Shown: piece after piece, positions 1-56,445 of the stretch
Layout: each line of letters starts with the position of its first letter
Position numbering within the stretch: the stretch's first letter is position 1
IMG/VR virus record: IMGVR_UViG_3300046485_000109
Location: 1-56,445 of that record
Length of the DNA stretch: 56,445 nt
Direction: 5' to 3' (one strand)
Source of the DNA: a virus
Program-made: the position numbers and the translations under genes
The notes under the pieces: generated by a model
What the model was told of the DNA's origin: nothing
Database searches by the model: none
Seen by the model: the letters and a program-made list of their open reading frames with translations, nothing else

Positions 1-284
1 TATTGTTTTGAAGGTGAATATCTCCCATTATTACATTCACTTTTCACAAACATCATCATAAAAGCTTTAACCATTTTAGCTAACTTAAATTTGTCATCTT
101 TATAAATTTTAGTTAATAGCAGATGGCAAATAAAATGTTCTCTGGCAGAAAGTTTTACTAAATTATCTTTAGTATCTAAACCACCCAAAGATTTTGGAAT
201 TATATGATGGCTTTCTGTATATCCTTCAAATTTATTATTTGATCTAAAATTTATAATATCAAAATATATTTTTTCATAATTCAT
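1..284 (-). CDS. HNH homing endonuclease, N-terminal part cut by the window edge
   Basis: The frame opens at ATG 284 and runs off the left edge (about 94 residues). Around residues 22-55 it has the HNH pattern ESHHIIPKSLGG followed by NLVKLSAREHFICHLLL, as in phage HNH homing endonucleases, which cut DNA at metal-bound histidines. A TATAAATA box lies 27 bases upstream. It sits just past a tRNA gene, a usual neighbourhood for such genes. The C-terminal DNA-binding part is outside the window, so the target cannot be guessed. Confidence 0.8.
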   Translation of the reverse strand, partial: MNYEKIYFDIINFRSNNKFEGYTESHHIIPKSLGGLDTKDNLVKLSAREHFICHLLLTKIYKDDKFKLAKMVKAFMMMFVKSECNNGRYSPSKQ

Positions 285-310
285 AAACTATTAATCTCTC
301 TATAAAATAG

Positions 311-318
311 TATTTATA
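311..318 (-). promoter_or_regulatory. T4-like late promoter box
   Basis: Exact TATAAATA on the minus strand, 27 bases before the HNH gene start at 284. This is the T4 late promoter sequence recognised by gp55-programmed RNA polymerase; a gp55 gene is present at 54305. Confidence 0.6.
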
Positions 319-347
319 GAAGTTAATAGTTTTTAATAAAAAATTTT

Positions 348-424
348 TGCTCCGGGAACTGGTTACGATCCAGTCTCATCCGGTTAACAGCCGGAGGTGC
401 TCACCTAGAATACTATCCCGGAGC
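348..424 (-). tRNA. tRNA-Asn (GTT)
   Basis: Cloverleaf read on the minus strand: acceptor GCTCCGG/CCGGAGC, anticodon stem TCCGG/CCGGA around loop CTGTTAA (anticodon GTT), T stem ACTGG/CCAGT. No CCA is encoded, so the product needs a CCA-adding enzyme; the phage carries one, in two pieces, at 36596-38832. A TATAAATA box and an early-type promoter lie just upstream. Confidence 0.85.
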
Positions 425-492
425 AAAAATCTCTTTCTTTAATCTAAAATTTTAAAAGAGCTAATAAAGTATTTATCTTTATTTATGTATCT

Positions 493-523
493 ATTTTATC
501 ACACTTTTTTTGTGTGTGTAAAC
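493..523 (-). promoter_or_regulatory. Early-type promoter before tRNA-Asn
   Basis: Minus strand GTTTACA (-35) and TGTGATAAAAT (extended -10) at 493-523, the pair found before many genes here. A TATAAATA late box at 527-534 overlaps the upstream edge, so the tRNA may be transcribed both early and late. Confidence 0.5.
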
Positions 524-529
524 ATGTAT

Positions 530-934
530 TTATACTTTTTGGAGTCTATCAAAAATGTCATCCATTGATAACATTATTCCGGTATCTTCATCTTTTACAT
601 GAGATGCATTTCGTTCGAACATCCACCATAGAAGCATTAGATCATCATAATTAGATGTTATCCATTTTTTAACTTGCTTAACATCTTCATTTGGAATTTT
701 TATCGTTTCTGGTTTAGATTTTTCTTTTGGTTCAGTATGATCTATTGATAGAACAAAATTATTATTTTCTCGCCATTTGCCTTTGATGTTAGAAACTTTA
801 ACACGAGGTCCATGTTGACCACCAATTCTTCCAATCCAGATAATGTAATTCAGACCAGTTTCATCAGGTCTAAGATTAGCCATTTCCGTTAATGGAAAAT
901 TTTCTACATCAGTACATATTTCAATTAATTTCAT
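530..934 (-). CDS. Phage protein of unknown function, paralogue of the gene at 19058
   Basis: 134 residues, soluble. It shares with the 19058-19438 product the order: N-terminal helix starting MKLIEI, a TGLxYIIWI strand, RVKVSNIKG, a charged linker, then a helix ending in a Trp/Tyr-rich segment. Small bacterial proteins with a TGLP..IW..(R)HGPR.KVS pattern look similar, but I cannot name a function. Start ATG 934 sits only about seven bases from the -10 box at 941-946, so the early transcript may be nearly leaderless. Confidence 0.75.
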   Translation of the reverse strand: MKLIEICTDVENFPLTEMANLRPDETGLNYIIWIGRIGGQHGPRVKVSNIKGKWRENNNFVLSIDHTEPKEKSKPETIKIPNEDVKQVKKWITSNYDDLMLLWWMFERNASHVKDEDTGIMLSMDDIFDRLQKV

Positions 935-940
935 TTATTT

Positions 941-970
941 ATTCTATCACACTTTTTTGAGTGTGTAAGC
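941..970 (-). promoter_or_regulatory. Early-type promoter before 530-934
   Basis: Minus strand GCTTACA at 964-970 and TGTGATAGAAT ending at 941. The spacer holds a short inverted repeat ACACT/AGTGT. An exact TATAAATA late box lies at 974-981, inside the end of the upstream gene. Confidence 0.55.
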
Positions 971-972
971 AT

Positions 973-1164
973 TTATTTATAGTATTCTTGAAATTCTTTT
1001 TTGTAGTATTTCCAAGCATCTTTTGGGTTGCTAACAATACTAAATAAAACTGCAACTACTAACATTGGAAATACTAAAACCTTGATCCACAATGGTTCAC
1101 GTTTACTTGAATGTTTATTGCCTAATTGTTGATATAAAACCGGATTATAAAATAACCAAATCAT
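973..1164 (-). CDS. Small membrane protein
   Basis: 63 residues with one hydrophobic segment at about residues 27-45 (VLVFPMLVVAVLF) and charged ends, so probably a single-pass inner-membrane protein. Its start overlaps the stop of the next upstream gene by ATGA, indicating translational coupling. Function not recognised. Confidence 0.6.
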   Translation of the reverse strand: MIWLFYNPVLYQQLGNKHSSKREPLWIKVLVFPMLVVAVLFSIVSNPKDAWKYYKKEFQEYYK

Positions 1165-1361
1165 TTCTCAATTCCTTTAGTTGAACAGAAAACATTACCA
1201 GTTTCATCGATTGTATACGAAATGAAACCTTGGTTATAACAGAACATTGAGGCATGATCTGTTATAATCAGTCCAGGACTAAAAAGTGCAAACCACATAA
1301 GAGAACATAGAATACAACCAATTATAAACCATACCAGGTTAAACCAAAATATATTTTTCAT
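1161..1361 (-). CDS. Small membrane protein with a paired-cysteine tail
   Basis: 66 residues: transmembrane segment at about 5-28, then a short tail whose two cysteines flank CYNQGF...VFC with 17 residues between them. The same layout recurs in the products at 21494, 40286, 40485 and 41399, so this belongs to a paralogous family. The tail is probably periplasmic and the cysteines could form a disulfide; this is inference. Coupled to both neighbours by ATGA overlaps. Confidence 0.65.
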   Translation of the reverse strand: MKNIFWFNLVWFIIGCILCSLMWFALFSPGLIITDHASMFCYNQGFISYTIDETGNVFCSTKGIEK

Positions 1362-1702
1362 TGTTCAATAGCCTCGTTTTTATCATTTACAAAAACAACT
1401 TTAGGTACATAAGAACTATCAGATTCAATCATGCCGTAAGTACAAATGATAATAAGATCACCTGGTATTCCAAGACGAGCTGCAGAGCCATTTAATGCTA
1501 TCATGCCTTTAATAGAAGAAGGAATAGCATAAGTTGTAAAGCGTTCACCATTATTTACATTGTAAATTTGGATTTGTTCATTAGGAACAATACCTGCCTT
1601 TTCCATTAGTTCACGATCTATAGAGCACGAACCGTGATAGTTAATATTGGCTTCCATTATAGTAGCTCGATGAATCTTGGATTTCAATACTGTTATGAGC
1701 AT
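1358..1702 (-). CDS. panD: Aspartate 1-decarboxylase PanD
   Basis: 114 residues, close to the usual bacterial length. The enzyme removes CO2 from L-aspartate to give beta-alanine for pantothenate and coenzyme A. It is a pyruvoyl enzyme that cleaves itself before a serine; the site is visible as YHGSCSID with Gly24-Ser25, the same positions as in E. coli. Other active-site residues are in register: Lys9, Tyr22, Arg54, Thr57, Tyr58 (NGERFTTYAI) and the NGSAA loop near 72. Nothing essential appears missing, so it should be active. It overlaps the small membrane-protein gene downstream by ATGA. No other pantothenate gene is visible, so it probably tops up a host pathway at its beta-alanine step. 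Confidence 0.93.
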   Translation of the reverse strand: MLITVLKSKIHRATIMEANINYHGSCSIDRELMEKAGIVPNEQIQIYNVNNGERFTTYAIPSSIKGMIALNGSAARLGIPGDLIIICTYGMIESDSSYVPKVVFVNDKNEAIEQ

Positions 1703-1716
1703 ATAATTATCTCGGA

Positions 1717-2028
1717 TTAACTAAATTTAAAATTTGATTCATGGCTGTTGGCAAAACTTGGGCTATTATATCGTACCTTCCATCCAAAATTTTCAAAAAT
1801 TGGTTCTATATCTAACCACTTATAATCAAAATCTTTACTTTCAATAAACAATTTGGCAATTATTAAATCTTCAACCTCATTACATTTAACAATCGCAATA
1901 CCATCACTGTTAATATTTTTAATAATCAATTCATTAAAGGCTTCAATAACTTCCGGTGGCATTGAAGTTTGTTTACTTTGACATACTTGTTGTTTTGTAA
2001 TCGGTTGAACAGTTTCTACTTCCATCAT
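1717..2028 (-). CDS. Conserved phage protein of unknown function
   Basis: 103 residues. The middle (MPPEVIEAFNELI) and the YKWLDIEPIFE...GWKVRY segment look like a small protein I associate with several T4-like phages, but no function is known to me. RBS GAGG precedes ATG 2028. The 68-base element at 2050-2117 lies in its leader. Confidence 0.7.
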   Translation of the reverse strand: MMEVETVQPITKQQVCQSKQTSMPPEVIEAFNELIIKNINSDGIAIVKCNEVEDLIIAKLFIESKDFDYKWLDIEPIFENFGWKVRYNSPSFANSHESNFKFS

Positions 2029-2042
2029 TTAATCCTCTAAAG

Positions 2043-2099
2043 TTAAAATAAGTTAGAACAAAAAACATTTATGGGGATAATCTTAACAGGATAACCCAT
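2043..2099 (-). CDS. Possible 18-residue peptide sharing its N-terminus with the one at 23275
   Basis: ATG 2099 opens MGYPVKIIPINVFC and stops after 18 codons. The first nine residues equal those of the ORF at 23275-23388. One C fewer in a C run (four against five) shifts the frame here, so this copy may be a broken paralogue. No Shine-Dalgarno sequence is seen. Confidence 0.3.
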   Translation of the reverse strand: MGYPVKIIPINVFCSNLF

Positions 2100-2117
2100 T
2101 AATAACGGTTCTAACTT
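2050..2117 (-). ncRNA. 68-base twin element A, hairpin-flanked
   Basis: A perfect 10-bp stem (2108-2117 with 2050-2059) closes a segment holding GGGTTATCCTGTTAAG. A TGATATAAT box (2124-2131) would start transcription at about 2117, the first base of the stem. A second copy of the same length with a nearly identical core from nucleotide 17 but a different closing stem lies at 23339-23406. The inner hairpin has the loop CTGTTAA, the loop of tRNA-Asn. The core also overlaps short ORFs, so coding is an alternative explanation. Confidence 0.4.
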
Positions 2118-2129
2118 AAATTCATTATA

Positions 2130-2594
2130 TCATACTTTCCAGTATTCTACGTATGATTTTATATCTTTTAAATTGTTAAAAGCCAAATCATGAGAAATAT
2201 TTTTTATTATTTCACTAATTGCAAAATAAACATGTTCATTATCTCTAATTGCAGTTAGTTGATGATAATTAGTTAGATCTTTAACCCATTCTGAAATATC
2301 ATGTTCTGAAGTAAAATGATCTAAAAACATCCATTGATAATAATCTCGTTCTTTTGGGAATTTATTCCCTTTAAATTTTAGAGGTTTTATTTGTCTAATC
2401 CATGAAGAAATATCTCTAATATGTTTATCATAATTTAATTCATCTTCCCATTTAAGAACTTTTATTAAATGTTCAATAATTGGAACAGAAAGACTTGTTA
2501 TTTTACTTTCAACATCTCGTTTAGAGAATGCCATTTCATATAATCTATCAGAAACTGCTTCTCCTAATTCTTCAAATAATTCTCTAATCTTCAT
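2130..2594 (-). CDS. Phage protein with MKIRELFE N-terminus
   Basis: 154 residues, mainly helical. The start MKIRELFEELGE matches a tag shared by several otherwise different proteins here (7594, 12444, 15569, 17991). The next part, RLYEMAFSKRDVESKI followed by a LIKVLKW helix, resembles a protein I associate with marine T4-like phages. Function unknown. RBS precedes ATG 2594. Confidence 0.7.
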   Translation of the reverse strand: MKIRELFEELGEAVSDRLYEMAFSKRDVESKITSLSVPIIEHLIKVLKWEDELNYDKHIRDISSWIRQIKPLKFKGNKFPKERDYYQWMFLDHFTSEHDISEWVKDLTNYHQLTAIRDNEHVYFAISEIIKNISHDLAFNNLKDIKSYVEYWKV

Positions 2595-2596
2595 TT

Positions 2597-2812
2597 TTAC
2601 TCTGCTTCTGGTTCTTGAGTACCTTTTGCGGGTTTAGCTTCTTTACCGACATTAGAATACTTAGCATGATGAGCGGCTTCTCGAATCGCCGTAATCATCA
2701 GCTTACGCCAAACTTTATCAGGTGATGCACTGACATGTTTTGGAATTTTAACTTTCAGTTGTGGTTTAGCTTTTTTTACTTTCTCTACAACTGCTGGTTT
2801 TTTTGCTGCCAT
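2597..2812 (-). CDS. Small basic Lys/Ala-rich protein
   Basis: 71 residues, with an N-terminal stretch rich in Ala, Lys, Pro and Val (residues 1-28), then a helix WRKLMITAIREAAHHA and a Pro/Glu tail. The charge suggests nucleic-acid binding; no family recognised. It ends two bases before the 2594 gene start, so the two are probably cotranscribed. Confidence 0.65.
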   Translation of the reverse strand: MAAKKPAVVEKVKKAKPQLKVKIPKHVSASPDKVWRKLMITAIREAAHHAKYSNVGKEAKPAKGTQEPEAE

Positions 2813-2842
2813 TTTATTTTACCTTAGGTGTTATTAAAAATT

Positions 2843-3115
2843 TTAGTGTCTTGAAAAGCAATATCTGTTAAAAGTTGGTTCGCCAATTATATTAAGTCGC
2901 ATCAAAATATAAAGCACTTGAAAAATTAAATGAAATTTAATGTTTTTATATAGAGATTTAATATCATTATACATTTCTGAAATCAATTTTTCAGTTGCAG
3001 TTTTATGTGGTATGCCAGCAACTTTACAGAATATTTTTTGTTCTGATTCATTTGTCGTAAAGATAACAATTAATTTAGTTGACCAACGATTGTACCATGG
3101 TTTTTTGCTATCCAA
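2843..3115 (-). CDS. Hypothetical protein
   Basis: 90 residues. The N-terminus NESEQKIFCKVAGIP resembles the NESQRKNLVKLAGIKP start of the 5160 product, suggesting a shared short N-terminal motif. A hydrophobic stretch near residues 58-75 could be membrane-associated. Function not recognised. Confidence 0.55.
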   Translation of the reverse strand: MDSKKPWYNRWSTKLIVIFTTNESEQKIFCKVAGIPHKTATEKLISEMYNDIKSLYKNIKFHLIFQVLYILMRLNIIGEPTFNRYCFSRH

Positions 3116-3130
3116 ATAACTTTGAGTTAC

Positions 3131-3214
3131 TCAGGTTGCTTCATTTTTAGGTATTTTAGTTTCAATACTATTATCGCCAATAATATCTTCTTCAAATTTT
3201 GGGCAGGCACTCAT
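3131..3214 (-). CDS. 27-residue small ORF
   Basis: ATG 3214 is preceded by GGAG at good spacing. The product is acidic (SACPKFEEDIIGDNS). It fills the gap between two genes on the same strand. No function recognised. Confidence 0.45.
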   Translation of the reverse strand: MSACPKFEEDIIGDNSIETKIPKNEAT

Positions 3215-3228
3215 ATAATTATCTCCAA

Positions 3229-3414
3229 TTAACCCAATAAAATTTGTTCATTCAATATTGGTTGTAAATTTCCAGGTCTAAATTTTGCTTCTTTCAGATC
3301 AGTCCCTTCGAACCATTGAACTTTTACAAGATCATTATCATAATCTATTTTAGAAACAGTCATTTTAGGACCGCCCGTTTTTAACTGTACTACAGTTCCT
3401 ATACTAATACTCAT
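3229..3414 (-). CDS. DUF2158 (YodC-like) protein
   Basis: 61 residues. The pattern GTVVQLKTGGPKMTV...VKVQWFEGTDLKEAKF matches the small beta-barrel DUF2158 family (E. coli YodC), whose function is unknown and which is common in phages. Full length. Six bases separate it from the upstream gene. Confidence 0.8.
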   Translation of the reverse strand: MSISIGTVVQLKTGGPKMTVSKIDYDNDLVKVQWFEGTDLKEAKFRPGNLQPILNEQILLG

Positions 3415-3420
3415 TTATTT

Positions 3421-3612
3421 TTACTCCTTTGGATTATTCTTACAAAAGGGACAAGGGTCTCTATTGTTTTTAATTTCTATAACTCGTTTTTCATAAGCGC
3501 TATATTCATCAGCACTCACAAATTTTGGATATTCTGGTGTCATCGGAAGAAAACGAATAATCGCATCTTTTGGAAAGCCTTTATTTAAATAATCGGTTGT
3601 CATCATTTCCAT
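3421..3612 (-). CDS. Small protein with C-terminal CPFC motif
   Basis: 63 residues, ending in a helix and DPCPFCKNNP. A single CxxC pair could bind metal only with a partner, or be redox active. Start overlaps the end of the 3603 gene. Function unknown. Confidence 0.6.
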   Translation of the reverse strand: MEMMTTDYLNKGFPKDAIIRFLPMTPEYPKFVSADEYSAYEKRVIEIKNNRDPCPFCKNNPKE

Positions 3613-4166
3613 TGGTGTTCTCGTTTAGATTGTCGTTTCCAGCATTTTTCTTGATGTGAACATTTCTCTCTATCCCAACTATCAGGTGGAACAGCTTTAC
3701 GACGGTATGAGATTATTATATCATAGTCTTCAGCTTCTGGAAACAAATAATCTTCGCGATTAGAACGAAACGTAGTAATCGGATGATAATGTCCCCATGC
3801 ACTTTTCTTTCTTCCATGTCTTTTTTGATGTATCCAAGCACTACCTTTTTTCTTTTGTGCTTTACGGTATTCATGTGCTTTCCATGCCAGTGCATCAATA
3901 GAATACCAGTTTCCATCTTGATCGTATACAGCAAAATGACTAACTGGAATTCTTTGCCATGCATAAGCAGAATATCTGCTTGACATATCTACAGAATGCC
4001 AGATATCATCCCAGTCGCCAAAACGATCTGATAATTTATATGTCGTGAAGTAGTTAAAAAAACTATTCCATGTATCAAAATAAAAATATCTTAATTTTCT
4101 ACTTACATAACATAACCCATCATCTACATAATAAACATAGATACCAGGTACATTTTGAATTTTCAT
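3603..4166 (-). CDS. Hypothetical aromatic-rich phage protein
   Basis: 187 residues, unusually rich in Tyr, Trp, His and Arg. The first half (YVYYVDDGLCYVSRK, WNSFFNYF) looks like a folded domain; the middle basic stretch (RKAQKKKGSAWIHQKRHGR) suggests nucleic-acid contact. No family recognised. RBS AGGAGA precedes ATG 4166. Confidence 0.65.
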   Translation of the reverse strand: MKIQNVPGIYVYYVDDGLCYVSRKLRYFYFDTWNSFFNYFTTYKLSDRFGDWDDIWHSVDMSSRYSAYAWQRIPVSHFAVYDQDGNWYSIDALAWKAHEYRKAQKKKGSAWIHQKRHGRKKSAWGHYHPITTFRSNREDYLFPEAEDYDIIISYRRKAVPPDSWDREKCSHQEKCWKRQSKREHQWK

Positions 4167-4242
4167 TGTTGTCTCCTACTAAGTTAAAATAACCTAGTGG
4201 AAACCTTCATTTTTATTATGAAGAATTGACATAATTTAATTC

Positions 4243-4308
4243 CTATAATAGTTCTAATATAATCCACATTATTGTAGTTAATATAAAAACAAAAAATGCT
4301 GGAGACAT
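4243..4308 (-). CDS. 21-residue membrane peptide
   Basis: ATG 4308 overlaps the TAA of the 4308-4523 gene (TAATG), implying coupled translation. The product, MSPAFFVFILTTIMWIILEL and one more Leu, is almost entirely one transmembrane helix. Too short to classify. Confidence 0.4.
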   Translation of the reverse strand: MSPAFFVFILTTIMWIILELL

Positions 4309-4523
4309 TATGGATAACCCCAACGATGAAGTGCTTCCATTGCTTTTAATTCTGGAACAACTTGATTGCTATATTGACCTGAAGTAGCATGAGCAATCAC
4401 TCTAAGAGCACACCAATAAACTAATCTTTCCGGTAATAACCATGCAATTTTAATTACCATTTTTTCAAATACTCTACTGATTTCATGTTCAGTAGAAAGT
4501 TTTAAGTATGCTACATCTATCAT
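4308..4523 (-). CDS. Conserved small phage protein
   Basis: 71 residues. LPERLVYWCALRVIAHATSG and AMEALHRWGYP form a pattern I recall from small proteins of many unrelated phages, without known function. Complete. Confidence 0.65.
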   Translation of the reverse strand: MIDVAYLKLSTEHEISRVFEKMVIKIAWLLPERLVYWCALRVIAHATSGQYSNQVVPELKAMEALHRWGYP

Positions 4524-4557
4524 TTATCTTACCTTTATTTTTAACCTGATACGATAT

Positions 4558-4800
4558 TTATTCGTAAAAAGTGTTAGCTATTTTATAACCGCAAACGTCG
4601 GCAGCATTTACTTTACAGCCAACACTATTTTCTTCAGCAACGATTTCACAAATATTAATACATTGTTCAACAACGAGAGCAATTAGTTTTTCTGGATTTA
4701 TTTCGTTATAAGAAAAATCACCAATATACTTATGGTTTTTAGTAACCAGTTCTAAAGATTGTTTAATTAGTTCTTGTACTTTTTCGTCTTGTAATTTCAT
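4558..4800 (-). CDS. Conserved T4-like phage protein
   Basis: 80 residues. The central IALVVEQCINICEIV helix followed by NAADVCGYKIANTF matches a small family in T4-like cyanophages and relatives; no function known. It has the early-type promoter at 828-857 of this kilobase (4828-4857) directly upstream. Confidence 0.65.
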   Translation of the reverse strand: MKLQDEKVQELIKQSLELVTKNHKYIGDFSYNEINPEKLIALVVEQCINICEIVAEENSVGCKVNAADVCGYKIANTFYE

Positions 4801-4827
4801 TTCTCATTCCTCATCAAACTTTAGACT

Positions 4828-4857
4828 ATCATATCACACTTTTAAAATTTGTACACA
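4828..4857 (-). promoter_or_regulatory. Early-type promoter with conserved upstream block
   Basis: GTGTAC (4851-4856) and TGTGATATGAT (-10 at 4828-4833). Upstream lies AACTAGTTCTCACTAATAG, a block repeated almost exactly before the genes at 14118 and 34181. Confidence 0.6.
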
Positions 4858-4875
4858 ACTATTAGTGAGAACTAG

Positions 4876-5163
4876 TTATAATTTATTCCGAAATTCTTTT
4901 AGTTTATTAAGATACATTTGTTCAAATGCATTTTTATCTGTTTCGGTATTAAACCAAAATATATAATGAAATCCTCCACCTCCATAACAACTTTTTTGAG
5001 CTAACATATCTTCAATAAAGTAAAAAGCATTATTTACAGTAATTGGATATTCACATTCTTTAATATACGAATGTATTTCATTCCAGAAAGTAAACTCAAT
5101 TTCATTGAAAAGATCTGGGCGATATGTATTATATGAAAATTCTTGAGATGTTTTATCTATCAT
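4876..5163 (-). CDS. Hypothetical protein
   Basis: ATG 5163 overlaps the stop of the upstream gene (ATGA), which is why this start is preferred over ATG 5181. About 95 residues with a NEIEFTFWNEIHSYIKE helix and a central SCYGGGGFHYIFWF strand pair. Function not recognised. Confidence 0.6.
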   Translation of the reverse strand: MIDKTSQEFSYNTYRPDLFNEIEFTFWNEIHSYIKECEYPITVNNAFYFIEDMLAQKSCYGGGGFHYIFWFNTETDKNAFEQMYLNKLKEFRNKL

Positions 5164-5366
5164 TTTAATTCTATTTGCCAATCAGATTTTCTGAAAATTT
5201 CTGTTACTAGAATATTATAAATCAAAACGGATGCTATAAAAATGACAGCCAGAATTATTAAAACATTTTCATAAATGTTATTAACAGATAATTTAACTTT
5301 TTCTATTGGCGGCTTTGGTTTAATACCGGCCAGTTTCACTAAGTTTTTTCTTTGTGATTCATTCAT
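5160..5366 (-). CDS. Small membrane protein
   Basis: 68 residues: a soluble N-terminus (NESQRKNLVKLAGIKPKPP) and a transmembrane segment at about 33-53 (VLIILAVIFIASVLIY). A 15-codon ORF just upstream ends overlapping this start. Function unknown. Confidence 0.6.
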   Translation of the reverse strand: MNESQRKNLVKLAGIKPKPPIEKVKLSVNNIYENVLIILAVIFIASVLIYNILVTEIFRKSDWQIELK

Positions 5367-5399
5367 TTATCTAGTCTCATTGGATAATAATGAAATTTA

Positions 5400-5552
5400 T
5401 CATGTTGCATAATAAAATCTATTTTTCAAAAAGTATAATATTTTATCTGAAAAAAGATAAAAAATACCTTCTAAAAATATCAGAATATAAAATAACCCTA
5501 CAAGTATATAAGTTAGTATTTCCACAAAGATTGTTTTTAATAGTTCTTTCAT
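5400..5552 (-). CDS. 50-residue membrane protein
   Basis: ATG 5552 follows the TAA of the 5554 gene immediately, so translation is probably coupled. The product is hydrophobic and aromatic (VEILTYILVGLFYILIFLEG) with basic ends: one long or two short membrane helices. No family recognised. Confidence 0.5.
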   Translation of the reverse strand: MKELLKTIFVEILTYILVGLFYILIFLEGIFYLFSDKILYFLKNRFYYAT

Positions 5553-5553
5553 A

Positions 5554-6198
5554 TTATTTTCTCAGTAAATCTTTTAATGTATTAGCAACAGTTTTCCAGT
5601 CATTTTGTAAATCTTCTGGAGATTTGAAATTTTCTTCTCGTTCTCTTAATCTTTTAATTTGACTAAGTGCTCTCCATAAATGATAATCATCACCTTGAGT
5701 AAGAACTTTATAGATATAATCCCACAGACGTTCATACCAAGATTTACGGAAATACCTGTCACGTAATGACCAAATTAAACCTGCATTTTCAGTCATTGGT
5801 TGAACACCAGCAAGTTCAGACGCAATCAAATTTGGAACGATTTTACGTATCATTGGCAACATAACTTTAGTGTATTCATCATGCGATTTTTTTACAGTTG
5901 CTGATCGTGTAAGAATTAGATAATCTCTATAACCATCAAGGTTGTTTTTTATTTTATACGCAGCTTGTCGTTCTTGAAAGAGTTGTCTTAATAGACTTTC
6001 ATATTTTGGATGTTTCCATTTTAGAGCAAACTTAATACCATACAATAGAACTATCTGGGAACCTTGTACATAATAAACTTGTTCATGAATACAACGTACC
6101 CAACTATCTTCATCGACAAACCAGCCAATGTTTACACCTTCTCGATGAATTTCATTACCGGCTTTATCAAAATGCACTACGACTGATGGTAAACTCAT
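5554..6198 (-). CDS. Hypothetical protein with a major-capsid-like motif
   Basis: 214 residues. Residues about 130-160 read VPNLIASELAGVQPMT then GLIWSLRDRY, which is the N-terminal arm motif of T4-like major capsid proteins (PNLIA..xxGVQPM..GLIF..R.RY). The rest of the protein does not look like a capsid: it has an N-terminal beta segment and a C-terminal charged helix. It is too short for gp23 (about 500 residues). It may be a capsid mimic or assembly factor; that is a guess. Confidence 0.65.
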   Translation of the reverse strand: MSLPSVVVHFDKAGNEIHREGVNIGWFVDEDSWVRCIHEQVYYVQGSQIVLLYGIKFALKWKHPKYESLLRQLFQERQAAYKIKNNLDGYRDYLILTRSATVKKSHDEYTKVMLPMIRKIVPNLIASELAGVQPMTENAGLIWSLRDRYFRKSWYERLWDYIYKVLTQGDDYHLWRALSQIKRLREREENFKSPEDLQNDWKTVANTLKDLLRK

Positions 6199-6305
6199 TT
6201 TGATCCCAATACTGAAATAGCAGTCATATAATTATAAAGAGCTTTTTCATAACCATCAAAATCACCATATTCTTTCCAGCATTGAATTGCTAAGTCATCT
6301 ATTTT

Positions 6306-6581
6306 TTATTCATCTGAATACCTTATTAGTTCATTTTGTTTACGCCAATTTTGAATAGAAGACATTGGCCATTTTCGTTGTTTTCTAATCATGTTAAAAC
6401 TTTTTAATGATTTATTAGTATAGAATTTTTCTTTACTATTCAACCAGGACAATCTCAAATTATCCTCTAATTCTAATTTGAAAGTAAAATACTTTTTATT
6501 AAAGTGTTTATTAGAGAAACGATACTTTGGTTTTAAAAAACCTTTAAAGTAGTTTCGTCTTTTAAAAGATTTCCATTTCAT
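6306..6581 (-). CDS. Small basic aromatic protein
   Basis: 91 residues, very rich in Lys, Arg, Phe and Trp (KWKSFKRRNYFKGFLKPKYR), probably binding nucleic acid. The start overlaps the stop of 6578 by ATGA. Between its stop and the 6198 gene the frame reads DLAIQCWKEYGDFDGYEKAL without a start codon, perhaps the remnant of a longer gene. Confidence 0.5.
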   Translation of the reverse strand: MKWKSFKRRNYFKGFLKPKYRFSNKHFNKKYFTFKLELEDNLRLSWLNSKEKFYTNKSLKSFNMIRKQRKWPMSSIQNWRKQNELIRYSDE

Positions 6582-7021
6582 TGATCTTCAGTCCAATAAA
6601 GTCCACAATCAGGACATTGACATTGATACCAATACCTATCAGCACTTGGATCATAATTGCCAGTATTACAACACGCGAGTTTAGTTGAATTAGGATGCGT
6701 ACATACAGTGTTTTGTAAGTAATCAAGTTCACAATCTAACTTTCTTTGTTCTTCATCTAGCCGCGCTTTTTCGGCTTGAATATCAGTAATTACTCGAGCA
6801 GGTACAACCTCTATCCATCCAATCACTCCACCCCAAATAACAGAATTATCTGTTATCTCAAGAGGAAATACACCAGAAGTGAACGTAAGGGTTTCTTTTA
6901 TCCAGGATAATAGTTCCTCTTCATCTTTGAAGAAAATGTCACTGATAACACACTGTTCATCAGAAACATATCCAGAAGTACCTATCCAGCATTGTAGTTT
7001 TCTTCTTTTAAATTTAATCAT
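6578..7021 (-). CDS. Hypothetical protein with C-terminal zinc-ribbon-like cysteines
   Basis: 147 residues. The N-terminal half is mixed alpha/beta; residues about 112-142 hold CTHPNSTKLACC...YQCQCPDCG, with CxC/CxxC pairs suited to one zinc ion. Its ATG overlaps the end of the Bfd-like gene. Function unknown. Confidence 0.6.
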   Translation of the reverse strand: MIKFKRRKLQCWIGTSGYVSDEQCVISDIFFKDEEELLSWIKETLTFTSGVFPLEITDNSVIWGGVIGWIEVVPARVITDIQAEKARLDEEQRKLDCELDYLQNTVCTHPNSTKLACCNTGNYDPSADRYWYQCQCPDCGLYWTEDQ

Positions 7022-7169
7022 CTTTCATTAGCTCCAGCATATATTCAAGACACTTGCCGCAATATTCACCAAGATGTAATCGAGACTGGATTTCTTCTAA
7101 GGTTTGACCTTCATCTAAACAAGCTTGAATTTCTTTTAACGAAATATTATTACAGACACATATTATCAT
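7014..7169 (-). CDS. Bfd-like [2Fe-2S] protein
   Basis: 51 residues. The spacing CVC at residues 4-6 and CGKC at 38-41, with GQTLEEIQSRLHLGEYCGKC, matches the BFD domain: bacterioferritin-associated ferredoxin, which passes electrons to bacterioferritin so that stored iron is released as Fe2+. All four cluster-binding cysteines are present and the length is typical for a stand-alone Bfd. The stop overlaps the next ATG (8 bases). No bacterioferritin gene is in the window, so it would act on the host protein, or as a BFD-type domain in another role. Confidence 0.8.
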   Translation of the reverse strand: MIICVCNNISLKEIQACLDEGQTLEEIQSRLHLGEYCGKCLEYMLELMKDD

Positions 7170-7172
7170 AAT

Positions 7173-7523
7173 TTAAACTCGATGAACATAGACTTTTAGT
7201 CCTTTTTTAGTTGCATAATCAATCATATTTTTAGTACCTCTGGATTGACCATCCCAAATAGCTATCAATGCGCCTTCATCCCCTGCATAATCAGCCATTT
7301 GACAGTTACGAATATGACCGGCAGCTTTACCGTGTTTATTCCAATCGGCTGGGAATTCTTTAATGGGGATACCAAATTCATTAGCGAAGCGTTCTCCTAG
7401 AGAATCAGCACCGCGTGCTTTGCCGGATACAACTTCAGTTATGTCAAAATCAGAAAATAAAATAGCTCGACATACTTCTTCGTAATCTGTTATTTCACGT
7501 CCACCAGCGATTATGGTTCGCAT
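7173..7523 (-). CDS. DUF2493 / SLOG-fold nucleotide-binding protein
   Basis: 116 residues. MRTIIAGGREITDY at the start and VSGKARGADSLGERFA are the hallmarks of the DUF2493 (YspA, cpYpsA-related SLOG) family, Rossmann-like domains thought to bind nucleotide-derived ligands. The family is common in phages; its substrate is unsettled. Three bases separate it from the Bfd-like gene. Confidence 0.85.
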   Translation of the reverse strand: MRTIIAGGREITDYEEVCRAILFSDFDITEVVSGKARGADSLGERFANEFGIPIKEFPADWNKHGKAAGHIRNCQMADYAGDEGALIAIWDGQSRGTKNMIDYATKKGLKVYVHRV

Positions 7524-7593
7524 GAGAAAAGTTCTCTCTCTATTAAGATATTAAAAATTATATCCTAACAGAGAGGGAAAAGACATAAGTTTG

Positions 7594-8178
7594 TTACTTA
7601 ATGTTTGAAATGAGTGCTTTGACTTCTGCTAATTCGGAATCATATGATTTGCCCCAATTTTTAGCAGCTTTTAATGCTTGTTTAGCGATTTCTTTAATTT
7701 TTTTGCCCCAATCTTTTAGACCTTCTTTAAGAGCAGTTCTAAGAGCAGGTGATTTTTCAGCAACCGTAATTTTAGTATGTTCTTCAACTAGCAATTTTAC
7801 TTGTTCTTCTAGATCAGGAACTAAAGCAACTAATTTTTCTAAAATTAAAGCATAATCTACTTTTTCTGTTCTAACAGATTGTTTTTTAGACAAAGTTAAA
7901 GTAGCTGAAATAGTATCAACAACGCGAGTTAATACTTCATCATCAGCATTGAATAAATCTTCAACTTCTTCTTTAATATCTGCATTTAACAAAGATTGTT
8001 GTTCTTGTAATTTTTCAACAGCTTTTTGTAATTTTTTATAACGAAAAATCAAACGTGTAAATTTACCGGATTGATTCCCTTGAAGAGACAAAATAACTCG
8101 ATCTAATTGACCTTTTACTTTTTTCTCTTCATACTCTAATTCTTCTCTTCGACCTTCAAATAATTCTGATAATAGCAT
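7594..8178 (-). CDS. Coiled-coil protein with LSELFE N-terminus
   Basis: 194 residues, almost wholly helical and charged. It starts MLLSELFEGRREE, a variant of the MKxxELFE tag. A long coiled coil (about 14-75) and a C-terminal helix bundle rich in Lys/Ala follow. A TATAAATA late box at 8199-8206 lies 21 bases before the start, so it is probably a late, possibly virion-internal, protein. Function unknown. Confidence 0.65.
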   Translation of the reverse strand: MLLSELFEGRREELEYEEKKVKGQLDRVILSLQGNQSGKFTRLIFRYKKLQKAVEKLQEQQSLLNADIKEEVEDLFNADDEVLTRVVDTISATLTLSKKQSVRTEKVDYALILEKLVALVPDLEEQVKLLVEEHTKITVAEKSPALRTALKEGLKDWGKKIKEIAKQALKAAKNWGKSYDSELAEVKALISNIK

Positions 8179-8198
8179 AATTGTCTCCTTTAAATTAT

Positions 8199-8206
8199 TA
8201 TTTATA
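8199..8206 (-). promoter_or_regulatory. T4-like late promoter box
   Basis: Exact TATAAATA on the minus strand, 21 bases before the start of 7594-8178. Confidence 0.65.
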
Positions 8207-8226
8207 GGAGGCTTTAATTGCTCTCT

Positions 8227-8801
8227 TTAAATAATAGGAATATCTCGACCTAATAATGTAAACCCTTCGATAACAGGTGGAACAACATGAGAGAACGCAT
8301 TACTACCAATAGCTTTAAGGTGTTCCCTAATTTCCATATGTAACTGTCCAAGCATGTTCTCTCCGGTCAATAGAGTAGGATCGTCTTTATGAAATTTTGC
8401 ACCCCAAAAATCATCTTTTTTAGAAATTTCAACAATTTCTTTATCACCAGTTTCTAGTAAAAGATCACGATATTCTACATGATTTTTAGCTTTGAGTTGA
8501 AGACACCATAACATAATATCAACTTTATTGTCTTCGAAAAAATCAATAGTTTCATTAGCACGACGACCATCTTTTTTTGCTACCATTTTTGCGCCCATAC
8601 CTGCTTTCTGATCCAAAATTTCTTTTTGATACTCGGGTTTATGAGGGAATCGCATTGCTTGATACAAATTTTCTGATGAATAAATCATTACATCTGGAAA
8701 AACTCTAAACTTAAATCCACCTGCCATATTACTAAATCCACCCCCCATTTTTCAGCAACTTTTGAAAAAGCGCAAACATCTGACAAAATATAAGTTTTCA
8801 T
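8227..8801 (-). CDS. NADAR-domain protein, frame broken at a G run
   Basis: The frame ending at 8227 carries the NADAR (YbiA/DUF1768) pattern: SNMAGGF, SSENLYQAMRFP, KAGMGAKMVAKK, LLLETGDKEIVEIS, DFWG and ENMLGQL. NADAR enzymes cleave N-glycosidic bonds; some remove ADP-ribose from DNA guanine in DarTG-like systems. The expected N-terminus (MKTYILSDVCAFSKVAEKWG) is encoded from ATG 8801 with RBS GGGGA, but in another frame. The frames meet at six Gs (8741-8746 on plus); one extra G or a -1 slip restores one protein of about 191 residues. The internal ATG 8748 alone would give 173 residues lacking this N-terminus. Confidence 0.8.
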
Positions 8802-8884
8802 ATCATTTTCCCCATTTAATTTTTACTATAAGGTTTATATTAAACTATTTTTTGATAAATGTATACAGTCAAACTTTAGAGTAC

Positions 8885-8919
8885 AAAAAAGGAGAGAACC
8901 TTTCGATTCTCTCCTTTTT
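8885..8919 (-). terminator. Rho-independent terminator
   Basis: Perfect 13-bp stem (8886-8898 with 8907-8919), A-rich on one side and T-rich on the other, so it can act in both directions. It ends transcription of the secreted repeat protein gene. Confidence 0.8.
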
Positions 8920-8950
8920 CTTTAACGAGTAAGTTTTTTAATACTTACTT

Positions 8951-11164
8951 TTATTTGCCATCGTCGACAGTTAATTTAACTGCGACATTTACACCATTTG
9001 AAACATAACCTTTAGTCACTTCAGCTTTATAACCAACTTGAATTGATGTTGCATGACCAGCATATGTGATCACCGCGCAATCAGCAACTGTAAAGGTTTT
9101 AGTACCAATAGTAACTTGATTTCCAGAAACCGCTGTTACTTTAGCATTTGCTACTGCAGATTTAGCACCAGAAGGAACTGCGCAAGATGCTGCAGGTACT
9201 GGAGTAGCTGTTGCAGGTACTGGAGTAGCTGTTGCAGGTACTGGAGTTGCTGTTGCAGGTACTGGAGTTGCTGTCGCAGGAACCGGAGTAGCCGTTGCAG
9301 GTACTGGAGTTGCTGTCGCAGGTACTGGAGTTGCTGTCGCAGGTACTGGAGTAGCTGTTGCAGGTACTGGAGTAGCCGTTGCAGGTACTGGAGTTGCTGT
9401 TGGAACTATAACTACAGGAGCAGGATCAACAGTTACTGTAGTTGGAATACAGTACATTGGTTTCCCATTAGCATCGACTGCTGCGCCATATGAACCAGAA
9501 TAAGTAACAAATCCACCATTAGGGAATGTGCCATTCAATAATCCACCATTAAATGCATATACAACACCAGTTGCAGGAATTGCAAGTAGGGTTGAAGCAG
9601 TAGTAATGTACGCAGATTTCAAAATAGTTCCGTCGATTTTTGCAATGCTTCCATTTCGTGCAGTACCATTAAGAATTACTTCACTTACACCAGAACAAGC
9701 TTGGGCTACTGGAGGTGGAGCAACTATTTGGCCATTAGCATTTAAAATGTTCATTGTATAAACTTGAGCACTTACAGTTCCATCAACATCTGTTACATGA
9801 ACAGTAAAAGTAAATGCACCAGCAACCGTAGGTGTTCCAGAAATAATACCGGTGTCAGGCGTAATTGCTAAACCATCAGGTAATGCACCAGTATCAACAG
9901 TTATAAAATAAGGAGCATTACCACCAAAGACAATAGTATTATCTTCCATTTTGGTATTGACTTTAATATCTGGCAAATTAGGTAGTTGTGTCAATGGCAT
10001 AACATCTTCAAATGCAACCATATTACCAGCTAAGTAAGTACCAACAAGTGCAACTTTAGAACAATCATATTGAGCGGTAAAAACATCAAAGATTGCAGGA
10101 TCCCAAGTAGTAATACCTACATTTGTTTGTGAACCGTGGATACCATCAGGACCAATTGCATCACACATTTGCTCATGTGTTTCATAGTCAAATGATTCAA
10201 CTGGTGCAATATTTTTAAACCATTCATATTTGCGAGTAATAGTTTCATCATTAGCTACATTTTCAGCAGCACCAACATGAGCTTGTTTGGCTCCACCATT
10301 TTGTCCAGCTGGTGGGGTTTGAACAAGATACCACTCACTTTCAATTTGAGCAGGTTCACCATTTTGCCAATCAGCTAAACCATCTCCATTATTATCTTCA
10401 TTAACCAACGCTTTTACAACGTCATCAGCATTTTTTCCGATTTTTTTATTATGAGTTGAAGTTTTAGTAACTTTCAACCATGTTGGTGTACCCCATTGAG
10501 CAGGAGGAACTGGAGCTTTTTCAGCGGGTGCTGGTTGAATAGGAACTACTTGAACAACTGGTGGTTGAACAGGAGCTACCCAAGGTTGAACAGGAGCTGG
10601 AGCTTGAAATACAGGAGCAGCCATACTTGCACCAGGGACAAGAGCACCAGCACTAGTACCGTGAACTAGTTTGCCAGTACCATCATCATTCAACCAATAA
10701 TAAGCAATAGATGTAACACCAGTTGGACCAGCTGACATTGCTGTCACGAAATGTTCACAACCTGTATCACCAACAGGTGAGGTACAAGAATGTCCACCAG
10801 TTGCCCAAGTACCAGACATTGGAATAGTGTTAACTACATATTTGCCAGTGGCATCTTTTAAAGATTCATAATGAACGACTGCATGAGGTTTACCAGCAGC
10901 ATCAGTATAAGAAGTAATTGTAGGTGCTTTATATCGACCATAAGTCCATGTATAACCTACTTGAGAAGGAAACGCATTTTCATAATCGATTTCAAACCCG
11001 TATGCAGGTTTACCAGTATCATTTGCGATGTCAAAGTTACCGGCAGTGCCACTTAGCACTCCAGCTGTAGAACCGCAAACACCATATCCATTACATGCTA
11101 CTGTCGCACTCGCAATAGGCGTAAAGAACGATGCCAAAAGCGGCACGTATTTCATAAATTTCAT
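8951..11164 (-). CDS. Secreted Ig-like protein with VPATATP repeat linker
   Basis: 737 residues. A signal peptide (KYVPLLASFFTPIASA) ends near residue 20. The body is Thr/Ala/Gly/Pro rich and Cys-poor. Residues about 400-475 form a putative Ig domain of the He_PIG type (DTGIISGTPTVAGAFTF). About ten VPATATP heptads at roughly 587-657 form a rigid linker before a C-terminal beta domain of about 75 residues. The protein is presumably exported or displayed. It has its own late box (11222-11229) and terminator, so it is a single-gene late unit. No catalytic motif is visible; adhesion or host-surface modification is a guess. Confidence 0.75.
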   Translation of the reverse strand: MKFMKYVPLLASFFTPIASATVACNGYGVCGSTAGVLSGTAGNFDIANDTGKPAYGFEIDYENAFPSQVGYTWTYGRYKAPTITSYTDAAGKPHAVVHYESLKDATGKYVVNTIPMSGTWATGGHSCTSPVGDTGCEHFVTAMSAGPTGVTSIAYYWLNDDGTGKLVHGTSAGALVPGASMAAPVFQAPAPVQPWVAPVQPPVVQVVPIQPAPAEKAPVPPAQWGTPTWLKVTKTSTHNKKIGKNADDVVKALVNEDNNGDGLADWQNGEPAQIESEWYLVQTPPAGQNGGAKQAHVGAAENVANDETITRKYEWFKNIAPVESFDYETHEQMCDAIGPDGIHGSQTNVGITTWDPAIFDVFTAQYDCSKVALVGTYLAGNMVAFEDVMPLTQLPNLPDIKVNTKMEDNTIVFGGNAPYFITVDTGALPDGLAITPDTGIISGTPTVAGAFTFTVHVTDVDGTVSAQVYTMNILNANGQIVAPPPVAQACSGVSEVILNGTARNGSIAKIDGTILKSAYITTASTLLAIPATGVVYAFNGGLLNGTFPNGGFVTYSGSYGAAVDANGKPMYCIPTTVTVDPAPVVIVPTATPVPATATPVPATATPVPATATPVPATATPVPATATPVPATATPVPATATPVPATATPVPATATPVPAASCAVPSGAKSAVANAKVTAVSGNQVTIGTKTFTVADCAVITYAGHATSIQVGYKAEVTKGYVSNGVNVAVKLTVDDGK
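9192..9402 (-). repeat. 21-bp tandem repeat, about 10 units
   Basis: Ten in-frame copies of a 21-bp unit, each coding VPATATP, inside the secreted protein gene. Units differ at third codon positions, so the amino-acid repeat is older than a fresh slippage product and is probably maintained by selection. Confidence 0.9.
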
Positions 11165-11221
11165 TTATTTCTCTCCAAGGGTAGTAAATTTAATTGTTTA
11201 TAAAGTATAACGAACACTAAG

Positions 11222-11229
11222 TATTTATA
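11222..11229 (-). promoter_or_regulatory. T4-like late promoter box
   Basis: Exact TATAAATA, 58 bases before the start of the secreted repeat protein (11164). Confidence 0.6.
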
Positions 11230-11288
11230 GTCAAAAATTGTATTACGATTTGTAATAGAATTTTTTTAATATAATTTTAATGTTAAAC

Positions 11289-11321
11289 AAGGATCAGCAA
11301 CCATTATGGTTGCTGATCCTT
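11289..11321 (-). terminator. Strong hairpin terminator
   Basis: Perfect 14-bp stem (11289-11302 with 11308-11321) and a 5-base loop, followed on the minus strand by a T-rich tail. It lies after the 11362 gene. Confidence 0.7.
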
Positions 11322-11361
11322 TCTGATAACCGCTTTTAACGGTTGGGAATAGCCTAAAATT

Positions 11362-11820
11362 TTAAAGTGCTTTCAAAATTTTAGAAGGTTCTACGGCTTG
11401 TTTGTTGACGTAAAATTTGCCGTGTGAAAAGCTGACTTTTTTATCAGCAACTTCAATCAAAAAGCCGCGATTGATAAATTTGACATGTTTTTTATCCAAG
11501 TGATTTTTCAAACCTGTCATATCAACAACTTTAACTCGTTGACGTTCTGTTTTTTCAACTTTGGCTCTATCTTCGTCGGTAACACGAAACGCTTTAAGCT
11601 CTTTATTCAATTGGATCAATTGGATCAATTCAGGTTCGATTGTTTTACGAACTTCTACAGCAGCTTTATAAACCGCTTTCAGTTCGGTAAAATCTTTTCC
11701 TTCAGCTTTAGCAGCAATTACTTCTGCTTTAGCATATTGAGCAGCATGTACTGCTTCAACGAATTTTGCCAATACTTCATTTTTGGCAACCAGTTTTTCT
11801 TGATATGTTTGAGTTCTCAT
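11362..11820 (-). CDS. Helical protein of unknown function
   Basis: 152 residues. Residues 1-85 are charged helices (coiled-coil-like), and the end is a short beta region (KHVKFINRGFLIEVADKKVSF). No family recognised. An early-type promoter (11884-11912) lies upstream. Confidence 0.65.
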   Translation of the reverse strand: MRTQTYQEKLVAKNEVLAKFVEAVHAAQYAKAEVIAAKAEGKDFTELKAVYKAAVEVRKTIEPELIQLIQLNKELKAFRVTDEDRAKVEKTERQRVKVVDMTGLKNHLDKKHVKFINRGFLIEVADKKVSFSHGKFYVNKQAVEPSKILKAL

Positions 11821-11883
11821 CGTAATTCTCCAGTAAATTTATCATCTTAGGTTTTTTAGTTCGGTATCTCCGAACATGAGAAT

Positions 11884-11912
11884 ATAATATCACATTACGG
11901 AAAAATGTAAAC
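11884..11912 (-). promoter_or_regulatory. Early-type promoter
   Basis: GTTTACA (11906-11912) and TGTGATATTAT (-10 at 11884-11889), spaced about 17 bases, ahead of the 11362-11820 gene. The segment from here to the tRNA-Gly at 12054 holds no gene with a start codon that I can support. Confidence 0.6.
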
Positions 11913-12053
11913 ATTTATTTGTGTGAACTGGTTAACAGTTTTTGAAGACATCTAGCAATAGATGTAGTGATATTTCTTCTGTTTTCGCATTTGTACTTAC
12001 TCCAATAATAGAACTTAATCTATTTGTTGAAAAAGTACAAAAACAATCATTGG

Positions 12054-12124
12054 AGCGGGCTACGAGAATCTAACTCGTTTCTTTCGCTTGGAAGGCGAAG
12101 GCCCGGACAATAGACCAAGCCCGC
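12054..12124 (-). tRNA. tRNA-Gly (TCC)
   Basis: Acceptor GCGGGCT/AGCCCGC with discriminator T, anticodon stem TTCGC/GCGAA around CTTCCAA (anticodon TCC), T stem ACGAG/CTCGT. No encoded CCA. A TATAAATA box at 12131-12138 lies directly upstream. Confidence 0.88.
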
Positions 12125-12133
12125 ATGTTTTAT

Positions 12134-12442
12134 TTATACTTCTAAGTAAAGCGCTAAAGCAACATCAGAAAATTCTTGTGGGAATTCATTTCTGAGTTTT
12201 AATAATTGATCGCTGTCGTAATTGATGTTAATTGTAACAAATTCATTTTTCTGTTGTCCTTTTAAACCTAAGGCAACATATGCTCTGACATGTTCATAAG
12301 TTATATTTAATCCTTTGGCTCGACATTGAGCAAATAATTCATCACGAGCATTGGCAAGAATTTCTGCTTCATAAATCAATGGATCACGACCCGCTGGTAT
12401 TTCTTCATAAGACTGAAGTCTAAATGTATATTCTATAAGCAT
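12134..12442 (-). CDS. Hypothetical protein
   Basis: 102 residues, mixed alpha/beta; EAEILANARDELFAQCRAKG is a helix followed by strands. One base separates it from the 12444 gene. No family recognised. Confidence 0.6.
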   Translation of the reverse strand: MLIEYTFRLQSYEEIPAGRDPLIYEAEILANARDELFAQCRAKGLNITYEHVRAYVALGLKGQQKNEFVTININYDSDQLLKLRNEFPQEFSDVALALYLEV

Positions 12443-12443
12443 T

Positions 12444-13049
12444 TTATAAATCCTTCAATATTAATCTAATATGTTTTTTATCTACATCATAGGACCAAAC
12501 TCTATTATCAAAATCCCAGTCCTCTAATCCGTGATATATTACAACATCTTTTTCTAAAAAAGTTCCGTCACTTATATCAATAATATCAACAGTGATATCA
12601 GTCATTTTACTTAAACTTGACCATAATTTTCTAGCACCAAAAAATTGAGTTTCATCACCGAGAATATTAAATTTCAATTCTTTTACGAAATATCGATATA
12701 ATGATGTTGCTATTCGTAGTCCTTTCATTTTATCTGGAACTTTAACTCCTTCAACATTCATAAAAGTTTCTTGCATATTAGGAATGTTTGTAGGTTTAAA
12801 TTCAATTTGAAAATTTTCTTCAAATCTGGTTTCATCATTTTTTTTAATAAAGTCACCAACTATATAAAAATCACTCGACTTCAACTTGTAAATTTTCTTA
12901 ATACCTAAATACAGAATTTCAAGTTCGCCAATATAATCATATTGAGTTTTTAATACAGCTTCACCTCTATAAGTAATAGTCAATTCACCAAGTTGCCAAT
13001 CACCATATGCTGCTATTGCGTTCATCTCTAAAAGTTCTTTAATTTTCAC
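12444..13049 (-). CDS. GNAT-like phage protein with MKIKELLE N-terminus
   Basis: 201 residues. The tag MKIKELLEMN starts it. The second half, VEGVKVPDKMKGLRIATSLYRY then GDETQFFGARKLWSSL, resembles the acetyl-CoA-binding region of GNAT N-acetyltransferases (RGxGxA/G then a second helix). The 15569 product has the same order with a better RRGVG loop, so they are paralogues. Here the loop KGLRIA is degenerate, and activity is uncertain. Confidence 0.6.
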   Translation of the reverse strand: MKIKELLEMNAIAAYGDWQLGELTITYRGEAVLKTQYDYIGELEILYLGIKKIYKLKSSDFYIVGDFIKKNDETRFEENFQIEFKPTNIPNMQETFMNVEGVKVPDKMKGLRIATSLYRYFVKELKFNILGDETQFFGARKLWSSLSKMTDITVDIIDISDGTFLEKDVVIYHGLEDWDFDNRVWSYDVDKKHIRLILKDL

Positions 13050-13101
13050 TGTATTGCCTTAAAATAAATCGCTCCAAAATTACACTCATTAAATGTAATT
13101 T

Positions 13102-13172
13102 TGGAGCGAGAGAGAATCGAACTCTCAAGAGAGCAATGCAAATGCTCCAGTTTCCCATTAGCTTACCGCCCC
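13102..13172 (-). tRNA. tRNA-Ala (TGC)
   Basis: Acceptor GGGGCGG/TCGCTCC (two G-T pairs), anticodon stem GAGCA/TGCTC around TTTGCAT (anticodon TGC), T stem GAGAG/CTCTC, discriminator A. No encoded CCA. Confidence 0.85.
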
Positions 13173-13301
13173 ATAAATTTAGTTGATAAACAAAAGTAAT
13201 AATTGAGTTAAAGTTAACCATATTCAAGCTAGGAATCGAACCCAGAACTATTTTTTTGCAATAAAATGATAATCAATTATAAGCGGTTTATCAAAACCTT
13301 T

Positions 13302-13697
13302 TTAATGTACTTTTACTACTTCAATTCCACTTGAAGGTATTAAGCCTTCAAATACAAATTCAGTATGCAATTTAACTGTAGAAGAGCATATCATATAATC
13401 TAAATCAAACCAAGCATTTTCTAATTTACAATTACATAATCCAAAGATAGGAGTAAAAGTAACACCCGGTGATGAAACAGTTATATTTGATAATTTACGC
13501 TCTATTAGTTTTCTTATATCTTTAGAAAACTGTTCAAATGCTACAGGTATTTCAAAATCAATTTTAACTTTTTTATTCTTCAAATCAAAGTTAGCTTTAA
13601 CTACTTGTTTTGCTAAAATGCTATTTGGCAATGCATCAAATGTAATCGCAAATTGATGCGAAATCCACGGTTGTAAAATTCCCATTCCTGTTTCCAT
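13302..13697 (-). CDS. Hypothetical protein, late promoter
   Basis: 131 residues, mostly beta strands after a short start; no motif recognised. A TATAAATA box at 13736-13743 lies 39 bases upstream, so it is probably made late. Confidence 0.6.
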   Translation of the reverse strand: METGMGILQPWISHQFAITFDALPNSILAKQVVKANFDLKNKKVKIDFEIPVAFEQFSKDIRKLIERKLSNITVSSPGVTFTPIFGLCNCKLENAWFDLDYMICSSTVKLHTEFVFEGLIPSSGIEVVKVH

Positions 13698-13735
13698 TTT
13701 AAATACCTCTTATTATTCTTTCTGTTTTAAAGAGG

Positions 13736-13743
13736 TATTTATA
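13736..13743 (-). promoter_or_regulatory. T4-like late promoter box
   Basis: Exact TATAAATA upstream of the 13302-13697 gene. Confidence 0.6.
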
Positions 13744-13770
13744 GTAAAAGTAAGACTTGACATTTCGGCT

Positions 13771-14118
13771 CTAATTGCCTGGTGTGAGAGGTCTTAAAAT
13801 TACCTCTTTAACAGCCTTGACTACAAAAATAATATCTTCTGTTGACATAGATACTTTATCACAAAGTTGAACGGCTGCCTCACGATAGCTTTTATGAGCA
13901 AAACCTTGCCAGTTATGAACACCGTTTTTAACATCATAATACCATTCACAGCCATCAGTATGATTATGCTTACACAGTGTATTATGTAATACCACTGCCA
14001 GTTCTTCAACTGGCGATAAAAGTGTTAGTGCTTTAGCTTCTTCTAACTCAAGAGTCAACTTAAGTTTAGTGGCTTCAAGGTTTTCAATTTCTTTTTGTAA
14101 TTCATCAATGGTTTTCAT
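13771..14118 (-). CDS. Hypothetical protein with N-terminal coiled coil
   Basis: Start ATG 14118 is chosen because GAGAG lies nine bases before it; upstream ATGs overlap that site. About 115 residues: a coiled coil (IDELQKEIENLEATK), then a domain with HNHTDGCEWYYDVKNG. No family recognised. Confidence 0.6.
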   Translation of the reverse strand: MKTIDELQKEIENLEATKLKLTLELEEAKALTLLSPVEELAVVLHNTLCKHNHTDGCEWYYDVKNGVHNWQGFAHKSYREAAVQLCDKVSMSTEDIIFVVKAVKEVILRPLTPGN

Positions 14119-14148
14119 GATCATCATCTCTCTTTAAAGTATGAATTC

Positions 14149-14198
14149 ATTATATCCTGTTTTTCAAAATTGTACACACCTATTAGTGTGAACTAGTT
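14149..14198 (-). promoter_or_regulatory. Early-type promoter with conserved upstream block
   Basis: GTGTACA and GGATATAATG (-10 at 14149-14154), with AACTAGTTCACACTAATAG just upstream. This is the clearest copy of the recurrent promoter module. Confidence 0.65.
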
Positions 14199-14207
14199 AT
14201 CGTTTTT

Positions 14208-15080
14208 TCAAATTGTTAAAGAGCATATTTTCTGTTTAGTTTTAAATTCTCCGCAGCAGCTAAGACTACAAAATTTTCTATTTTTTCTAATATCTCGCTG
14301 ACAAGCTTTAAAAATAATTTCACAATTTAAACATTGTAATTCACTCCAATTTCGCTTTGGATCTAAAATCACTTTTTCTTTTTTCTTATTTTGTTCTTTA
14401 CTCCATCCAATAGGAATGATATCTATTTTTAAAATTTTAGTATTTTGTTTTGGTTTTCGTCCTTTACACCAACCAGATGGAATGATGTCTGTTTTTAATA
14501 TTTTAGTATTTTCTAAAGTATCTAAATTATAAATCCATATCTTTCCATACTGAGAATTCTTTTCACCTTGCTGATGACAATTATTTTTATGAATTAAACG
14601 AATTTTTAGTTTCGTTTCATCAGAATGTGTTTTTCCAGTAAAAGTATCATATTTTATTTTACCTTCAGCATGAAGTTTTTTAGCTAGTGTACTCATTCTA
14701 TTTTTATTTCGATTTACACATTCTTGATTATTCCAAAAATATTCAGCAACTTTTTTACCATTTTCTTTTCTAAATTCTTGATTTTCCATTTGATTAATAT
14801 AATCAAATCCGCCGTGACCTCCACGGCGGAGATTATAAACATCTTCCCTCAAGAGAAATTCCTCAGTTACGATTTCTTTTTCTCTTGCATACATATCTTC
14901 AGTATTACTAAAGAATTCTAGTATGTCTTTACGAAAGTTTTCTAAACCATGCTTTTCAATAGCATATTTTAACACCTTTCCTGAGCCCATATACCCATCT
15001 TCTAAATTCTGGGTTTTATGAACGCCAACATAGATCTTGTTATTCACGAGGTTAGTGATTTGATAGATGTAATAGTACAT
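14208..15080 (-). CDS. GIY-YIG homing endonuclease with C-terminal zinc finger
   Basis: 290 residues. Residues 1-95 form a GIY-YIG nuclease domain: YYIYQITN, KIYVGVHKT, YMGSGKVL, the conserved catalytic Glu region (EKEIVTEEFL) and YNLRRGGHGG. The middle carries repeated basic segments (two near-copies around NTKILKxDIIPxGW), typical of DNA-binding modules, and the end has CLNC...CSLSCC cysteines for a zinc finger. A TATAAATA box lies 20 bases upstream. A free-standing mobile gene between host genes. Confidence 0.88.
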   Translation of the reverse strand: MYYYIYQITNLVNNKIYVGVHKTQNLEDGYMGSGKVLKYAIEKHGLENFRKDILEFFSNTEDMYAREKEIVTEEFLLREDVYNLRRGGHGGFDYINQMENQEFRKENGKKVAEYFWNNQECVNRNKNRMSTLAKKLHAEGKIKYDTFTGKTHSDETKLKIRLIHKNNCHQQGEKNSQYGKIWIYNLDTLENTKILKTDIIPSGWCKGRKPKQNTKILKIDIIPIGWSKEQNKKKEKVILDPKRNWSELQCLNCEIIFKACQRDIRKNRKFCSLSCCGEFKTKQKICSLTI

Positions 15081-15099
15081 ATATGTACCTCCTTACATC

Positions 15100-15107
15100 T
15101 ATTTATA
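15100..15107 (-). promoter_or_regulatory. T4-like late promoter box
   Basis: Exact TATAAATA, 20 bases before the GIY-YIG endonuclease start. Confidence 0.6.
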
Positions 15108-15123
15108 ACAATTCTACTTTGTG

Positions 15124-15194
15124 TATTCCTAACGGGTGTCGAGCCCGTGCTATCACCTTGAAAGGGTGATATTCTACCGTTAAACTATAGGAAT
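15124..15194 (-). tRNA. tRNA-Glu (TTC)
   Basis: Acceptor ATTCCTA/TAGGAAT, anticodon stem TCACC/GGTGA around CTTTCAA (anticodon TTC), T stem ACGGG/CCCGT, discriminator A. No encoded CCA. Confidence 0.85.
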
Positions 15195-15207
15195 ATAAAG
15201 CCTAAAT

Positions 15208-15280
15208 TCGGGATTGTAGGACTCGAACCTACGTCTCCGATTCCCAAAACCGGTGCTAAACCAACCTCAGCTAAACCCCG
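15208..15280 (-). tRNA. tRNA-Pro (TGG)
   Basis: Acceptor CGGGGTT/AATCCCG, anticodon stem CCGGT/ATCGG around TTTGGGA (anticodon TGG), T stem GTAGG/CCTAC, discriminator A. Fourteen bases from tRNA-Glu; the two are probably cotranscribed. Confidence 0.85.
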
Positions 15281-15312
15281 AATTTAGACTCTACTACTTT
15301 CTTTCAGACATT

Positions 15313-15342
15313 AAAAAAGGGAACCTGTTTAGAGTTCCCTTT
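15313..15342 (-). terminator. Rho-independent terminator
   Basis: Stem AAAGGGAAC/GTTCCCTTT followed by TTTTTT on the minus strand. It follows the 37-residue ORF at 15368. Confidence 0.75.
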
Positions 15343-15367
15343 GATAAAGTCTTGTTACTTCTTAACT

Positions 15368-15481
15368 TTACAAAAGGAACCTCTTTCTATCACTCTCCGG
15401 ATACGACGGAGCATAACTTGGCGCAGCATAGCTTGCCTCGTCAATAATACTCATAATGTCAATAATTCTGGAAGTGTTCAT
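15368..15481 (-). CDS. 37-residue small protein between late promoter and terminator
   Basis: ATG 15481 opens NTSRIIDIMSIIDEASYAA followed by a Pro/Ser/Tyr-rich end. A TATAAATA box lies at 15522-15529 and a terminator at 15313-15342, so this is a self-contained late transcription unit. The RBS is weak. No function recognised. Confidence 0.5.
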   Translation of the reverse strand: MNTSRIIDIMSIIDEASYAAPSYAPSYPESDRKRFLL

Positions 15482-15521
15482 TTGTTTTTAACTCGCGTTT
15501 GTAATGTAAGTTTGTATATTC

Positions 15522-15529
15522 TATTTATA
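15522..15529 (-). promoter_or_regulatory. T4-like late promoter box
   Basis: Exact TATAAATA, 41 bases before ATG 15481. Confidence 0.6.
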
Positions 15530-15568
15530 GGTTTTCTAAAAATTATGTAGTTATTTTATCACAATTTT

Positions 15569-16195
15569 TTAAGTTTGTACATCTTTATTTTTTGCTACTA
15601 ATAAAGTATAAGTTTTTGAATTATTAATAGACCAAATTTCAGCATCATCTATATTTAATCCATCATATACTTCAGGTTTACCATCTTTCATTCTCAGTTC
15701 AGTATCATCTGATATATAGACTTCATAATTATTTTTAATAGCCTTCTTAGCTACTTTTTTCCAAAGCTCTTTACCACCAAGGTATTGTAAATTATCTGAG
15801 ATAACAACATAACCAGCTTGTATTAGTGCAAGATAAAGATAATAACCAACACCACGACGTTGTTGAATTTTATTAATCTCAACACCATCTATTTGTAGAA
15901 CTTTTTCAGGTACATCTATATCTTCAATTGAAGATATATTTAAAGGCTTCTTAAAATCTACAGAACCTAAGATATAAGCACCAGGAGCATTATCATCGGG
16001 CCGTTCACCTCGTTCCCCTATAAAAGCAAAAGTTTTATCTTTAGATAAACCAACAATAAATGTTTTATCAAAAATAATATCATATTTTGCAGTTATACTA
16101 TTAGTAGTATAAAATTTTTTAAAATTACCAGAAATTAATGTTGGTAATTCTCTATTTATAAATTGAGGCATTTCAAATAATTCTTCAACTTTCAT
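15569..16195 (-). CDS. GNAT-like phage protein with MKVEELFE N-terminus
   Basis: 208 residues. Begins with the shared tag MKVEELFEMP. The second half, IDGVEINKIQQRRGVGYYLY then DNLQYLGGKELWKKV, fits the GNAT acetyltransferase core, with RRGVG as the coenzyme A loop. Paralogue of the 12444 product. The substrate is unknown. Confidence 0.65.
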   Translation of the reverse strand: MKVEELFEMPQFINRELPTLISGNFKKFYTTNSITAKYDIIFDKTFIVGLSKDKTFAFIGERGERPDDNAPGAYILGSVDFKKPLNISSIEDIDVPEKVLQIDGVEINKIQQRRGVGYYLYLALIQAGYVVISDNLQYLGGKELWKKVAKKAIKNNYEVYISDDTELRMKDGKPEVYDGLNIDDAEIWSINNSKTYTLLVAKNKDVQT

Positions 16196-16243
16196 AAATT
16201 TATTTTATCACAATTTTAACTTTACGTATATCTTTACTTTTAA

Positions 16244-16272
16244 TGGTGCGCCAGGGGAGAATCGAACTCCGG
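16244..16272 (-). pseudogene. 3' end of an interrupted tRNA (T arm, acceptor, CCA)
   Basis: Minus strand: CGGAG-TTCGATT-CTCCC (T arm with one mismatch) and CTGGCGC-A-CCA. The acceptor strand pairs fully with GCGCCGG, the 5' end of tRNA-Leu(TAG) at 17284, about 1 kb away, and does not pair with anything local. Confidence 0.7.
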
Positions 16273-16312
16273 TAAAATTATAAATATAATTTTAATATAA
16301 TAAAACTAAATT

Positions 16313-17224
16313 ATGATAAATTTAACACCTAGATGTTCATGTATTATTTGTAGAAATAATCAATCTGCAAAAGGCATTCATTCTCATTTTATAACAGCAC
16401 ATACAAAAGAAGGAAATGATAGGATTAAAAATACTTCAAAACATTCTAGTGCTAAAGCAACAACTACTCGCAAAAATAAAAATTTTATTTTAAATTTAGA
16501 AAAATGGAAAATATATTATTCTAATCCTACTAAATGTAAACACTGCAACCAAGATCTTGATTGGTTTAAACGAAAAAATACATTTTGTGATGCTTCTTGT
16601 GCCGCTAATTTTACTAATAAATTACGTCCGGTTGGGCATTCTAGTCGAATTAAAAATAATAAAAATAGATCAGACAAACTTAAAAATTTTTATAAAGATA
16701 TTAGTAAAATAAAAATTGATACTAAAAAACAAAAATTTTCAAAAGTATCGTTTTGTCAAATTTGTAATAAATCTATTCCATACAAATTAATCAAAACGTG
16801 TTCTTCTAAATGTTATAAACAACTGCTAAGTATTAAAGCTTCAACACGAATGACACATCCACAAAATGGAAAAACTATTTTATACAATGGCATTAAATTA
16901 GGTTCATCATATGAATTAAAAGTAGCACAATCATTAGATGAATATAATATTACTTGGACTAAGCCAAAACCTTTATTATATACCGATCCAAATAATAAAA
17001 TGCGTCGTTACTTTGCAGATTTTTATCTTCCGGATTTTAATATCTATTTAGATCCGAAAAATGATTTTTTAATTAATAATACTAATCCAGAAACCGGATT
17101 TAATGATTGTGAAAAAATTAAACGGGCTGAAATTTATAATAATGTGAAGATTATAATTCTTAATAAAAATCAACTTAATTGGAATACTATAAGATTATTA
17201 ATTTGTAGGGAAGGAGGGACTTGA
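16313..17224 (+). CDS. Homing endonuclease (zinc fingers plus EDxHD/Vsr-like nuclease)
   Basis: 303 residues, opposite in strand to its surroundings. Three Cys clusters (CSCIIC...H.H, CKHC...CDASC, CQIC...CSSKC) look like zinc fingers. The C-terminal domain SSYELKVAQSLDEYNITW...RRYFADFYLPDFNIYLDPKN has the E...D-x-x..K layout of Vsr-like (EDxHD, PD-(D/E)XK fold) homing endonucleases. The stop lies inside the T loop of the tRNA-Leu copy on the other strand. The gene splits that tRNA from its matching 3' end, as expected for an endonuclease-borne insertion. Confidence 0.75.
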   Translation: MINLTPRCSCIICRNNQSAKGIHSHFITAHTKEGNDRIKNTSKHSSAKATTTRKNKNFILNLEKWKIYYSNPTKCKHCNQDLDWFKRKNTFCDASCAANFTNKLRPVGHSSRIKNNKNRSDKLKNFYKDISKIKIDTKKQKFSKVSFCQICNKSIPYKLIKTCSSKCYKQLLSIKASTRMTHPQNGKTILYNGIKLGSSYELKVAQSLDEYNITWTKPKPLLYTDPNNKMRRYFADFYLPDFNIYLDPKNDFLINNTNPETGFNDCEKIKRAEIYNNVKIIILNKNQLNWNTIRLLICREGGT

Positions 17225-17284
17225 ACCCTCACTCTTAAGAACTAGCATCTAAAACTAGCATGTCTGCCATTTCATCACCGGCGC
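17206..17284 (-). tRNA. tRNA-Leu (TAG), acceptor 3' strand replaced
   Basis: Acceptor 5' strand GCGCCGG, D arm, anticodon stem CTAGT/GCTAG around a TTTAGAT-type loop (anticodon TAG), long variable arm, T arm GAGGG-TTCAAGT-CCCTC. The following bases (CTTCCCT) do not pair with GCGCCGG. The sequence departs from the expected CTGGCGC after CT; the matching end is at 16244-16272, beyond the endonuclease gene. Confidence 0.7.
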
Positions 17285-17286
17285 AT

Positions 17287-17661
17287 TTATCTCTTTTTCC
17301 AGAAGCCTATCGATCTCGCATATGCTTCTGCTAATAATTCTTGTGCTTCATAAGAACATAATCTATTTCGATCGGGAATTATTCCAACTCTACCTAAATC
17401 CAATCTATCTGCATCCCAACATGTATGCACTGTTAAATTGCTGCTATAACCTTCAACTGAATGAAATTCACATGCAATTGGTAATGTGCCAAGTTGATAT
17501 TCTGATATTTTAATTATGTTTTTTTCATATAAAGCTTCAGCAAATTTTGCAGCTCTTTTACCATGATCAACATCAGAACTACTATCTAATTCTCGACAAC
17601 TATCATGTAAGAAAGCAAATAATTCAACTACTTTTCTATCAGCTCCATTCTTTTCGGCCAT
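17287..17661 (-). CDS. HD-domain phosphohydrolase-like protein, start unclear
   Basis: Residues FAFLHDSCRE and DHGKRAAKFAEALY give the HD pair, and HTCWDADRLDLGRVG the downstream aspartate region, as in HD-superfamily phosphohydrolases acting on nucleotides. ATG 17661 loses the first helix: the same frame is open up to 17775 and reads IHGAAHWSRVRWNGLK, which supplies the usual first histidines, but no ATG, GTG or TTG precedes it. A non-canonical start, an upstream indel or a lost start codon are possible. Confidence 0.7.
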   Translation of the reverse strand: MAEKNGADRKVVELFAFLHDSCRELDSSSDVDHGKRAAKFAEALYEKNIIKISEYQLGTLPIACEFHSVEGYSSNLTVHTCWDADRLDLGRVGIIPDRNRLCSYEAQELLAEAYARSIGFWKKR

Positions 17662-17765
17662 CTTTAATCCGTTCCATCTAACTCTTGACCAATGAGCAGC
17701 ACCATGTATCGCGTTCCAGGATAATACATATTTTTTTCTTATTTCAACAATCAGTTCTTGTGTAA

Positions 17766-17960
17766 TTATTTTAATCTAAAAATTACTTTCTTTTCAAATA
17801 AACTTAAACCACCAACAAAACCATATCCAAAAAAAAATATTGCTAGTGCTTCACCTAATATTGGAGTAAATGCAAAATACACCCAACTTAAAATTCCTAC
17901 TAATTCTCTAAAATAAAGAACTTTTTCTTTTATGAGAGGTTTAATCAAAACCTTATACAT
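17766..17960 (-). CDS. Small membrane protein
   Basis: 64 residues with two likely membrane helices (about 20-34 and 36-53, ILGEALAIFFFGYGFVGGL). Function unknown. Confidence 0.5.
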   Translation of the reverse strand: MYKVLIKPLIKEKVLYFRELVGILSWVYFAFTPILGEALAIFFFGYGFVGGLSLFEKKVIFRLK

Positions 17961-17990
17961 AAATAAAAAATTAATTAAAATTGATAAATA

Positions 17991-18203
17991 ATGAAACTCG
18001 TCGAACTATTTGAAAAATATGATAAAAAACATAAATGTCTAACACCAGGTACAATTTATAAAACTAAAATACATTCAGACCATATTTCTATTAGATTAAA
18101 TCTACCAGATAAAATTAAAGAAATAAAAGCTTCTCAAACTGAAGATTTAGAATCAGACCTTCATTATGCCATAGAAAAAGTTTTAGCTAAGTATTATTTT
18201 TAA
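17991..18203 (+). CDS. Small protein with MKLVELFE N-terminus
   Basis: 70 residues on the plus strand, in a mostly minus-strand region. It begins with the shared tag MKLVELFEKY, which supports it being a real gene. The rest is a short beta/alpha domain. Its end overlaps the convergent gene at 18187. Confidence 0.6.
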   Translation: MKLVELFEKYDKKHKCLTPGTIYKTKIHSDHISIRLNLPDKIKEIKASQTEDLESDLHYAIEKVLAKYYF

Positions 18204-18356
18204 GTCCAACTCTATAATATCTTAAAGATAAGGTACGTCTTTTATACTGATACTCACCACAATATTTTTTAATAATTCGTTTTACTTCAACAGGTGTTTC
18301 TTCACCAAGTTGTTCATACACCTTATAAAAAAGTCTAATGTTTCTTTATCTATCAT
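18187..18356 (-). pseudogene. Small protein gene with a frame break at a T run
   Basis: ATG 18356 opens MIDKETLDFF; after six Ts (18327-18332) the sensible frame shifts by -1 and continues FYKVYEQLGEETPVEVK...RTLSLRYYRVGLK to a TAG at 18187, about 56 residues in all. One missing T or a -1 slip would explain it, as in the NADAR gene. Confidence 0.45.
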
Positions 18357-18748
18357 CTCATCAGTTCGTAATGAAGATTACCAGTAATAACGTTAGATAA
18401 AAGCTCACATGCAATAGTTTGCGAAAGTTCTTTTACCAAAATGCCAGGAATTTCATCTTTAGGAACCCATTCCTTAATCTTACTTTCATGTCGAACCTGT
18501 TTTCCATTGAGTTCAAACACTACCACTACATTCTTAGATGCTCTTAAAACATCTTGGTAAATATGAACCATTCCCTTAAGTTCATTGTTATCAAGATGAA
18601 GTGCCGCCAATAAATTAGCTTCAGCTTTTTTCTGCATCTCATTCAACAATCTTACTGACTCATCTGTGGGTGCTCGTTTTTCAGTAACCGAAACATTCAC
18701 TGAACTCGGACCTCTATAACCAGGTCCTGACAAATAAGTATCAAACAT
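18353..18748 (-). CDS. Hypothetical phage protein
   Basis: 131 residues. VNVSVTEKRAPTDESVRLLNEM is a pattern I associate with small phage proteins; the rest is alpha/beta. The stop overlaps the start of the 18356 gene (ATGA). Function unknown. Confidence 0.65.
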   Translation of the reverse strand: MFDTYLSGPGYRGPSSVNVSVTEKRAPTDESVRLLNEMQKKAEANLLAALHLDNNELKGMVHIYQDVLRASKNVVVVFELNGKQVRHESKIKEWVPKDEIPGILVKELSQTIACELLSNVITGNLHYELMR

Positions 18749-18946
18749 CTAATTCACCTGAAATAATTTATTTAACAACTGTTTTTCTTTTTCAATTAAT
18801 GGATGTCTATTATCAATATACCATCTTAAAAATCGTTTAGAAAGATTCGAAATCGGTTTATCACGTTCAATCTCATAAGTCCACATTAAAGGACGCATCT
18901 TAAACAATAAGAAAGTTTCAAACAACTCATCATCTTCTTTAGACAT
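18749..18946 (-). CDS. Hypothetical acidic/aromatic small protein
   Basis: 65 residues, starting MSKEDDELFETFLLF. Start ATG 18946 is chosen because the longer frame upstream lies inside the tRNA-Leu gene at 18968; GAGAGG precedes 18946. Helical, function unknown. Confidence 0.6.
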   Translation of the reverse strand: MSKEDDELFETFLLFKMRPLMWTYEIERDKPISNLSKRFLRWYIDNRHPLIEKEKQLLNKLFQVN

Positions 18947-18967
18947 CTTCAATCCTCTCGTTATTAA

Positions 18968-19052
18968 TGGTGCGACAGGAGGGACTCGAACCCTCACGAC
19001 CGAAGTCACAGGTATCTTAAACCTGCACGGCTACCACTTACGTCACCGTCGC
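18968..19052 (-). tRNA. tRNA-Leu (anticodon reads AAG)
   Basis: Acceptor GCGACGG/CTGTCGC, discriminator A, encoded CCA, T arm GAGGG-TTCGAGT-CCCTC and a long variable arm. The anticodon stem CAGGT/ACCTG leaves loop TTAAGAT, so positions 34-36 read AAG. A34 is unusual in bacterial leucine tRNAs. A shifted reading (TAA) would break the stem. Confidence 0.8.
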
Positions 19053-19057
19053 GTATT

Positions 19058-19438
19058 TTATATTTTCTTTAAATCCGAATACACTTCAGCATCACTTTCA
19101 TATTCATCATTCCAATATTTCATTAATGGTTCATAATTAATAATGATCCAATCAAAAATATCATCAAGTTCAGCTTGATCCATCTTAGCTTTTCCAGCTA
19201 AAACTTTTGGTTCTTTTGAAATAGATACTGAAAAATTATCATTACTAGAAAAAGTACCTTTAACATTACTAACTTTTAATCTAGCCCAATGTCTTTGCTG
19301 AACATAGTCTTTAGAAGAAATAAAAATTATCCAAGGCAAACCTGAATTGGCCGGCTTAACGCGAGCCATCTCCCACAATTGGGATTCTGTTAAGAACAAT
19401 TCATTTGATGGATCAAAAATTAATTCTTCTAATTTCAC
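19058..19438 (-). CDS. Paralogue of the 530-934 protein
   Basis: Start GTG 19438 (VKLEELIFDP) is preferred because the longer frame reads through the tRNA-Leu at 19467. About 127 residues, aligned with the 530 product over KLxEL, SGLPWIIFIS, RLKVSNVKGTF and a C-terminal WIIINYEPLMKYW helix. Function unknown. Confidence 0.65.
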   Translation of the reverse strand: MKLEELIFDPSNELFLTESQLWEMARVKPANSGLPWIIFISSKDYVQQRHWARLKVSNVKGTFSSNDNFSVSISKEPKVLAGKAKMDQAELDDIFDWIIINYEPLMKYWNDEYESDAEVYSDLKKI

Positions 19439-19466
19439 TTTTATTATTTTTCTATTATTATAAAAA

Positions 19467-19552
19467 TGGTAGCACCACCCGGACTCGAACCGAGAAGCCA
19501 TGACGGCGGAAGATTTTAAATCTCCAGAGTTTACCAATTTCTCCACGGTGCC
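19467..19552 (-). tRNA. tRNA-Leu (TAA)
   Basis: Acceptor GGCACCG/TGGTGCT (G-T at both ends), encoded CCA, anticodon stem GGAGA/TCTTC around TTTAAAA (anticodon TAA), long variable arm, T arm CTCGG-TTCGAGT-CCGGG. A TATAAATA box at 19576-19583 lies upstream. Confidence 0.85.
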
Positions 19553-19575
19553 ATTTATTCTTTTTAATTATACCT

Positions 19576-19583
19576 TATTTATA
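19576..19583 (-). promoter_or_regulatory. T4-like late promoter box
   Basis: Exact TATAAATA, 24 bases before the 5' end of tRNA-Leu(TAA). Confidence 0.5.
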
Positions 19584-19598
19584 GGTATTTGTACATCT

Positions 19599-19922
19599 TT
19601 ATTTTGTGCAAAGTGATTCTACATAATCAATTAGTAATTGTTGTTTTTTATCACCTAAACTATCAAAATGAAACAAATCTTTTGGAAAAGATTCACCTTT
19701 AATTTCAATGCATTTGCCATTGCTAAGCCATAATAGCAAAGTGCCTTCTAAATTTCCATCTGAATTCAATTCCAATTCATCAGTATCAACTTCAGTTATT
19801 GATGAAAACATTTTTAAGAGAGTTAAATCTCCTTGCTTTTTTCCTGAATTCAAATCAATTTTCAAATCAATTTTAATACCTTCTACGAGAGTTTGAAGTT
19901 CTGCTAATAATTTAAGTTCCAT
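19599..19922 (-). CDS. Hypothetical protein
   Basis: 107 residues, starting MELKLLAELQTLVEGIK; acidic with a central beta region. Not recognised. Confidence 0.6.
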   Translation of the reverse strand: MELKLLAELQTLVEGIKIDLKIDLNSGKKQGDLTLLKMFSSITEVDTDELELNSDGNLEGTLLLWLSNGKCIEIKGESFPKDLFHFDSLGDKKQQLLIDYVESLCTK

Positions 19923-19963
19923 AATAATACTCTCTTTTTGGATAAAAGATTATTTATATAAAT

Positions 19964-20091
19964 TGGAGACAGAAACTGGATTCGAACCAGTGACCCGCTG
20001 GTTGGGATAATCATTTACCTACGGTCCCTTGAGAGGACAAATTATCGGAAACGATGTTATGTCGGCTGCTCTACCACTGAGCTATTCGGTC
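19964..20091 (-). tRNA. Oversized tRNA-like locus 1 (128 bases)
   Basis: Ends are tRNA-like: acceptor GACCGAA/TTCTGTC (one mismatch), TA at 8-9, D arm GCTC...GAGC, T arm ACTGG-TTCGAAT-CCAGT and encoded CCA. Between D and T arms there are about 75 bases instead of about 22. The extra sequence shares TCGTTT and AAATGRTTATCC (20005-20016) with the locus at 22179. I cannot derive a clean anticodon; an intron or an expanded anticodon domain are both possible. Confidence 0.6.
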
Positions 20092-20100
20092 TATAATTTA

Positions 20101-20322
20101 TTAAAACAACAGAATTGCATCTGTTGTAGAATATGCTATTACCATTCGATTAGAATTTCTTAAGCAATGATTAGTCCCTTCGTTTTTAGGGCCATTTATT
20201 TTTTCACAAGCATCACGAGCTTCTTGTGGTGTTTCAAATTCAACAACATTTTGAACAACATCTGCTGCAACTTGCCCACTATTACTTGTACAAATCGTTT
20301 TTACTAAAATTTTGTAACTCAT
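20101..20322 (-). CDS. Hypothetical small protein
   Basis: 73 residues with a beta-alpha-beta look (VQNVVEFETPQEARDACEKIN). Similar short proteins are common in phages; no function known. Confidence 0.6.
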   Translation of the reverse strand: MSYKILVKTICTSNSGQVAADVVQNVVEFETPQEARDACEKINGPKNEGTNHCLRNSNRMVIAYSTTDAILLF

Positions 20323-20407
20323 CGTGTAATTCTCTAGGTTATCAATTTAAGAAAGTAAGATAATTATATCTTGTATTTCTGAAAAAATAAACAACTATTT
20401 ATGCAAA

Positions 20408-20638
20408 CTAGTTATCACTTTTCCAAATCAAACTAACATACTGTTTCATTAATACATCAAAATCATTATCTCTATCTTGAACTTTGGCATATGACCAACT
20501 TTGATGATAGCCATTAAAGACGAACCTAATTGAAGGTTCTCCTCCTCCCTCAAAGTCTTTAAAGAATGTATTGATCCGTTCCAAATTGATTGGTTTTTTT
20601 GTATAATGATCAACAACTGAACTTACAATAAATTTCAT
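20408..20638 (-). CDS. Hypothetical protein
   Basis: 76 residues, starting MKFIVSSVVDHYTKKPINLE; ATG 20638 has GAGG upstream and avoids overlap with the preceding gene. Beta-rich, with GGGEPSIRFVFNGYHQSWSY. Not recognised. Confidence 0.6.
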   Translation of the reverse strand: MKFIVSSVVDHYTKKPINLERINTFFKDFEGGGEPSIRFVFNGYHQSWSYAKVQDRDNDFDVLMKQYVSLIWKSDN

Positions 20639-20651
20639 TTTAGCCTCTTTA

Positions 20652-21089
20652 TTAAAATTGTTTTTGAGCGAATACTTTATTGCTTTCAAATAAGACTTGC
20701 GGTGCATTAGTTATTTCTTGAAGTCTTTGACCTCTACGTCTATCACCTTGTCTTTTTCCAAGTTCAGGAACCATATCTACTTTAAGAGCATGATTAGATC
20801 TTCGTTCATTTGAATGATGTCTAATATGATATTCACGAACTGCAACAGGTTTATTCAACAATTTCTGTGCATTCAATTTTCGAATAATCTTTCTACCAGT
20901 CTTGTTATTACCTGTATAAATCAGTGCATGATATTCGATACCATCTGTCTTAGTATCTTTATAGATAACAATCCGGATATTATCTATTGATAATGGTTTT
21001 CTAAACCATCTCAATAGAGCCGGTGTTATAAACTGTTTAATATCAAACTCTGTAGTAGTTTCAGGTATTCTTGGTATAATCAATATCAT
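20652..21089 (-). CDS. RRM-like RNA-binding protein (putative)
   Basis: 145 residues. MILIIPRIP...IRIVIYKDTKTDGIEYHALIY...KIIRKLNAQKLLNKPVAVREY has the beta-alpha-beta-beta-alpha-beta order of an RNA-recognition motif, and the C-terminus is strongly basic (HHSNERRSN, GKRQGDRRRGQR). The family match is by eye. Binding partner unknown. Confidence 0.55.
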   Translation of the reverse strand: MILIIPRIPETTTEFDIKQFITPALLRWFRKPLSIDNIRIVIYKDTKTDGIEYHALIYTGNNKTGRKIIRKLNAQKLLNKPVAVREYHIRHHSNERRSNHALKVDMVPELGKRQGDRRRGQRLQEITNAPQVLFESNKVFAQKQF

Positions 21090-21108
21090 CGTTTCATTCC
21101 TCTATAAA

Positions 21109-21183
21109 TTATCTTCGGTAAAGTAAAATGCCTACACCTAAACCAACTATATAACCAGCAGCAAAGCATAATAAAAATATCAT
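21109..21183 (-). CDS. 24-residue membrane peptide
   Basis: ATG 21183 overlaps the stop of the 21180 gene (ATGA). Product MIFLLCFAAGYIVGLGVGIL plus a basic end: one transmembrane helix. Function unknown. Confidence 0.4.
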   Translation of the reverse strand: MIFLLCFAAGYIVGLGVGILLYRR

Positions 21184-21359
21184 TGTTTTTTCATTCCTCT
21201 AATTTTTTTATTATTAACTAACCATTGAACAAAATGAGACCATACATTAGCACTAGACCCTCTATCAGTACAATACCAATCATCTCTAGAAGTGTCATCA
21301 AGTGTCAATAACCATTCTTCATATAGTGCATCAATCTCTTGAAATGTTTTCTTGTTCAT
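21180..21359 (-). CDS. 59-residue hypothetical protein
   Basis: Starts MNKKTFQEIDALYEEWLLTL, then SRDDWYCTDRGSSANVWSHF. Coding character is good and both ends overlap neighbours by a few bases. Not recognised. Confidence 0.5.
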   Translation of the reverse strand: MNKKTFQEIDALYEEWLLTLDDTSRDDWYCTDRGSSANVWSHFVQWLVNNKKIRGMKKQ

Positions 21360-21498
21360 CTTTATCAGCCTTCAATTTATTTTTAACATCTTTTAGAACT
21401 TTCCTACATTGGGCCGGTGTTAAATCTCCAACATCAATATATGAAACTCTTCTATCACCTGGTGTAATAACTTCATAAGTATTACGATAATTTTTACA
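21331..21498 (-). CDS. ORF with a portal-protein-like motif, start unclear
   Basis: The open frame has EVITPGDRRVSYIDVGDLTP then a charged helix, similar to the RRIFYVDVGN.P..KA motif of T4-like portal protein gp20. About 50 residues. No ATG, GTG or TTG is found in frame, so either the start is unusual or an indel separates it from one. Confidence 0.35.
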   Translation of the reverse strand, partial: CKNYRNTYEVITPGDRRVSYIDVGDLTPAQCRKVLKDVKNKLKADKDEQENISRD

Positions 21499-21715
21499 AT
21501 TTTTCTTTCTTAATAACCTGAACTAATTCTCTAATATTTGGAACAGGTTTAGTACAAATAACAGTGTTTGATGTAAAATCAAATAAAATACCAGATTCTA
21601 AATCAATACATTCCTGTGTAACATTCTTAATATTGTTAATCATAGAATGCTGTCTAAATAATATCAACGATTGAACTAAGACAATCAAAGACATAAATGC
21701 TAAAATTTTATTCAT
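21494..21715 (-). CDS. Small membrane protein with paired-cysteine tail
   Basis: 73 residues: membrane helix at about 3-22 and tail CIDLESGILF...TVIC with 17 residues between the cysteines. Member of the five-protein family described at 1161, 40286, 40485 and 41399. Confidence 0.6.
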   Translation of the reverse strand: MNKILAFMSLIVLVQSLILFRQHSMINNIKNVTQECIDLESGILFDFTSNTVICTKPVPNIRELVQVIKKEKL

Positions 21716-21790
21716 TTGCTTAATATCCTTTTAAAAGAGAGAGAAAGATAAACAATTATCTTGTTTATCTTTCTATTTAATATCCCTTTT

Positions 21791-22036
21791 TTAAGCTTTT
21801 AATTTTTTAGGATCTTTTTTTGACAAACGTCCTTCATTATACATTGCAGATAAGAAAAATGCCATGACGCCTGGAAATAGGTTTGTCAATAGAGCAAGTT
21901 CTGTAAATCCACCAAGTAAAATTATACTCAATATATTAAATGCAAAATATGCAGTTATAGCAGATAATACTGGACTGCATTTAATCCAAGTCCATACTAT
22001 GGATTTTACGGTATGTTGCGAAGGTATTGTTGCCAT
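21791..22036 (-). CDS. Small two-helix membrane protein
   Basis: 81 residues with hydrophobic segments at about 20-41 and 45-63 and a basic C-terminus (KKDPKKLK). The size and topology would suit a holin or other small envelope protein, but nothing else supports that. Confidence 0.5.
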   Translation of the reverse strand: MATIPSQHTVKSIVWTWIKCSPVLSAITAYFAFNILSIILLGGFTELALLTNLFPGVMAFFLSAMYNEGRLSKKDPKKLKA

Positions 22037-22178
22037 GATATTTCTCCCCGTGAATAATTAAACACAAATTAACAACTTTAAATGAAAGCTGCTATTTGTA
22101 TTTAACAGGTTTCAATTTGATTTTATCACGATTTTGGTATCATGTACAATACTTTTTTTTAGATATTGATATCTAATT

Positions 22179-22310
22179 TGGCGCCACTGGCGAGAATCGA
22201 ACTCACTACCAACTCCTTAACCTGGATAACCATTTTCGGTCGGTTGATATACTAGACAACAAAAAGTGAAAACGACTTTTTTAGTTGCTCTACCAATGAG
22301 CTACAGTGGC
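22179..22310 (-). tRNA. Oversized tRNA-like locus 2 (132 bases)
   Basis: Acceptor GCCACTG/CAGTGGC (perfect), TA, D arm GCTC...GAGC, T arm GTGAG-TTCGATT-CTCGC, discriminator G and encoded CCA. About 78 bases lie between D and T arms, including a hairpin AAAAAGT-CGTTTTC-ACTTTTT and AAATGGTTATCC (22224-22235). The related insert at 19964 shows common origin. The 3' part contains AGGTTAA, so an Asn anticodon GTT is possible but not established. Confidence 0.6.
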
Positions 22311-22311
22311 T

Positions 22312-22437
22312 TTAAAAATTTATTGACGTTATCGTAGTCAATTCTTGGTCGAAGCCTGTCCAAGACGGTAGTACTATGAACACTAATAGTAATGTCATTG
22401 CTAATGTATGACCTATTAGACTAGTACGAACTCTCAT
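22312..22437 (-). CDS. 41-residue membrane protein
   Basis: ATG 22437 opens RVRTSLIGHTLAMTLLLVF with a single membrane helix and a short polar tail. It starts ten bases after an AGG-type site. Not recognised. Confidence 0.45.
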   Translation of the reverse strand: MRVRTSLIGHTLAMTLLLVFIVLPSWTGFDQELTTITSINF

Positions 22438-22457
22438 TAGCGCCTGCTTTCGGTAAT

Positions 22458-22775
22458 TTATTCTACTGGAATCCAAGTAAAATGATAGATAATACTATAT
22501 TTTTTAGAACTAAATGGTTTTCTAATTTGAAAAAATAAGGTTGGAAAACATAAACATTTAATAGTTTCAAAGGTATTTGTAGCAATACATTCTTTTTGTT
22601 TATTAATTTTTTTCAATCTTACTAAAAAATACCAGCCATTTGGTTTTAATTTAATATCTCGTCCTGTAGTCATATTTGATGTTTCATCAAAAGTAGAATC
22701 AACAACTTTATTTAAATTCCGTCCATATAAAAACCAAGGTTCTCGTGGTAAGACCCCCACATTCTTGTTTATCAA
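22458..22775 (-). CDS. Hypothetical protein, start uncertain
   Basis: About 100 residues: REPWFLYGRNLNKVVDSTFDE, then strands NGWYFLVRLKK. The longest frame begins with TTG; a better RBS (GAGAGG) precedes an ATG in a different frame, joined at a G run, so the true N-terminus may be masked by an indel. Not recognised. Confidence 0.5.
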   Translation of the reverse strand: MINKNVGVLPREPWFLYGRNLNKVVDSTFDETSNMTTGRDIKLKPNGWYFLVRLKKINKQKECIATNTFETIKCLCFPTLFFQIRKPFSSKKYSIIYHFTWIPVE

Positions 22776-22784
22776 ATCTCATTT

Positions 22785-22889
22785 TTATAACCTCTCTACT
22801 ATAAGTTCTATTATAACATAACCAACAAGTAAAAGTACAACTAAACTTGTTATTATCGAAAATCTTTTCCAGCGTCTTTCATCATCCAT
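22785..22889 (-). CDS. 34-residue membrane protein
   Basis: ATG 22889 overlaps the end of the 22882 gene. Basic N-terminus (DDERRWKRF) and one membrane helix (SIITSLVVLLLVGYVII). Not recognised. Confidence 0.45.
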   Translation of the reverse strand: MDDERRWKRFSIITSLVVLLLVGYVIIELIVERL

Positions 22890-23124
22890 TTTTGATGAGC
22901 CACATCGCTAGGGCTTCACCACCCGCATCCGGTTTGAATCGTCCAATCAATTTAGAATTCTCTGTAAAATGAGGATCAAGTTCTCTTAAATTTCTCAGTT
23001 CTTTTTCAGTCATTTCAAAAAACAATAATAATTTTTCACCTTCATAAGTAGTACAACCAAAGTATTTTACTCGAGCCAATAACCAATCGCCAATCGCCTT
23101 GTGATAAGCACCATTGTATTTCAT
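22882..23124 (-). CDS. Conserved small phage protein
   Basis: About 80 residues from ATG 23124: NGAYHKAIGDWLLARVKYFG, EMTEKELRNLRELD and GRFKPDAGGEALAMW. The pattern is familiar from phage genomes without known function. An overlapping frame upstream (MSGAFSYQTDSKNPNP) looks like a matching N-terminus, suggesting another indel; the start is therefore uncertain. Confidence 0.55.
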   Translation of the reverse strand: MKYNGAYHKAIGDWLLARVKYFGCTTYEGEKLLLFFEMTEKELRNLRELDPHFTENSKLIGRFKPDAGGEALAMWLIKNG

Positions 23125-23274
23125 AGTTAAGTGGATTTGGATTTTTCGAATCAGTTTGATATGAAAATGCACCACTCATACTTTTTGGAAAACAACCCAT
23201 GTTTAATTCATCTTATTAAAATCTATAAGACTATTCTAACATATTACATCGCGTTTGTAAAACGTTAAAGGTTG

Positions 23275-23388
23275 TCATCCTAATGGATTTCCAGCTTTTA
23301 CACTAGCACGGGATTTACCATCATCACCAAAAATTAGGTGTTCAACAAAAAAGTTCTTATGGGGGATAATCTTAACAGGATAACCCAT
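23275..23388 (-). CDS. 37-residue peptide, paralogue of 2043-2099
   Basis: ATG 23388 opens MGYPVKIIPHKNFFVEHL and goes on FGDDGKSRASVKAGNPLG. The start equals the peptide at 2043. The leader is only about 18 bases long from the predicted start of transcription and has no Shine-Dalgarno site. Function unknown. Confidence 0.45.
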   Translation of the reverse strand: MGYPVKIIPHKNFFVEHLIFGDDGKSRASVKAGNPLG

Positions 23389-23406
23389 TAGCGAACGGGT
23401 GAACAT
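23339..23406 (-). ncRNA. 68-base twin element B
   Basis: Same length and architecture as 2050-2117: closing stem (23400-23405 with 23339-23344), second short stem GTTC/GAAC, and from nucleotide 17 the shared core with loop CTGTTAA. The -10 box at 23413-23418 places the transcript start at about 23406. It overlaps the 37-residue ORF, so RNA and coding roles are both open. Confidence 0.4.
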
Positions 23407-23412
23407 GTAGCT

Positions 23413-23441
23413 ATTATACACTTTTTTTATGTTATGTAAAC
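23413..23441 (-). promoter_or_regulatory. Early-type promoter of element B
   Basis: GTTTACA (23435-23441) and TATAAT (23413-23418), 17-base spacing; the best match to the early consensus in the window. Confidence 0.65.
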
Positions 23442-23445
23442 ATTT

Positions 23446-23637
23446 TTAATCGATTCCCGATGATCGATTTTCTATTAGCTTGTACAGTGCAACTATTAGT
23501 TCTTCACGAGCTTGGATAAAAACATCGTATCCATGAGAATTAAATGTAGTGGCAGCTGATGCCATATTGTCTGCCATTTGAATTAGCTGAACAATATATT
23601 CTTCAGCTATGTAGGCTTGTTGGTATTTTAAATCCAT
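23446..23637 (-). CDS. Small helical protein
   Basis: 63 residues, helical and alanine-rich (AYIAEEYIVQLIQMADNMAS). Not recognised. Confidence 0.55.
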   Translation of the reverse strand: MDLKYQQAYIAEEYIVQLIQMADNMASAATTFNSHGYDVFIQAREELIVALYKLIENRSSGID

Positions 23638-23675
23638 ATCAGTTACTCCTATAGTTCGTTACCACAACGGGACGA

Positions 23676-24305
23676 TTAGAAGAATGACACGATGCTCCAA
23701 TTATTACTTCTGCAAATAAGACTTAAAGATCCATATGCTTTAGTGATAACAATAGTGCTCTGCCCATCAATCAATTCTAAGTATGCCGCTTTGATGGTGA
23801 CTTTTCGATTCCCCAATGGGGGAGCCATTTCAGCTTTCACAATATATTTCGTGCCATCGGGCGGTGATGTCGGTAATTGAATTGTTACCGGCCCATTTGA
23901 ACTTACGCCAATATAGAAGTCTGATAGAGTTGCGCTATAATCTTCACTTACGAAACGAGTTGGGGTAACATACTCACCTGGTTCTCCCTTATCGCCTTTT
24001 TCACCTGGATTTCCAATTTCTCCTTGCTCTCCTTTTTCCCCTTGGATTCCTTGTATTCCTTGAGGACCTTGCTCACCAACATTTCCTTTTTCTCCAGGAT
24101 CTCCTTTTAGACCTGGTATTGGTGGTTCTGTATTTTCAATTATATCATTATTTATAATAATAATTTCTTCATCTTGAAATGAAGTTGTTGCTCCAGCAAG
24201 CGCATAATTTGCTTTATTTAACAAAAGCTTATTGAACGGTTGCCCATTTGATAGTTTTAGTAAAGCTTCATTGAGTTCGATTAATCGTCTGTCTAAATCG
24301 TCCAT
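23676..24305 (-). CDS. Collagen-like phage protein (probable fibre or decoration)
   Basis: 209 residues: helical start, then about 15 Gly-X-Y triplets at roughly residues 64-110 ([23 protein letters not shown]), then a C-terminal beta domain of about 95 residues. Collagen-like triple helices are common in phage tail fibres and head fibres. It ends just upstream of another probable structural gene, with a terminator between. Confidence 0.75.
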
Positions 24306-24330
24306 TTAATTTACCTCCATAATCACATCA

Positions 24331-24360
24331 AAGAAAGAACTGGACCGAAATCCAGTTCTT
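24331..24360 (-). terminator. Hairpin terminator
   Basis: 10-bp stem (24335-24344 with 24351-24360) followed on the minus strand by TTTCTTT. It separates the 24378 gene from the collagen-like gene. Confidence 0.65.
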
Positions 24361-24377
24361 CTTCAACATGAGATAAA

Positions 24378-25205
24378 TTAAACTACGTTATTAGTAGCTG
24401 TGTTACGACCAGCATTGCCACTCATTGTACCAAAATTAACAGTACCTTGTTTTACATCTTGGATTTGAGAAGCGAAAGCTTGTAATTGAGATTGTACTGA
24501 AGCCCATTGTGCTTGACTTTGGTTAACTTCAGCAGTATGTCTCCAATGATCGCGACCGTGTCTTTCTTCAACAAGTTCAGCGTTACGTTCTACAAGAGCA
24601 CGATTTAAATCATGATATTTTAAATCATTAATTAAATTACGTGTAACTGTACCATCATTAAAGATGTCACGACTGATTTGTGCTTGACCTAATGCAATTG
24701 CAGCAGCATTTTTAGCTTGTTCAAGCATTACAGCAGCGGCATTTTTAGCAGCTTCTAATGCATTAGCAGTTGCAACTTTTTCGCCATTAGCACTAATTTG
24801 ATATGCTAATGATAAAGAACTTGCATCTTGTAACGTTTTTAAAGCTGCGATTTCACGAGCTGCATCTCTGTCAGCTTGCATAGAAGCAATAAAGAAACCA
24901 GAAGCTTGGTCTCTTATGCTATCTTTTGTGTTTTCAATACGATCTGCTAAATCATAACGAGCATCTTTAGTTGCCGATACACCTTCATATTGTGATTTAA
25001 GACCTTCTTTAACTATTTCGCCATCACCTTGGCCAATAGCATAACGAATATCAGCAGTAGCATTGGCTACTTGTTGACGACTATTTGAACCTTCGACAGC
25101 TGCTTCACGTCTAATGGTTGATGTTTGTTCGGCTTGCTCACGACGAATATCAGCATGGTCGGCTGCAAGAATTTGGATATCAGAAATTGTGACTGGATCT
25201 GCCAT
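24378..25205 (-). CDS. Helical, Ala-rich probable structural protein
   Basis: 275 residues, nearly all coiled coil and alanine-rich helix (AANALEAAKNAAAVMLEQAKN), with a central segment FFIASMQADRDAAREIAALK and a polar Asn/Thr/Gly tail. A long 5' leader with a cloverleaf-like fold and a late box 171 bases upstream suggest a strongly expressed late virion protein. No family recognised with certainty. Confidence 0.65.
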   Translation of the reverse strand: MADPVTISDIQILAADHADIRREQAEQTSTIRREAAVEGSNSRQQVANATADIRYAIGQGDGEIVKEGLKSQYEGVSATKDARYDLADRIENTKDSIRDQASGFFIASMQADRDAAREIAALKTLQDASSLSLAYQISANGEKVATANALEAAKNAAAVMLEQAKNAAAIALGQAQISRDIFNDGTVTRNLINDLKYHDLNRALVERNAELVEERHGRDHWRHTAEVNQSQAQWASVQSQLQAFASQIQDVKQGTVNFGTMSGNAGRNTATNNVV

Positions 25206-25255
25206 GGTAGAACTCCTTTTATGTGACTTCAGGACTTAGCCTTATTCACTTATTA

Positions 25256-25334
25256 TTGTTAGGGCTTTCGAAAGCCCGAGGTTTGTTGGATAGTGAGCCA
25301 GCACTATCACTGATGTAGGTCAGAGACCTAACAA
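25256..25334 (-). ncRNA. Cloverleaf-like structured leader
   Basis: Closing stem TTGTTA/TAACAA (25256-25261 with 25329-25334) contains three hairpins: GGGCTT/AAGCCC (25262-25277), GATAGTG/CACTATC (25289-25308) and GGTC/GACC (25318-25328). The outer two stack directly on the closing stem. No ATG lies in the leader on this strand. It lies between the late box at 25376 and the 25205 start, so it would be in the mRNA. Confidence 0.6.
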
Positions 25335-25375
25335 TGAGTTGGTAGAAACGATATCCACCTTGAATTCTATACTAC

Positions 25376-25383
25376 TATTTATA
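25376..25383 (-). promoter_or_regulatory. T4-like late promoter box
   Basis: Exact TATAAATA; would transcribe the cloverleaf leader and the 24378-25205 gene. Confidence 0.65.
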
Positions 25384-25408
25384 CCAGTTCGTCTTTATTT
25401 CACGATAA

Positions 25409-26782
25409 TTATTCAACAATAGAAATCTTATCGTCTTCAGTAAGATTAACTATTTGTGGAATACTTCCAACAAATCTTTGTCGAGGATTAAATGAAATGT
25501 GTGTATAAGGACTGTCATCACTAACACCCATATCACCCCCAATCATTATAGTTCCTATAACATCGGCAATATGATTAGATGTAAAATCACCTCTCAATCG
25601 TGTCATAATATCACCCAGCAAATGTTCAATCGTATTTGCTTTGTATTCAATTCGACTATCTACAATAACCGATGATTGAACTCCAGGAACTTCACCATAT
25701 CTTGGAGTTCTAAATCTAAATGTTGCATTAGCTTCTTGTGGAATATAATATGGATAAACAATCTTTACTTTCTTACGTTGCTCAGTTGTTAAATTCAATA
25801 AATCTTTACCTAACATTGTCGCTGAAACAACCAATTTTTTGCCAGAAGATAATTGTGATTTTATTTCTTCATAATTTCCAAAGGCCTTAATGTATTCAGG
25901 ATGTGATTTAATATACTCGTCAGCACTGTCACCTTCACCAGATAATCCCTTTGTCCAATAATATGTGTAAATAGAAGGTGTTAAACCTGGGGCATCTGTG
26001 ATAGGCAATAAAGTTGGTATATGTTTATCTTCTGAAAACTGTTGAATTGTATCCCATGAACCTGTTACCATACCACTTACAATTAGAGTTGGTGGTGTCT
26101 GTTTATACTTTTCTTCAAGTTGTTTTGGCCATGTTGATTGATCTCCAGTCAATTTCCAGATAGAATAATCAATTGCTCGAAAATCTTTTATAACTTTTGA
26201 AGCGCTTCTATTATGTAAAAATACAAACTGTTTAATCTTATTCTCAAATATCTTAACATCACTTTCAGGTATTCCATCTGAAACGATAGTTACCAATTTC
26301 ATCCTATCAGTAGTAACTCCAACCGGTTTTTCTGTATTGAGAGTTTTCAAAAAAGAAACTAAAGATTTTAATTCAGTTCCAGAATAAGTATACTTTGGCA
26401 TGATTACTTCTAAATGTCTATTAGAAGGATCAATTCCTTTTGTAATCGCAGTCTCTAGTGTCTTATCATTATAAGCTGGTCTTGCTGGAATTTTTCCATA
26501 TTTGTCAATTACATATTTGTGAACTGATTTTTCGTACATATTCCCATTAGTAAGTGTTTCACGACCAACTGTTGGTAACCCTGAATATGAACTAAATAAT
26601 GCTTGTTTGTTGATAGGAAGAACAATAGAAGCTCCTTCTATCATTCCTGATCCTGATTGTAAATGACATTCTACACATGCTCTTTGTCCATGTAGACCTT
26701 TATAATAAATCTCTTTACCGAAATCAGCGTGTACAGATGAACCGGCAATTGCGATTACCATTGCTGAAGCTCCAATACCCAT
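25409..26782 (-). CDS. c-type cytochrome fused to a periplasmic-binding-like domain
   Basis: 457 residues. A signal peptide ends at about residue 19 (AGSSVHA). The heme site CVECH is at 36-40 and a likely axial Met is in IMPKYTY near 127, making residues 20-150 a mono-heme class I-like cytochrome c. The rest (about 155-440) reads like a type I periplasmic-binding fold (LVTIVSDGIPESD, PPTLIVSGMVTGSW, VVSATMLGKDL). The host's cytochrome c maturation system would have to attach heme. It is the last gene of the operon with the multicopper oxidase, so electron transfer with it is likely. Leptothrix mofABC also pairs a large multicopper oxidase with a c-type cytochrome gene. Confidence 0.8.
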   Translation of the reverse strand: MGIGASAMVIAIAGSSVHADFGKEIYYKGLHGQRACVECHLQSGSGMIEGASIVLPINKQALFSSYSGLPTVGRETLTNGNMYEKSVHKYVIDKYGKIPARPAYNDKTLETAITKGIDPSNRHLEVIMPKYTYSGTELKSLVSFLKTLNTEKPVGVTTDRMKLVTIVSDGIPESDVKIFENKIKQFVFLHNRSASKVIKDFRAIDYSIWKLTGDQSTWPKQLEEKYKQTPPTLIVSGMVTGSWDTIQQFSEDKHIPTLLPITDAPGLTPSIYTYYWTKGLSGEGDSADEYIKSHPEYIKAFGNYEEIKSQLSSGKKLVVSATMLGKDLLNLTTEQRKKVKIVYPYYIPQEANATFRFRTPRYGEVPGVQSSVIVDSRIEYKANTIEHLLGDIMTRLRGDFTSNHIADVIGTIMIGGDMGVSDDSPYTHISFNPRQRFVGSIPQIVNLTEDDKISIVE

Positions 26783-26817
26783 TTTTATTTCCTCTTATCA
26801 AAGTAAACATCAAATAA

Positions 26818-26886
26818 ACCTCTAAAAAATTCTCTGTATTGAAAACCTTTTAGAGGTGGTTCTAGAACATTATATCCTAGAACCAC
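26818..26886 (-). promoter_or_regulatory. Two overlapping hairpins between oxidase and cytochrome genes
   Basis: Stem 26856-26865 with 26877-26886 (10 bp) and stem 26818-26827 with 26848-26857 (10 bp) share two bases, so they compete. No T tract follows. They could tune expression or RNA stability between the two cistrons. Confidence 0.4.
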
Positions 26887-26900
26887 TAATCTTTACAACG

Positions 26901-29900
26901 TTATTGTGCTAGTGTTGGAACAGTTGGAGCCGAAGCTACACCATTGCCAATAGCATTTTTAGCACTAACTCTTAACATATAATTAGTATTTTTTGATAAG
27001 CCATTAACATTGGCAACTACTGTATTAGGGCCAAGAATTGCACCACTAACTTTTGCAGTTGACCAACCTTTACCCGCATTACAAGATGATACTTGGGCTG
27101 GGGTATTAGCTTTACATTTCTGAACTGTATAACCAGTATTGTTATTGGCAACATCAGTCCAAATTAAACCAATTGTATAAGGAGCACCAATTGTACCAGA
27201 AGATGCTATCAATGATACTGGAGCAACTGGTTTCAATTTCATATCAATCACTGCTATATTACTTACAGCACCCGTAGTTGAACCATTTATTGGTGTTACT
27301 CGGAATGAATAAGTTACATTTTTAGCAAGTACCAAAGTTGAATTAAATGACATGGTAGTTGTACCAGCTGGAGTACCAGGTAGAACAGTCCAAACATTTG
27401 TTGTAGATGGAGTATATTCAACTTTATAAGTAACTGAACCAACCGAAGTATTAGTCCATGTTAAAGTTTCACCAGTAACATTTGTTTTAGTTGCAGTTGT
27501 AACTTGAGCCGTTAAATCAGTTACTCCATTCAATAATGTACCACCAACAGTTACTGTATAAGCTTGCGGTGTAGAACTAATTTTTTTAGAATCAGTTACT
27601 GTAACACTAAAGTTATATGTTCCAGGAACAGTTGGATTGCCAGACAATACACCATTTGCAAAAGTCAAACCAGTTGGAATTGTTCCAGTAGTTGACCAGG
27701 TATAAGGAGCAGTACCACCAGTTACACTAACAGTTTGATTATAAGCAGTTCCAACCATTCCACTAGGCAATGAAGCTGTGGTAATACTTGGTGTCAAACT
27801 TGCTCCGATTGTTACATTATAAGTTTTACTTGAACTTGTTGGCAGTGGGTTAGCACTATCAGTTGCTGTTACAGTAAAGTTATAAACCCCAGCAGTAGTA
27901 GGTGTTCCACTAATCAATCCATTTGTTACTGTTAAACCAGGAGGTACAGTACCAGTAGTTGACCAGCTATAAGGACTAATACCGCCAGATACATTTAATG
28001 GTTGACTATAAGTTACGCCAACATTGCTATTTGGTAATACCGCAGTCGCTAAGTTTGTTGTTGAAATACTAACAACATAAGCTTGAGCAGACGATTTTAC
28101 ATTTTTAGAATCAGTAACTGTTACGCTAAAACTAAAATTACCAACTGTTGTAGGTGTTCCAGATAATACTCCATTTGAAAATATCAAACCTGTTGGAACA
28201 GTACCTGTAGAAGTCCAAGTATATGGACCAGTACCACCAGCAACCTGAATGGTTTGGTTATAAGTATTTCCTACATTACCATTTGGAATTGATAATGTCA
28301 TAACACTTGGAACCAGAGCTGAAGCTCCAATGGTTATCGTTTGAGGCAATGATACCGTTTTTGCTGGAGTAGAACTATCAGTCACTGATACATTGAAATT
28401 AAATGTACCAATCACACTTGGAGTACCAGAAATAGTACCTGCAGTTGTCATAGTTAAACCAGTTGGAAGAGTACCACCAGTTATTGTAAAGCGGTAAGGC
28501 AATCCATTTGCTACAGTATTAGTTAAACCACCAGAAGCACTAAATGTGGTTGGTGTATATGCTGTACCTTTAACACCAGCCGGAAGAACTGGAGCGTTAA
28601 TAGTAAGCGGCATAACCATAACAATTGGTCTCATCATATCATGTTCTTCATGACCTAATAAGTGACAGTGCCAAACATATTCCATACCATAATCAGTCAT
28701 TACATTTGTTAGAGTTGTACCATTACTATCAGTCATTGTTGCATTTACTGGTACTGATGGATCTAACGGTCTAACTGAGTTTGGTAATTTCCAAGGTAGA
28801 TAAGGTTGTACTGGACGAGCAGCAACAAACGTATCAAGTGTTGGTGACATTCTAATTACTTCTTTCAAACCCTGTTCTTCTGGATCAATTTCTTGAGCCG
28901 TGCCATCAATTGCTACTCGACCAATCAATTGAAGATTAAACAAGTGAAAATGGATATAGTGTTGATCGATACCTTGATGGTCTAAACGCCAGATTTGAGT
29001 ACCATCACCTAATGTTCCAACCATTGGATAGGGTTGAAATGTCGGCTGCATTATTTCAGTTGGTGGATTGAAATAACTGTATGGTTGAGCAGCACCAGCA
29101 CTTGGTCCAATATTAGGAAGAACCGCACCTAATAGAGCATTCAATCTACCATATTCCATATCCCAATTTTCAACAATTGCTTTTTCTTGAATTGGAATAG
29201 TAACATTAGAAGTACTTAATGCATTAGCTGTAGGATCCCAAGGTTTAAAAGTGAAAAACATATCAGTCAAATTTGGTTTTTGATCGGGTATTTTTCCACC
29301 TAGAACATTGTTATAAACCGAAGTTGGAACTAATGGTTTTTCTTGAGCATTTGCATAAACAGCAGTCCAAGATTTATTCAATTTTGTGATATCAAATGCT
29401 GGAGCACCAACACCTGCAGTTTTAATAGGATCACAGAAATAAATGCTAGTTGAATCAGTAACATTTGTATCGCAAACATTTACTTGCATTACAGTACGTG
29501 TATTAGGACCATATCCTGGAAGAACAGTTGGTGCACCTCCTTGGAATGTATTATCTGGTGAACCAGTATAATAGTCATAACGTTCATCAAATGCTGGATA
29601 AGGGGCTGGTGCATCATTATACAATAGAACTGTTTGACCGGCATAATTGCTAAAATCAACAATTGCATCAAAACGTTCTGCTGGACCAACAACCAAACCA
29701 TGTTCTTTCACATTCAAAGTAAAAATAACTCGACGTGATTGTTCATAAGTTACAGGTTGTGTTTTTAATGTTTGCGGTTTAGGTAACCAACCACCTTCAT
29801 TAGCCAAGATTGTAAATTGTGGACCAATCGCAGCTGGATCAGGAGCACCACCATTACGACCATCAGCAGGCCAGGTTAATGGATATGCAGGACTCAACAT

Positions 29901-32102
29901 TGCTGGTACCATATTGATTTCGGTATTAGGTGAAGCTAACATCGTTGCACCTGTACCTGTTGCATCAGTAACTGTAACAATTGGAGCAGTATCATATGGT
30001 GGAACTGCTTGAGTAACTGTTTTTGTATCAACTATCATATTAGTAATAGTTGCAGTTGCAGTTGGTTGAGTACCAGGAACACCATTAAATACTACAGTTG
30101 GAGCAGAGGTATATCCACGACCACCATTTGTTACTTGAACCAATAAACCAGATGGTTGAGTTGGATCCAGGATTGCAATTGCTTGTGCACCAGTACCACC
30201 ACCGCCTTGTAATACAACTGTTGGTTCTGAAATGTATCCAGGATCAACTGTAGACGTTACTGTAATAGAATCAACAACTCCAGATGTAATTGCATTAACT
30301 TGAGCTGGAGTTCCAGTTCCTGATTTCCAACCACCAGATAATGTTATTGTTGGAGCAGTATAATTTTTGCCACCAGAAATAACAGTTAGACCGATAGGAT
30401 CAGCAATAAACCAGTTCAAACTCAATGTTCTATCATCAGCAGCATTTAACAACTTAAAACGATGTGTATTAGGAGTTACTGACAATTTTGGCCAAGCTGT
30501 ACCATTTACAGTTACACTATCCATGAATGATTCAGGAGTGCCTGTTGGATTAGTAGTACCTGGAACCAAAGGTGGTTCATTTGGAGTAGTTAGTGCATCA
30601 ATGTAAGACAAATTAGGAACTGGTCCAATAATCTGAGTTGTAATAGGTGGATAAATCCAGGTATTATAATCCCAGCGGCCTAAATCATTTACTCCACTAG
30701 CCGATGTTGGATGTTGATTTGGCATATAAACATGTGGAAGCCACAAATCACCAGCAGTTGGTACAGCAGTTGTTGATGCTGTTGCAGGTTTAGAACCCCA
30801 TGCCCAAGTTGGATCTTGATTGATAATATTTGCTGGATCAACCCAAGTTTTATCTTGAATGACTAATGGGATACCAATACCATCTGGCAATTGAGCCAAA
30901 CCTGGATTTCCACCAGAATTATTAGAGCCGTTAATCAAATCATCTTCAATTGGATCTTTCAGAATATAACCAGCAGCCATACCAGCATATACGTTCAATC
31001 GTGTCAAACCGTAAGCATGATCATGATAAAACATGAATTTAGCAGATTGTTGATTTGTATAATACATGGTCAATGAACCTTGACCAGGATCATTTGTTGC
31101 TCCAGCAACTGAACAGACAAGTTGAGCGGCACATGCTTCAATTGTATTCCCTTGTGCATCAAACCACATATCAGGAACAAATTTTACAGCTGGTCCACGT
31201 TTATTAACATTAGTTTCTCCGACTGGAGAAGTCCATTGATGTGGAGTACCATCAGAAATCCATGGAGTTGCTCCACCATGTAAATGTACAGTAATACGAT
31301 TTTGAGAAAATTCTTTACCGGCACCCATATAAGTGTCATCAACAGGCAATGGTAAATTGCCATCAACTCCTACTGGAAGATAGTTAGTAAATTTTACTCG
31401 AACTGGTTTATTTTTAGTAGCTACAACTGATGGTCCCAAATAATTAGGGGGTGCAACAGCATATACTTGATTACCCGCCAAATCTTTAATTGCAGATCCA
31501 TTTGGATAGGTCAAGGCAATATGTTGAGATGGAGTTCCTGCTGCATTTAATGCTGCCACAACAGCTGGTGTTTCAAGCTGAACATAGCCTCGTAAGGTTG
31601 TTGGAGGTAGTTCAGAATGCATTTTAATTGAATATTGAACTACACCAATTTCATAATAATCGGAAGCATATTCAATACCCTCGGCTGGCTGGGCTGGAGT
31701 TGCCGCTCCAGGATAAGTAACAGTATCAGGAGTTGCTACAACTAATTCCATTCCATTAGCATTAGATTTACCAATTTGTGGAAGATCATCAATAAATTTA
31801 TGCAAACCACCTGTAATTGTACCATCTCCATTTAGCGTAGGTTGAGGCGAATTCGCATAGTTAGGATAACTACCATAATAATCTGGTTGTAAATTTTGAT
31901 TAAAAGCATTTGCAGGAGTTACTGCCGCTTTAAAAGTTGGAATATAAGCTGCTGGATAGCATGGACCGGCACCATATGTATTCTGTCCTCCACATGGTTG
32001 GCCATAGCCATTACCTGAACCTGGAGTAGATAACACAGCAAAAGCACCGTTGCTTATTACAGCGCCGATAGAAATTGCTAACATTGTATTAAGTTTATTC
32101 AT
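26901..32102 (-). CDS. Giant secreted multicopper oxidase with Ig-like and FN3 tail
   Basis: About 1733 residues. Start ATG 32102 is preferred: GGTGA precedes it and a signal peptide follows (LAISIGAVISNGAFA). All four copper motifs are visible: HLHGG near 275, FYHDHAYG near 361, HYIHFHLFNLQ near 1053 and HCHLLGHEEHDMM near 1146, with an axial Met as in CotA. These oxidases take electrons from phenols or metal ions (Cu, Fe, Mn) and reduce O2 to water. Glycine-rich beta repeats lie near 590-720. After 1165 come four putative Ig (He_PIG) repeats and two FN3-like domains. Size, tail and cytochrome neighbour recall MofA-type manganese oxidases; substrate unproven. Confidence 0.88.
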   Translation of the reverse strand: MNKLNTMLAISIGAVISNGAFAVLSTPGSGNGYGQPCGGQNTYGAGPCYPAAYIPTFKAAVTPANAFNQNLQPDYYGSYPNYANSPQPTLNGDGTITGGLHKFIDDLPQIGKSNANGMELVVATPDTVTYPGAATPAQPAEGIEYASDYYEIGVVQYSIKMHSELPPTTLRGYVQLETPAVVAALNAAGTPSQHIALTYPNGSAIKDLAGNQVYAVAPPNYLGPSVVATKNKPVRVKFTNYLPVGVDGNLPLPVDDTYMGAGKEFSQNRITVHLHGGATPWISDGTPHQWTSPVGETNVNKRGPAVKFVPDMWFDAQGNTIEACAAQLVCSVAGATNDPGQGSLTMYYTNQQSAKFMFYHDHAYGLTRLNVYAGMAAGYILKDPIEDDLINGSNNSGGNPGLAQLPDGIGIPLVIQDKTWVDPANIINQDPTWAWGSKPATASTTAVPTAGDLWLPHVYMPNQHPTSASGVNDLGRWDYNTWIYPPITTQIIGPVPNLSYIDALTTPNEPPLVPGTTNPTGTPESFMDSVTVNGTAWPKLSVTPNTHRFKLLNAADDRTLSLNWFIADPIGLTVISGGKNYTAPTITLSGGWKSGTGTPAQVNAITSGVVDSITVTSTVDPGYISEPTVVLQGGGGTGAQAIAILDPTQPSGLLVQVTNGGRGYTSAPTVVFNGVPGTQPTATATITNMIVDTKTVTQAVPPYDTAPIVTVTDATGTGATMLASPNTEINMVPAMLSPAYPLTWPADGRNGGAPDPAAIGPQFTILANEGGWLPKPQTLKTQPVTYEQSRRVIFTLNVKEHGLVVGPAERFDAIVDFSNYAGQTVLLYNDAPAPYPAFDERYDYYTGSPDNTFQGGAPTVLPGYGPNTRTVMQVNVCDTNVTDSTSIYFCDPIKTAGVGAPAFDITKLNKSWTAVYANAQEKPLVPTSVYNNVLGGKIPDQKPNLTDMFFTFKPWDPTANALSTSNVTIPIQEKAIVENWDMEYGRLNALLGAVLPNIGPSAGAAQPYSYFNPPTEIMQPTFQPYPMVGTLGDGTQIWRLDHQGIDQHYIHFHLFNLQLIGRVAIDGTAQEIDPEEQGLKEVIRMSPTLDTFVAARPVQPYLPWKLPNSVRPLDPSVPVNATMTDSNGTTLTNVMTDYGMEYVWHCHLLGHEEHDMMRPIVMVMPLTINAPVLPAGVKGTAYTPTTFSASGGLTNTVANGLPYRFTITGGTLPTGLTMTTAGTISGTPSVIGTFNFNVSVTDSSTPAKTVSLPQTITIGASALVPSVMTLSIPNGNVGNTYNQTIQVAGGTGPYTWTSTGTVPTGLIFSNGVLSGTPTTVGNFSFSVTVTDSKNVKSSAQAYVVSISTTNLATAVLPNSNVGVTYSQPLNVSGGISPYSWSTTGTVPPGLTVTNGLISGTPTTAGVYNFTVTATDSANPLPTSSSKTYNVTIGASLTPSITTASLPSGMVGTAYNQTVSVTGGTAPYTWSTTGTIPTGLTFANGVLSGNPTVPGTYNFSVTVTDSKKISSTPQAYTVTVGGTLLNGVTDLTAQVTTATKTNVTGETLTWTNTSVGSVTYKVEYTPSTTNVWTVLPGTPAGTTTMSFNSTLVLAKNVTYSFRVTPINGSTTGAVSNIAVIDMKLKPVAPVSLIASSGTIGAPYTIGLIWTDVANNNTGYTVQKCKANTPAQVSSCNAGKGWSTAKVSGAILGPNTVVANVNGLSKNTNYMLRVSAKNAIGNGVASAPTVPTLAQ

Positions 32103-32113
32103 ATTTTTCACCA

Positions 32114-32416
32114 TTACTTAATTTTTCTTACAACAGTATTGTTAGAAGTTTTAGCTAATCCATCTGAATTTGCTAATTTTCCGCAATCTTTTTTCTTGGT
32201 ATTGCAATTACTAGCATACCGTGCCAGTGCGGCTTTTTTACGATCTTGTGATGTAATCCAAGTCTTCTGAACATTTGGATTTTTATTCAAGAATTCGTTA
32301 ATTGATTCACCACGCTGTAACTGTGGCTCATTATCTTTATCTAAATTTTTAGCCTGTACCGAAGTAATGACAAAAAAATAAAGCATAAACATCATTAAAA
32401 ACTTCATGGTATTCAC
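32114..32416 (-). CDS. Small secreted protein upstream of the multicopper oxidase
   Basis: 100 residues with a signal peptide (FLMMFMLYFFVITSVQA) and a polar basic mature part with two cysteines (NCNTKKKDCGK). Its TAA overlaps the longest-frame start of the oxidase gene, so the two are in one operon. RBS GAGGTGA precedes ATG 32416. It may be an accessory factor of the oxidase; no family recognised. Confidence 0.65.
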   Translation of the reverse strand: MNTMKFLMMFMLYFFVITSVQAKNLDKDNEPQLQRGESINEFLNKNPNVQKTWITSQDRKKAALARYASNCNTKKKDCGKLANSDGLAKTSNNTVVRKIK

Positions 32417-32529
32417 CTCTTTTTTATTAAAAACATTTAACGTATAAACTGTATTTTTGATCTTTTTATAATTTCCCCCGAGATTATTAAAATTAGATTA
32501 AAATTAGATTAAAGGGCTATATATCCATT

Positions 32530-33513
32530 TTAAATAGCCAGTTCTAATGCTTTAGACATTGCTGTATCTTTTAGTTTGTTTTGGAATCCATAAAGTGCGT
32601 CCCAAAATTGGTGTGATGGATTTCTTCTGCCAGTACCATGGGTAAAGTTTTCTGTAACTGCATTTACTGCATTCCACAAAGTATCTTTGCCAAATTGGTT
32701 ACCAGCCCCGTGATTATAAAAAGCCATCAAATTATCAACTTTGCGTTCTTGTGCTTTTGTAAAGTCTTTATCGAAATCTTCTACTAGAAGTTCTTTAAAG
32801 AAGTCATAAGCTTGTGATTGACTGATTTTAGTATTAGCCAATTTGCGGGTATTAGCAATAAAGCTTGCCCAACTTTCATCGATCAAACCCATATCAACTT
32901 TAACTTGATCGGCATCCCATTCAGCCCGATGAGAAACTTTAACAACCCCTTTAGATGCAGAATTTAATGCAATAGTCAAGGTGTTATTACAAACTACTCG
33001 AGTGGAAACAAATTTAGCAGTAGTGTTTAAACTACCATCAACTGCAGTTGTCAATAATAAATGTCCAGAAACTTTATCACCTTGAACTACTTCAAAGTCT
33101 TTACCAAGTTCGGCAAGAGCCCAGAAACGACGGCCATCAAATAATGAACCGGCAGTCGACAGTTTCATATTATTTTTTTCTACAAGATCACGGAAGAATT
33201 CGACAATTTCTTTTGGTTGTACAACCTTGAAATCTTTTGAAACGACTGACAATGGACTTTGATTGTCAGAACGATAGAGGACTTTACGATCTTTGAATAC
33301 TTTCAAATCTGGTAAAAAGAGAGGAGCTTCACCTGGAACGCTAAATGTAACATCAGCATCTTTAACTTCCCAGTTCAAACCGGCAGCTTCGATCCACTGT
33401 TCGATAGTGGATCCTTCTTGTATTTCTTGACCTAATCCGTGCCAAATTGCTTTTCTATCACCAGTAAAAGCAATATTTGCACGACCATTCGCCATATCTA
33501 ACTCATGTGCCAT
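32530..33513 (-). CDS. DUF932 phage/plasmid-like protein
   Basis: 327 residues. Pattern of the DUF932 (TIGR03299) family: start MAHELD, AIWHGLGQ, the FKVVQPKEIVEFFRDLVE segment, VSTRVVCNNTLTIAL and a C-terminal AVNAVTENFTHGTGRR. The family is widespread in phages and plasmids; its biochemical role is unknown to me. Complete, single gene with its own leader. Confidence 0.88.
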   Translation of the reverse strand: MAHELDMANGRANIAFTGDRKAIWHGLGQEIQEGSTIEQWIEAAGLNWEVKDADVTFSVPGEAPLFLPDLKVFKDRKVLYRSDNQSPLSVVSKDFKVVQPKEIVEFFRDLVEKNNMKLSTAGSLFDGRRFWALAELGKDFEVVQGDKVSGHLLLTTAVDGSLNTTAKFVSTRVVCNNTLTIALNSASKGVVKVSHRAEWDADQVKVDMGLIDESWASFIANTRKLANTKISQSQAYDFFKELLVEDFDKDFTKAQERKVDNLMAFYNHGAGNQFGKDTLWNAVNAVTENFTHGTGRRNPSHQFWDALYGFQNKLKDTAMSKALELAI

Positions 33514-33612
33514 CGTAATTCTCCTCAGTTGTTTTAGAATATGTATATATTTTATCAGGTACTTATAAAAAAGTACATTTCTCTATAGAGAGAAAAATGT
33601 TAACTGGTTCTC

Positions 33613-33915
33613 TCAACTATGAGCGTCAACAATAAAATTAAAAAGTTGTTCAACGAATTCTTTTTTGTCTTCTGCAATATCTCCAAACAGAATAATGAAA
33701 CTGTTTTCTTTTCCATGTCTAAAAGCTAAGCACGATGGAAATACATCTTGTAGTTCTTTAAAAAAGTCAATATTTGGATCAGACATAAAAATGTCTTCCA
33801 TGTGAAGCCAAACTTTTACAAGTGTAAATCCGTTATGTTCAAACTCTTTAGAATATACAACTCTTATATGATGAACTTCTTCAAAAAATTGCTTAACTTG
33901 CTTTTTCATCGTCAT
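33613..33915 (-). CDS. Hypothetical protein
   Basis: 100 residues (start may be the third codon, MKKQVKQ), ferredoxin-like beta-alpha pattern (FTLVKVWLHMEDI, FIILFGDI). Not recognised. Confidence 0.6.
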   Translation of the reverse strand: MTMKKQVKQFFEEVHHIRVVYSKEFEHNGFTLVKVWLHMEDIFMSDPNIDFFKELQDVFPSCLAFRHGKENSFIILFGDIAEDKKEFVEQLFNFIVDAHS

Positions 33916-33923
33916 CTCCTACA

Positions 33924-34181
33924 CTAGAAAAAACGTTTAGCAAAATGAATAGCCATCATATCAGCCCAACCTGCAGCTTGTTCAACATTAGTAACATTAT
34001 CACAAGTTGAAAGTGCTACCGCATGTTTGGACCATTCCTCACGAAACAATTTCCTATCTTCTTGAGATAAGATTGAATCAACTTTTGACACTATTTGACT
34101 AACCTGAGTCATAGTTGTTGTATTTGGATCGAAGTTGACCAATTCTTCAAAGCGGGCTTTTCTATCTGTTGAAATTGACAT
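33924..34181 (-). CDS. Conserved small phage protein, Trp/Ala motif
   Basis: 85 residues ending EEWSKHAVALSTCDN...AAGWADMMAIHFAKRF, a pattern (W..A....C....WAD...F.KRF) I associate with small proteins of T4-like phages. The 40703 product shares it. RBS GAGG. Confidence 0.6.
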   Translation of the reverse strand: MSISTDRKARFEELVNFDPNTTTMTQVSQIVSKVDSILSQEDRKLFREEWSKHAVALSTCDNVTNVEQAAGWADMMAIHFAKRFF

Positions 34182-34216
34182 TGTATTTTCCTCAGTTGTT
34201 TTTAAAGTATAAGCAA

Positions 34217-34265
34217 ATTATATACTTTTTTTGCATCTGTACATGGTTATTAGTGTGAACTAGTT
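34217..34265 (-). promoter_or_regulatory. Early-type promoter with conserved upstream block
   Basis: ATGTACA and TATAAT (34217-34222), with AACTAGTTCACACTAATA upstream, matching the modules at 4828 and 14149. Confidence 0.6.
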
Positions 34266-34273
34266 ATCAGTTT

Positions 34274-34549
34274 TTAGTCATTTTCTACAACTGAATGTGG
34301 AATCCTTTCAAGCAATTTTGAAACCATTGTCATTGAATCAAAATACAGTTTTACTGTAGGTTGTGTAAGATTTTTAATTTCAACTATAGTCGCATAAAGG
34401 CCTGAATGAGGACCTCTACCTACTGTAGTAATACAGGTACTGATTTCTAGTGTATCACCAATCTGTAAAGTTTTTACTAATTCTTCTTTTGATGCACTAG
34501 TAGTTTTACCAGTTACAATAATATGAGCTTTTAATTTTATTTTCGACAT
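34274..34549 (-). CDS. Hypothetical small beta protein
   Basis: 91 residues, beta-rich (GDTLEISTCITTVG, GLYATIVEIKNL), probably a barrel. Coupled to the upstream gene by overlap at 34549. Not recognised. Confidence 0.55.
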   Translation of the reverse strand: MSKIKLKAHIIVTGKTTSASKEELVKTLQIGDTLEISTCITTVGRGPHSGLYATIVEIKNLTQPTVKLYFDSMTMVSKLLERIPHSVVEND

Positions 34550-34839
34550 TATTCATCAGCAAAGTTAATTTCTTGGTATTCACCATTTTCATCTTTAATA
34601 TATCTAGGTTCACTTAAATCTCGAATTAACCAGCCAACCGAACCACCAATACCAAAGCCAAGTGCCCAAACACCACTAACTGGGCCAGCTATGCGAGAGA
34701 TTAAAAAACAAAAGATAATATAACCGAAAGCACAAATCATTACTTGAGCACCTGTATTAGTTCTTGCCCATACATGTTTCAGTGAAGGTTCTTTCCAGAA
34801 TGGCTTAGGATTTCTTTGTTCTAGTGTTGATGGTTTCAT
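34549..34839 (-). CDS. Two-helix membrane protein, related to 35387
   Basis: Start ATG 34839 has AAGGAG upstream. About 96 residues with membrane helices at roughly 33-51 and 55-77 and FGIGGSVGWLIRDL, which parallels GIGTGWCLRSL in the 35387 product, so they are paralogues. Function unknown. Confidence 0.6.
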   Translation of the reverse strand: MKPSTLEQRNPKPFWKEPSLKHVWARTNTGAQVMICAFGYIIFCFLISRIAGPVSGVWALGFGIGGSVGWLIRDLSEPRYIKDENGEYQEINFADE

Positions 34840-34840
34840 C

Positions 34841-35120
34841 TTATGCTCCTTTAAATCCAAGACTTATTAGGTAATCGTGGTCAACAAATTCTTGTCCAAT
34901 AACTTCTAAGAAAGTAGTCCAAGCCTCCACTTCTAAAATAAAGTCCTTTTCTAAACCGAAATCATCATCGCCCCCATGCACAAACACGATACATTCCAAG
35001 ATACTCAGTAGATTCTTCTAATTCAAAAAAGGAAACGTGAACTAAAAATGTGTTAGAATTAAGTTCATATGAAGGATACCAACTATCACGTGTGGGTTTA
35101 TACACTTCTACGGGTTTCAT
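34841..35120 (-). pseudogene. Small protein gene broken at a G run
   Basis: ATG 35120 opens MKPVEVYKPTRDSWYPSYEL and stops early after CAWGR; another frame continues DDDFGLEKDFILEVEAW...HDYLISLGF to a TAA at 34841. The frames meet in a run of five Gs; one G fewer or two more would join them. Product unknown. Confidence 0.5.
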
Positions 35121-35121
35121 C

Positions 35122-35385
35122 TTATTTTTCCTCAATTTCTATTAAATCAAACCAGTAATTTTTTGAAGAACTTCCATCAGGTTCCCATGCATAATGATGA
35201 TCTTCTGAACTAAAATGGTTTAATATGGTCTATGTTTCATTTCTAGGTATGAAAATGACATGGACAAAAACACCATTTCGCATTTTAACTTTAACAGGTT
35301 TATCAGTGTGCAAAAAACGTTTTTGAATTTCAAGAGTAAAATCATTAAAATGATCTTTTGGTGATAATAGTTTTGTATTTTTCAT
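35122..35385 (-). pseudogene. Small protein gene with an internal in-frame TAG
   Basis: ATG 35385 opens MKNTKLLSPKDHFNDF; codon 52 is TAG (35230-35232). The same frame goes on TILNHFSSEDHHYAWEPDG...YWFDLIEIEEK to a TAA, 87 residues in all. Nonsense mutation, readthrough and sequence error are all possible. Confidence 0.5.
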
Positions 35386-35386
35386 C

Positions 35387-35647
35387 TTATTCGCTCGTAT
35401 CTAATGTAGTTTCAAATTCTAATAAATCTAAATCAAAATCGTTGTCAAATTCTCCTACTTGATATTCTTCGATTTCTTCAGTTTCATAGGCCAAAGATCT
35501 AAGACACCATCCAGTTCCAATACCTAATAAAGCAACTCCAGCAACGTAGCCTATCATTAAGGTTATTGAAGCACAAAGAGACAAATATAATGAAACAACA
35601 ATAAAAGTTTGTATACCCTTTTTTGTTCGTGTACGTAAAGATTTCAT
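35387..35647 (-). CDS. Two-helix membrane protein with acidic tail
   Basis: Start ATG 35647 chosen for its upstream GGA. Membrane helices at about 14-31 and 33-45, then GIGTGWCLRSLAYETEEIEE and a very acidic C-terminus. Paralogue of 34549. Confidence 0.55.
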   Translation of the reverse strand: MKSLRTRTKKGIQTFIVVSLYLSLCASITLMIGYVAGVALLGIGTGWCLRSLAYETEEIEEYQVGEFDNDFDLDLLEFETTLDTSE

Positions 35648-35739
35648 TTTTAAATTCCAGTTCATTAATTTATGGGTAAAATTATAAACTGATTTTTAGA
35701 AAAGTTCAATGTTTTTCTGTAAATTAGTTATCAAATTTG

Positions 35740-36534
35740 TTACAAAGATTTGTAAACTTTTTTAACACTATCCAAATGTGATTGATCCATTACTTTGCCA
35801 AAAGTATTGACAGCCAAGAAGGCAGCATATTTTTCTTTTTGAGTTGAATTTTCTGAAAGAACACCCATTGAAATACCATAAGTTCTAAAATGATTACTAT
35901 CTCGGAAAGATAGTTGAGAATAGTAAACACCTTTATAGTGGAACCGGTCTTCATAAAATTCAACCAATGCAGTCAACCGTTGTTTACCATCAATGACTTC
36001 ATACATTTTTCCATAATCTTCGTATGGACGTTTTGCGAATACAAACAAACCAATAGTAATATTGTTGAAGATGGAATCAATCAATTTTTCTTTATCTTCT
36101 TGAGACCAAACATATTCACGTTGGTACTCAGGAGAGAAATCAACACCAGCATAATCAGAAAAAACTATTGATAATAAACCATCAATTTCACGGTTTGATT
36201 GATTCATGCGATATGCAATCGGCACCGTAAAAGAAGTATCGGTTTGTGCATTTAATTTATCAAGTTGATGCCAACAAACAATTTGTTCTTCAGAATATTC
36301 AGTTGGTTTCCCATAAACTTCTTTTGTTCCAAAACAATGAATTTTGTAAGAAACATCTTCATAGACTTCTAAAATTTCAGTTTTGTCATGATTACCATAA
36401 CGAACTCTTTCACCAACTTCAAAAGTGCGAGTAGGTTTGAAACCATCACGAACTCTCCAATCGACATTAGTCACTGGGTTGAATTCTAATGGTGGTTTTA
36501 CAAATTCTTTTTGTTTTGTTTTTTTAGTAGCCAT
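35740..36534 (-). CDS. DUF262 (GmrSD N-terminal / ParB-like) protein
   Basis: 264 residues. The second half has the DUF262 core: YQREYVWSQEDKEKLIDSI, GLFVFAK, YEVIDGKQRLTALVEFY. In GmrSD-type restriction systems this domain hydrolyses nucleotides and works with a DUF1524 nuclease domain. No HNH or DUF1524 region follows and no partner gene is adjacent; the N-terminal 100 residues are a beta-rich extra domain. Stand-alone phage copies could act in DNA modification control or interfere with host defence; this is inference. Confidence 0.8.
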   Translation of the reverse strand: MATKKTKQKEFVKPPLEFNPVTNVDWRVRDGFKPTRTFEVGERVRYGNHDKTEILEVYEDVSYKIHCFGTKEVYGKPTEYSEEQIVCWHQLDKLNAQTDTSFTVPIAYRMNQSNREIDGLLSIVFSDYAGVDFSPEYQREYVWSQEDKEKLIDSIFNNITIGLFVFAKRPYEDYGKMYEVIDGKQRLTALVEFYEDRFHYKGVYYSQLSFRDSNHFRTYGISMGVLSENSTQKEKYAAFLAVNTFGKVMDQSHLDSVKKVYKSL

Positions 36535-36595
36535 GATTATGTCTCTAATTCATTAATTTATGAACAGATTATAAACTATTTTTCAAACTTGTACA

Positions 36596-37474
36596 CTACT
36601 GATTTGAGAACAAGTTATCAATTTTAGAAATTCTTTCTTTCTTAAGAAAATCACCAATCGCTCTACCTTTCAAATGAACAATAAACTCTGACAACTCTTT
36701 GACAGTTACTGTGCTATAAGCATTCATCATATCAGTAGCTCTATCTGGGTTTTTCATATTGTCTTGATTTACAGTAGTCCACAGGTAAAAAACTGTCCAG
36801 AATCTCAGTGAATCATGTGATACTCTAAACTCATCAAATAATTCAACTGTTGATTTACTATCGACATCATACAGTTCTTCAAACCTTTTATAATCCAATG
36901 CCAAATCTCTTACACTATTCGGAAACTTCATTTTTTCACAAACAGAAACAATCACATCTCTTTCAAACATCGTAAAAATATAAGCCAACCGTTCAGTAAC
37001 TGTTTTCAACTTAGGAACAAAGGTTACAATTTTAATATAACTTGGCGAATCTAAAAATTTATCTAGTTCAGGAAAGATAACATTTAGTGCATCCGTAATA
37101 ACTAGTACACCCAAAAAAATGATTGGGTCTTTTTCACTAAAAGCTTTTTCAAATTCAGCAACAATCCGTTCTTTTGACAAATGTTCGAGTTCTCCATTTT
37201 GAACAATTTCTTTCATTAACTCCATCGTTCTTTTATCAATTTTAAAGTCTGGATATCTAGCAGCAAACCGAGCAACTCGCAATACTCTCAATGGATCTTC
37301 GGCAAAAGCAGGTGATACATGTCTCAAGATTTTATCTTCCAAATCTTGACGACCATTAAATGGATCAATAATAATTCCAGTATTTTCATCCAGAGCCATG
37401 GAATTTATAGTAAGGTCTCGTCTTGAACTATCTGAGATTAGGTCTACAAAATCTTTTACTGTTATCATATTCAT
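36596..37474 (-). CDS. cca: CCA-adding enzyme, C-terminal fragment of a split gene
   Basis: 292 residues from ATG 37474, which has GAGGAG at ideal spacing and a TGTGATATAAT box upstream. It carries SSRRDLTINSMA, IIDPFNGRQDLEDKILRHVSPAFAEDPLRVLRVARF (in parts, the nucleotide-binding and template region of class II tRNA nucleotidyltransferases) and a helical tail for tRNA binding. It lacks the catalytic GG and DxD motifs, which are in the 38494-38832 fragment. The upstream interruption carries an HNH endonuclease. The two polypeptides may assemble into an active enzyme that matures the phage tRNAs lacking CCA. Confidence 0.85.
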   Translation of the reverse strand: MNMITVKDFVDLISDSSRRDLTINSMALDENTGIIIDPFNGRQDLEDKILRHVSPAFAEDPLRVLRVARFAARYPDFKIDKRTMELMKEIVQNGELEHLSKERIVAEFEKAFSEKDPIIFLGVLVITDALNVIFPELDKFLDSPSYIKIVTFVPKLKTVTERLAYIFTMFERDVIVSVCEKMKFPNSVRDLALDYKRFEELYDVDSKSTVELFDEFRVSHDSLRFWTVFYLWTTVNQDNMKNPDRATDMMNAYSTVTVKELSEFIVHLKGRAIGDFLKKERISKIDNLFSNQ

Positions 37475-37495
37475 TGTCAAATCTCCTCACTTTAG

Positions 37496-37503
37496 TATAA
37501 ATA
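37496..37503 (+). promoter_or_regulatory. T4-like late promoter box for the endonuclease
   Basis: Exact TATAAATA on the plus strand, 30 bases before ATG 37533. The opposite strand of the same stretch carries a TGTGATATAAT box (37505-37514) serving the downstream cca fragment. Confidence 0.6.
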
Positions 37504-37532
37504 AATTATATCACACTTCTTTAGGAAAGTAT

Positions 37533-38525
37533 ATGAAAGATAAAATTTTAGAAGAATTTTCGGTTTTAGATTGTATCATTAGCCATAAAAAATTAGAAGA
37601 ATATGTGGATTTTTGTTTGTCTAATACAATATCAAATAAAAATAACTCATCATCACATCATATTTTGCCAGTTGCAAAAACATTGCCTTTTAAGAAATTT
37701 GAAAATTTGAAAGATTATCCATGGAATAAGGCTGAACTTTCATATTATAATCATTATTATGCTCATTTCTTATTAGCTCAAGCGATAAACCATTTATCAG
37801 TAATTACTGCTTTTTGTGGAATGCATAAAAAAGATATAATTTTAGAAAGACTTTCCGAAAATGATTTAATTAATGAAAGCGAGTTTAATGATCTTTACAC
37901 AAACCGAAATGTTCTTATAAGCAAATGGCGTAAAGAAATTATTTCTATTGATGGGGTTGAAATGTCTCGAGCTAAATTCTATAACTTAAATAGAATTGTT
38001 CCTCAAAAAGAAAAAGACAAACACATCAAAAGAATGAAAGAAAATAATATAGTTCATTTACCTGGCGTTTTAGAGAAATTAAGAAAAACTAAATCCGAAA
38101 CTTTTATAAATGGTAAAAATTTAGATACTATTTCAGCTGAACTTGCCGCAGAAACTATGAAAAAAGAATTCTATTTAGAGTCTGGCGAATTAACTACTAG
38201 ATATAAAGAAAATGGAAGAAAAATTTCAAAAACTTTAAATACAGAATTTTTAGATAGTAATGGTAATATAACAACACTTGCTAAAGAAAAAGGAAAGATT
38301 ATCCAGAAAACCTTGATAGCTAAAGGAAAATTTTATTACCTAAAAAATGTCTTTGACTTTACTATTTGTGAACATTTGCCTGCAGTAGAAATTAGAAAAA
38401 TTTGTGCCAACCTTGAAAAGAAAACTAAAGAAAATTATTTAGGACAGGAATTGTCAGCACAAACTCTTCTTATAAAAAATGGAAAAGAACACTTTATCGG
38501 ATCTTATGTTGAAAGATGTCCATAA
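37533..38525 (+). CDS. HNH homing endonuclease inserted in cca
   Basis: 330 residues, opposite in strand to cca. Residues about 48-90 show [10 protein letters not shown], then NLKDYPWN...[15 protein letters not shown], the HNH pattern with the second and third histidines in a helix. The rest is basic and helical with repeated segments ([18 protein letters not shown]) that may contact DNA. Its stop overlaps the end of the cca N-terminal fragment by 32 bases. Imperfect 16-base direct repeats (37457-37472, 38529-38544) flank the insertion. Confidence 0.8.
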
Positions 38526-38832
38526 GAATACTAATATCATATTCTGTATTAGGATCAAATCCAAATTTTTCAAATTTAGACAATAGAACAGGATCAAGAT
38601 TATCAAATTCTGTTTCAAAGCCATGGTAACCGGCCGCAACTTTACGTTCTTTACGAGCCAGTGCATATTCACAACCATCTTTCAAAAAGACTGGAAAATC
38701 AGCACCTACTTGAACATAACCTTGCTCAATCATTTCTTCTGGGGTTGCACCAACGACAACATAGTCTTTGTCTTTAGGTGTCAAACCCATCAGAGAATCT
38801 CTTACCCAACCACCTACAGCAAAAATTTTCAT
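38494..38832 (-). CDS. cca: CCA-adding enzyme, N-terminal catalytic fragment
   Basis: 112 residues. [16 protein letters not shown] and [10 protein letters not shown] hold the GG and D-x-D catalytic motifs of class II tRNA nucleotidyltransferases, and [20 protein letters not shown] matches the following strands of bacterial Cca closely. Homology ends after about residue 97 (TEYD), where the expected ...RRDLTIN continues in the other fragment 1 kb away; the last 13 residues come from inserted sequence. RBS AAGGAA precedes ATG 38832. Confidence 0.85.
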
Positions 38833-38834
38833 TG

Positions 38835-39038
38835 TTAAATTCCTTCAATAGCGTCAATACAACGCCAGCATTCTACATTGCTATTGTCTTCTTGAAAGGT
38901 AAATGCTGGATTGCCAGTCTGTGTATTGGCAATAACACCAGTGATAGTGTTAACTTCATTACCAGACTTGAAAGGTTTTTTTGATTTTTTAGCTACTTGT
39001 TTGCCAATGTAGCTATCATAATTTGATTTAGTTTTCAT
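38835..39038 (-). CDS. Small conserved phage protein
   Basis: 67 residues from ATG 39038 (GAGGAAT upstream). [19 protein letters not shown] then [18 protein letters not shown], a beta domain I have seen in phage genomes without function. Two bases from cca. Confidence 0.6.
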
Positions 39039-39048
39039 CTTAAATTCC

Positions 39049-39225
39049 TCAGCAAAGATTATCGGCGTTTTTTTTAGCTTCTTCAAGAGTATCGAAAGTA
39101 TCTAAATATTGATCTGATCCACCGTACATTGGTGTTTCTTCAACATCAAACTTTCCATCCCGTATGTAGATGTAACAATAGGCTCCATCACCCATATAAC
39201 GTTCATATACTTTTTCATCGTCCAT
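39049..39225 (-). CDS. 58-residue acidic protein
   Basis: ATG 39225 with GAGGATTTAGAG upstream. MDDEKVYERYMGDGAYCYIY, then an acidic beta/alpha segment ending in EEAKKNADNLC. Not recognised. Confidence 0.55.
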   Translation of the reverse strand: MDDEKVYERYMGDGAYCYIYIRDGKFDVEETPMYGGSDQYLDTFDTLEEAKKNADNLC

Positions 39226-39256
39226 CTCTAAATCCTCATATTTAACTTTAGAGTAT

Positions 39257-39302
39257 ACTATATCACACTTCTATAGTCTGTGTAAACTATTAGAAGTGTG
39301 AT
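39257..39302 (-). promoter_or_regulatory. Early-type promoter framed by a 12-bp inverted repeat
   Basis: GTTTACA (39281-39287) and TGTGATATAGT (-10 at 39257-39262). A perfect 12-bp inverted repeat (39262-39273 with 39291-39302) overlaps the -10 and lies just upstream of the -35, an operator-like arrangement. Confidence 0.55.
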
Positions 39303-39317
39303 TTAGATATCAGTTTT

Positions 39318-39590
39318 TTAGTTCCATTTGACAGGTTCACTAGTTACGTAACGTAAACCAATATTGATAACTGTTAGGACTTGTGCTTGCAATGCTTCAT
39401 CCATTACATATCCCCATTTAGATTGTATGAAAAAAGCAACGAATGCTAGTAAATTTATCCATACTGTTTTTGAACGAAGTATATGTTTTACATCTTGTGC
39501 ATCAATCTTGCCATCAGCAAGAATGCCCATATCATCTTGTTGTGCAGGAATTATAGGATCTTTTTGAGAAGTTTTTTCTAAGTTTGCCAT
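39318..39590 (-). CDS. Holin-like or holin-associated membrane protein
   Basis: 90 residues from ATG 39590 (GGAG upstream). The C-terminal half, SKTVWINLLAFVAFFIQ then QVLTVINIGLRYVTSEPVKW, has the two-helix pattern of small phage membrane proteins often found with lysis genes (KT.W.N..A......INL.LR..T.EP..W). No endolysin is next to it. Confidence 0.6.
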   Translation of the reverse strand: MANLEKTSQKDPIIPAQQDDMGILADGKIDAQDVKHILRSKTVWINLLAFVAFFIQSKWGYVMDEALQAQVLTVINIGLRYVTSEPVKWN

Positions 39591-39652
39591 GGTATTTTGC
39601 TCCAATTATGTAATATCTTTTAAAAAGGTATTTATCATAATTGGAGCAAATT

Positions 39653-39728
39653 TGGTGCCCCGCCTGCGACTTGAACGCAGCCTTCTCCCTTATGAGGGGA
39701 GTACTCTCGCCCGGTGAGTTATCATGGC
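39653..39728 (-). tRNA. tRNA with CAT anticodon (Met or Ile2)
   Basis: Anticodon stem CTCCC/GGGAG around CTCATAA, D arm ACTC...GAGT, T arm CTGCG-TTCAAGT-CGCAG, discriminator A and encoded CCA. The acceptor GCCATGA/GCGGGGC has two A-G mismatches and a G-T, so it is weak. CAT could read Met, or Ile if C34 is modified to lysidine. Confidence 0.78.
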
Positions 39729-39746
39729 TTTAAATCGGTAAAGCTT

Positions 39747-39977
39747 TTATTGGCAGGAAATTCCACCACCATTTGTTCCAATAACTTGTTGTTGGAAACC
39801 TCTACTATCAACAGAAAATAACATTCCTGCTTTGCAAATGGTTCCACCATGTTGAAATTTTTCAGTCCATGCTCCATGTGGATCTATAAAAGCAGAAGCA
39901 AAAGCAGTTCCTAAAATTCCTAAAATTGCAATCGTAATTATTAATTCGATTAGGGTAAAACCTTTTTGTACTTTCAT
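39747..39977 (-). CDS. Type IV pilin-like protein
   Basis: 76 residues. KVQKGFTLIELIITIAILGIL is a textbook prepilin start: cleavage after Gly6, N-methyl-Phe, and Glu5 of the mature form for subunit assembly. After the hydrophobic helix only about 40 residues remain, with two cysteines (ICKAG, ISCQ) set for a C-terminal disulfide. That is shorter than host major pilins. It could enter or block host pili or the type II secretion machine; this is inference. Confidence 0.75.
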   Translation of the reverse strand: MKVQKGFTLIELIITIAILGILGTAFASAFIDPHGAWTEKFQHGGTICKAGMLFSVDSRGFQQQVIGTNGGGISCQ

Positions 39978-40004
39978 CTTTATATTCCTCTAAATTTAAA
40001 CTGT

Positions 40005-40289
40005 TTAATCTCTATCTCTGTGATGTCCACCATGATAGCCTTCATGACGTTCATGTTCACGCCATTCATGTCCAAATCCTTGATGAGAAGGTATTCTATC
40101 ACCATAGAATGGCATAGTAAACTGCATGCCTGGAGCAAATTGCGGCATTGGATGTTGGTAGTACTGTGGAGCATAGTAATAACCAGGAGTTTGATACATA
40201 AACTGAGCTCGTGGCTGAGAATAATACGGACCACTTGCACAAGCAGTAGTTGATAACATCACACTAACAAATAGTAAAAGCTTTTTCAT
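40005..40289 (-). CDS. Secreted Tyr/His-rich small protein
   Basis: 94 residues: signal peptide (KKLLLFVSVMLSTTACA), a Tyr/Pro/Gln-rich middle, and a His-rich tail (HEWREHERHEGYHGGHHRD) that could bind metal ions. The Cys after STTA is not a perfect lipobox. No family recognised. Confidence 0.6.
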   Translation of the reverse strand: MKKLLLFVSVMLSTTACASGPYYSQPRAQFMYQTPGYYYAPQYYQHPMPQFAPGMQFTMPFYGDRIPSHQGFGHEWREHERHEGYHGGHHRDRD

Positions 40290-40492
40290 TTATAACCTCC
40301 AGTTTTGTCTCGTGAAAGACAGATTTGATTTTGAGTTTGAACTTCTTCAACCAATACACCATTTTGAGAATGACATTGGGTAAGTTTAGAATAAAGTTCG
40401 GTATCAGCAAAATGAAGTGAGGAGGCAATGATAAAAAGCACTATGATTAGTCCTAATACCAAACCAACAGTGATTAGAATTTGTTTAAGCAT
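40286..40492 (-). CDS. Small membrane protein with paired-cysteine tail
   Basis: 68 residues from ATG 40492: membrane helix at about 5-25 and tail CHSQNGVLVEEV...QIC with 17 residues between cysteines. Start overlaps the end of the sister gene at 40485, so these two are adjacent duplicates. Confidence 0.6.
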   Translation of the reverse strand: MLKQILITVGLVLGLIIVLFIIASSLHFADTELYSKLTQCHSQNGVLVEEVQTQNQICLSRDKTGGYK

Positions 40493-40673
40493 CGGTAGGG
40501 AAACAAAGCAAATCGTCAGTACCATGTTCTTCAACTACAACACCACCTTCTTCATGACATTTTTTAGTAAAAGTTTGTTCTTGTTGAGTAGTCTTAGTAG
40601 TGATATACAATACTGCTACTACAATACCAGTCAAAACAATACCAAATACTAATTGCAATATTTTATTTTTCAT
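40485..40673 (-). CDS. Small membrane protein with paired-cysteine tail
   Basis: 62 residues: membrane helix at about 6-25 and tail CHEEGGVVVEEH...LLC. Closest relative is the neighbour at 40286 (shared VEE core). Confidence 0.6.
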   Translation of the reverse strand: MKNKILQLVFGIVLTGIVVAVLYITTKTTQQEQTFTKKCHEEGGVVVEEHGTDDLLCFPTDA

Positions 40674-40702
40674 ATTAATTTGTCCTATAATCGAAAGTGT
40701 AT

Positions 40703-40900
40703 TTATTCTTCAGAATCTGAAAATCGTTTAGCATAAGCATTTAAACAGCCATCTGACCAAAGATTTACTTCTTCAAGCGTTGACAATCCATCTGTAGCAA
40801 CTAAAGAAGTCCAGGCTCTAAGCCATACTTCTTTTTGTTCTGCCAACGATACAAAGCCTACATCATCATTAAAAAATGTTTCTTCATTATTTTTTTTCAA
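40703..40900 (-). CDS. Small protein related to 33924
   Basis: 65 residues. WLRAWTSLVATDG...LWSDGCLNAYAKRF follows the same W..A...WAD...F.KRF-type pattern as the 33924 product. Function unknown. Confidence 0.55.
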   Translation of the reverse strand: MKKNNEETFFNDDVGFVSLAEQKEVWLRAWTSLVATDGLSTLEEVNLWSDGCLNAYAKRFSDSEE

Positions 40901-40911
40901 AGTTCATAATT

Positions 40912-41415
40912 TTAGTTTTTAGTTAAAAGATCGGTACATTTATTAATGTCAATATCACCATGCCAAAATGATAACAATTTATCTCTATTGTATTTTCTAA
41001 ATTTGCGAAGATCTATATCTATAGGTTCTGCAATTATCATATCGCCATTGAGTGGAATTGTTTTATATTCAGAAATCTTAAAAACTTCTTTGCCGAGAAG
41101 AGCTTGAGTTGGAGCTAGAAAATGAGGTTCTTTATTACAAAAATTCATATTTGATATAAAAATATGAAATGTTAAACCAGTTTCTTTTGGCCACAAATCA
41201 AAGTAAACATTATTAGTCTTAGCTTTTTCACTTTCTTCTGGAAGTTCTTCATATTCAAATGGAGTAAGATCTGATTGAGCAATTGGCATCTTCAATTCTT
41301 CGCCGATCCATTGAATAAATGATACTACTTCTGTGTAATCACCAGACCATCCATAAGTTTTTGCCAGTGTAATAATATCTTGTCTAAATTTTTTTTCATC
41401 AGAGAGTAAATTCAT
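40912..41415 (-). CDS. Hypothetical protein
   Basis: About 167 residues from ATG 41415. An N-terminal helical domain (FRQDIITLAKTYGWSGDY) and a C-terminal part with TGLTFHIFISNM...KISEYKTIPLN and a W-containing end, weakly similar in order to the 530 and 19058 products. Not recognised. Confidence 0.55.
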   Translation of the reverse strand: MNLLSDEKKFRQDIITLAKTYGWSGDYTEVVSFIQWIGEELKMPIAQSDLTPFEYEELPEESEKAKTNNVYFDLWPKETGLTFHIFISNMNFCNKEPHFLAPTQALLGKEVFKISEYKTIPLNGDMIIAEPIDIDLRKFRKYNRDKLLSFWHGDIDINKCTDLLTKN

Positions 41416-41605
41416 GTCGTTTTTGTCCAATTAAATTATAACAAAACTGATTTTTATTTTTATCAATCAGCATAATACCTTGTTTTGCTCTACATAATTG
41501 ATTTGCTTCAAATTGAAAAGCAATAGTTTTAGCAAGATATAATCCTAAAATAGGACCAATTACCACAATAAGAAGAATAAAAATTATTCTTTTTAAGATT
41601 TCCAC
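41399..41605 (-). CDS. Small membrane protein with paired-cysteine tail
   Basis: About 68 residues if started at GTG 41605 just after the upstream stop. Membrane helix (IIFILLIVVIGPILGLYL) and tail CRAKQGIMLI...QFC. Fifth member of the cysteine-pair family. Confidence 0.55.
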   Translation of the reverse strand: MEILKRIIFILLIVVIGPILGLYLAKTIAFQFEANQLCRAKQGIMLIDKNKNQFCYNLIGQKRHEFTL

Positions 41606-41609
41606 AGCA

Positions 41610-41825
41610 TTATTCTTTAAATGCAGAAACACATTCAGGTTCTACATTATTTTGAGAATTAAAAAAGAAAAAGTCTTTATCTTCTAAAGGTGGTGTAAAA
41701 CTTCCTAAACACTGTTCATCAAATAAATGCGGATCAATACTCATTCTATACATAAGTGGAGCTAGAATTATTCCAATACCTAAACCTATCAGGATTAGGC
41801 TTATTAAATTATCTTTTTTGATCAT
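41610..41825 (-). CDS. Small membrane protein
   Basis: 71 residues: membrane helix at about 7-25 (LISLILIGLGIGIILAP), then an acidic Phe-rich tail with two cysteines spaced about 28 apart. Probably a distant relative of the same small membrane family. Confidence 0.55.
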   Translation of the reverse strand: MIKKDNLISLILIGLGIGIILAPLMYRMSIDPHLFDEQCLGSFTPPLEDKDFFFFNSQNNVEPECVSAFKE

Positions 41826-41830
41826 AATGA

Positions 41831-42265
41831 TTATACCAATTCTTTAGCAAGATTAGAAGCCATTTTGCCATCATACTTACCTGCATATGCAATTTTCAAA
41901 AAGCCCATAATTAAACCAACATTTGGAATGCCTGGAGCACTCGTTATATAAGTATTGATAACAGCGCGAAGTTCTTCTTCATTCATTTGTTGAGGGGTGT
42001 ACTTGGCAAGCTGATCAAGTTCCATTTTACATGCGGAAATTTTTTCAAAATCTTCAATTCGTTCTACAGCCGCTAACAATTCTTTAGCACCATCAGTAAA
42101 CTTTTTTACTACTCTGATTACTTCTTCATCAGTTGATTCCCGCTTGCCATCATCAAGTCCTGGACGAGAAGCTTCACCTAATAGGGTGACAAGGAAGGTT
42201 GAATGAGTAGCTTTAGCTTTTCGAGCAATAAGAGAATCATCGCGAATTTGTTGTAAGAGTGACAT
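41831..42265 (-). CDS. YqeY-domain protein (GatB/YqeY)
   Basis: 144 residues from ATG 42265, the usual YqeY length. SLLQQIRDDSLIARKAK, TLLGEA, TDEEVIRVVKKF, YTPQQMNEEEL and LKIAYAGKYDGKMAS follow the YqeY family, related to the tail domain of amidotransferase subunit GatB that recognises tRNA. The role of free YqeY is unsettled; tRNA binding is plausible. An early-type promoter (42297-42326) precedes it. Confidence 0.85.
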   Translation of the reverse strand: MSLLQQIRDDSLIARKAKATHSTFLVTLLGEASRPGLDDGKRESTDEEVIRVVKKFTDGAKELLAAVERIEDFEKISACKMELDQLAKYTPQQMNEEELRAVINTYITSAPGIPNVGLIMGFLKIAYAGKYDGKMASNLAKELV

Positions 42266-42296
42266 TTTTACCTTTTTATTTTGAGATCGTGATACT

Positions 42297-42326
42297 ATCA
42301 TATCACGATCTACTGGAAGTGTAAAC
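42297..42326 (-). promoter_or_regulatory. Early-type promoter before the YqeY gene
   Basis: GTTTACA (42320-42326) and GTGATATGAT (-10 at 42297-42302). Confidence 0.6.
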
Positions 42327-42331
42327 AACTT

Positions 42332-42727
42332 TTAATCTAAGGGATTGTGGCCTCTTGCTCTTAAGCAATTCCTGAATACACGTTTATATGTTTCATCAGC
42401 TTGAAATCCACCTTTAGTTGCTCCACCAAGACCACCAACTGTACCACCTAATGCTGCTCCAGTCGCTGGATTCCCCATTAATGCACCAATAGCAGCTCCA
42501 CCAGCTCCTCCTAAAAGAGCTCCAGTAATGCCATCGGTTGCTACTCCTTTTCCAACTGATGAATTATCTTTTGCCAATTGTTCGCATTGAGCGATATCTT
42601 GTTGAAGGAATGATGATCTTGAATCTGAGTAAGGATCTACAACAGGACGATATCCAGAAGTTTGTGCACATCCGGAAGTTAATATAATTGCCGTGATTGC
42701 AGCAACTTTGTATATCATTTGTTTCAT
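42332..42727 (-). CDS. Glycine-zipper lipoprotein
   Basis: 131 residues. Lipobox LTSGC puts a lipidated Cys near residue 20. Residues about 70-105 are a glycine-zipper (GALLGGAGGAAIGALMG, GAALGGTVGGLGG), as in SlyB/17-kDa-antigen-type outer-membrane lipoproteins. In a phage it may alter the host envelope, for example in superinfection exclusion; this is inference. Confidence 0.8.
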   Translation of the reverse strand: MKQMIYKVAAITAIILTSGCAQTSGYRPVVDPYSDSRSSFLQQDIAQCEQLAKDNSSVGKGVATDGITGALLGGAGGAAIGALMGNPATGAALGGTVGGLGGATKGGFQADETYKRVFRNCLRARGHNPLD

Positions 42728-42756
42728 TTTAGATTTTCTCCTTTAAAAATAAGTAT

Positions 42757-42828
42757 TTATTTAAAATATGCTATAAAGTTTCCAATTAGCACTGCGGTGA
42801 AAAACATTATCAAAATTGAGACTATCAT
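42757..42828 (-). CDS. 23-residue membrane peptide
   Basis: ATG 42828 with GAGGAAAAATAG upstream; the product MIVSILIMFFTAVLIGNFIA plus three residues is one membrane helix. Not recognised. Confidence 0.4.
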   Translation of the reverse strand: MIVSILIMFFTAVLIGNFIAYFK

Positions 42829-42889
42829 CTATTTTTCCTCATTTAAAAAGAATAAGCTGTTATAACTTTATAGCAGCTTTGATTTGATA

Positions 42890-43147
42890 TTAAACAGCGA
42901 GATTGTTTAAAATTCTAATATTACTTAGTGCTTGTTCATAATGAAAAGTGTCTTTTTGAGTCATCGCACTTTCCATTAATTTATTTGCTTCTTGTTTGAA
43001 CTTTTCAAATACAAGTTCTGGTTCATCTCCATTTTCGACAGCATGTTCCATATTGCCTAATAGAATAGACAAAAATATAGCCTCAACAGAAGTGTTTTTT
43101 CTAGCATCTTCGAATGCTATTTTAACTTTTTCTAGTATAGACATCAT
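42890..43147 (-). CDS. Helical hypothetical protein
   Basis: 85 residues, all helix (EKVKIAFEDARKNTSVEAIF). Not recognised. Confidence 0.55.
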   Translation of the reverse strand: MMSILEKVKIAFEDARKNTSVEAIFLSILLGNMEHAVENGDEPELVFEKFKQEANKLMESAMTQKDTFHYEQALSNIRILNNLAV

Positions 43148-43165
43148 AGTACTCCACGGTTCTAA

Positions 43166-43411
43166 TTAAACTAAAGTTGCGAAGAATTTAAGATTTTTCA
43201 AAAAGTTCACGACCTGCCAAAGTTCACGAGTAACTTCTAAATCAACCATTTCAGAATTGATATGTTTTAATTCTAAAAGATCATTAGCTAATTCAGTATA
43301 TTCACTTTCAGAAATTAAATTAGATGAATATTGATTTTGTAAATTAACTGCGCGTTCTGCTAAATCTTTAATTTCTGGGATTGGTGAGATTAAAAAATCA
43401 TTGATATCCAT
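43166..43411 (-). CDS. Helical hypothetical protein
   Basis: 81 residues, helical (DLAERAVNLQNQYSSNLISE). The pattern of short Glu/Leu helices resembles small phage regulatory proteins, but no family is recognised. One base from 43413. Confidence 0.55.
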   Translation of the reverse strand: MDINDFLISPIPEIKDLAERAVNLQNQYSSNLISESEYTELANDLLELKHINSEMVDLEVTRELWQVVNFLKNLKFFATLV

Positions 43412-43412
43412 A

Positions 43413-43796
43413 TTATTGAGCTCCTAATGTTGCTGATACTGTTCTTGCAGCATCTTTGATATTTTGTAATTTTTGTACACAATATGTAGTACTTGGACTA
43501 GTTGTTTTATAACGCTCAGCTAATTCATTTGTCATACTTGCAAGGGTTTCAGTTACAGTTCTAACTTCTGGGGCATTTGAACGAAGTTCACTATATAATG
43601 CCATATGTCTAGCATGTTCTTTTAATTTATTAGTACCAATTTTTAAATCTAAACTTGAATCAGGTTTAGTACAAAGTTCTAACAAATCTTGTGACTGTTC
43701 ATATAATGATACATAACGGTCAAATTGAATTCCATCGAAAATTATATTACTACACCCAGTAATCGTTAGCGCTAATAGAATTATCTGTAATTTCAT
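43413..43796 (-). CDS. Small lipoprotein
   Basis: 127 residues. Lipobox LTITGC puts the lipidated Cys near residue 15. The mature part is helical with two further cysteines. A cell-envelope role is likely; an outer-membrane spanin was considered but no inner-membrane partner overlaps it. Confidence 0.65.
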   Translation of the reverse strand: MKLQIILLALTITGCSNIIFDGIQFDRYVSLYEQSQDLLELCTKPDSSLDLKIGTNKLKEHARHMALYSELRSNAPEVRTVTETLASMTNELAERYKTTSPSTTYCVQKLQNIKDAARTVSATLGAQ

Positions 43797-43805
43797 TTTT
43801 TCTCC

Positions 43806-44066
43806 TTATAATAATTTAGTTTCCAAAATTGAATCTAATCTAAATGAACGCCAAGCAGCTTTATCTAAATCAAATACTCTAATTGTAGTGAATGAAGTCT
43901 GCTCTGGTCTTGCTATGGTGATATCGCCTGGCAAAGGTTCTAACAATTCTTCTTTCAATGTACATTTCATTGTCCTCTTTTCACCATTCACCTTAGTGAA
44001 GACTACTTCGAGAGTGTTGTTTTTCAATAACTGTTTGAATTCGTTAAACTTTTCTTCTTTTGTCAT
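43806..44066 (-). CDS. DUF2693-like protein
   Basis: 86 residues from ATG 44066. LEVVFTKVNGEKRTMKCTL, PLPGD and FDLDKAAWRSFRLDSI match the DUF2693 beta-barrel family of phages, function unknown. Start preferred over ATG 44093, which lacks an RBS. Confidence 0.75.
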   Translation of the reverse strand: MTKEEKFNEFKQLLKNNTLEVVFTKVNGEKRTMKCTLKEELLEPLPGDITIARPEQTSFTTIRVFDLDKAAWRSFRLDSILETKLL

Positions 44067-44093
44067 AATATTTTCTCTTAAATTAACACTCAT

Positions 44094-44376
44094 AATTAGT
44101 AATTTACTTTATCATGCTTTTTTTACAAAGTACACTAATTTTTTAACATAAAAAAGTCCTTTGAAATCAACTAATAAAAAACTGTCAGACTATTGGTGCT
44201 TATATCTCTCTCTTAATTTTTCTCTCTCTTCTTTTTTCATCTCTGTCTTTTTCATCTCTGTCTTTTTTCATCTCTGTTCACTTCGTTTTTCAACTGATAT
44301 ATGTCATATCAAGTTAAGCTCATCGTGTTTAACAGACATCACTCTGTTCATTCAGATCAGTATTTCTGCACTTCTG
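44094..44376. other. Intergenic stretch with short tandem repeats
   Basis: Between the DUF2693 gene and gp6. It holds about three tandem copies of TTTTTCATCTCTGTC (44236-44280) on the plus strand; read on minus they encode a short Lys/Asp/Arg peptide from an ATG but without convincing RBS. No clear gene is seen, and no strong terminator for the baseplate operon. Confidence 0.4.
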
Positions 44377-47300
44377 TTAGCAGCCAATTAAACCTTGTTT
44401 CATGTTTGTTGCGTTTAGTTCAGATACGATTTGTATGTCAGTTAGTTTAGCGCATGATTGAAGTATTTCATCTTGGTTGCATTGAATGGTGAACAGTGAT
44501 CCAAATGAATTAATTGCGTATACAGGAACTAGAACAACAGTTGCAATTTCAGTTGGTAATCGTTGATGAATTAAACTGAATAGTTCAGTTGCATAGAAAG
44601 TATCTCCAAAATCCCAGTTTTTAATACTAAAGAATTCAGTAATAACTTTTAGTACTTCTGTTTGTAAAGCTTCAGATGTCATTGTAGCTGTAATTGCACG
44701 AACTATTTTAAATGTTGCTCTCATTTGAGGATCAGCTAAAGATCCAAATAATAATTTTAGTTTGGCTGAATGTAAAACTACAGTATCAGATAACATTTTA
44801 TTTTTAAGTAATGGAGCATAACTGTTTCTTAATTCTAATGGAGATGGAGCAATTGGAGCAATTGCTGTTGTTCCATTGATATAATCTTGCATTGAACTAT
44901 AATAGCCATCTGTCAAAATGTAAGTATCATGTATATTAGATGGAGAAGGATCTATTAAATTAGTATATGGAGTAAAATGCTGCCACATAAAATCTAATCC
45001 TGTTCGATTAATCGAACGACCCCAATATCCAGCTATAGTTGCATCATAAGAACTAATAAAACTTCCAGGAGTAAAAGTTATTCCAACTGGTTTTGCTGTT
45101 GTTATAGTAGAAGTAATTTTAGATCCATCTGAATTTAATTGAAAATAATAATAAAAACTTGTTAAATTAACATCGTTACTTACATTAGAAAAATTTTCAA
45201 ATTGCAAAAAATTATCTGATATTAATTTAGTCGAAACTGTTGAAAAATTTAAACCGATCATATCAGTTGAAATAATTTCAAGAGCTTTAGTATCAACAAT
45301 ACCATTTTTATCAATCACCGGACCAACAACATCATAATTTTGATTTTCTGCAAGTGCTCTTCCATCTGGTTTAATGTTAGATCTTAATATTCTGATAATA
45401 TCAAATACTTTATCTTTAGTTTGCCCATCTATAATTTGTTGTTGAGAATTATACCAAAAATTAGTAGTTGGAGAAGATGCAGTTAATTTCAATTCACGGT
45501 AATTGATAGTATAATTTGTTACTGTAGATTGAGTAGAGTTTAATGTAGCTTCTACCCAAATAATCCATGAATTTGGATTACGTTTTCCAGATGGCAAATA
45601 TAAAGTTGGATCAAATACTCGTGCATTTGCATTAGGACTTTCTCCAGTATTAGGATCAGTAACTACAAGATCTACGCCATTAATTAATTCCCAACGTCCA
45701 AGTAAATTCATTGTTGAAATCAAAGGCGAATTTGTTGAACTTCCAATAGTATCGCAAACATAATTTATTGGAGACCATGAAGATACAGCAATTTCAGGTA
45801 ATCTTAAAATGAATGCATCGCCAGGATATAATGAATATTCTGGAATACTTGGTTGAATTAAGGTTACATCTAATGGAGCAGATGGATTAGAACTTAAAAA
45901 TGATAAACCGATTTCACCAATACCAATAACACCCCTAAGATTAGAACTAATGTTTATAGTTTTTGCATCAGCACCAACTTCAAAAGTAAATACTTCAGCA
46001 GCATAATGTTGATTATTGTCAATAGATTTTCTTTCTAAAATCCTAATAGTAATTTTAGTATCAACATCTCTTCCCACCATAGGAACGGCACGATTAAAAG
46101 CTAATCCAAAACGTGTTTGCCATGCTGTCGGCTGTAATCCAGATCCAACATCACCAGGAATAAAAGCATTAACACTGTCAATAGTTCTTGGCAAAGTATG
46201 TAACCATAATTTACTTGTACTAGAAGGATGCAAACCTGGATCTGGAATAATTCCATAGTTAACATTATTAATAGTAACATATCCTTGTGGTTCACCATAA
46301 TAATGCTGATCTAATGCACCCTGAATTAATGTTTTTTCTAATTGAGGACCTCTGATTATTGAACCATCTAATTGAGAATAAACTTGTCTATTATCTTCGA
46401 TAAATTTTCTACGAGTTAAACTAACAACACATGTTGTATCAAATGGAGAATTAACATCAGATCCATCTTGAGTAGCGCTAACATAATTTAAAATATTAAT
46501 AATACCAGGAGACGATAATAACGGTTCAATTACAGTATCAATTAAACTGCGAGATGGAACAGTTGAACCAGTACTAATAGAATTAATAGAAAGATCATAT
46601 CCAATAGTAAGATCATCTCCAAAAACTTTCACATTTTGATATTGTCCAGATGCATCATTCCAATCGATATATTTCGGTTGTCCGGCAAAAGTTCTGTTAA
46701 TCGAAACCAATCTTAAAATAGATTGGTCACGCAACATATAAGTATTATAATCTTGTCCATTCACCATTCTATTCTGAGCATAATAAGTAGCTGGAGCAGC
46801 TTGTCTAATATGTTCGATAGATTCAGATGCTGCAGAATTTTGAATAGTTGCAGTTAAATTAAAAGTGATAGATGATTGTTGATTAGTTCCATCTGTTGCA
46901 ATATATTGAAATGAAAATTGTTCATTTACCATTTTACTTGGTGGAATTACTATAGTCGTATTAGCAGACTGTCTCATCCAAAAATAATAACTTCCGACAG
47001 GCATATCAGAAAAATCACCATCTCCAAATAATAATTTTATTGCATCATTTTCTAAAGTTTCAACTTCATATTTGCTTCTATTTTTAATGGTATTGAATGA
47101 AAGATTAGTATCTGCTAGATTTTCTACTTGTTCCCATATTTTTTGAATTGCTCCATTCCCGTCAACTTCGACTACCCAAACGTCAGTATCATTAACATTA
47201 ATTGGAGCTAAAGTCAATGCTTGATTTGGAATAGCATTTGCAATGGTATATGGCAGATAAGACAAAATACCTTGTTTGATATACATTAACATACCAGTAT

Positions 47301-48036
47301 AATCTGAACTATCTCCTAAACCATCTTCTGCATAAATGACAGATAATTGAGCATTTATATCTGGAGTTTTTTCATAAGGACCATTATCACTCAATTCAAC
47401 AGGTACAATTTCCATTGGGAAAGTTTGTAATCCAGTATCGGCAGTAAAACGGAATACACCATTATTCAACGAATTTTTAGTTGTATTGAATGTATACAAT
47501 TGCATCATCACATCGCCAACTTGTTTTAAGCTTGTATATTGTCCGAATTGTCCATTTAAAGTTCTGTTCAATACTAAGAAGAATTGCTCTTTCCAATTAG
47601 CATTATTAGGATCATTCCAAATAATTGTTAAACCAGATAAATTACTTCCTTGACTATCAAAAACATTTTCAGAAGTAGTAATTGAACTTATTTTAACTAA
47701 ACCTCTAGCTGGTATGTTACGTGAAGGTTTATAAGAAATTATTTTCGCAAGTTTTAGAATTGATTGCTTACGTTGAGCTGTTGTTATAAACTGTTCATGA
47801 GATAACATATCAAGACGATATGAAATTTGTTCAGCAACATAGGCAAATGACTCGCAGATGGCGATTAATTCACTGGACTCTATAAAATCGTTAAATGATT
47901 CTGGAAAATAAATCTGCAAGTATGATATTATTGATGACTTTATTGAATCATAGTCAAAACTAGTAAAATTGATTTGATTGAATGCCTGGTATGCTTTTGA
48001 CCAAGATTCTGCACTATATAAATTACGTATTGCCAT
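44377..48036 (-). CDS. 6: Baseplate wedge protein gp6
   Basis: 1219 residues. The N-terminus (NFTSFDYDSIKSSIISYLQ, SELIAICESFAYVAEQISYR, AQRKQSILKLAKIISYKPS) is the signature of T4-like gp6/baseplate J proteins. gp6 forms the inner ring of baseplate wedges and drives the change from hexagon to star on infection. The protein is nearly twice the T4 gp6 length (660), with a middle insertion of beta-rich sequence as in some marine T4-like phages. It lies 45 bases below gp25, the order seen in T4-like phages. Confidence 0.9.
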   Translation of the reverse strand: MAIRNLYSAESWSKAYQAFNQINFTSFDYDSIKSSIISYLQIYFPESFNDFIESSELIAICESFAYVAEQISYRLDMLSHEQFITTAQRKQSILKLAKIISYKPSRNIPARGLVKISSITTSENVFDSQGSNLSGLTIIWNDPNNANWKEQFFLVLNRTLNGQFGQYTSLKQVGDVMMQLYTFNTTKNSLNNGVFRFTADTGLQTFPMEIVPVELSDNGPYEKTPDINAQLSVIYAEDGLGDSSDYTGMLMYIKQGILSYLPYTIANAIPNQALTLAPINVNDTDVWVVEVDGNGAIQKIWEQVENLADTNLSFNTIKNRSKYEVETLENDAIKLLFGDGDFSDMPVGSYYFWMRQSANTTIVIPPSKMVNEQFSFQYIATDGTNQQSSITFNLTATIQNSAASESIEHIRQAAPATYYAQNRMVNGQDYNTYMLRDQSILRLVSINRTFAGQPKYIDWNDASGQYQNVKVFGDDLTIGYDLSINSISTGSTVPSRSLIDTVIEPLLSSPGIINILNYVSATQDGSDVNSPFDTTCVVSLTRRKFIEDNRQVYSQLDGSIIRGPQLEKTLIQGALDQHYYGEPQGYVTINNVNYGIIPDPGLHPSSTSKLWLHTLPRTIDSVNAFIPGDVGSGLQPTAWQTRFGLAFNRAVPMVGRDVDTKITIRILERKSIDNNQHYAAEVFTFEVGADAKTINISSNLRGVIGIGEIGLSFLSSNPSAPLDVTLIQPSIPEYSLYPGDAFILRLPEIAVSSWSPINYVCDTIGSSTNSPLISTMNLLGRWELINGVDLVVTDPNTGESPNANARVFDPTLYLPSGKRNPNSWIIWVEATLNSTQSTVTNYTINYRELKLTASSPTTNFWYNSQQQIIDGQTKDKVFDIIRILRSNIKPDGRALAENQNYDVVGPVIDKNGIVDTKALEIISTDMIGLNFSTVSTKLISDNFLQFENFSNVSNDVNLTSFYYYFQLNSDGSKITSTITTAKPVGITFTPGSFISSYDATIAGYWGRSINRTGLDFMWQHFTPYTNLIDPSPSNIHDTYILTDGYYSSMQDYINGTTAIAPIAPSPLELRNSYAPLLKNKMLSDTVVLHSAKLKLLFGSLADPQMRATFKIVRAITATMTSEALQTEVLKVITEFFSIKNWDFGDTFYATELFSLIHQRLPTEIATVVLVPVYAINSFGSLFTIQCNQDEILQSCAKLTDIQIVSELNATNMKQGLIGC

Positions 48037-48081
48037 TTGTTTAGTATTCCTAAATGTGTTAGTACTTATGTTCTATTTAAC

Positions 48082-48447
48082 TTATCCACCAGTTTTAACT
48101 TCGATGTGGATTGTATGAGTTACCTTAAATTCGATGAATAATAAATCAGCAAATGCAGAAATTGTATTATGATCTGGAACAGAAAGAACTTGTAATGTTA
48201 CTAATTGAACTCTTGGATCATACTCAAATACAGCTCTTAAATCATCTTCTATAATTTGTCTTGTGATTTCATCATTAGGTTCGAATGTCATTAATGGAAT
48301 TCTAGTACCAAAAGTTGGCATCATTACTCGACTGCCTATTGGAGTATAGATATGGTTCATTAAATCTTGTTTAACGACTTCTATATCTGAAATTCCTAAA
48401 TTTTTTGTCTTCATCCAGTTTTTAGATGATAGTCCATGATAGAACAT
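48082..48447 (-). CDS. 25: Baseplate wedge protein gp25
   Basis: 121 residues. SDIEVVKQDLMNHIYTPIGS, GTRIPLMTFEPND and ILQVLSV-like strands match the gp25/gpW lysozyme-like baseplate family. The conserved GS-R...P.FGTRIP loop is intact. gp25 joins gp6 to the sheath-initiating core. Five bases from the hub gene. Confidence 0.92.
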   Translation of the reverse strand: MFYHGLSSKNWMKTKNLGISDIEVVKQDLMNHIYTPIGSRVMMPTFGTRIPLMTFEPNDEITRQIIEDDLRAVFEYDPRVQLVTLQVLSVPDHNTISAFADLLFIEFKVTHTIHIEVKTGG

Positions 48448-48452
48448 AATTA

Positions 48453-49679
48453 TTATCCTTTAAAATGAGAATTTCTCGATGTATTTGCTGGCCTTATAAA
48501 AGGTTCATGCTCTGGCATTATTGATGGACCAGCTGCCGAATTAGCGCAAATTGCTTCAGATGCATCTCCACCAGGGAATACAACTCTATCATTATCACCA
48601 TCCCCCGGAGTTTTATGAGAATTAGCGGTAACAGCATATCCCGACATTGCTAAAACTCCATCACTTTTTATATTTACCTGTCCACCAGATACTTTTGTAT
48701 CTGTACTATTAATATCTGCTTTACATCCAGACATTGCAATTTGACCACCAGCTTTAAGATGAACATTCCCGCCGGTGACATTTGTATCTGCTTCACTCAA
48801 AATATTAATAGTCCCTTGAGCATTCAAATTGATATTTCTATTAGCTGAAATATTAACATCTTCTCCAGCATGCATTGAAATTGATTTAGATCCATAAATG
48901 TGAATATGACCATCTTCATCAAGCTCTACCCACGTTTCTCCTTTAGCAGTTGAAACATAAATTCTTTCATTTGAATCATCTAAAATGACTTGATTCCCTT
49001 CACATGTTTTAATACGAACACGACAGTTATCAGGAGCATCAGACATAGTAATAAAATGATGTCCTGGTGTTGTCCAACAATAAGTTTGCGGATCTAAATA
49101 ACGTTCATCTGCTGGGCATTTTGCATAACCTTCAGCACCATCTTTTATATCAGCGGCTTGAGCAACCTGTCTTTCAGATGGACCTCTTGTTTGAGTAATA
49201 GGATCATTTAAATCTACGAATGCTGCTTTAGCATTTGACGATGCAGGTTCAAGTGCATCGTATGTATCAGTCCATGGTCCTGCAGTTCTATCAGGTTTTG
49301 CATTCCTTCCGCCAGGAAGACTACGATTTCGATGAATATCGTAAAAGCTTGCAAAATAAAACCTACGATTTGGTTCTCCATTTAATAAAAAAACTAGCAC
49401 TTGAGAATTTATTTTAGGTAAAGCCCAAAATCCATAACTAACAGGTCCATGGGATACTGCTCCAGATCTACCAGCTGGAAAATCAACTGTAACTCCACCA
49501 AAAGGAGTAGCATATTCTGCCCAAGGCAGATTAGAAATACTATAATGTTCTCCATCAAGAGCTGGACACCAAATTTTTAATCTTCCCATTTGGTCTGGAT
49601 CAGCAGTATCCATAACAAAACCATCTGTAATAAATGGCCAAGCTTGTTTAAAATTATTGAAAGTTGATGATCTTCCCAT
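48453..49679 (-). CDS. gp5-like baseplate hub protein (OB fold plus beta-helix, no lysozyme)
   Basis: 408 residues. An N-terminal OB-fold (GFVMDTADPDQMGRLKIW, then FWALPKINSQVLVFLLNGEP) is followed by a linker with HHFITMSD and a beta-helical spike region (DVNISANRNINLNAQGTINI, NVHLKAGGQIAMSG). This is the order of T4 gp5/VgrG hub spikes. The T4 lysozyme domain is absent, so cell-wall cutting must be done by another protein. ATG overlaps the stop of the 49679 gene. Confidence 0.85.
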   Translation of the reverse strand: MGRSSTFNNFKQAWPFITDGFVMDTADPDQMGRLKIWCPALDGEHYSISNLPWAEYATPFGGVTVDFPAGRSGAVSHGPVSYGFWALPKINSQVLVFLLNGEPNRRFYFASFYDIHRNRSLPGGRNAKPDRTAGPWTDTYDALEPASSNAKAAFVDLNDPITQTRGPSERQVAQAADIKDGAEGYAKCPADERYLDPQTYCWTTPGHHFITMSDAPDNCRVRIKTCEGNQVILDDSNERIYVSTAKGETWVELDEDGHIHIYGSKSISMHAGEDVNISANRNINLNAQGTINILSEADTNVTGGNVHLKAGGQIAMSGCKADINSTDTKVSGGQVNIKSDGVLAMSGYAVTANSHKTPGDGDNDRVVFPGGDASEAICANSAAGPSIMPEHEPFIRPANTSRNSHFKG

Positions 49680-51853
49680 TATGTTTTGGCCTTAACAGTA
49701 TTAGATTGCATTGAGGAATATTCACCATATAGATCACATGTATGTAATGATAAATCTTGAGTGAAGGAAGAAGATGAAAATTCATTATGAATAGCTGAAC
49801 AAAAATACCAACCGTCATAAAAGAGTTGAGTTTTTATTTTATTAGTAAAACCTGTTGAATCATTAACATTGGCTTGTGCAAACGGATAATCTGCAGGTCC
49901 ATAAATGTTAATTTTAGCATACATTCCACCTTTCACAAAAGGTTTATATAAACCTTTCTGATTGAGAGTTTCTTGTATTGGGGTAATTAGATTTTTAATC
50001 CATTTTCTATGTTCAATATGTGCAGCAACTATAGTTGCTCCACCTTTAGCAGCTGGAGTTTTCCCATTGCCATAGTCCCATGCTGTTAATTTAGCAAAAT
50101 CGATATTTTCTGTTGAAATATAAGTCTGAATAGATTCTGTCAATTGAACATGAGGCGGAACTGAATCTATTATATAAGATTTATATAGATCCGGATTACC
50201 TCTAATTTTAACAGCAGGCTGTAACATTGCCGCTGTTAAATCCGATAAAGATCTATGAAATTCTTGTTTATTTTGAAACTGTTTGGCAGCATCAGTTTGA
50301 TTTTGATTTACCATAACAGCATTATTCGTATACTGTACGAATGATGGAGGTGGCGCAATTACTGGTTGCATTGGTCTTAATTTGTAAAGCATTGGCTTAA
50401 CTTGAGATATCGAACCATCATCTTTTTTAGTTTGAGGTTGTCCATTTATCATTTGAACAGCAGATACGCTAGCATTAGATTTGCTGTATAGTCCTAGCAT
50501 CATATTATTGACTTTGATATCTAAATGTAAAATATCTTCATTCTTTCCAGAAAAAACATAATCAAAAATGATAGCGCCTGGTGGAACATATTTTTGATTT
50601 TTGCTATTTTGATCATATTCGTCTGTTATTTGACTATCAGATTGATTAATATCAGGTATAGAAAATGAAACAACATCAAAATGAACTAATACCATATCTT
50701 TATCAGAGGTGATACTAGTTAAAACTTTAAGAATTTGCGCAGTACCTGCAGATTTTGCTTCAAGATTTGCCATCTTATTAATTTCATCGCAAGATGTTAA
50801 TAATGCCCATAATACATCTTGCACTTTCATGTTAATTGATGTAGCAAAATATCCAACTGCTGGTGCTTTTGGATCTTTCTTGATAGATTCATCAATTCTA
50901 GCTTTTTCTTTTGAATTTGCAACATCCAATTCTTTTTGTTTTTGATCTTGCAGTTTTTTAATTTGCGCTGCAAAATCAGTTTCAGTTATTTTTGCACCTG
51001 GACTACTAACTTTATAATAGAACCATTCTGGTGGAATTGTTATCATATACTGAACTAATCTACCACGACGCTGTTGTGTAGTTTGTGGATTTTTGGTTTG
51101 AACTTGAGACGTAATTACTGGGCCTTCAACTGGTTTATCGATTTGATTAGCAGCAAAATAGAATTTTCGACTTGCTTGATTGAGCTGATTTTCTAGTGAT
51201 TGAATTGCTTCACCTAGTAATGATTGATTAAACTTTATAGTTTGAGCTTCACCAGCCCAAAGATTTGTATAGAGTTCTATACCATCTCCTAACATTCCAG
51301 AAATTGCACAGAAAGAAAGTTCGTACCTTCCACCATCTGTTCCGAATTGAGTTAAATTAAAATCTGCAGTCATTACCATTGCTACACTGATACTATCAAC
51401 AATTTCTGTTTCACCTCTATCTGTATGTCCAATAAACATAGTATGTAATAGAAATGTGACACCATTGATATCTGTTTGCAAGACTTCATCGCATAACCAT
51501 TTCATATAGTTAAAAAAACCAATGCCTGAGGGATCAATAATTTGCATTTCGATTTTAGATCCAATCATAGTATGATCAGATGGAGATGAATTACCACCAA
51601 TAAGAACTGTAAACTTCAGGTTATCCATCATGAAATCTGAAGTTTTACGAGTATCAAATACTAAGTAAGCTCCAGTATCTTTTTGAATTTCTTGACCAAG
51701 TCTAGCATTTGTAACTGATGATAAAAAAGTTGAAGGTTCACCAGGTTTAGGTTCAGTCATTAAACGAATTATCTCAGTATTATTTGCAGCTACCAAGATA
51801 TGATGATATGAATGCGAACGGAATTTGTCAAGTGGGTTTTGAGGCTGCGACAT
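49679..51853 (-). CDS. Large baseplate structural protein, probable hub component
   Basis: 724 residues, beta-rich with a central coiled coil near 325-350. It lies between the gp5-like hub and gp53 genes, overlapping both ends of its neighbours, so it belongs to the baseplate operon. Position and features (DSISVAMVMTADFNLTQFG, a gp27-like role) suggest the hub that carries the spike, but the sequence alone does not show it. Confidence 0.65.
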   Translation of the reverse strand: MSQPQNPLDKFRSHSYHHILVAANNTEIIRLMTEPKPGEPSTFLSSVTNARLGQEIQKDTGAYLVFDTRKTSDFMMDNLKFTVLIGGNSSPSDHTMIGSKIEMQIIDPSGIGFFNYMKWLCDEVLQTDINGVTFLLHTMFIGHTDRGETEIVDSISVAMVMTADFNLTQFGTDGGRYELSFCAISGMLGDGIELYTNLWAGEAQTIKFNQSLLGEAIQSLENQLNQASRKFYFAANQIDKPVEGPVITSQVQTKNPQTTQQRRGRLVQYMITIPPEWFYYKVSSPGAKITETDFAAQIKKLQDQKQKELDVANSKEKARIDESIKKDPKAPAVGYFATSINMKVQDVLWALLTSCDEINKMANLEAKSAGTAQILKVLTSITSDKDMVLVHFDVVSFSIPDINQSDSQITDEYDQNSKNQKYVPPGAIIFDYVFSGKNEDILHLDIKVNNMMLGLYSKSNASVSAVQMINGQPQTKKDDGSISQVKPMLYKLRPMQPVIAPPPSFVQYTNNAVMVNQNQTDAAKQFQNKQEFHRSLSDLTAAMLQPAVKIRGNPDLYKSYIIDSVPPHVQLTESIQTYISTENIDFAKLTAWDYGNGKTPAAKGGATIVAAHIEHRKWIKNLITPIQETLNQKGLYKPFVKGGMYAKINIYGPADYPFAQANVNDSTGFTNKIKTQLFYDGWYFCSAIHNEFSSSSFTQDLSLHTCDLYGEYSSMQSNTVKAKT

Positions 51854-51865
51854 GAGTTCTCTATT

Positions 51866-52243
51866 TTATAGTACTATAGGAGGCAAGACGTTCTCTGCTG
51901 TTCTTGCTGATTGGATGCCACCGGTTTTTTGGCCAAATAGCAACTGTAATCTATTTAACGTTGGAATTAGAAGCTTTCTTCCTGGAATAATTTCAATCCA
52001 TGGATCTAAAATGTTATTATATTGAGCAATAATCCACCACCAACGAGGTTCATTATAGAAAGCATATGCAATTAGATCAATTCTGTTTGTATATTTTTCT
52101 TCTATGATATAAATCTGATCGGAACTATCTTTAGGAAAATCAAATCGACTCCACCATTCAAGACCAATTGGACCTACTTCAGTAAGTCCACCCTGAACAT
52201 AACGCGAATTTTTAACATTTACAGAACTATTTGAAGTTGTCAT
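51866..52243 (-). CDS. 53: Baseplate wedge protein gp53
   Basis: 125 residues. YTNRIDLIAYAFYNEPRWWWIIAQYNNILDPW is present in pieces as the LysM-like core of gp53 (ID.IA..FY..P..WW.IA..N...DP). gp53 joins adjacent wedges in the T4 baseplate. ATG overlaps the stop of the 52243 gene. Confidence 0.82.
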   Translation of the reverse strand: MTTSNSSVNVKNSRYVQGGLTEVGPIGLEWWSRFDFPKDSSDQIYIIEEKYTNRIDLIAYAFYNEPRWWWIIAQYNNILDPWIEIIPGRKLLIPTLNRLQLLFGQKTGGIQSARTAENVLPPIVL

Positions 52244-53475
52244 TAGAATAATCCAAATTTAGATACACCACTATTCTGCATTCCTAAATTCGAAGCAGAA
52301 TCGTGCATGATAGATTGTTTAGAAGGATTTGATGGCACAAATGGCTTCCATGGCTGTGCTCCCCATTCTTTAGCTGCCGCAATGGTTGGAATAGGCGCAC
52401 CTTTAGGAACAGATTGAGCTCCTCCTAAATCTTTCGGCTGTGGTGTTGCTGATGTCACTACTTTCTCCCCAGCTGTAGCAGTACTCGGTTCATTCGAACT
52501 TATTCCACTTTGAGAGGTATCTGTAGTTGTATTTCCAGAAGTAGATGTTTCTGGTTTACTAACTTCCAATGGGGGAATTACTGCAGGAACATATGCTCCT
52601 ATCATGTCACCTTGCTTATACGCAGCAAGATCGAAGCCACTATATTCCCTAGGTGACCAAGCTTCTTTAAGTTGTAATTGACCTAAATTCATAATGACAG
52701 GGAATGGTTCTCCATTTGAAGTATGAATCCAATCGACATCATTAGGCCAATCCCAACTAGCATTTTCTAATACTACTGGAATACTACCAATATTATGCTG
52801 TCCATACGCTGTAAATTCCAGTAAATCTGGCGGAGCACCTAACATATCTGGAGTAGACATTTCAGTACCAGAACCATAATATGGCATTAACCATCCACGA
52901 ATAGTATTAATAATTTTTTGATTTTCATCAGCTTCTGCAATAGTTCGAGATATAAGTTTGATATTGCCAATTGACCAAGATCTTGGAGCTGTATGATTAT
53001 ACTTTGCTATTAGACCAGGATGATGTGGCATCATTACATCATCATATTGAGCTGCTCTGCTTTCTGAAATAGTTGGCATCACCCTAAAGAATACAATTTC
53101 TCCAGAAGTTTTTGATACTAATTTAACCCCAAATTTCTGAACTCCTCCTCCAACTGCACCGAGACCGCCTAACATACTAGCTATTTCAGTAGCTCCCATT
53201 CCATTTTTTAAGGTTTCAAATCCACCAGAAAGATTAGTTCCGAATTTATCAATAGCATCATGCATACTTTGAGTATAACTACCATTAGTTAGTGCGCCAA
53301 AGTCAGTTGGAGCAATATTAGAAACATTATTAGTAGAAGGTCCCCAATTAATCGCATTTGCCATTTCTGTCAATTTGGTGCTATTATCAACTGTTAATGG
53401 TGAAAGAGTTCCACTGCCATTAAGTTCCCATCCTGAAAATTTTGGCATTCCAGGAATGTCAATTACATCTGCCAT
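52243..53475 (-). CDS. gp48-like baseplate tail-tube junction protein
   Basis: 410 residues. FRVMPTISESRAAQYDDV, HHPGLIAKYNHTAPRSWSI, GAPPDLLEFTAYG, PVVLENASWDWPNDVDWI and EAWSPREYSGFDLAAYKQG resemble gp48, which with gp54 caps the hub and starts tube assembly. An extra Ser/Thr/Pro-rich C-terminus of about 100 residues follows. The assignment relies on pattern memory and gene order. Confidence 0.65.
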   Translation of the reverse strand: MADVIDIPGMPKFSGWELNGSGTLSPLTVDNSTKLTEMANAINWGPSTNNVSNIAPTDFGALTNGSYTQSMHDAIDKFGTNLSGGFETLKNGMGATEIASMLGGLGAVGGGVQKFGVKLVSKTSGEIVFFRVMPTISESRAAQYDDVMMPHHPGLIAKYNHTAPRSWSIGNIKLISRTIAEADENQKIINTIRGWLMPYYGSGTEMSTPDMLGAPPDLLEFTAYGQHNIGSIPVVLENASWDWPNDVDWIHTSNGEPFPVIMNLGQLQLKEAWSPREYSGFDLAAYKQGDMIGAYVPAVIPPLEVSKPETSTSGNTTTDTSQSGISSNEPSTATAGEKVVTSATPQPKDLGGAQSVPKGAPIPTIAAAKEWGAQPWKPFVPSNPSKQSIMHDSASNLGMQNSGVSKFGLF

Positions 53476-54170
53476 TATTCAATTCCTATAGAGGTTTTAA
53501 TTTTGTTAAACATGAGCTTAGCAAGTTCTGGTTTTTTATCTAATCCAACTATTTTAGCGAATTCGTCTAAGTATCCAAGCTCAACTGCTCTTCTTGCAAC
53601 TGATCCTGAAATTTCATCATCTGATAAATTACTATCTTTTAGTTTTTCAATTGCACTATCGATTGCTATTTTTTTATCTAACTTTTTAGTTTCGACTGCT
53701 TCTGAAGATCTATCTAATCCTGGAATAATAACATGATCAATTTCAGATCCATCTGGTTTCATAAAACTCTTTTTTAACATTTTAAGATAACCTTCTGCTC
53801 TATCTGATCCAGCACCAATTGCAATTGGTTCAAATCCATTATCACGTAAAACACCAAGAGCAATACTACCATTCTTAGCTGTTAAAAATTTAACACCATT
53901 AGCTTTTCCAGAAGCTTCCATAAAACTAATACGTTCTGAAGCAGTCAATGGATTTTTTTGTTTATCTTCACTTGACTTTTCACCAGCAACTATTACCACC
54001 ACAGGCATTGCTTCTAAATGCAAATCTGGATTATTTCGGATAAATTCTTTCATTTTTTGAATTACTTTATAATGCCCAAGGGTTGGAGGATTACACCTAG
54101 CTATCATAAACGCCACTCTCTTATTCTGCATTGGGGGCAAAGCTTCAAATAATAATTCTTGATTTAACAT
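53475..54170 (-). CDS. Nucleotidyltransferase (NMNAT/cytidylyltransferase fold)
   Basis: 231 residues. The (T/H)xGH motif is in IARCNPPTLGHYKVIQKM, followed by NPLTASERISFME and IAIGAGSDRAEGY; the C-terminal helices (ISGSVARRAVELGYLDEF) match T4-like phage proteins of this class. It would transfer AMP or CMP to a small phosphorylated substrate, perhaps NMN, but the substrate is not shown. It heads the baseplate operon and overlaps the gp48-like gene. Confidence 0.78.
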   Translation of the reverse strand: MLNQELLFEALPPMQNKRVAFMIARCNPPTLGHYKVIQKMKEFIRNNPDLHLEAMPVVVIVAGEKSSEDKQKNPLTASERISFMEASGKANGVKFLTAKNGSIALGVLRDNGFEPIAIGAGSDRAEGYLKMLKKSFMKPDGSEIDHVIIPGLDRSSEAVETKKLDKKIAIDSAIEKLKDSNLSDDEISGSVARRAVELGYLDEFAKIVGLDKKPELAKLMFNKIKTSIGIE

Positions 54171-54224
54171 AATTTTGACTAAGATAAAGATTTCATATTA
54201 GCAGTATTTATCACTAAATTAAAA

Positions 54225-54254
54225 GTGTACAAATGCCAAAATACATGATATAAT
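54225..54254 (+). promoter_or_regulatory. Early-type promoter for the gp55-gp47-gp46 unit
   Basis: GTGTACA (54225-54231) and TGATATAAT (-10 at 54249-54254) on the plus strand, 51 bases before the gp55 start. The divergent baseplate operon has only a TGATAAATA near-match at 54204-54212. Confidence 0.65.
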
Positions 54255-54304
54255 TAATTTTAATAAACGGTCATTTACAACGAGCTCAAGAGGAGCCAAA
54301 TAAT

Positions 54305-54811
54305 ATGACCGCCGACATTTTAGAATTTTCAGAACCAACTAAATTAGAAAAACCAAAAAAAGCTAGACCAAAAAAAGTTTTACGAGAAAAACGTAATAAT
54401 GATGAAGGTTGTTATGTAACAAACGCTCAACTTCTTCCTGAAGTGCTTCGAGCAAAAGAATTAGGTAAAGTCACACCTGAATTAGCAATCATGATGCAGA
54501 AAATTGCAGAACGATATGCTATGTCAAAAAACTTCGCTCACCTTTCCTTTAGAGAAGATATGGTTGCGGCCGGAGTTCTTAATCTTCTGCAAAATGGATT
54601 AAAGTTCAATCCTGAAAAATCAAATAATCCATTCTCATACTATACCCAATGTCTATATCATTCCAGCCTTCAGGTCATAGCTGACGAAAAGAAACAGCGT
54701 CAAATACGCGATGACTTACTATTAGATAGTGGGTTTGATGCATCGATGTCATATATGGAAACAGAACGAGATGAATATCGTCAAAGACATTCTGACATAT
54801 TTGAAGATTAA
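54305..54811 (+). CDS. 55: Late-transcription sigma factor gp55
   Basis: 168 residues, close to T4 gp55 (185). After a basic start, EDMVAAGVLNLLQNGLKFNPEKSNNPFSYYTQCLYHSSLQVI is present in parts as the sigma region 2-like core of gp55, followed by KKQRQIRDDLLL. gp55 binds host RNA polymerase and reads TATAAATA late promoters, of which this window has many exact copies. RBS GAGGAG upstream. Confidence 0.9.
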   Translation: MTADILEFSEPTKLEKPKKARPKKVLREKRNNDEGCYVTNAQLLPEVLRAKELGKVTPELAIMMQKIAERYAMSKNFAHLSFREDMVAAGVLNLLQNGLKFNPEKSNNPFSYYTQCLYHSSLQVIADEKKQRQIRDDLLLDSGFDASMSYMETERDEYRQRHSDIFED

Positions 54812-54828
54812 AAGGTGTAAAAACAAAT

Positions 54829-55899
54829 ATGGAAGATCAATTAGCTACTGTTCGTCTAGAATTATCACCAATTTCTAAAATTGCTATGTTTACGGACATC
54901 CACTTTGGGTGTCACAATAATTCTAATCAACACAATCAGGATTGTTTAGACTTTGTGGATTGGTTTATTGTTCAATGTAAAGAACAAAAAGTAGATGCCA
55001 TAGGCTTTTTGGGCGATTGGTTTGAAACCAGGAATTCATTAAACATTCTAACGCTTAAACATTCTAATACATCATTAAGAAAATTAAATTCCTTAGGATT
55101 GCCAATTTTTTTTATTATTGGTAATCATGATTTATATCACCGTCATAATCGTGATGTGCATTCAGCAGATTTATTTCGTGAATTTGAAAATGTTCATATT
55201 ATCGAAGAACCAGTAAAAGTAAATGATTCTCTTTTATTTCTACCATTTTTATTTAATCATGAATATGCTCAAGTTGTAAATTTAGTTAATGCATCTGAAT
55301 ATGTCTTTGGTCATTTCGAGTTTCGGAATTTCTATTTGACTGGTACATCGAGAGTCGCTGAGCATGGTTATCATCATAAGATTTTTGATGGTCCCAAACA
55401 TATTTTTTCTGGACATTATCATAAGCGACAAGCTTCAGATAATGTGATTTATATTGGAAATCCATTTGCTACTTCTTATGCTGATGCCGGTGATTATCAA
55501 CGAGGGTGTTGTATTCTTGAAACAGCATCTGGTGAAGTCGATTTTATCGATTATGTTGGTCCTACTTATGTTAAGACAAAATTAAGTTTGCTATTAGCTG
55601 GAGAAGTCGATCTTAGGCAGCAAGCTAGATTGAAATGCATATTAGACGTGGATATTACATATTCAGAAGCACAATCATTAAAGGCGGAATTTCTTGAATT
55701 ATATAAGTTAAGAGAATTTTCGCTTGAAGAAAATTCTCGAGAACAGCAAGCTTCTTTAGAAGAAACTGCAATGGCTGAACTTGATGAATTAGATTTAAGT
55801 TCGCTAAATGAAACAGTAAAAAAATTGATAGAAGCTGGTGTTCAAGCTACTACTAATATAGATCCAAAAAAACTTATCATAGAATATGAGGCACTTTAA
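54829..55899 (+). CDS. 47: Recombination endonuclease subunit gp47 (Mre11-like)
   Basis: 356 residues. All metallophosphatase motifs are present: DIHFG near residue 25, FLGDWFETR, IGNHDLY, FGHFEF and FSGHYHKRQ. With gp46 it forms the Mre11/Rad50-type complex that resects DNA ends for recombination-dependent replication. The stop overlaps the gp46 start (TAATG). Confidence 0.93.
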   Translation: MEDQLATVRLELSPISKIAMFTDIHFGCHNNSNQHNQDCLDFVDWFIVQCKEQKVDAIGFLGDWFETRNSLNILTLKHSNTSLRKLNSLGLPIFFIIGNHDLYHRHNRDVHSADLFREFENVHIIEEPVKVNDSLLFLPFLFNHEYAQVVNLVNASEYVFGHFEFRNFYLTGTSRVAEHGYHHKIFDGPKHIFSGHYHKRQASDNVIYIGNPFATSYADAGDYQRGCCILETASGEVDFIDYVGPTYVKTKLSLLLAGEVDLRQQARLKCILDVDITYSEAQSLKAEFLELYKLREFSLEENSREQQASLEETAMAELDELDLSSLNETVKKLIEAGVQATTNIDPKKLIIEYEAL

Positions 55900-56150
55900 T
55901 GTCGATTGCTTTAACGCTCAATAGTATTAAATTTAGAAATTATCTATCATATGGAAATGCATGGACAGAATTACGATTTGATAACGGGATAAACACTTTT
56001 ATTTCTGGTGAAAATCATGATACTGGATCTAAAAATGGATGTGGAAAATGTGTTTTAGGAGAAACTCTTATAAATATTAGAAATAAGAAAACAGGTGAAA
56101 TTATTTCAATACCAATAGGAGAATTTTATGACATGCATGAAGGGACATAA
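55899..56150 (+). CDS. 46: gp46 N-terminus joined to a short intein N-fragment
   Basis: 83 residues. Residues 1-50 are the start of the Rad50-like ATPase gp46 and end in its Walker A loop (SGENHDTGSKNGCGK). Where Ser/Thr should follow Lys50, the sequence reads CVLGETLINIR...GEIISIPIGEFYDM, an intein block A with catalytic Cys51. The frame stops at 56150 after only 33 intein residues. That length resembles atypically split inteins with short N-parts. The rest of the intein and of gp46 should lie beyond the right edge. A plain frameshifted intein is the alternative. Confidence 0.88.
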   Translation: MSIALTLNSIKFRNYLSYGNAWTELRFDNGINTFISGENHDTGSKNGCGKCVLGETLINIRNKKTGEIISIPIGEFYDMHEGT

Positions 56151-56445
56151 ATCTGAAAGTTCAAAAATTGAATTTATTAACAAAGTGTTAGATGAAATAA
56201 TAAAAGATTTAGAACCTTCATTTAGAGAGAAATTATATACGATAGGAATTGAAAATTTACATTTACGTAGAATTGATATTTCGAAAAAAATAATTTCTAA
56301 CATTAATGGAAATTCAAACGGAAGAGGTAAAAATTATTGGATATCTAGAGGATGGGATGAAGCTGATGCCCACACCAAATTTAAAAAACAACCAAAACGA
56401 AAATCAATATCTCCATTTTCTTTAGAATTTTGGATAGAAAAAATA
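56128..56445 (+). CDS. Endonuclease-like ORF overlapping the intein fragment, cut by window edge
   Basis: ATG 56128 has AGGAG six bases upstream, inside the intein coding sequence; the frame stays open to the edge (106 codons). After a helical start it reads NGRGKNYWISRGWDEADAHTK then SPFSLEFWIEK, a W..RG(W/Y)..EA pattern I associate with N-terminal regions of Vsr-like phage homing endonucleases. Nuclease residues would lie outside the window. The proper RBS argues for a separate gene rather than a frameshifted intein middle. Confidence 0.6.
   Translation, partial: MTCMKGHKSESSKIEFINKVLDEIIKDLEPSFREKLYTIGIENLHLRRIDISKKIISNINGNSNGRGKNYWISRGWDEADAHTKFKKQPKRKSISPFSLEFWIEKI

What the first reader, a model, noticed from the sequence alone, without database searches (positions are those of the whole stretch)
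55899..56445. Atypically split intein in the Walker A motif of gp46, with an overlapping gene between the halves
Seen: gp46 ends its P-loop at Lys50 and continues directly with a Cys-started intein block A; the frame closes 33 residues later; a new ORF with its own Shine-Dalgarno sequence starts 22 bases before that stop. Known: fractured genes in metagenomic phages carry split inteins with Vsr-like endonuclease genes between the halves, and some TerL inteins have N-parts of only about 25 residues. Inference: gp46 is made as two polypeptides joined by trans-splicing, which would rebuild the P-loop only after both are made. A short-N split intein in gp46 is new to me.
Basis: partly seen in the sequence, partly recalled or inferred. 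Interest (0 to 1): 0.88.

Follow-up and report, generated by a model that had tools for sequence, protein, structure and literature searches.

The report
Split intein breaking phage gene gp46
A bacterial virus has its DNA-recombination gene gp46 broken in two inside the ATP-binding loop by a self-splicing protein element (a split intein) with a DNA-cutting homing gene between the halves; the window shows only the first half, but about twenty related viral sequences show the whole arrangement.

Summary
gp46 (55899-56150) runs to P-loop Lys50, continues as a 33-residue intein N-part starting with Cys, and stops. A new ORF starts inside it (ATG 56128, own Shine-Dalgarno) and is cut off by the end of the record at 56445. 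An uninterrupted relative reads GCGK|SSILEA at the same point.

The downstream half cannot be read: the record ends there. Relatives settle the architecture. In IMG/VR about 18 distinct gp46 alleles show the full triplet: gp46N-IntN (32-40 aa), an overlapping endonuclease gene (350-376 aa), and IntC-gp46C (intein part 122-138 aa, ending HN|S/T). All sit at exactly this P-loop site. The window's second ORF matches only the N-terminal third of those endonucleases (E 1e-17). Fold comparison links one relative's nuclease to Vsr and I-Bth0305I. The distribution is sporadic (at least nine changes on a gp46 tree), as for a mobile element.

So this is a 'fractured gene' with an atypically split, short-N intein: a known kind, in a host gene for which I found no report. 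Unexpected: the endonuclease's ribosome-binding site and start codon are written inside the intein's conserved GEFY codons at a nearly fixed offset. Trans-splicing itself is inferred.

The parts
54829..55899 (+). gp47 (SbcD-like nuclease subunit), intact, immediately upstream; stop overlaps gp46 start by 1 base
   Evidence: phrog_100 E 1.3e-56; 62-66% identical to gp47 of the nearest intein-less relatives
55899..56048 (+). gp46 N-extein, 50 codons, ending at P-loop Lys50 (GCGK)
   Evidence: phrog_77 E 1.1e-5; aligns with L002 gp46 residues 1-52
56049..56147 (+). intein N-part (IntN), 33 codons, Cys1; stop codon 56148-56150
   Evidence: homologous to IntN parts in 20 or more other loci
56117..56121 (+). 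AGGAG ribosome-binding site of ORF2, formed by the IntN codons for I-G-E (ATA GGA GAA)
   Evidence: same position in relatives
56128..56445 (+). ORF2: N-terminal 106 codons of a homing-endonuclease gene, truncated by the record end; overlaps the IntN ORF by 23 bases
   Evidence: phmmer E 1.1e-17 to L136/L137 and 1e-12 to 1e-17 to others at the same place; alignment A4

Best explanation
gp46 in this T4-like phage is a fractured gene. [quoted passage not shown] By inference, two polypeptides are made (gp46N-IntN, and IntC-gp46C beyond the record end). They associate and trans-splice through Cys1, the block B His, the C-terminal Asn and the Ser/Thr at +1, restoring GxxxxGK[ST]; until then no gp46 ATPase exists. 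The endonuclease, translated from a site inside the IntN codons, would cut intein-less gp46 alleles so that the element is copied into them. Shown: the two ORFs, the exact insertion site, homology of both to complete systems at the same site, and sporadic distribution. Inferred: the missing C half in this phage, splicing, cleavage and homing.
For: Empty-site relative L002: NGCGK|SSILEA. Full triplet at the identical site in about 18 alleles, with IntC carrying block B-like C-A-D-x-H, block F-like and SHN| followed by T or S in the main lineage. IntC of L040 matches VidaL (PDB 6vgv, E 5e-7) and Pfam Intein_splicing; L006 passes the curated cut-off. ORF2 matches the N-terminal third of the endonucleases, and every significant hit among 8133 ORFs of the fetched loci is an endonuclease of this kind, nearly all in this slot. 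The overlap of 23 bases lies within the relatives' range of 20-47. The nuclease domain of relative L144 folds like Vsr (1vsr, prob 1.00) and I-Bth0305I (3r3p, prob 0.99). Intein presence needs 10 changes on the gp46 tree, 9 forced by strong branches. The window's eight nearest gp47 relatives all lack it.
Against: The C half, IntC and nuclease domain of this phage are not in the record, and no other IMG/VR record held here continues it. No splicing or cleavage has been measured for any of these alleles. Some relatives carry decayed parts (L103 endonuclease truncated, L120 IntN frame-shifted), so decay here cannot be excluded. Foldseek E-values for the nuclease are weak (0.28-0.6) although probabilities are high.
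Confidence: 0.92

Rival explanations
1. A contiguous intein (or intein plus internal endonuclease) whose frame is broken by one sequencing or assembly error.
For: Contiguous inteins do sit at this site in other phages (L059 with LAGLIDADG; L192 mini-intein).
Against: ORF2 is homologous from near its start to free-standing endonucleases that begin at the same place, with its own SD and ATG, not to intein blocks. The same stop/overlap arrangement recurs in about 18 alleles.
Confidence: 0.02
2. A decaying element: IntN and ORF2 are present but the C half is lost or dead and gp46 is non-functional in this phage.
For: Only the N half is in the record; decayed relatives exist (L103, L120).
Against: All readable parts are intact (frame, Cys1, conserved GEFY motif, SD, 106 open codons). 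gp46/gp47 are needed for recombination-dependent replication in T4 (established knowledge).
Confidence: 0.05
3. Gene breaking by a free-standing homing endonuclease without splicing: gp46 works as two separate subunits.
For: Such breaking is known for a phage ribonucleotide reductase gene (cited in PMC10448857).
Against: The break lies inside the P-loop, which two chains could not easily form. IntN homology is clear, and all relatives with a readable C half carry IntC ending HN|S/T.
Confidence: 0.01

Closest known systems
Fractured genes with split inteins and Vsr-like (EDxHD) homing endonucleases, Dassa et al. 2009 (NAR 37:2560; not held here, known through citing papers and memory)
   Same: Conserved phage DNA-metabolism enzyme split by an intein with an endonuclease gene between the halves; Vsr-like nuclease
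   Different: Host gene is gp46, split in the P-loop; very short IntN; endonuclease start embedded in IntN codons. Whether gp46 is among the gene types of that paper could not be checked.
Atypically split inteins AceL-TerL (IntN 25 aa), GOS-TerL (37 aa), VidaL (16 aa), PolB16 (15 aa) (PMC11766414, PMC13014065, PMC10189870)
   Same: Short IntN carrying only block A, long IntC with blocks B, F, G; Cys1 (not PolB16). L040 IntC matches VidaL structure 6vgv
   Different: Inserted in gp46; IntN 28-40 aa across intact alleles, 33 aa in the window
Phage TerL inteins (Vibrio phages VAP7 and Kuja, Ackermannviridae, Campylobacter phages; uncultured phage LR756500)
   Same: Same IntN/IntC family, also after a P-loop Lys; LR756500 is itself a fractured TerL with an endonuclease gene
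   Different: Different host protein; contiguous in Kuja
I-Bth0305I / Vsr endonucleases
   Same: Best credible structural matches of relative L144's nuclease domain
   Different: Relatives here carry a long N-terminal repeat region (YWxxRGWSExEA); some have a different C-terminal nuclease; the window's copy is truncated before the nuclease

Membership tests
Fractured gene with split intein | Conserved gene broken exactly at an intein insertion site, N-extein followed by IntN | tested here: met
   GCGK|CVLGET..., against empty site GCGK|SSILEA in L002
Fractured gene with split intein | Separate endonuclease ORF between the intein halves | tested here: met
   ORF2 homologous to endonucleases in that position; only 106 codons present
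Fractured gene with split intein | Downstream ORF with IntC (blocks B, F, G, ending HN) then Ser/Thr/Cys and the C-extein | tested here: inconclusive
   Beyond the record end in the window; met in relatives at the same site
Fractured gene with split intein | Protein trans-splicing | not testable with these tools
   needs experiment
Atypically split (short-N) intein | IntN of about 15-40 aa containing only block A | tested here: met
   33 aa in the window; 28-40 aa in most intact relatives
Atypically split (short-N) intein | Complementary IntC of about 100 aa or more with block B | tested here: inconclusive
   absent from the window; 122-138 aa with C-A-D-x-H in relatives
EDxHD/Vsr-like homing endonuclease | Vsr-like nuclease domain | tested here: inconclusive
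   domain lies beyond the record end; present in most relatives, probably replaced in L139/L142
EDxHD/Vsr-like homing endonuclease | DNA cleavage at the empty site and homing | not testable with these tools
   sporadic distribution is consistent
T4 gp46 / SbcC-type ATPase | N-terminal Walker A region adjacent to gp47 | tested here: met
   phrog_77 and phrog_100 hits, gene order

The most novel reading that the evidence does not exclude
The atypical split point of these inteins is set by the endonuclease gene. The conserved IntN motif G-[ED]-[FL]-Y doubles as the Shine-Dalgarno, spacer and start codon of the endonuclease (GGAGAATTTTATG), with the ATG 10 or 13 nt after the start of the Gly codon in the window and in all about 19 main-lineage gp46 alleles with an endonuclease ORF. 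Short-N split inteins would then originate by an endonuclease gene starting inside the intein. Gene-less splits (L070, L152) would be remnants that stay split after losing it.
Probability: 0.35. Interest if true: 0.65.

Novelty: new member of a known kind. Interest (0 to 1): 0.52.

Why it matters
It adds the phage SbcC-like recombination ATPase to the genes broken by split inteins, at a position where the ATP-binding loop exists only after splicing. It gives about twenty natural short-N intein pairs, in a size range useful for protein semisynthesis, with sequences ready for testing. The series at one site (contiguous mini-intein, LAGLIDADG intein, split without endonuclease, split with endonuclease, swapped nuclease domain) makes the origin of split inteins directly comparable.

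Tried and rejected
Searching for a record that continues past 56445: exact 32-base end pattern in IMG/VR, none; ORF2 as sole query in IMG/VR and GTDB contigs, none, because short peptide patterns missed it; its relatives were found through gp46 instead. DNA similarity to phage records: none. No gp46 intein surfaced in phage records, though only the best-ranked rows were listed; the annotated IntC hits listed there are nearly all TerL. Pfam and NCBIfam do not recognise the 33-aa IntN, nor does the PDB. The fold of the L139 endonuclease was low confidence in its C-terminus and PDB sequence search found no GIY-YIG, so the domain swap rests on phrog_681, a sub-threshold T5orf172 match and the alignment. 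A follow-up Pfam call failed on a frame error. Literature for gp46 or SbcC inteins: none found; Dassa 2009 is not held.

Full report
What is in the window. The record ends at 56445. gp55-like late sigma factor (54305-54811) and gp47 (54829-55899) precede gp46, a T4-like set of genes. gp46 starts at 55899, reaches P-loop Lys50, and continues with CVLGETLINIRNKKTGEIISIPIGEFYDMHEGT before TAA at 56148. ORF2 starts at ATG 56128, 6 nt after AGGAG, and is open to the end.

The insertion site. The gp46 of L002, whose gp47 is 66% identical to the window's, is uninterrupted and reads NGCGK|SSILEAIVYAIYNK. The window's Cys51 therefore stands where Ser should be; an intein between Lys and Ser/Thr is the natural reading.

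Complete systems elsewhere. tblastn of that gp46 over the fetched loci showed L040, L006/L007, L011 and L059 broken exactly between residues 52 and 53. L040 has three overlapping ORFs: gp46N-IntN (39 aa), a 376-aa endonuclease, and IntC-gp46C with ...SNGFLSHN|TTIINAICYA. A scan with L040's C half and one with the N half raised the count. A census found 23 distinct allele rows with an intein at this site, nearly all with GxGK|C and HN|[S/T]. About 18 main-lineage alleles carry IntN, an intact 350-376-aa endonuclease ORF and IntC-gp46C. Others are split without an endonuclease gene: L070 (30 bp between the ORFs), L152 (ORFs overlap by 4 bp), L011. L192 is a contiguous mini-intein, and L059 (and probably L214) carries an Ala1 contiguous intein; LAGLIDADG is confirmed in L059. 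IntC parts carry a block B-like CADxH and end SHN; L040 IntC matches VidaL, 6vgv, at E 5e-7, and L006 IntC passes the Pfam Intein_splicing cut-off.

What ORF2 is. With phmmer against 8133 ORFs of the fetched loci, ORF2's significant hits are the endonucleases in the same slot (E to 1.1e-17). It covers their first third: helical region and the first YWxxRGWSExEA and SPxSxEFWxxKI motifs. The model of relative L144 (mean pLDDT 78, weaker in the nuclease domain) has as credible PDB matches 1vsr (probability 1.00), 1cw0 (0.91) and the homing endonuclease I-Bth0305I, 3r3p (0.99, TM 0.71 by target length), though E-values are 0.28-0.59. A profile search also ranks three Vsr chains first, at a marginal 0.29. 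L139 and L142 share the N-terminal 240 residues but end in a T5orf172/GIY-YIG-like stretch. The window's own catalytic type is therefore unknown.

Embedded start site. In the window the Gly-Glu-Phe-Tyr-Asp codons read GGAGAATTTTATGAC: SD-like GGAG, spacer and ATG. In every main-lineage gp46 allele with an endonuclease ORF the ATG lies 10 or 13 nt after the first base of the Gly codon. The Gly codon is GGA or GGG in 19 of 21 such alleles against 3 of 8 without the gene (Fisher p 0.008); alleles are related and the groups were counted by hand, so this is only suggestive.

Mobility. On a tree of 121 gp46 C-parts, intein presence needs 10 changes, 9 forced by strong branches. L040's sister gp46 L031 lacks it. 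On the gp47 tree the window's eight nearest relatives lack it. This fits gain by homing, though losses cannot be separated from gains.

Relation to known kinds. Short-N inteins with 15-37-aa IntN are described (PMC11766414, PMC13014065, PMC10189870); fractured genes with Vsr-like endonucleases are due to Dassa et al. 2009, not readable here. The same IntN family sits after the P-loop Lys of TerL and other phage ATPases. I found no paper naming gp46, but the library is partial. I file it as a new member of a known kind.

Noticed in passing
L139:1787-2839, L142:2214-3266 versus L144:2958-4022: Endonucleases at the gp46 site share the N-terminal ~240 aa but have different C-terminal nuclease domains (T5orf172/GIY-YIG-like versus Vsr-like): an apparent catalytic-domain swap.
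   Followed up: partly
L059:5966-8848, L192:5001-5553, L214:5013-6755: The same gp46 P-loop site also carries contiguous inteins: LAGLIDADG with Ala at position 1 (L059; L214 begins alike) and a Cys1 mini-intein (L192).
   Followed up: partly
L152:5140-5330 and L070:3857-4370: Split gp46 inteins with no endonuclease gene: L152 halves overlap by ATGA, L070 halves are 30 bp apart.
   Followed up: partly
window 37398-38525 (+), 14208-15080 (-), 16313-17224 (+): Further endonuclease ORFs in the window, the first two homing-endonuclease-like (phrog_655, phrog_314; the third phrog_15137, endonuclease); neighbouring genes not examined for interruptions.
   Followed up: no
L228:3173-6764 (LR756500.1): Fractured TerL with a split intein and endonuclease gene in an uncultured phage record without annotation.
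   Followed up: partly
window 8951-11164 (-) and 25409-26782 (-): Large ORFs (737 and 457 aa) with no PHROG match at E 0.001.
   Followed up: no
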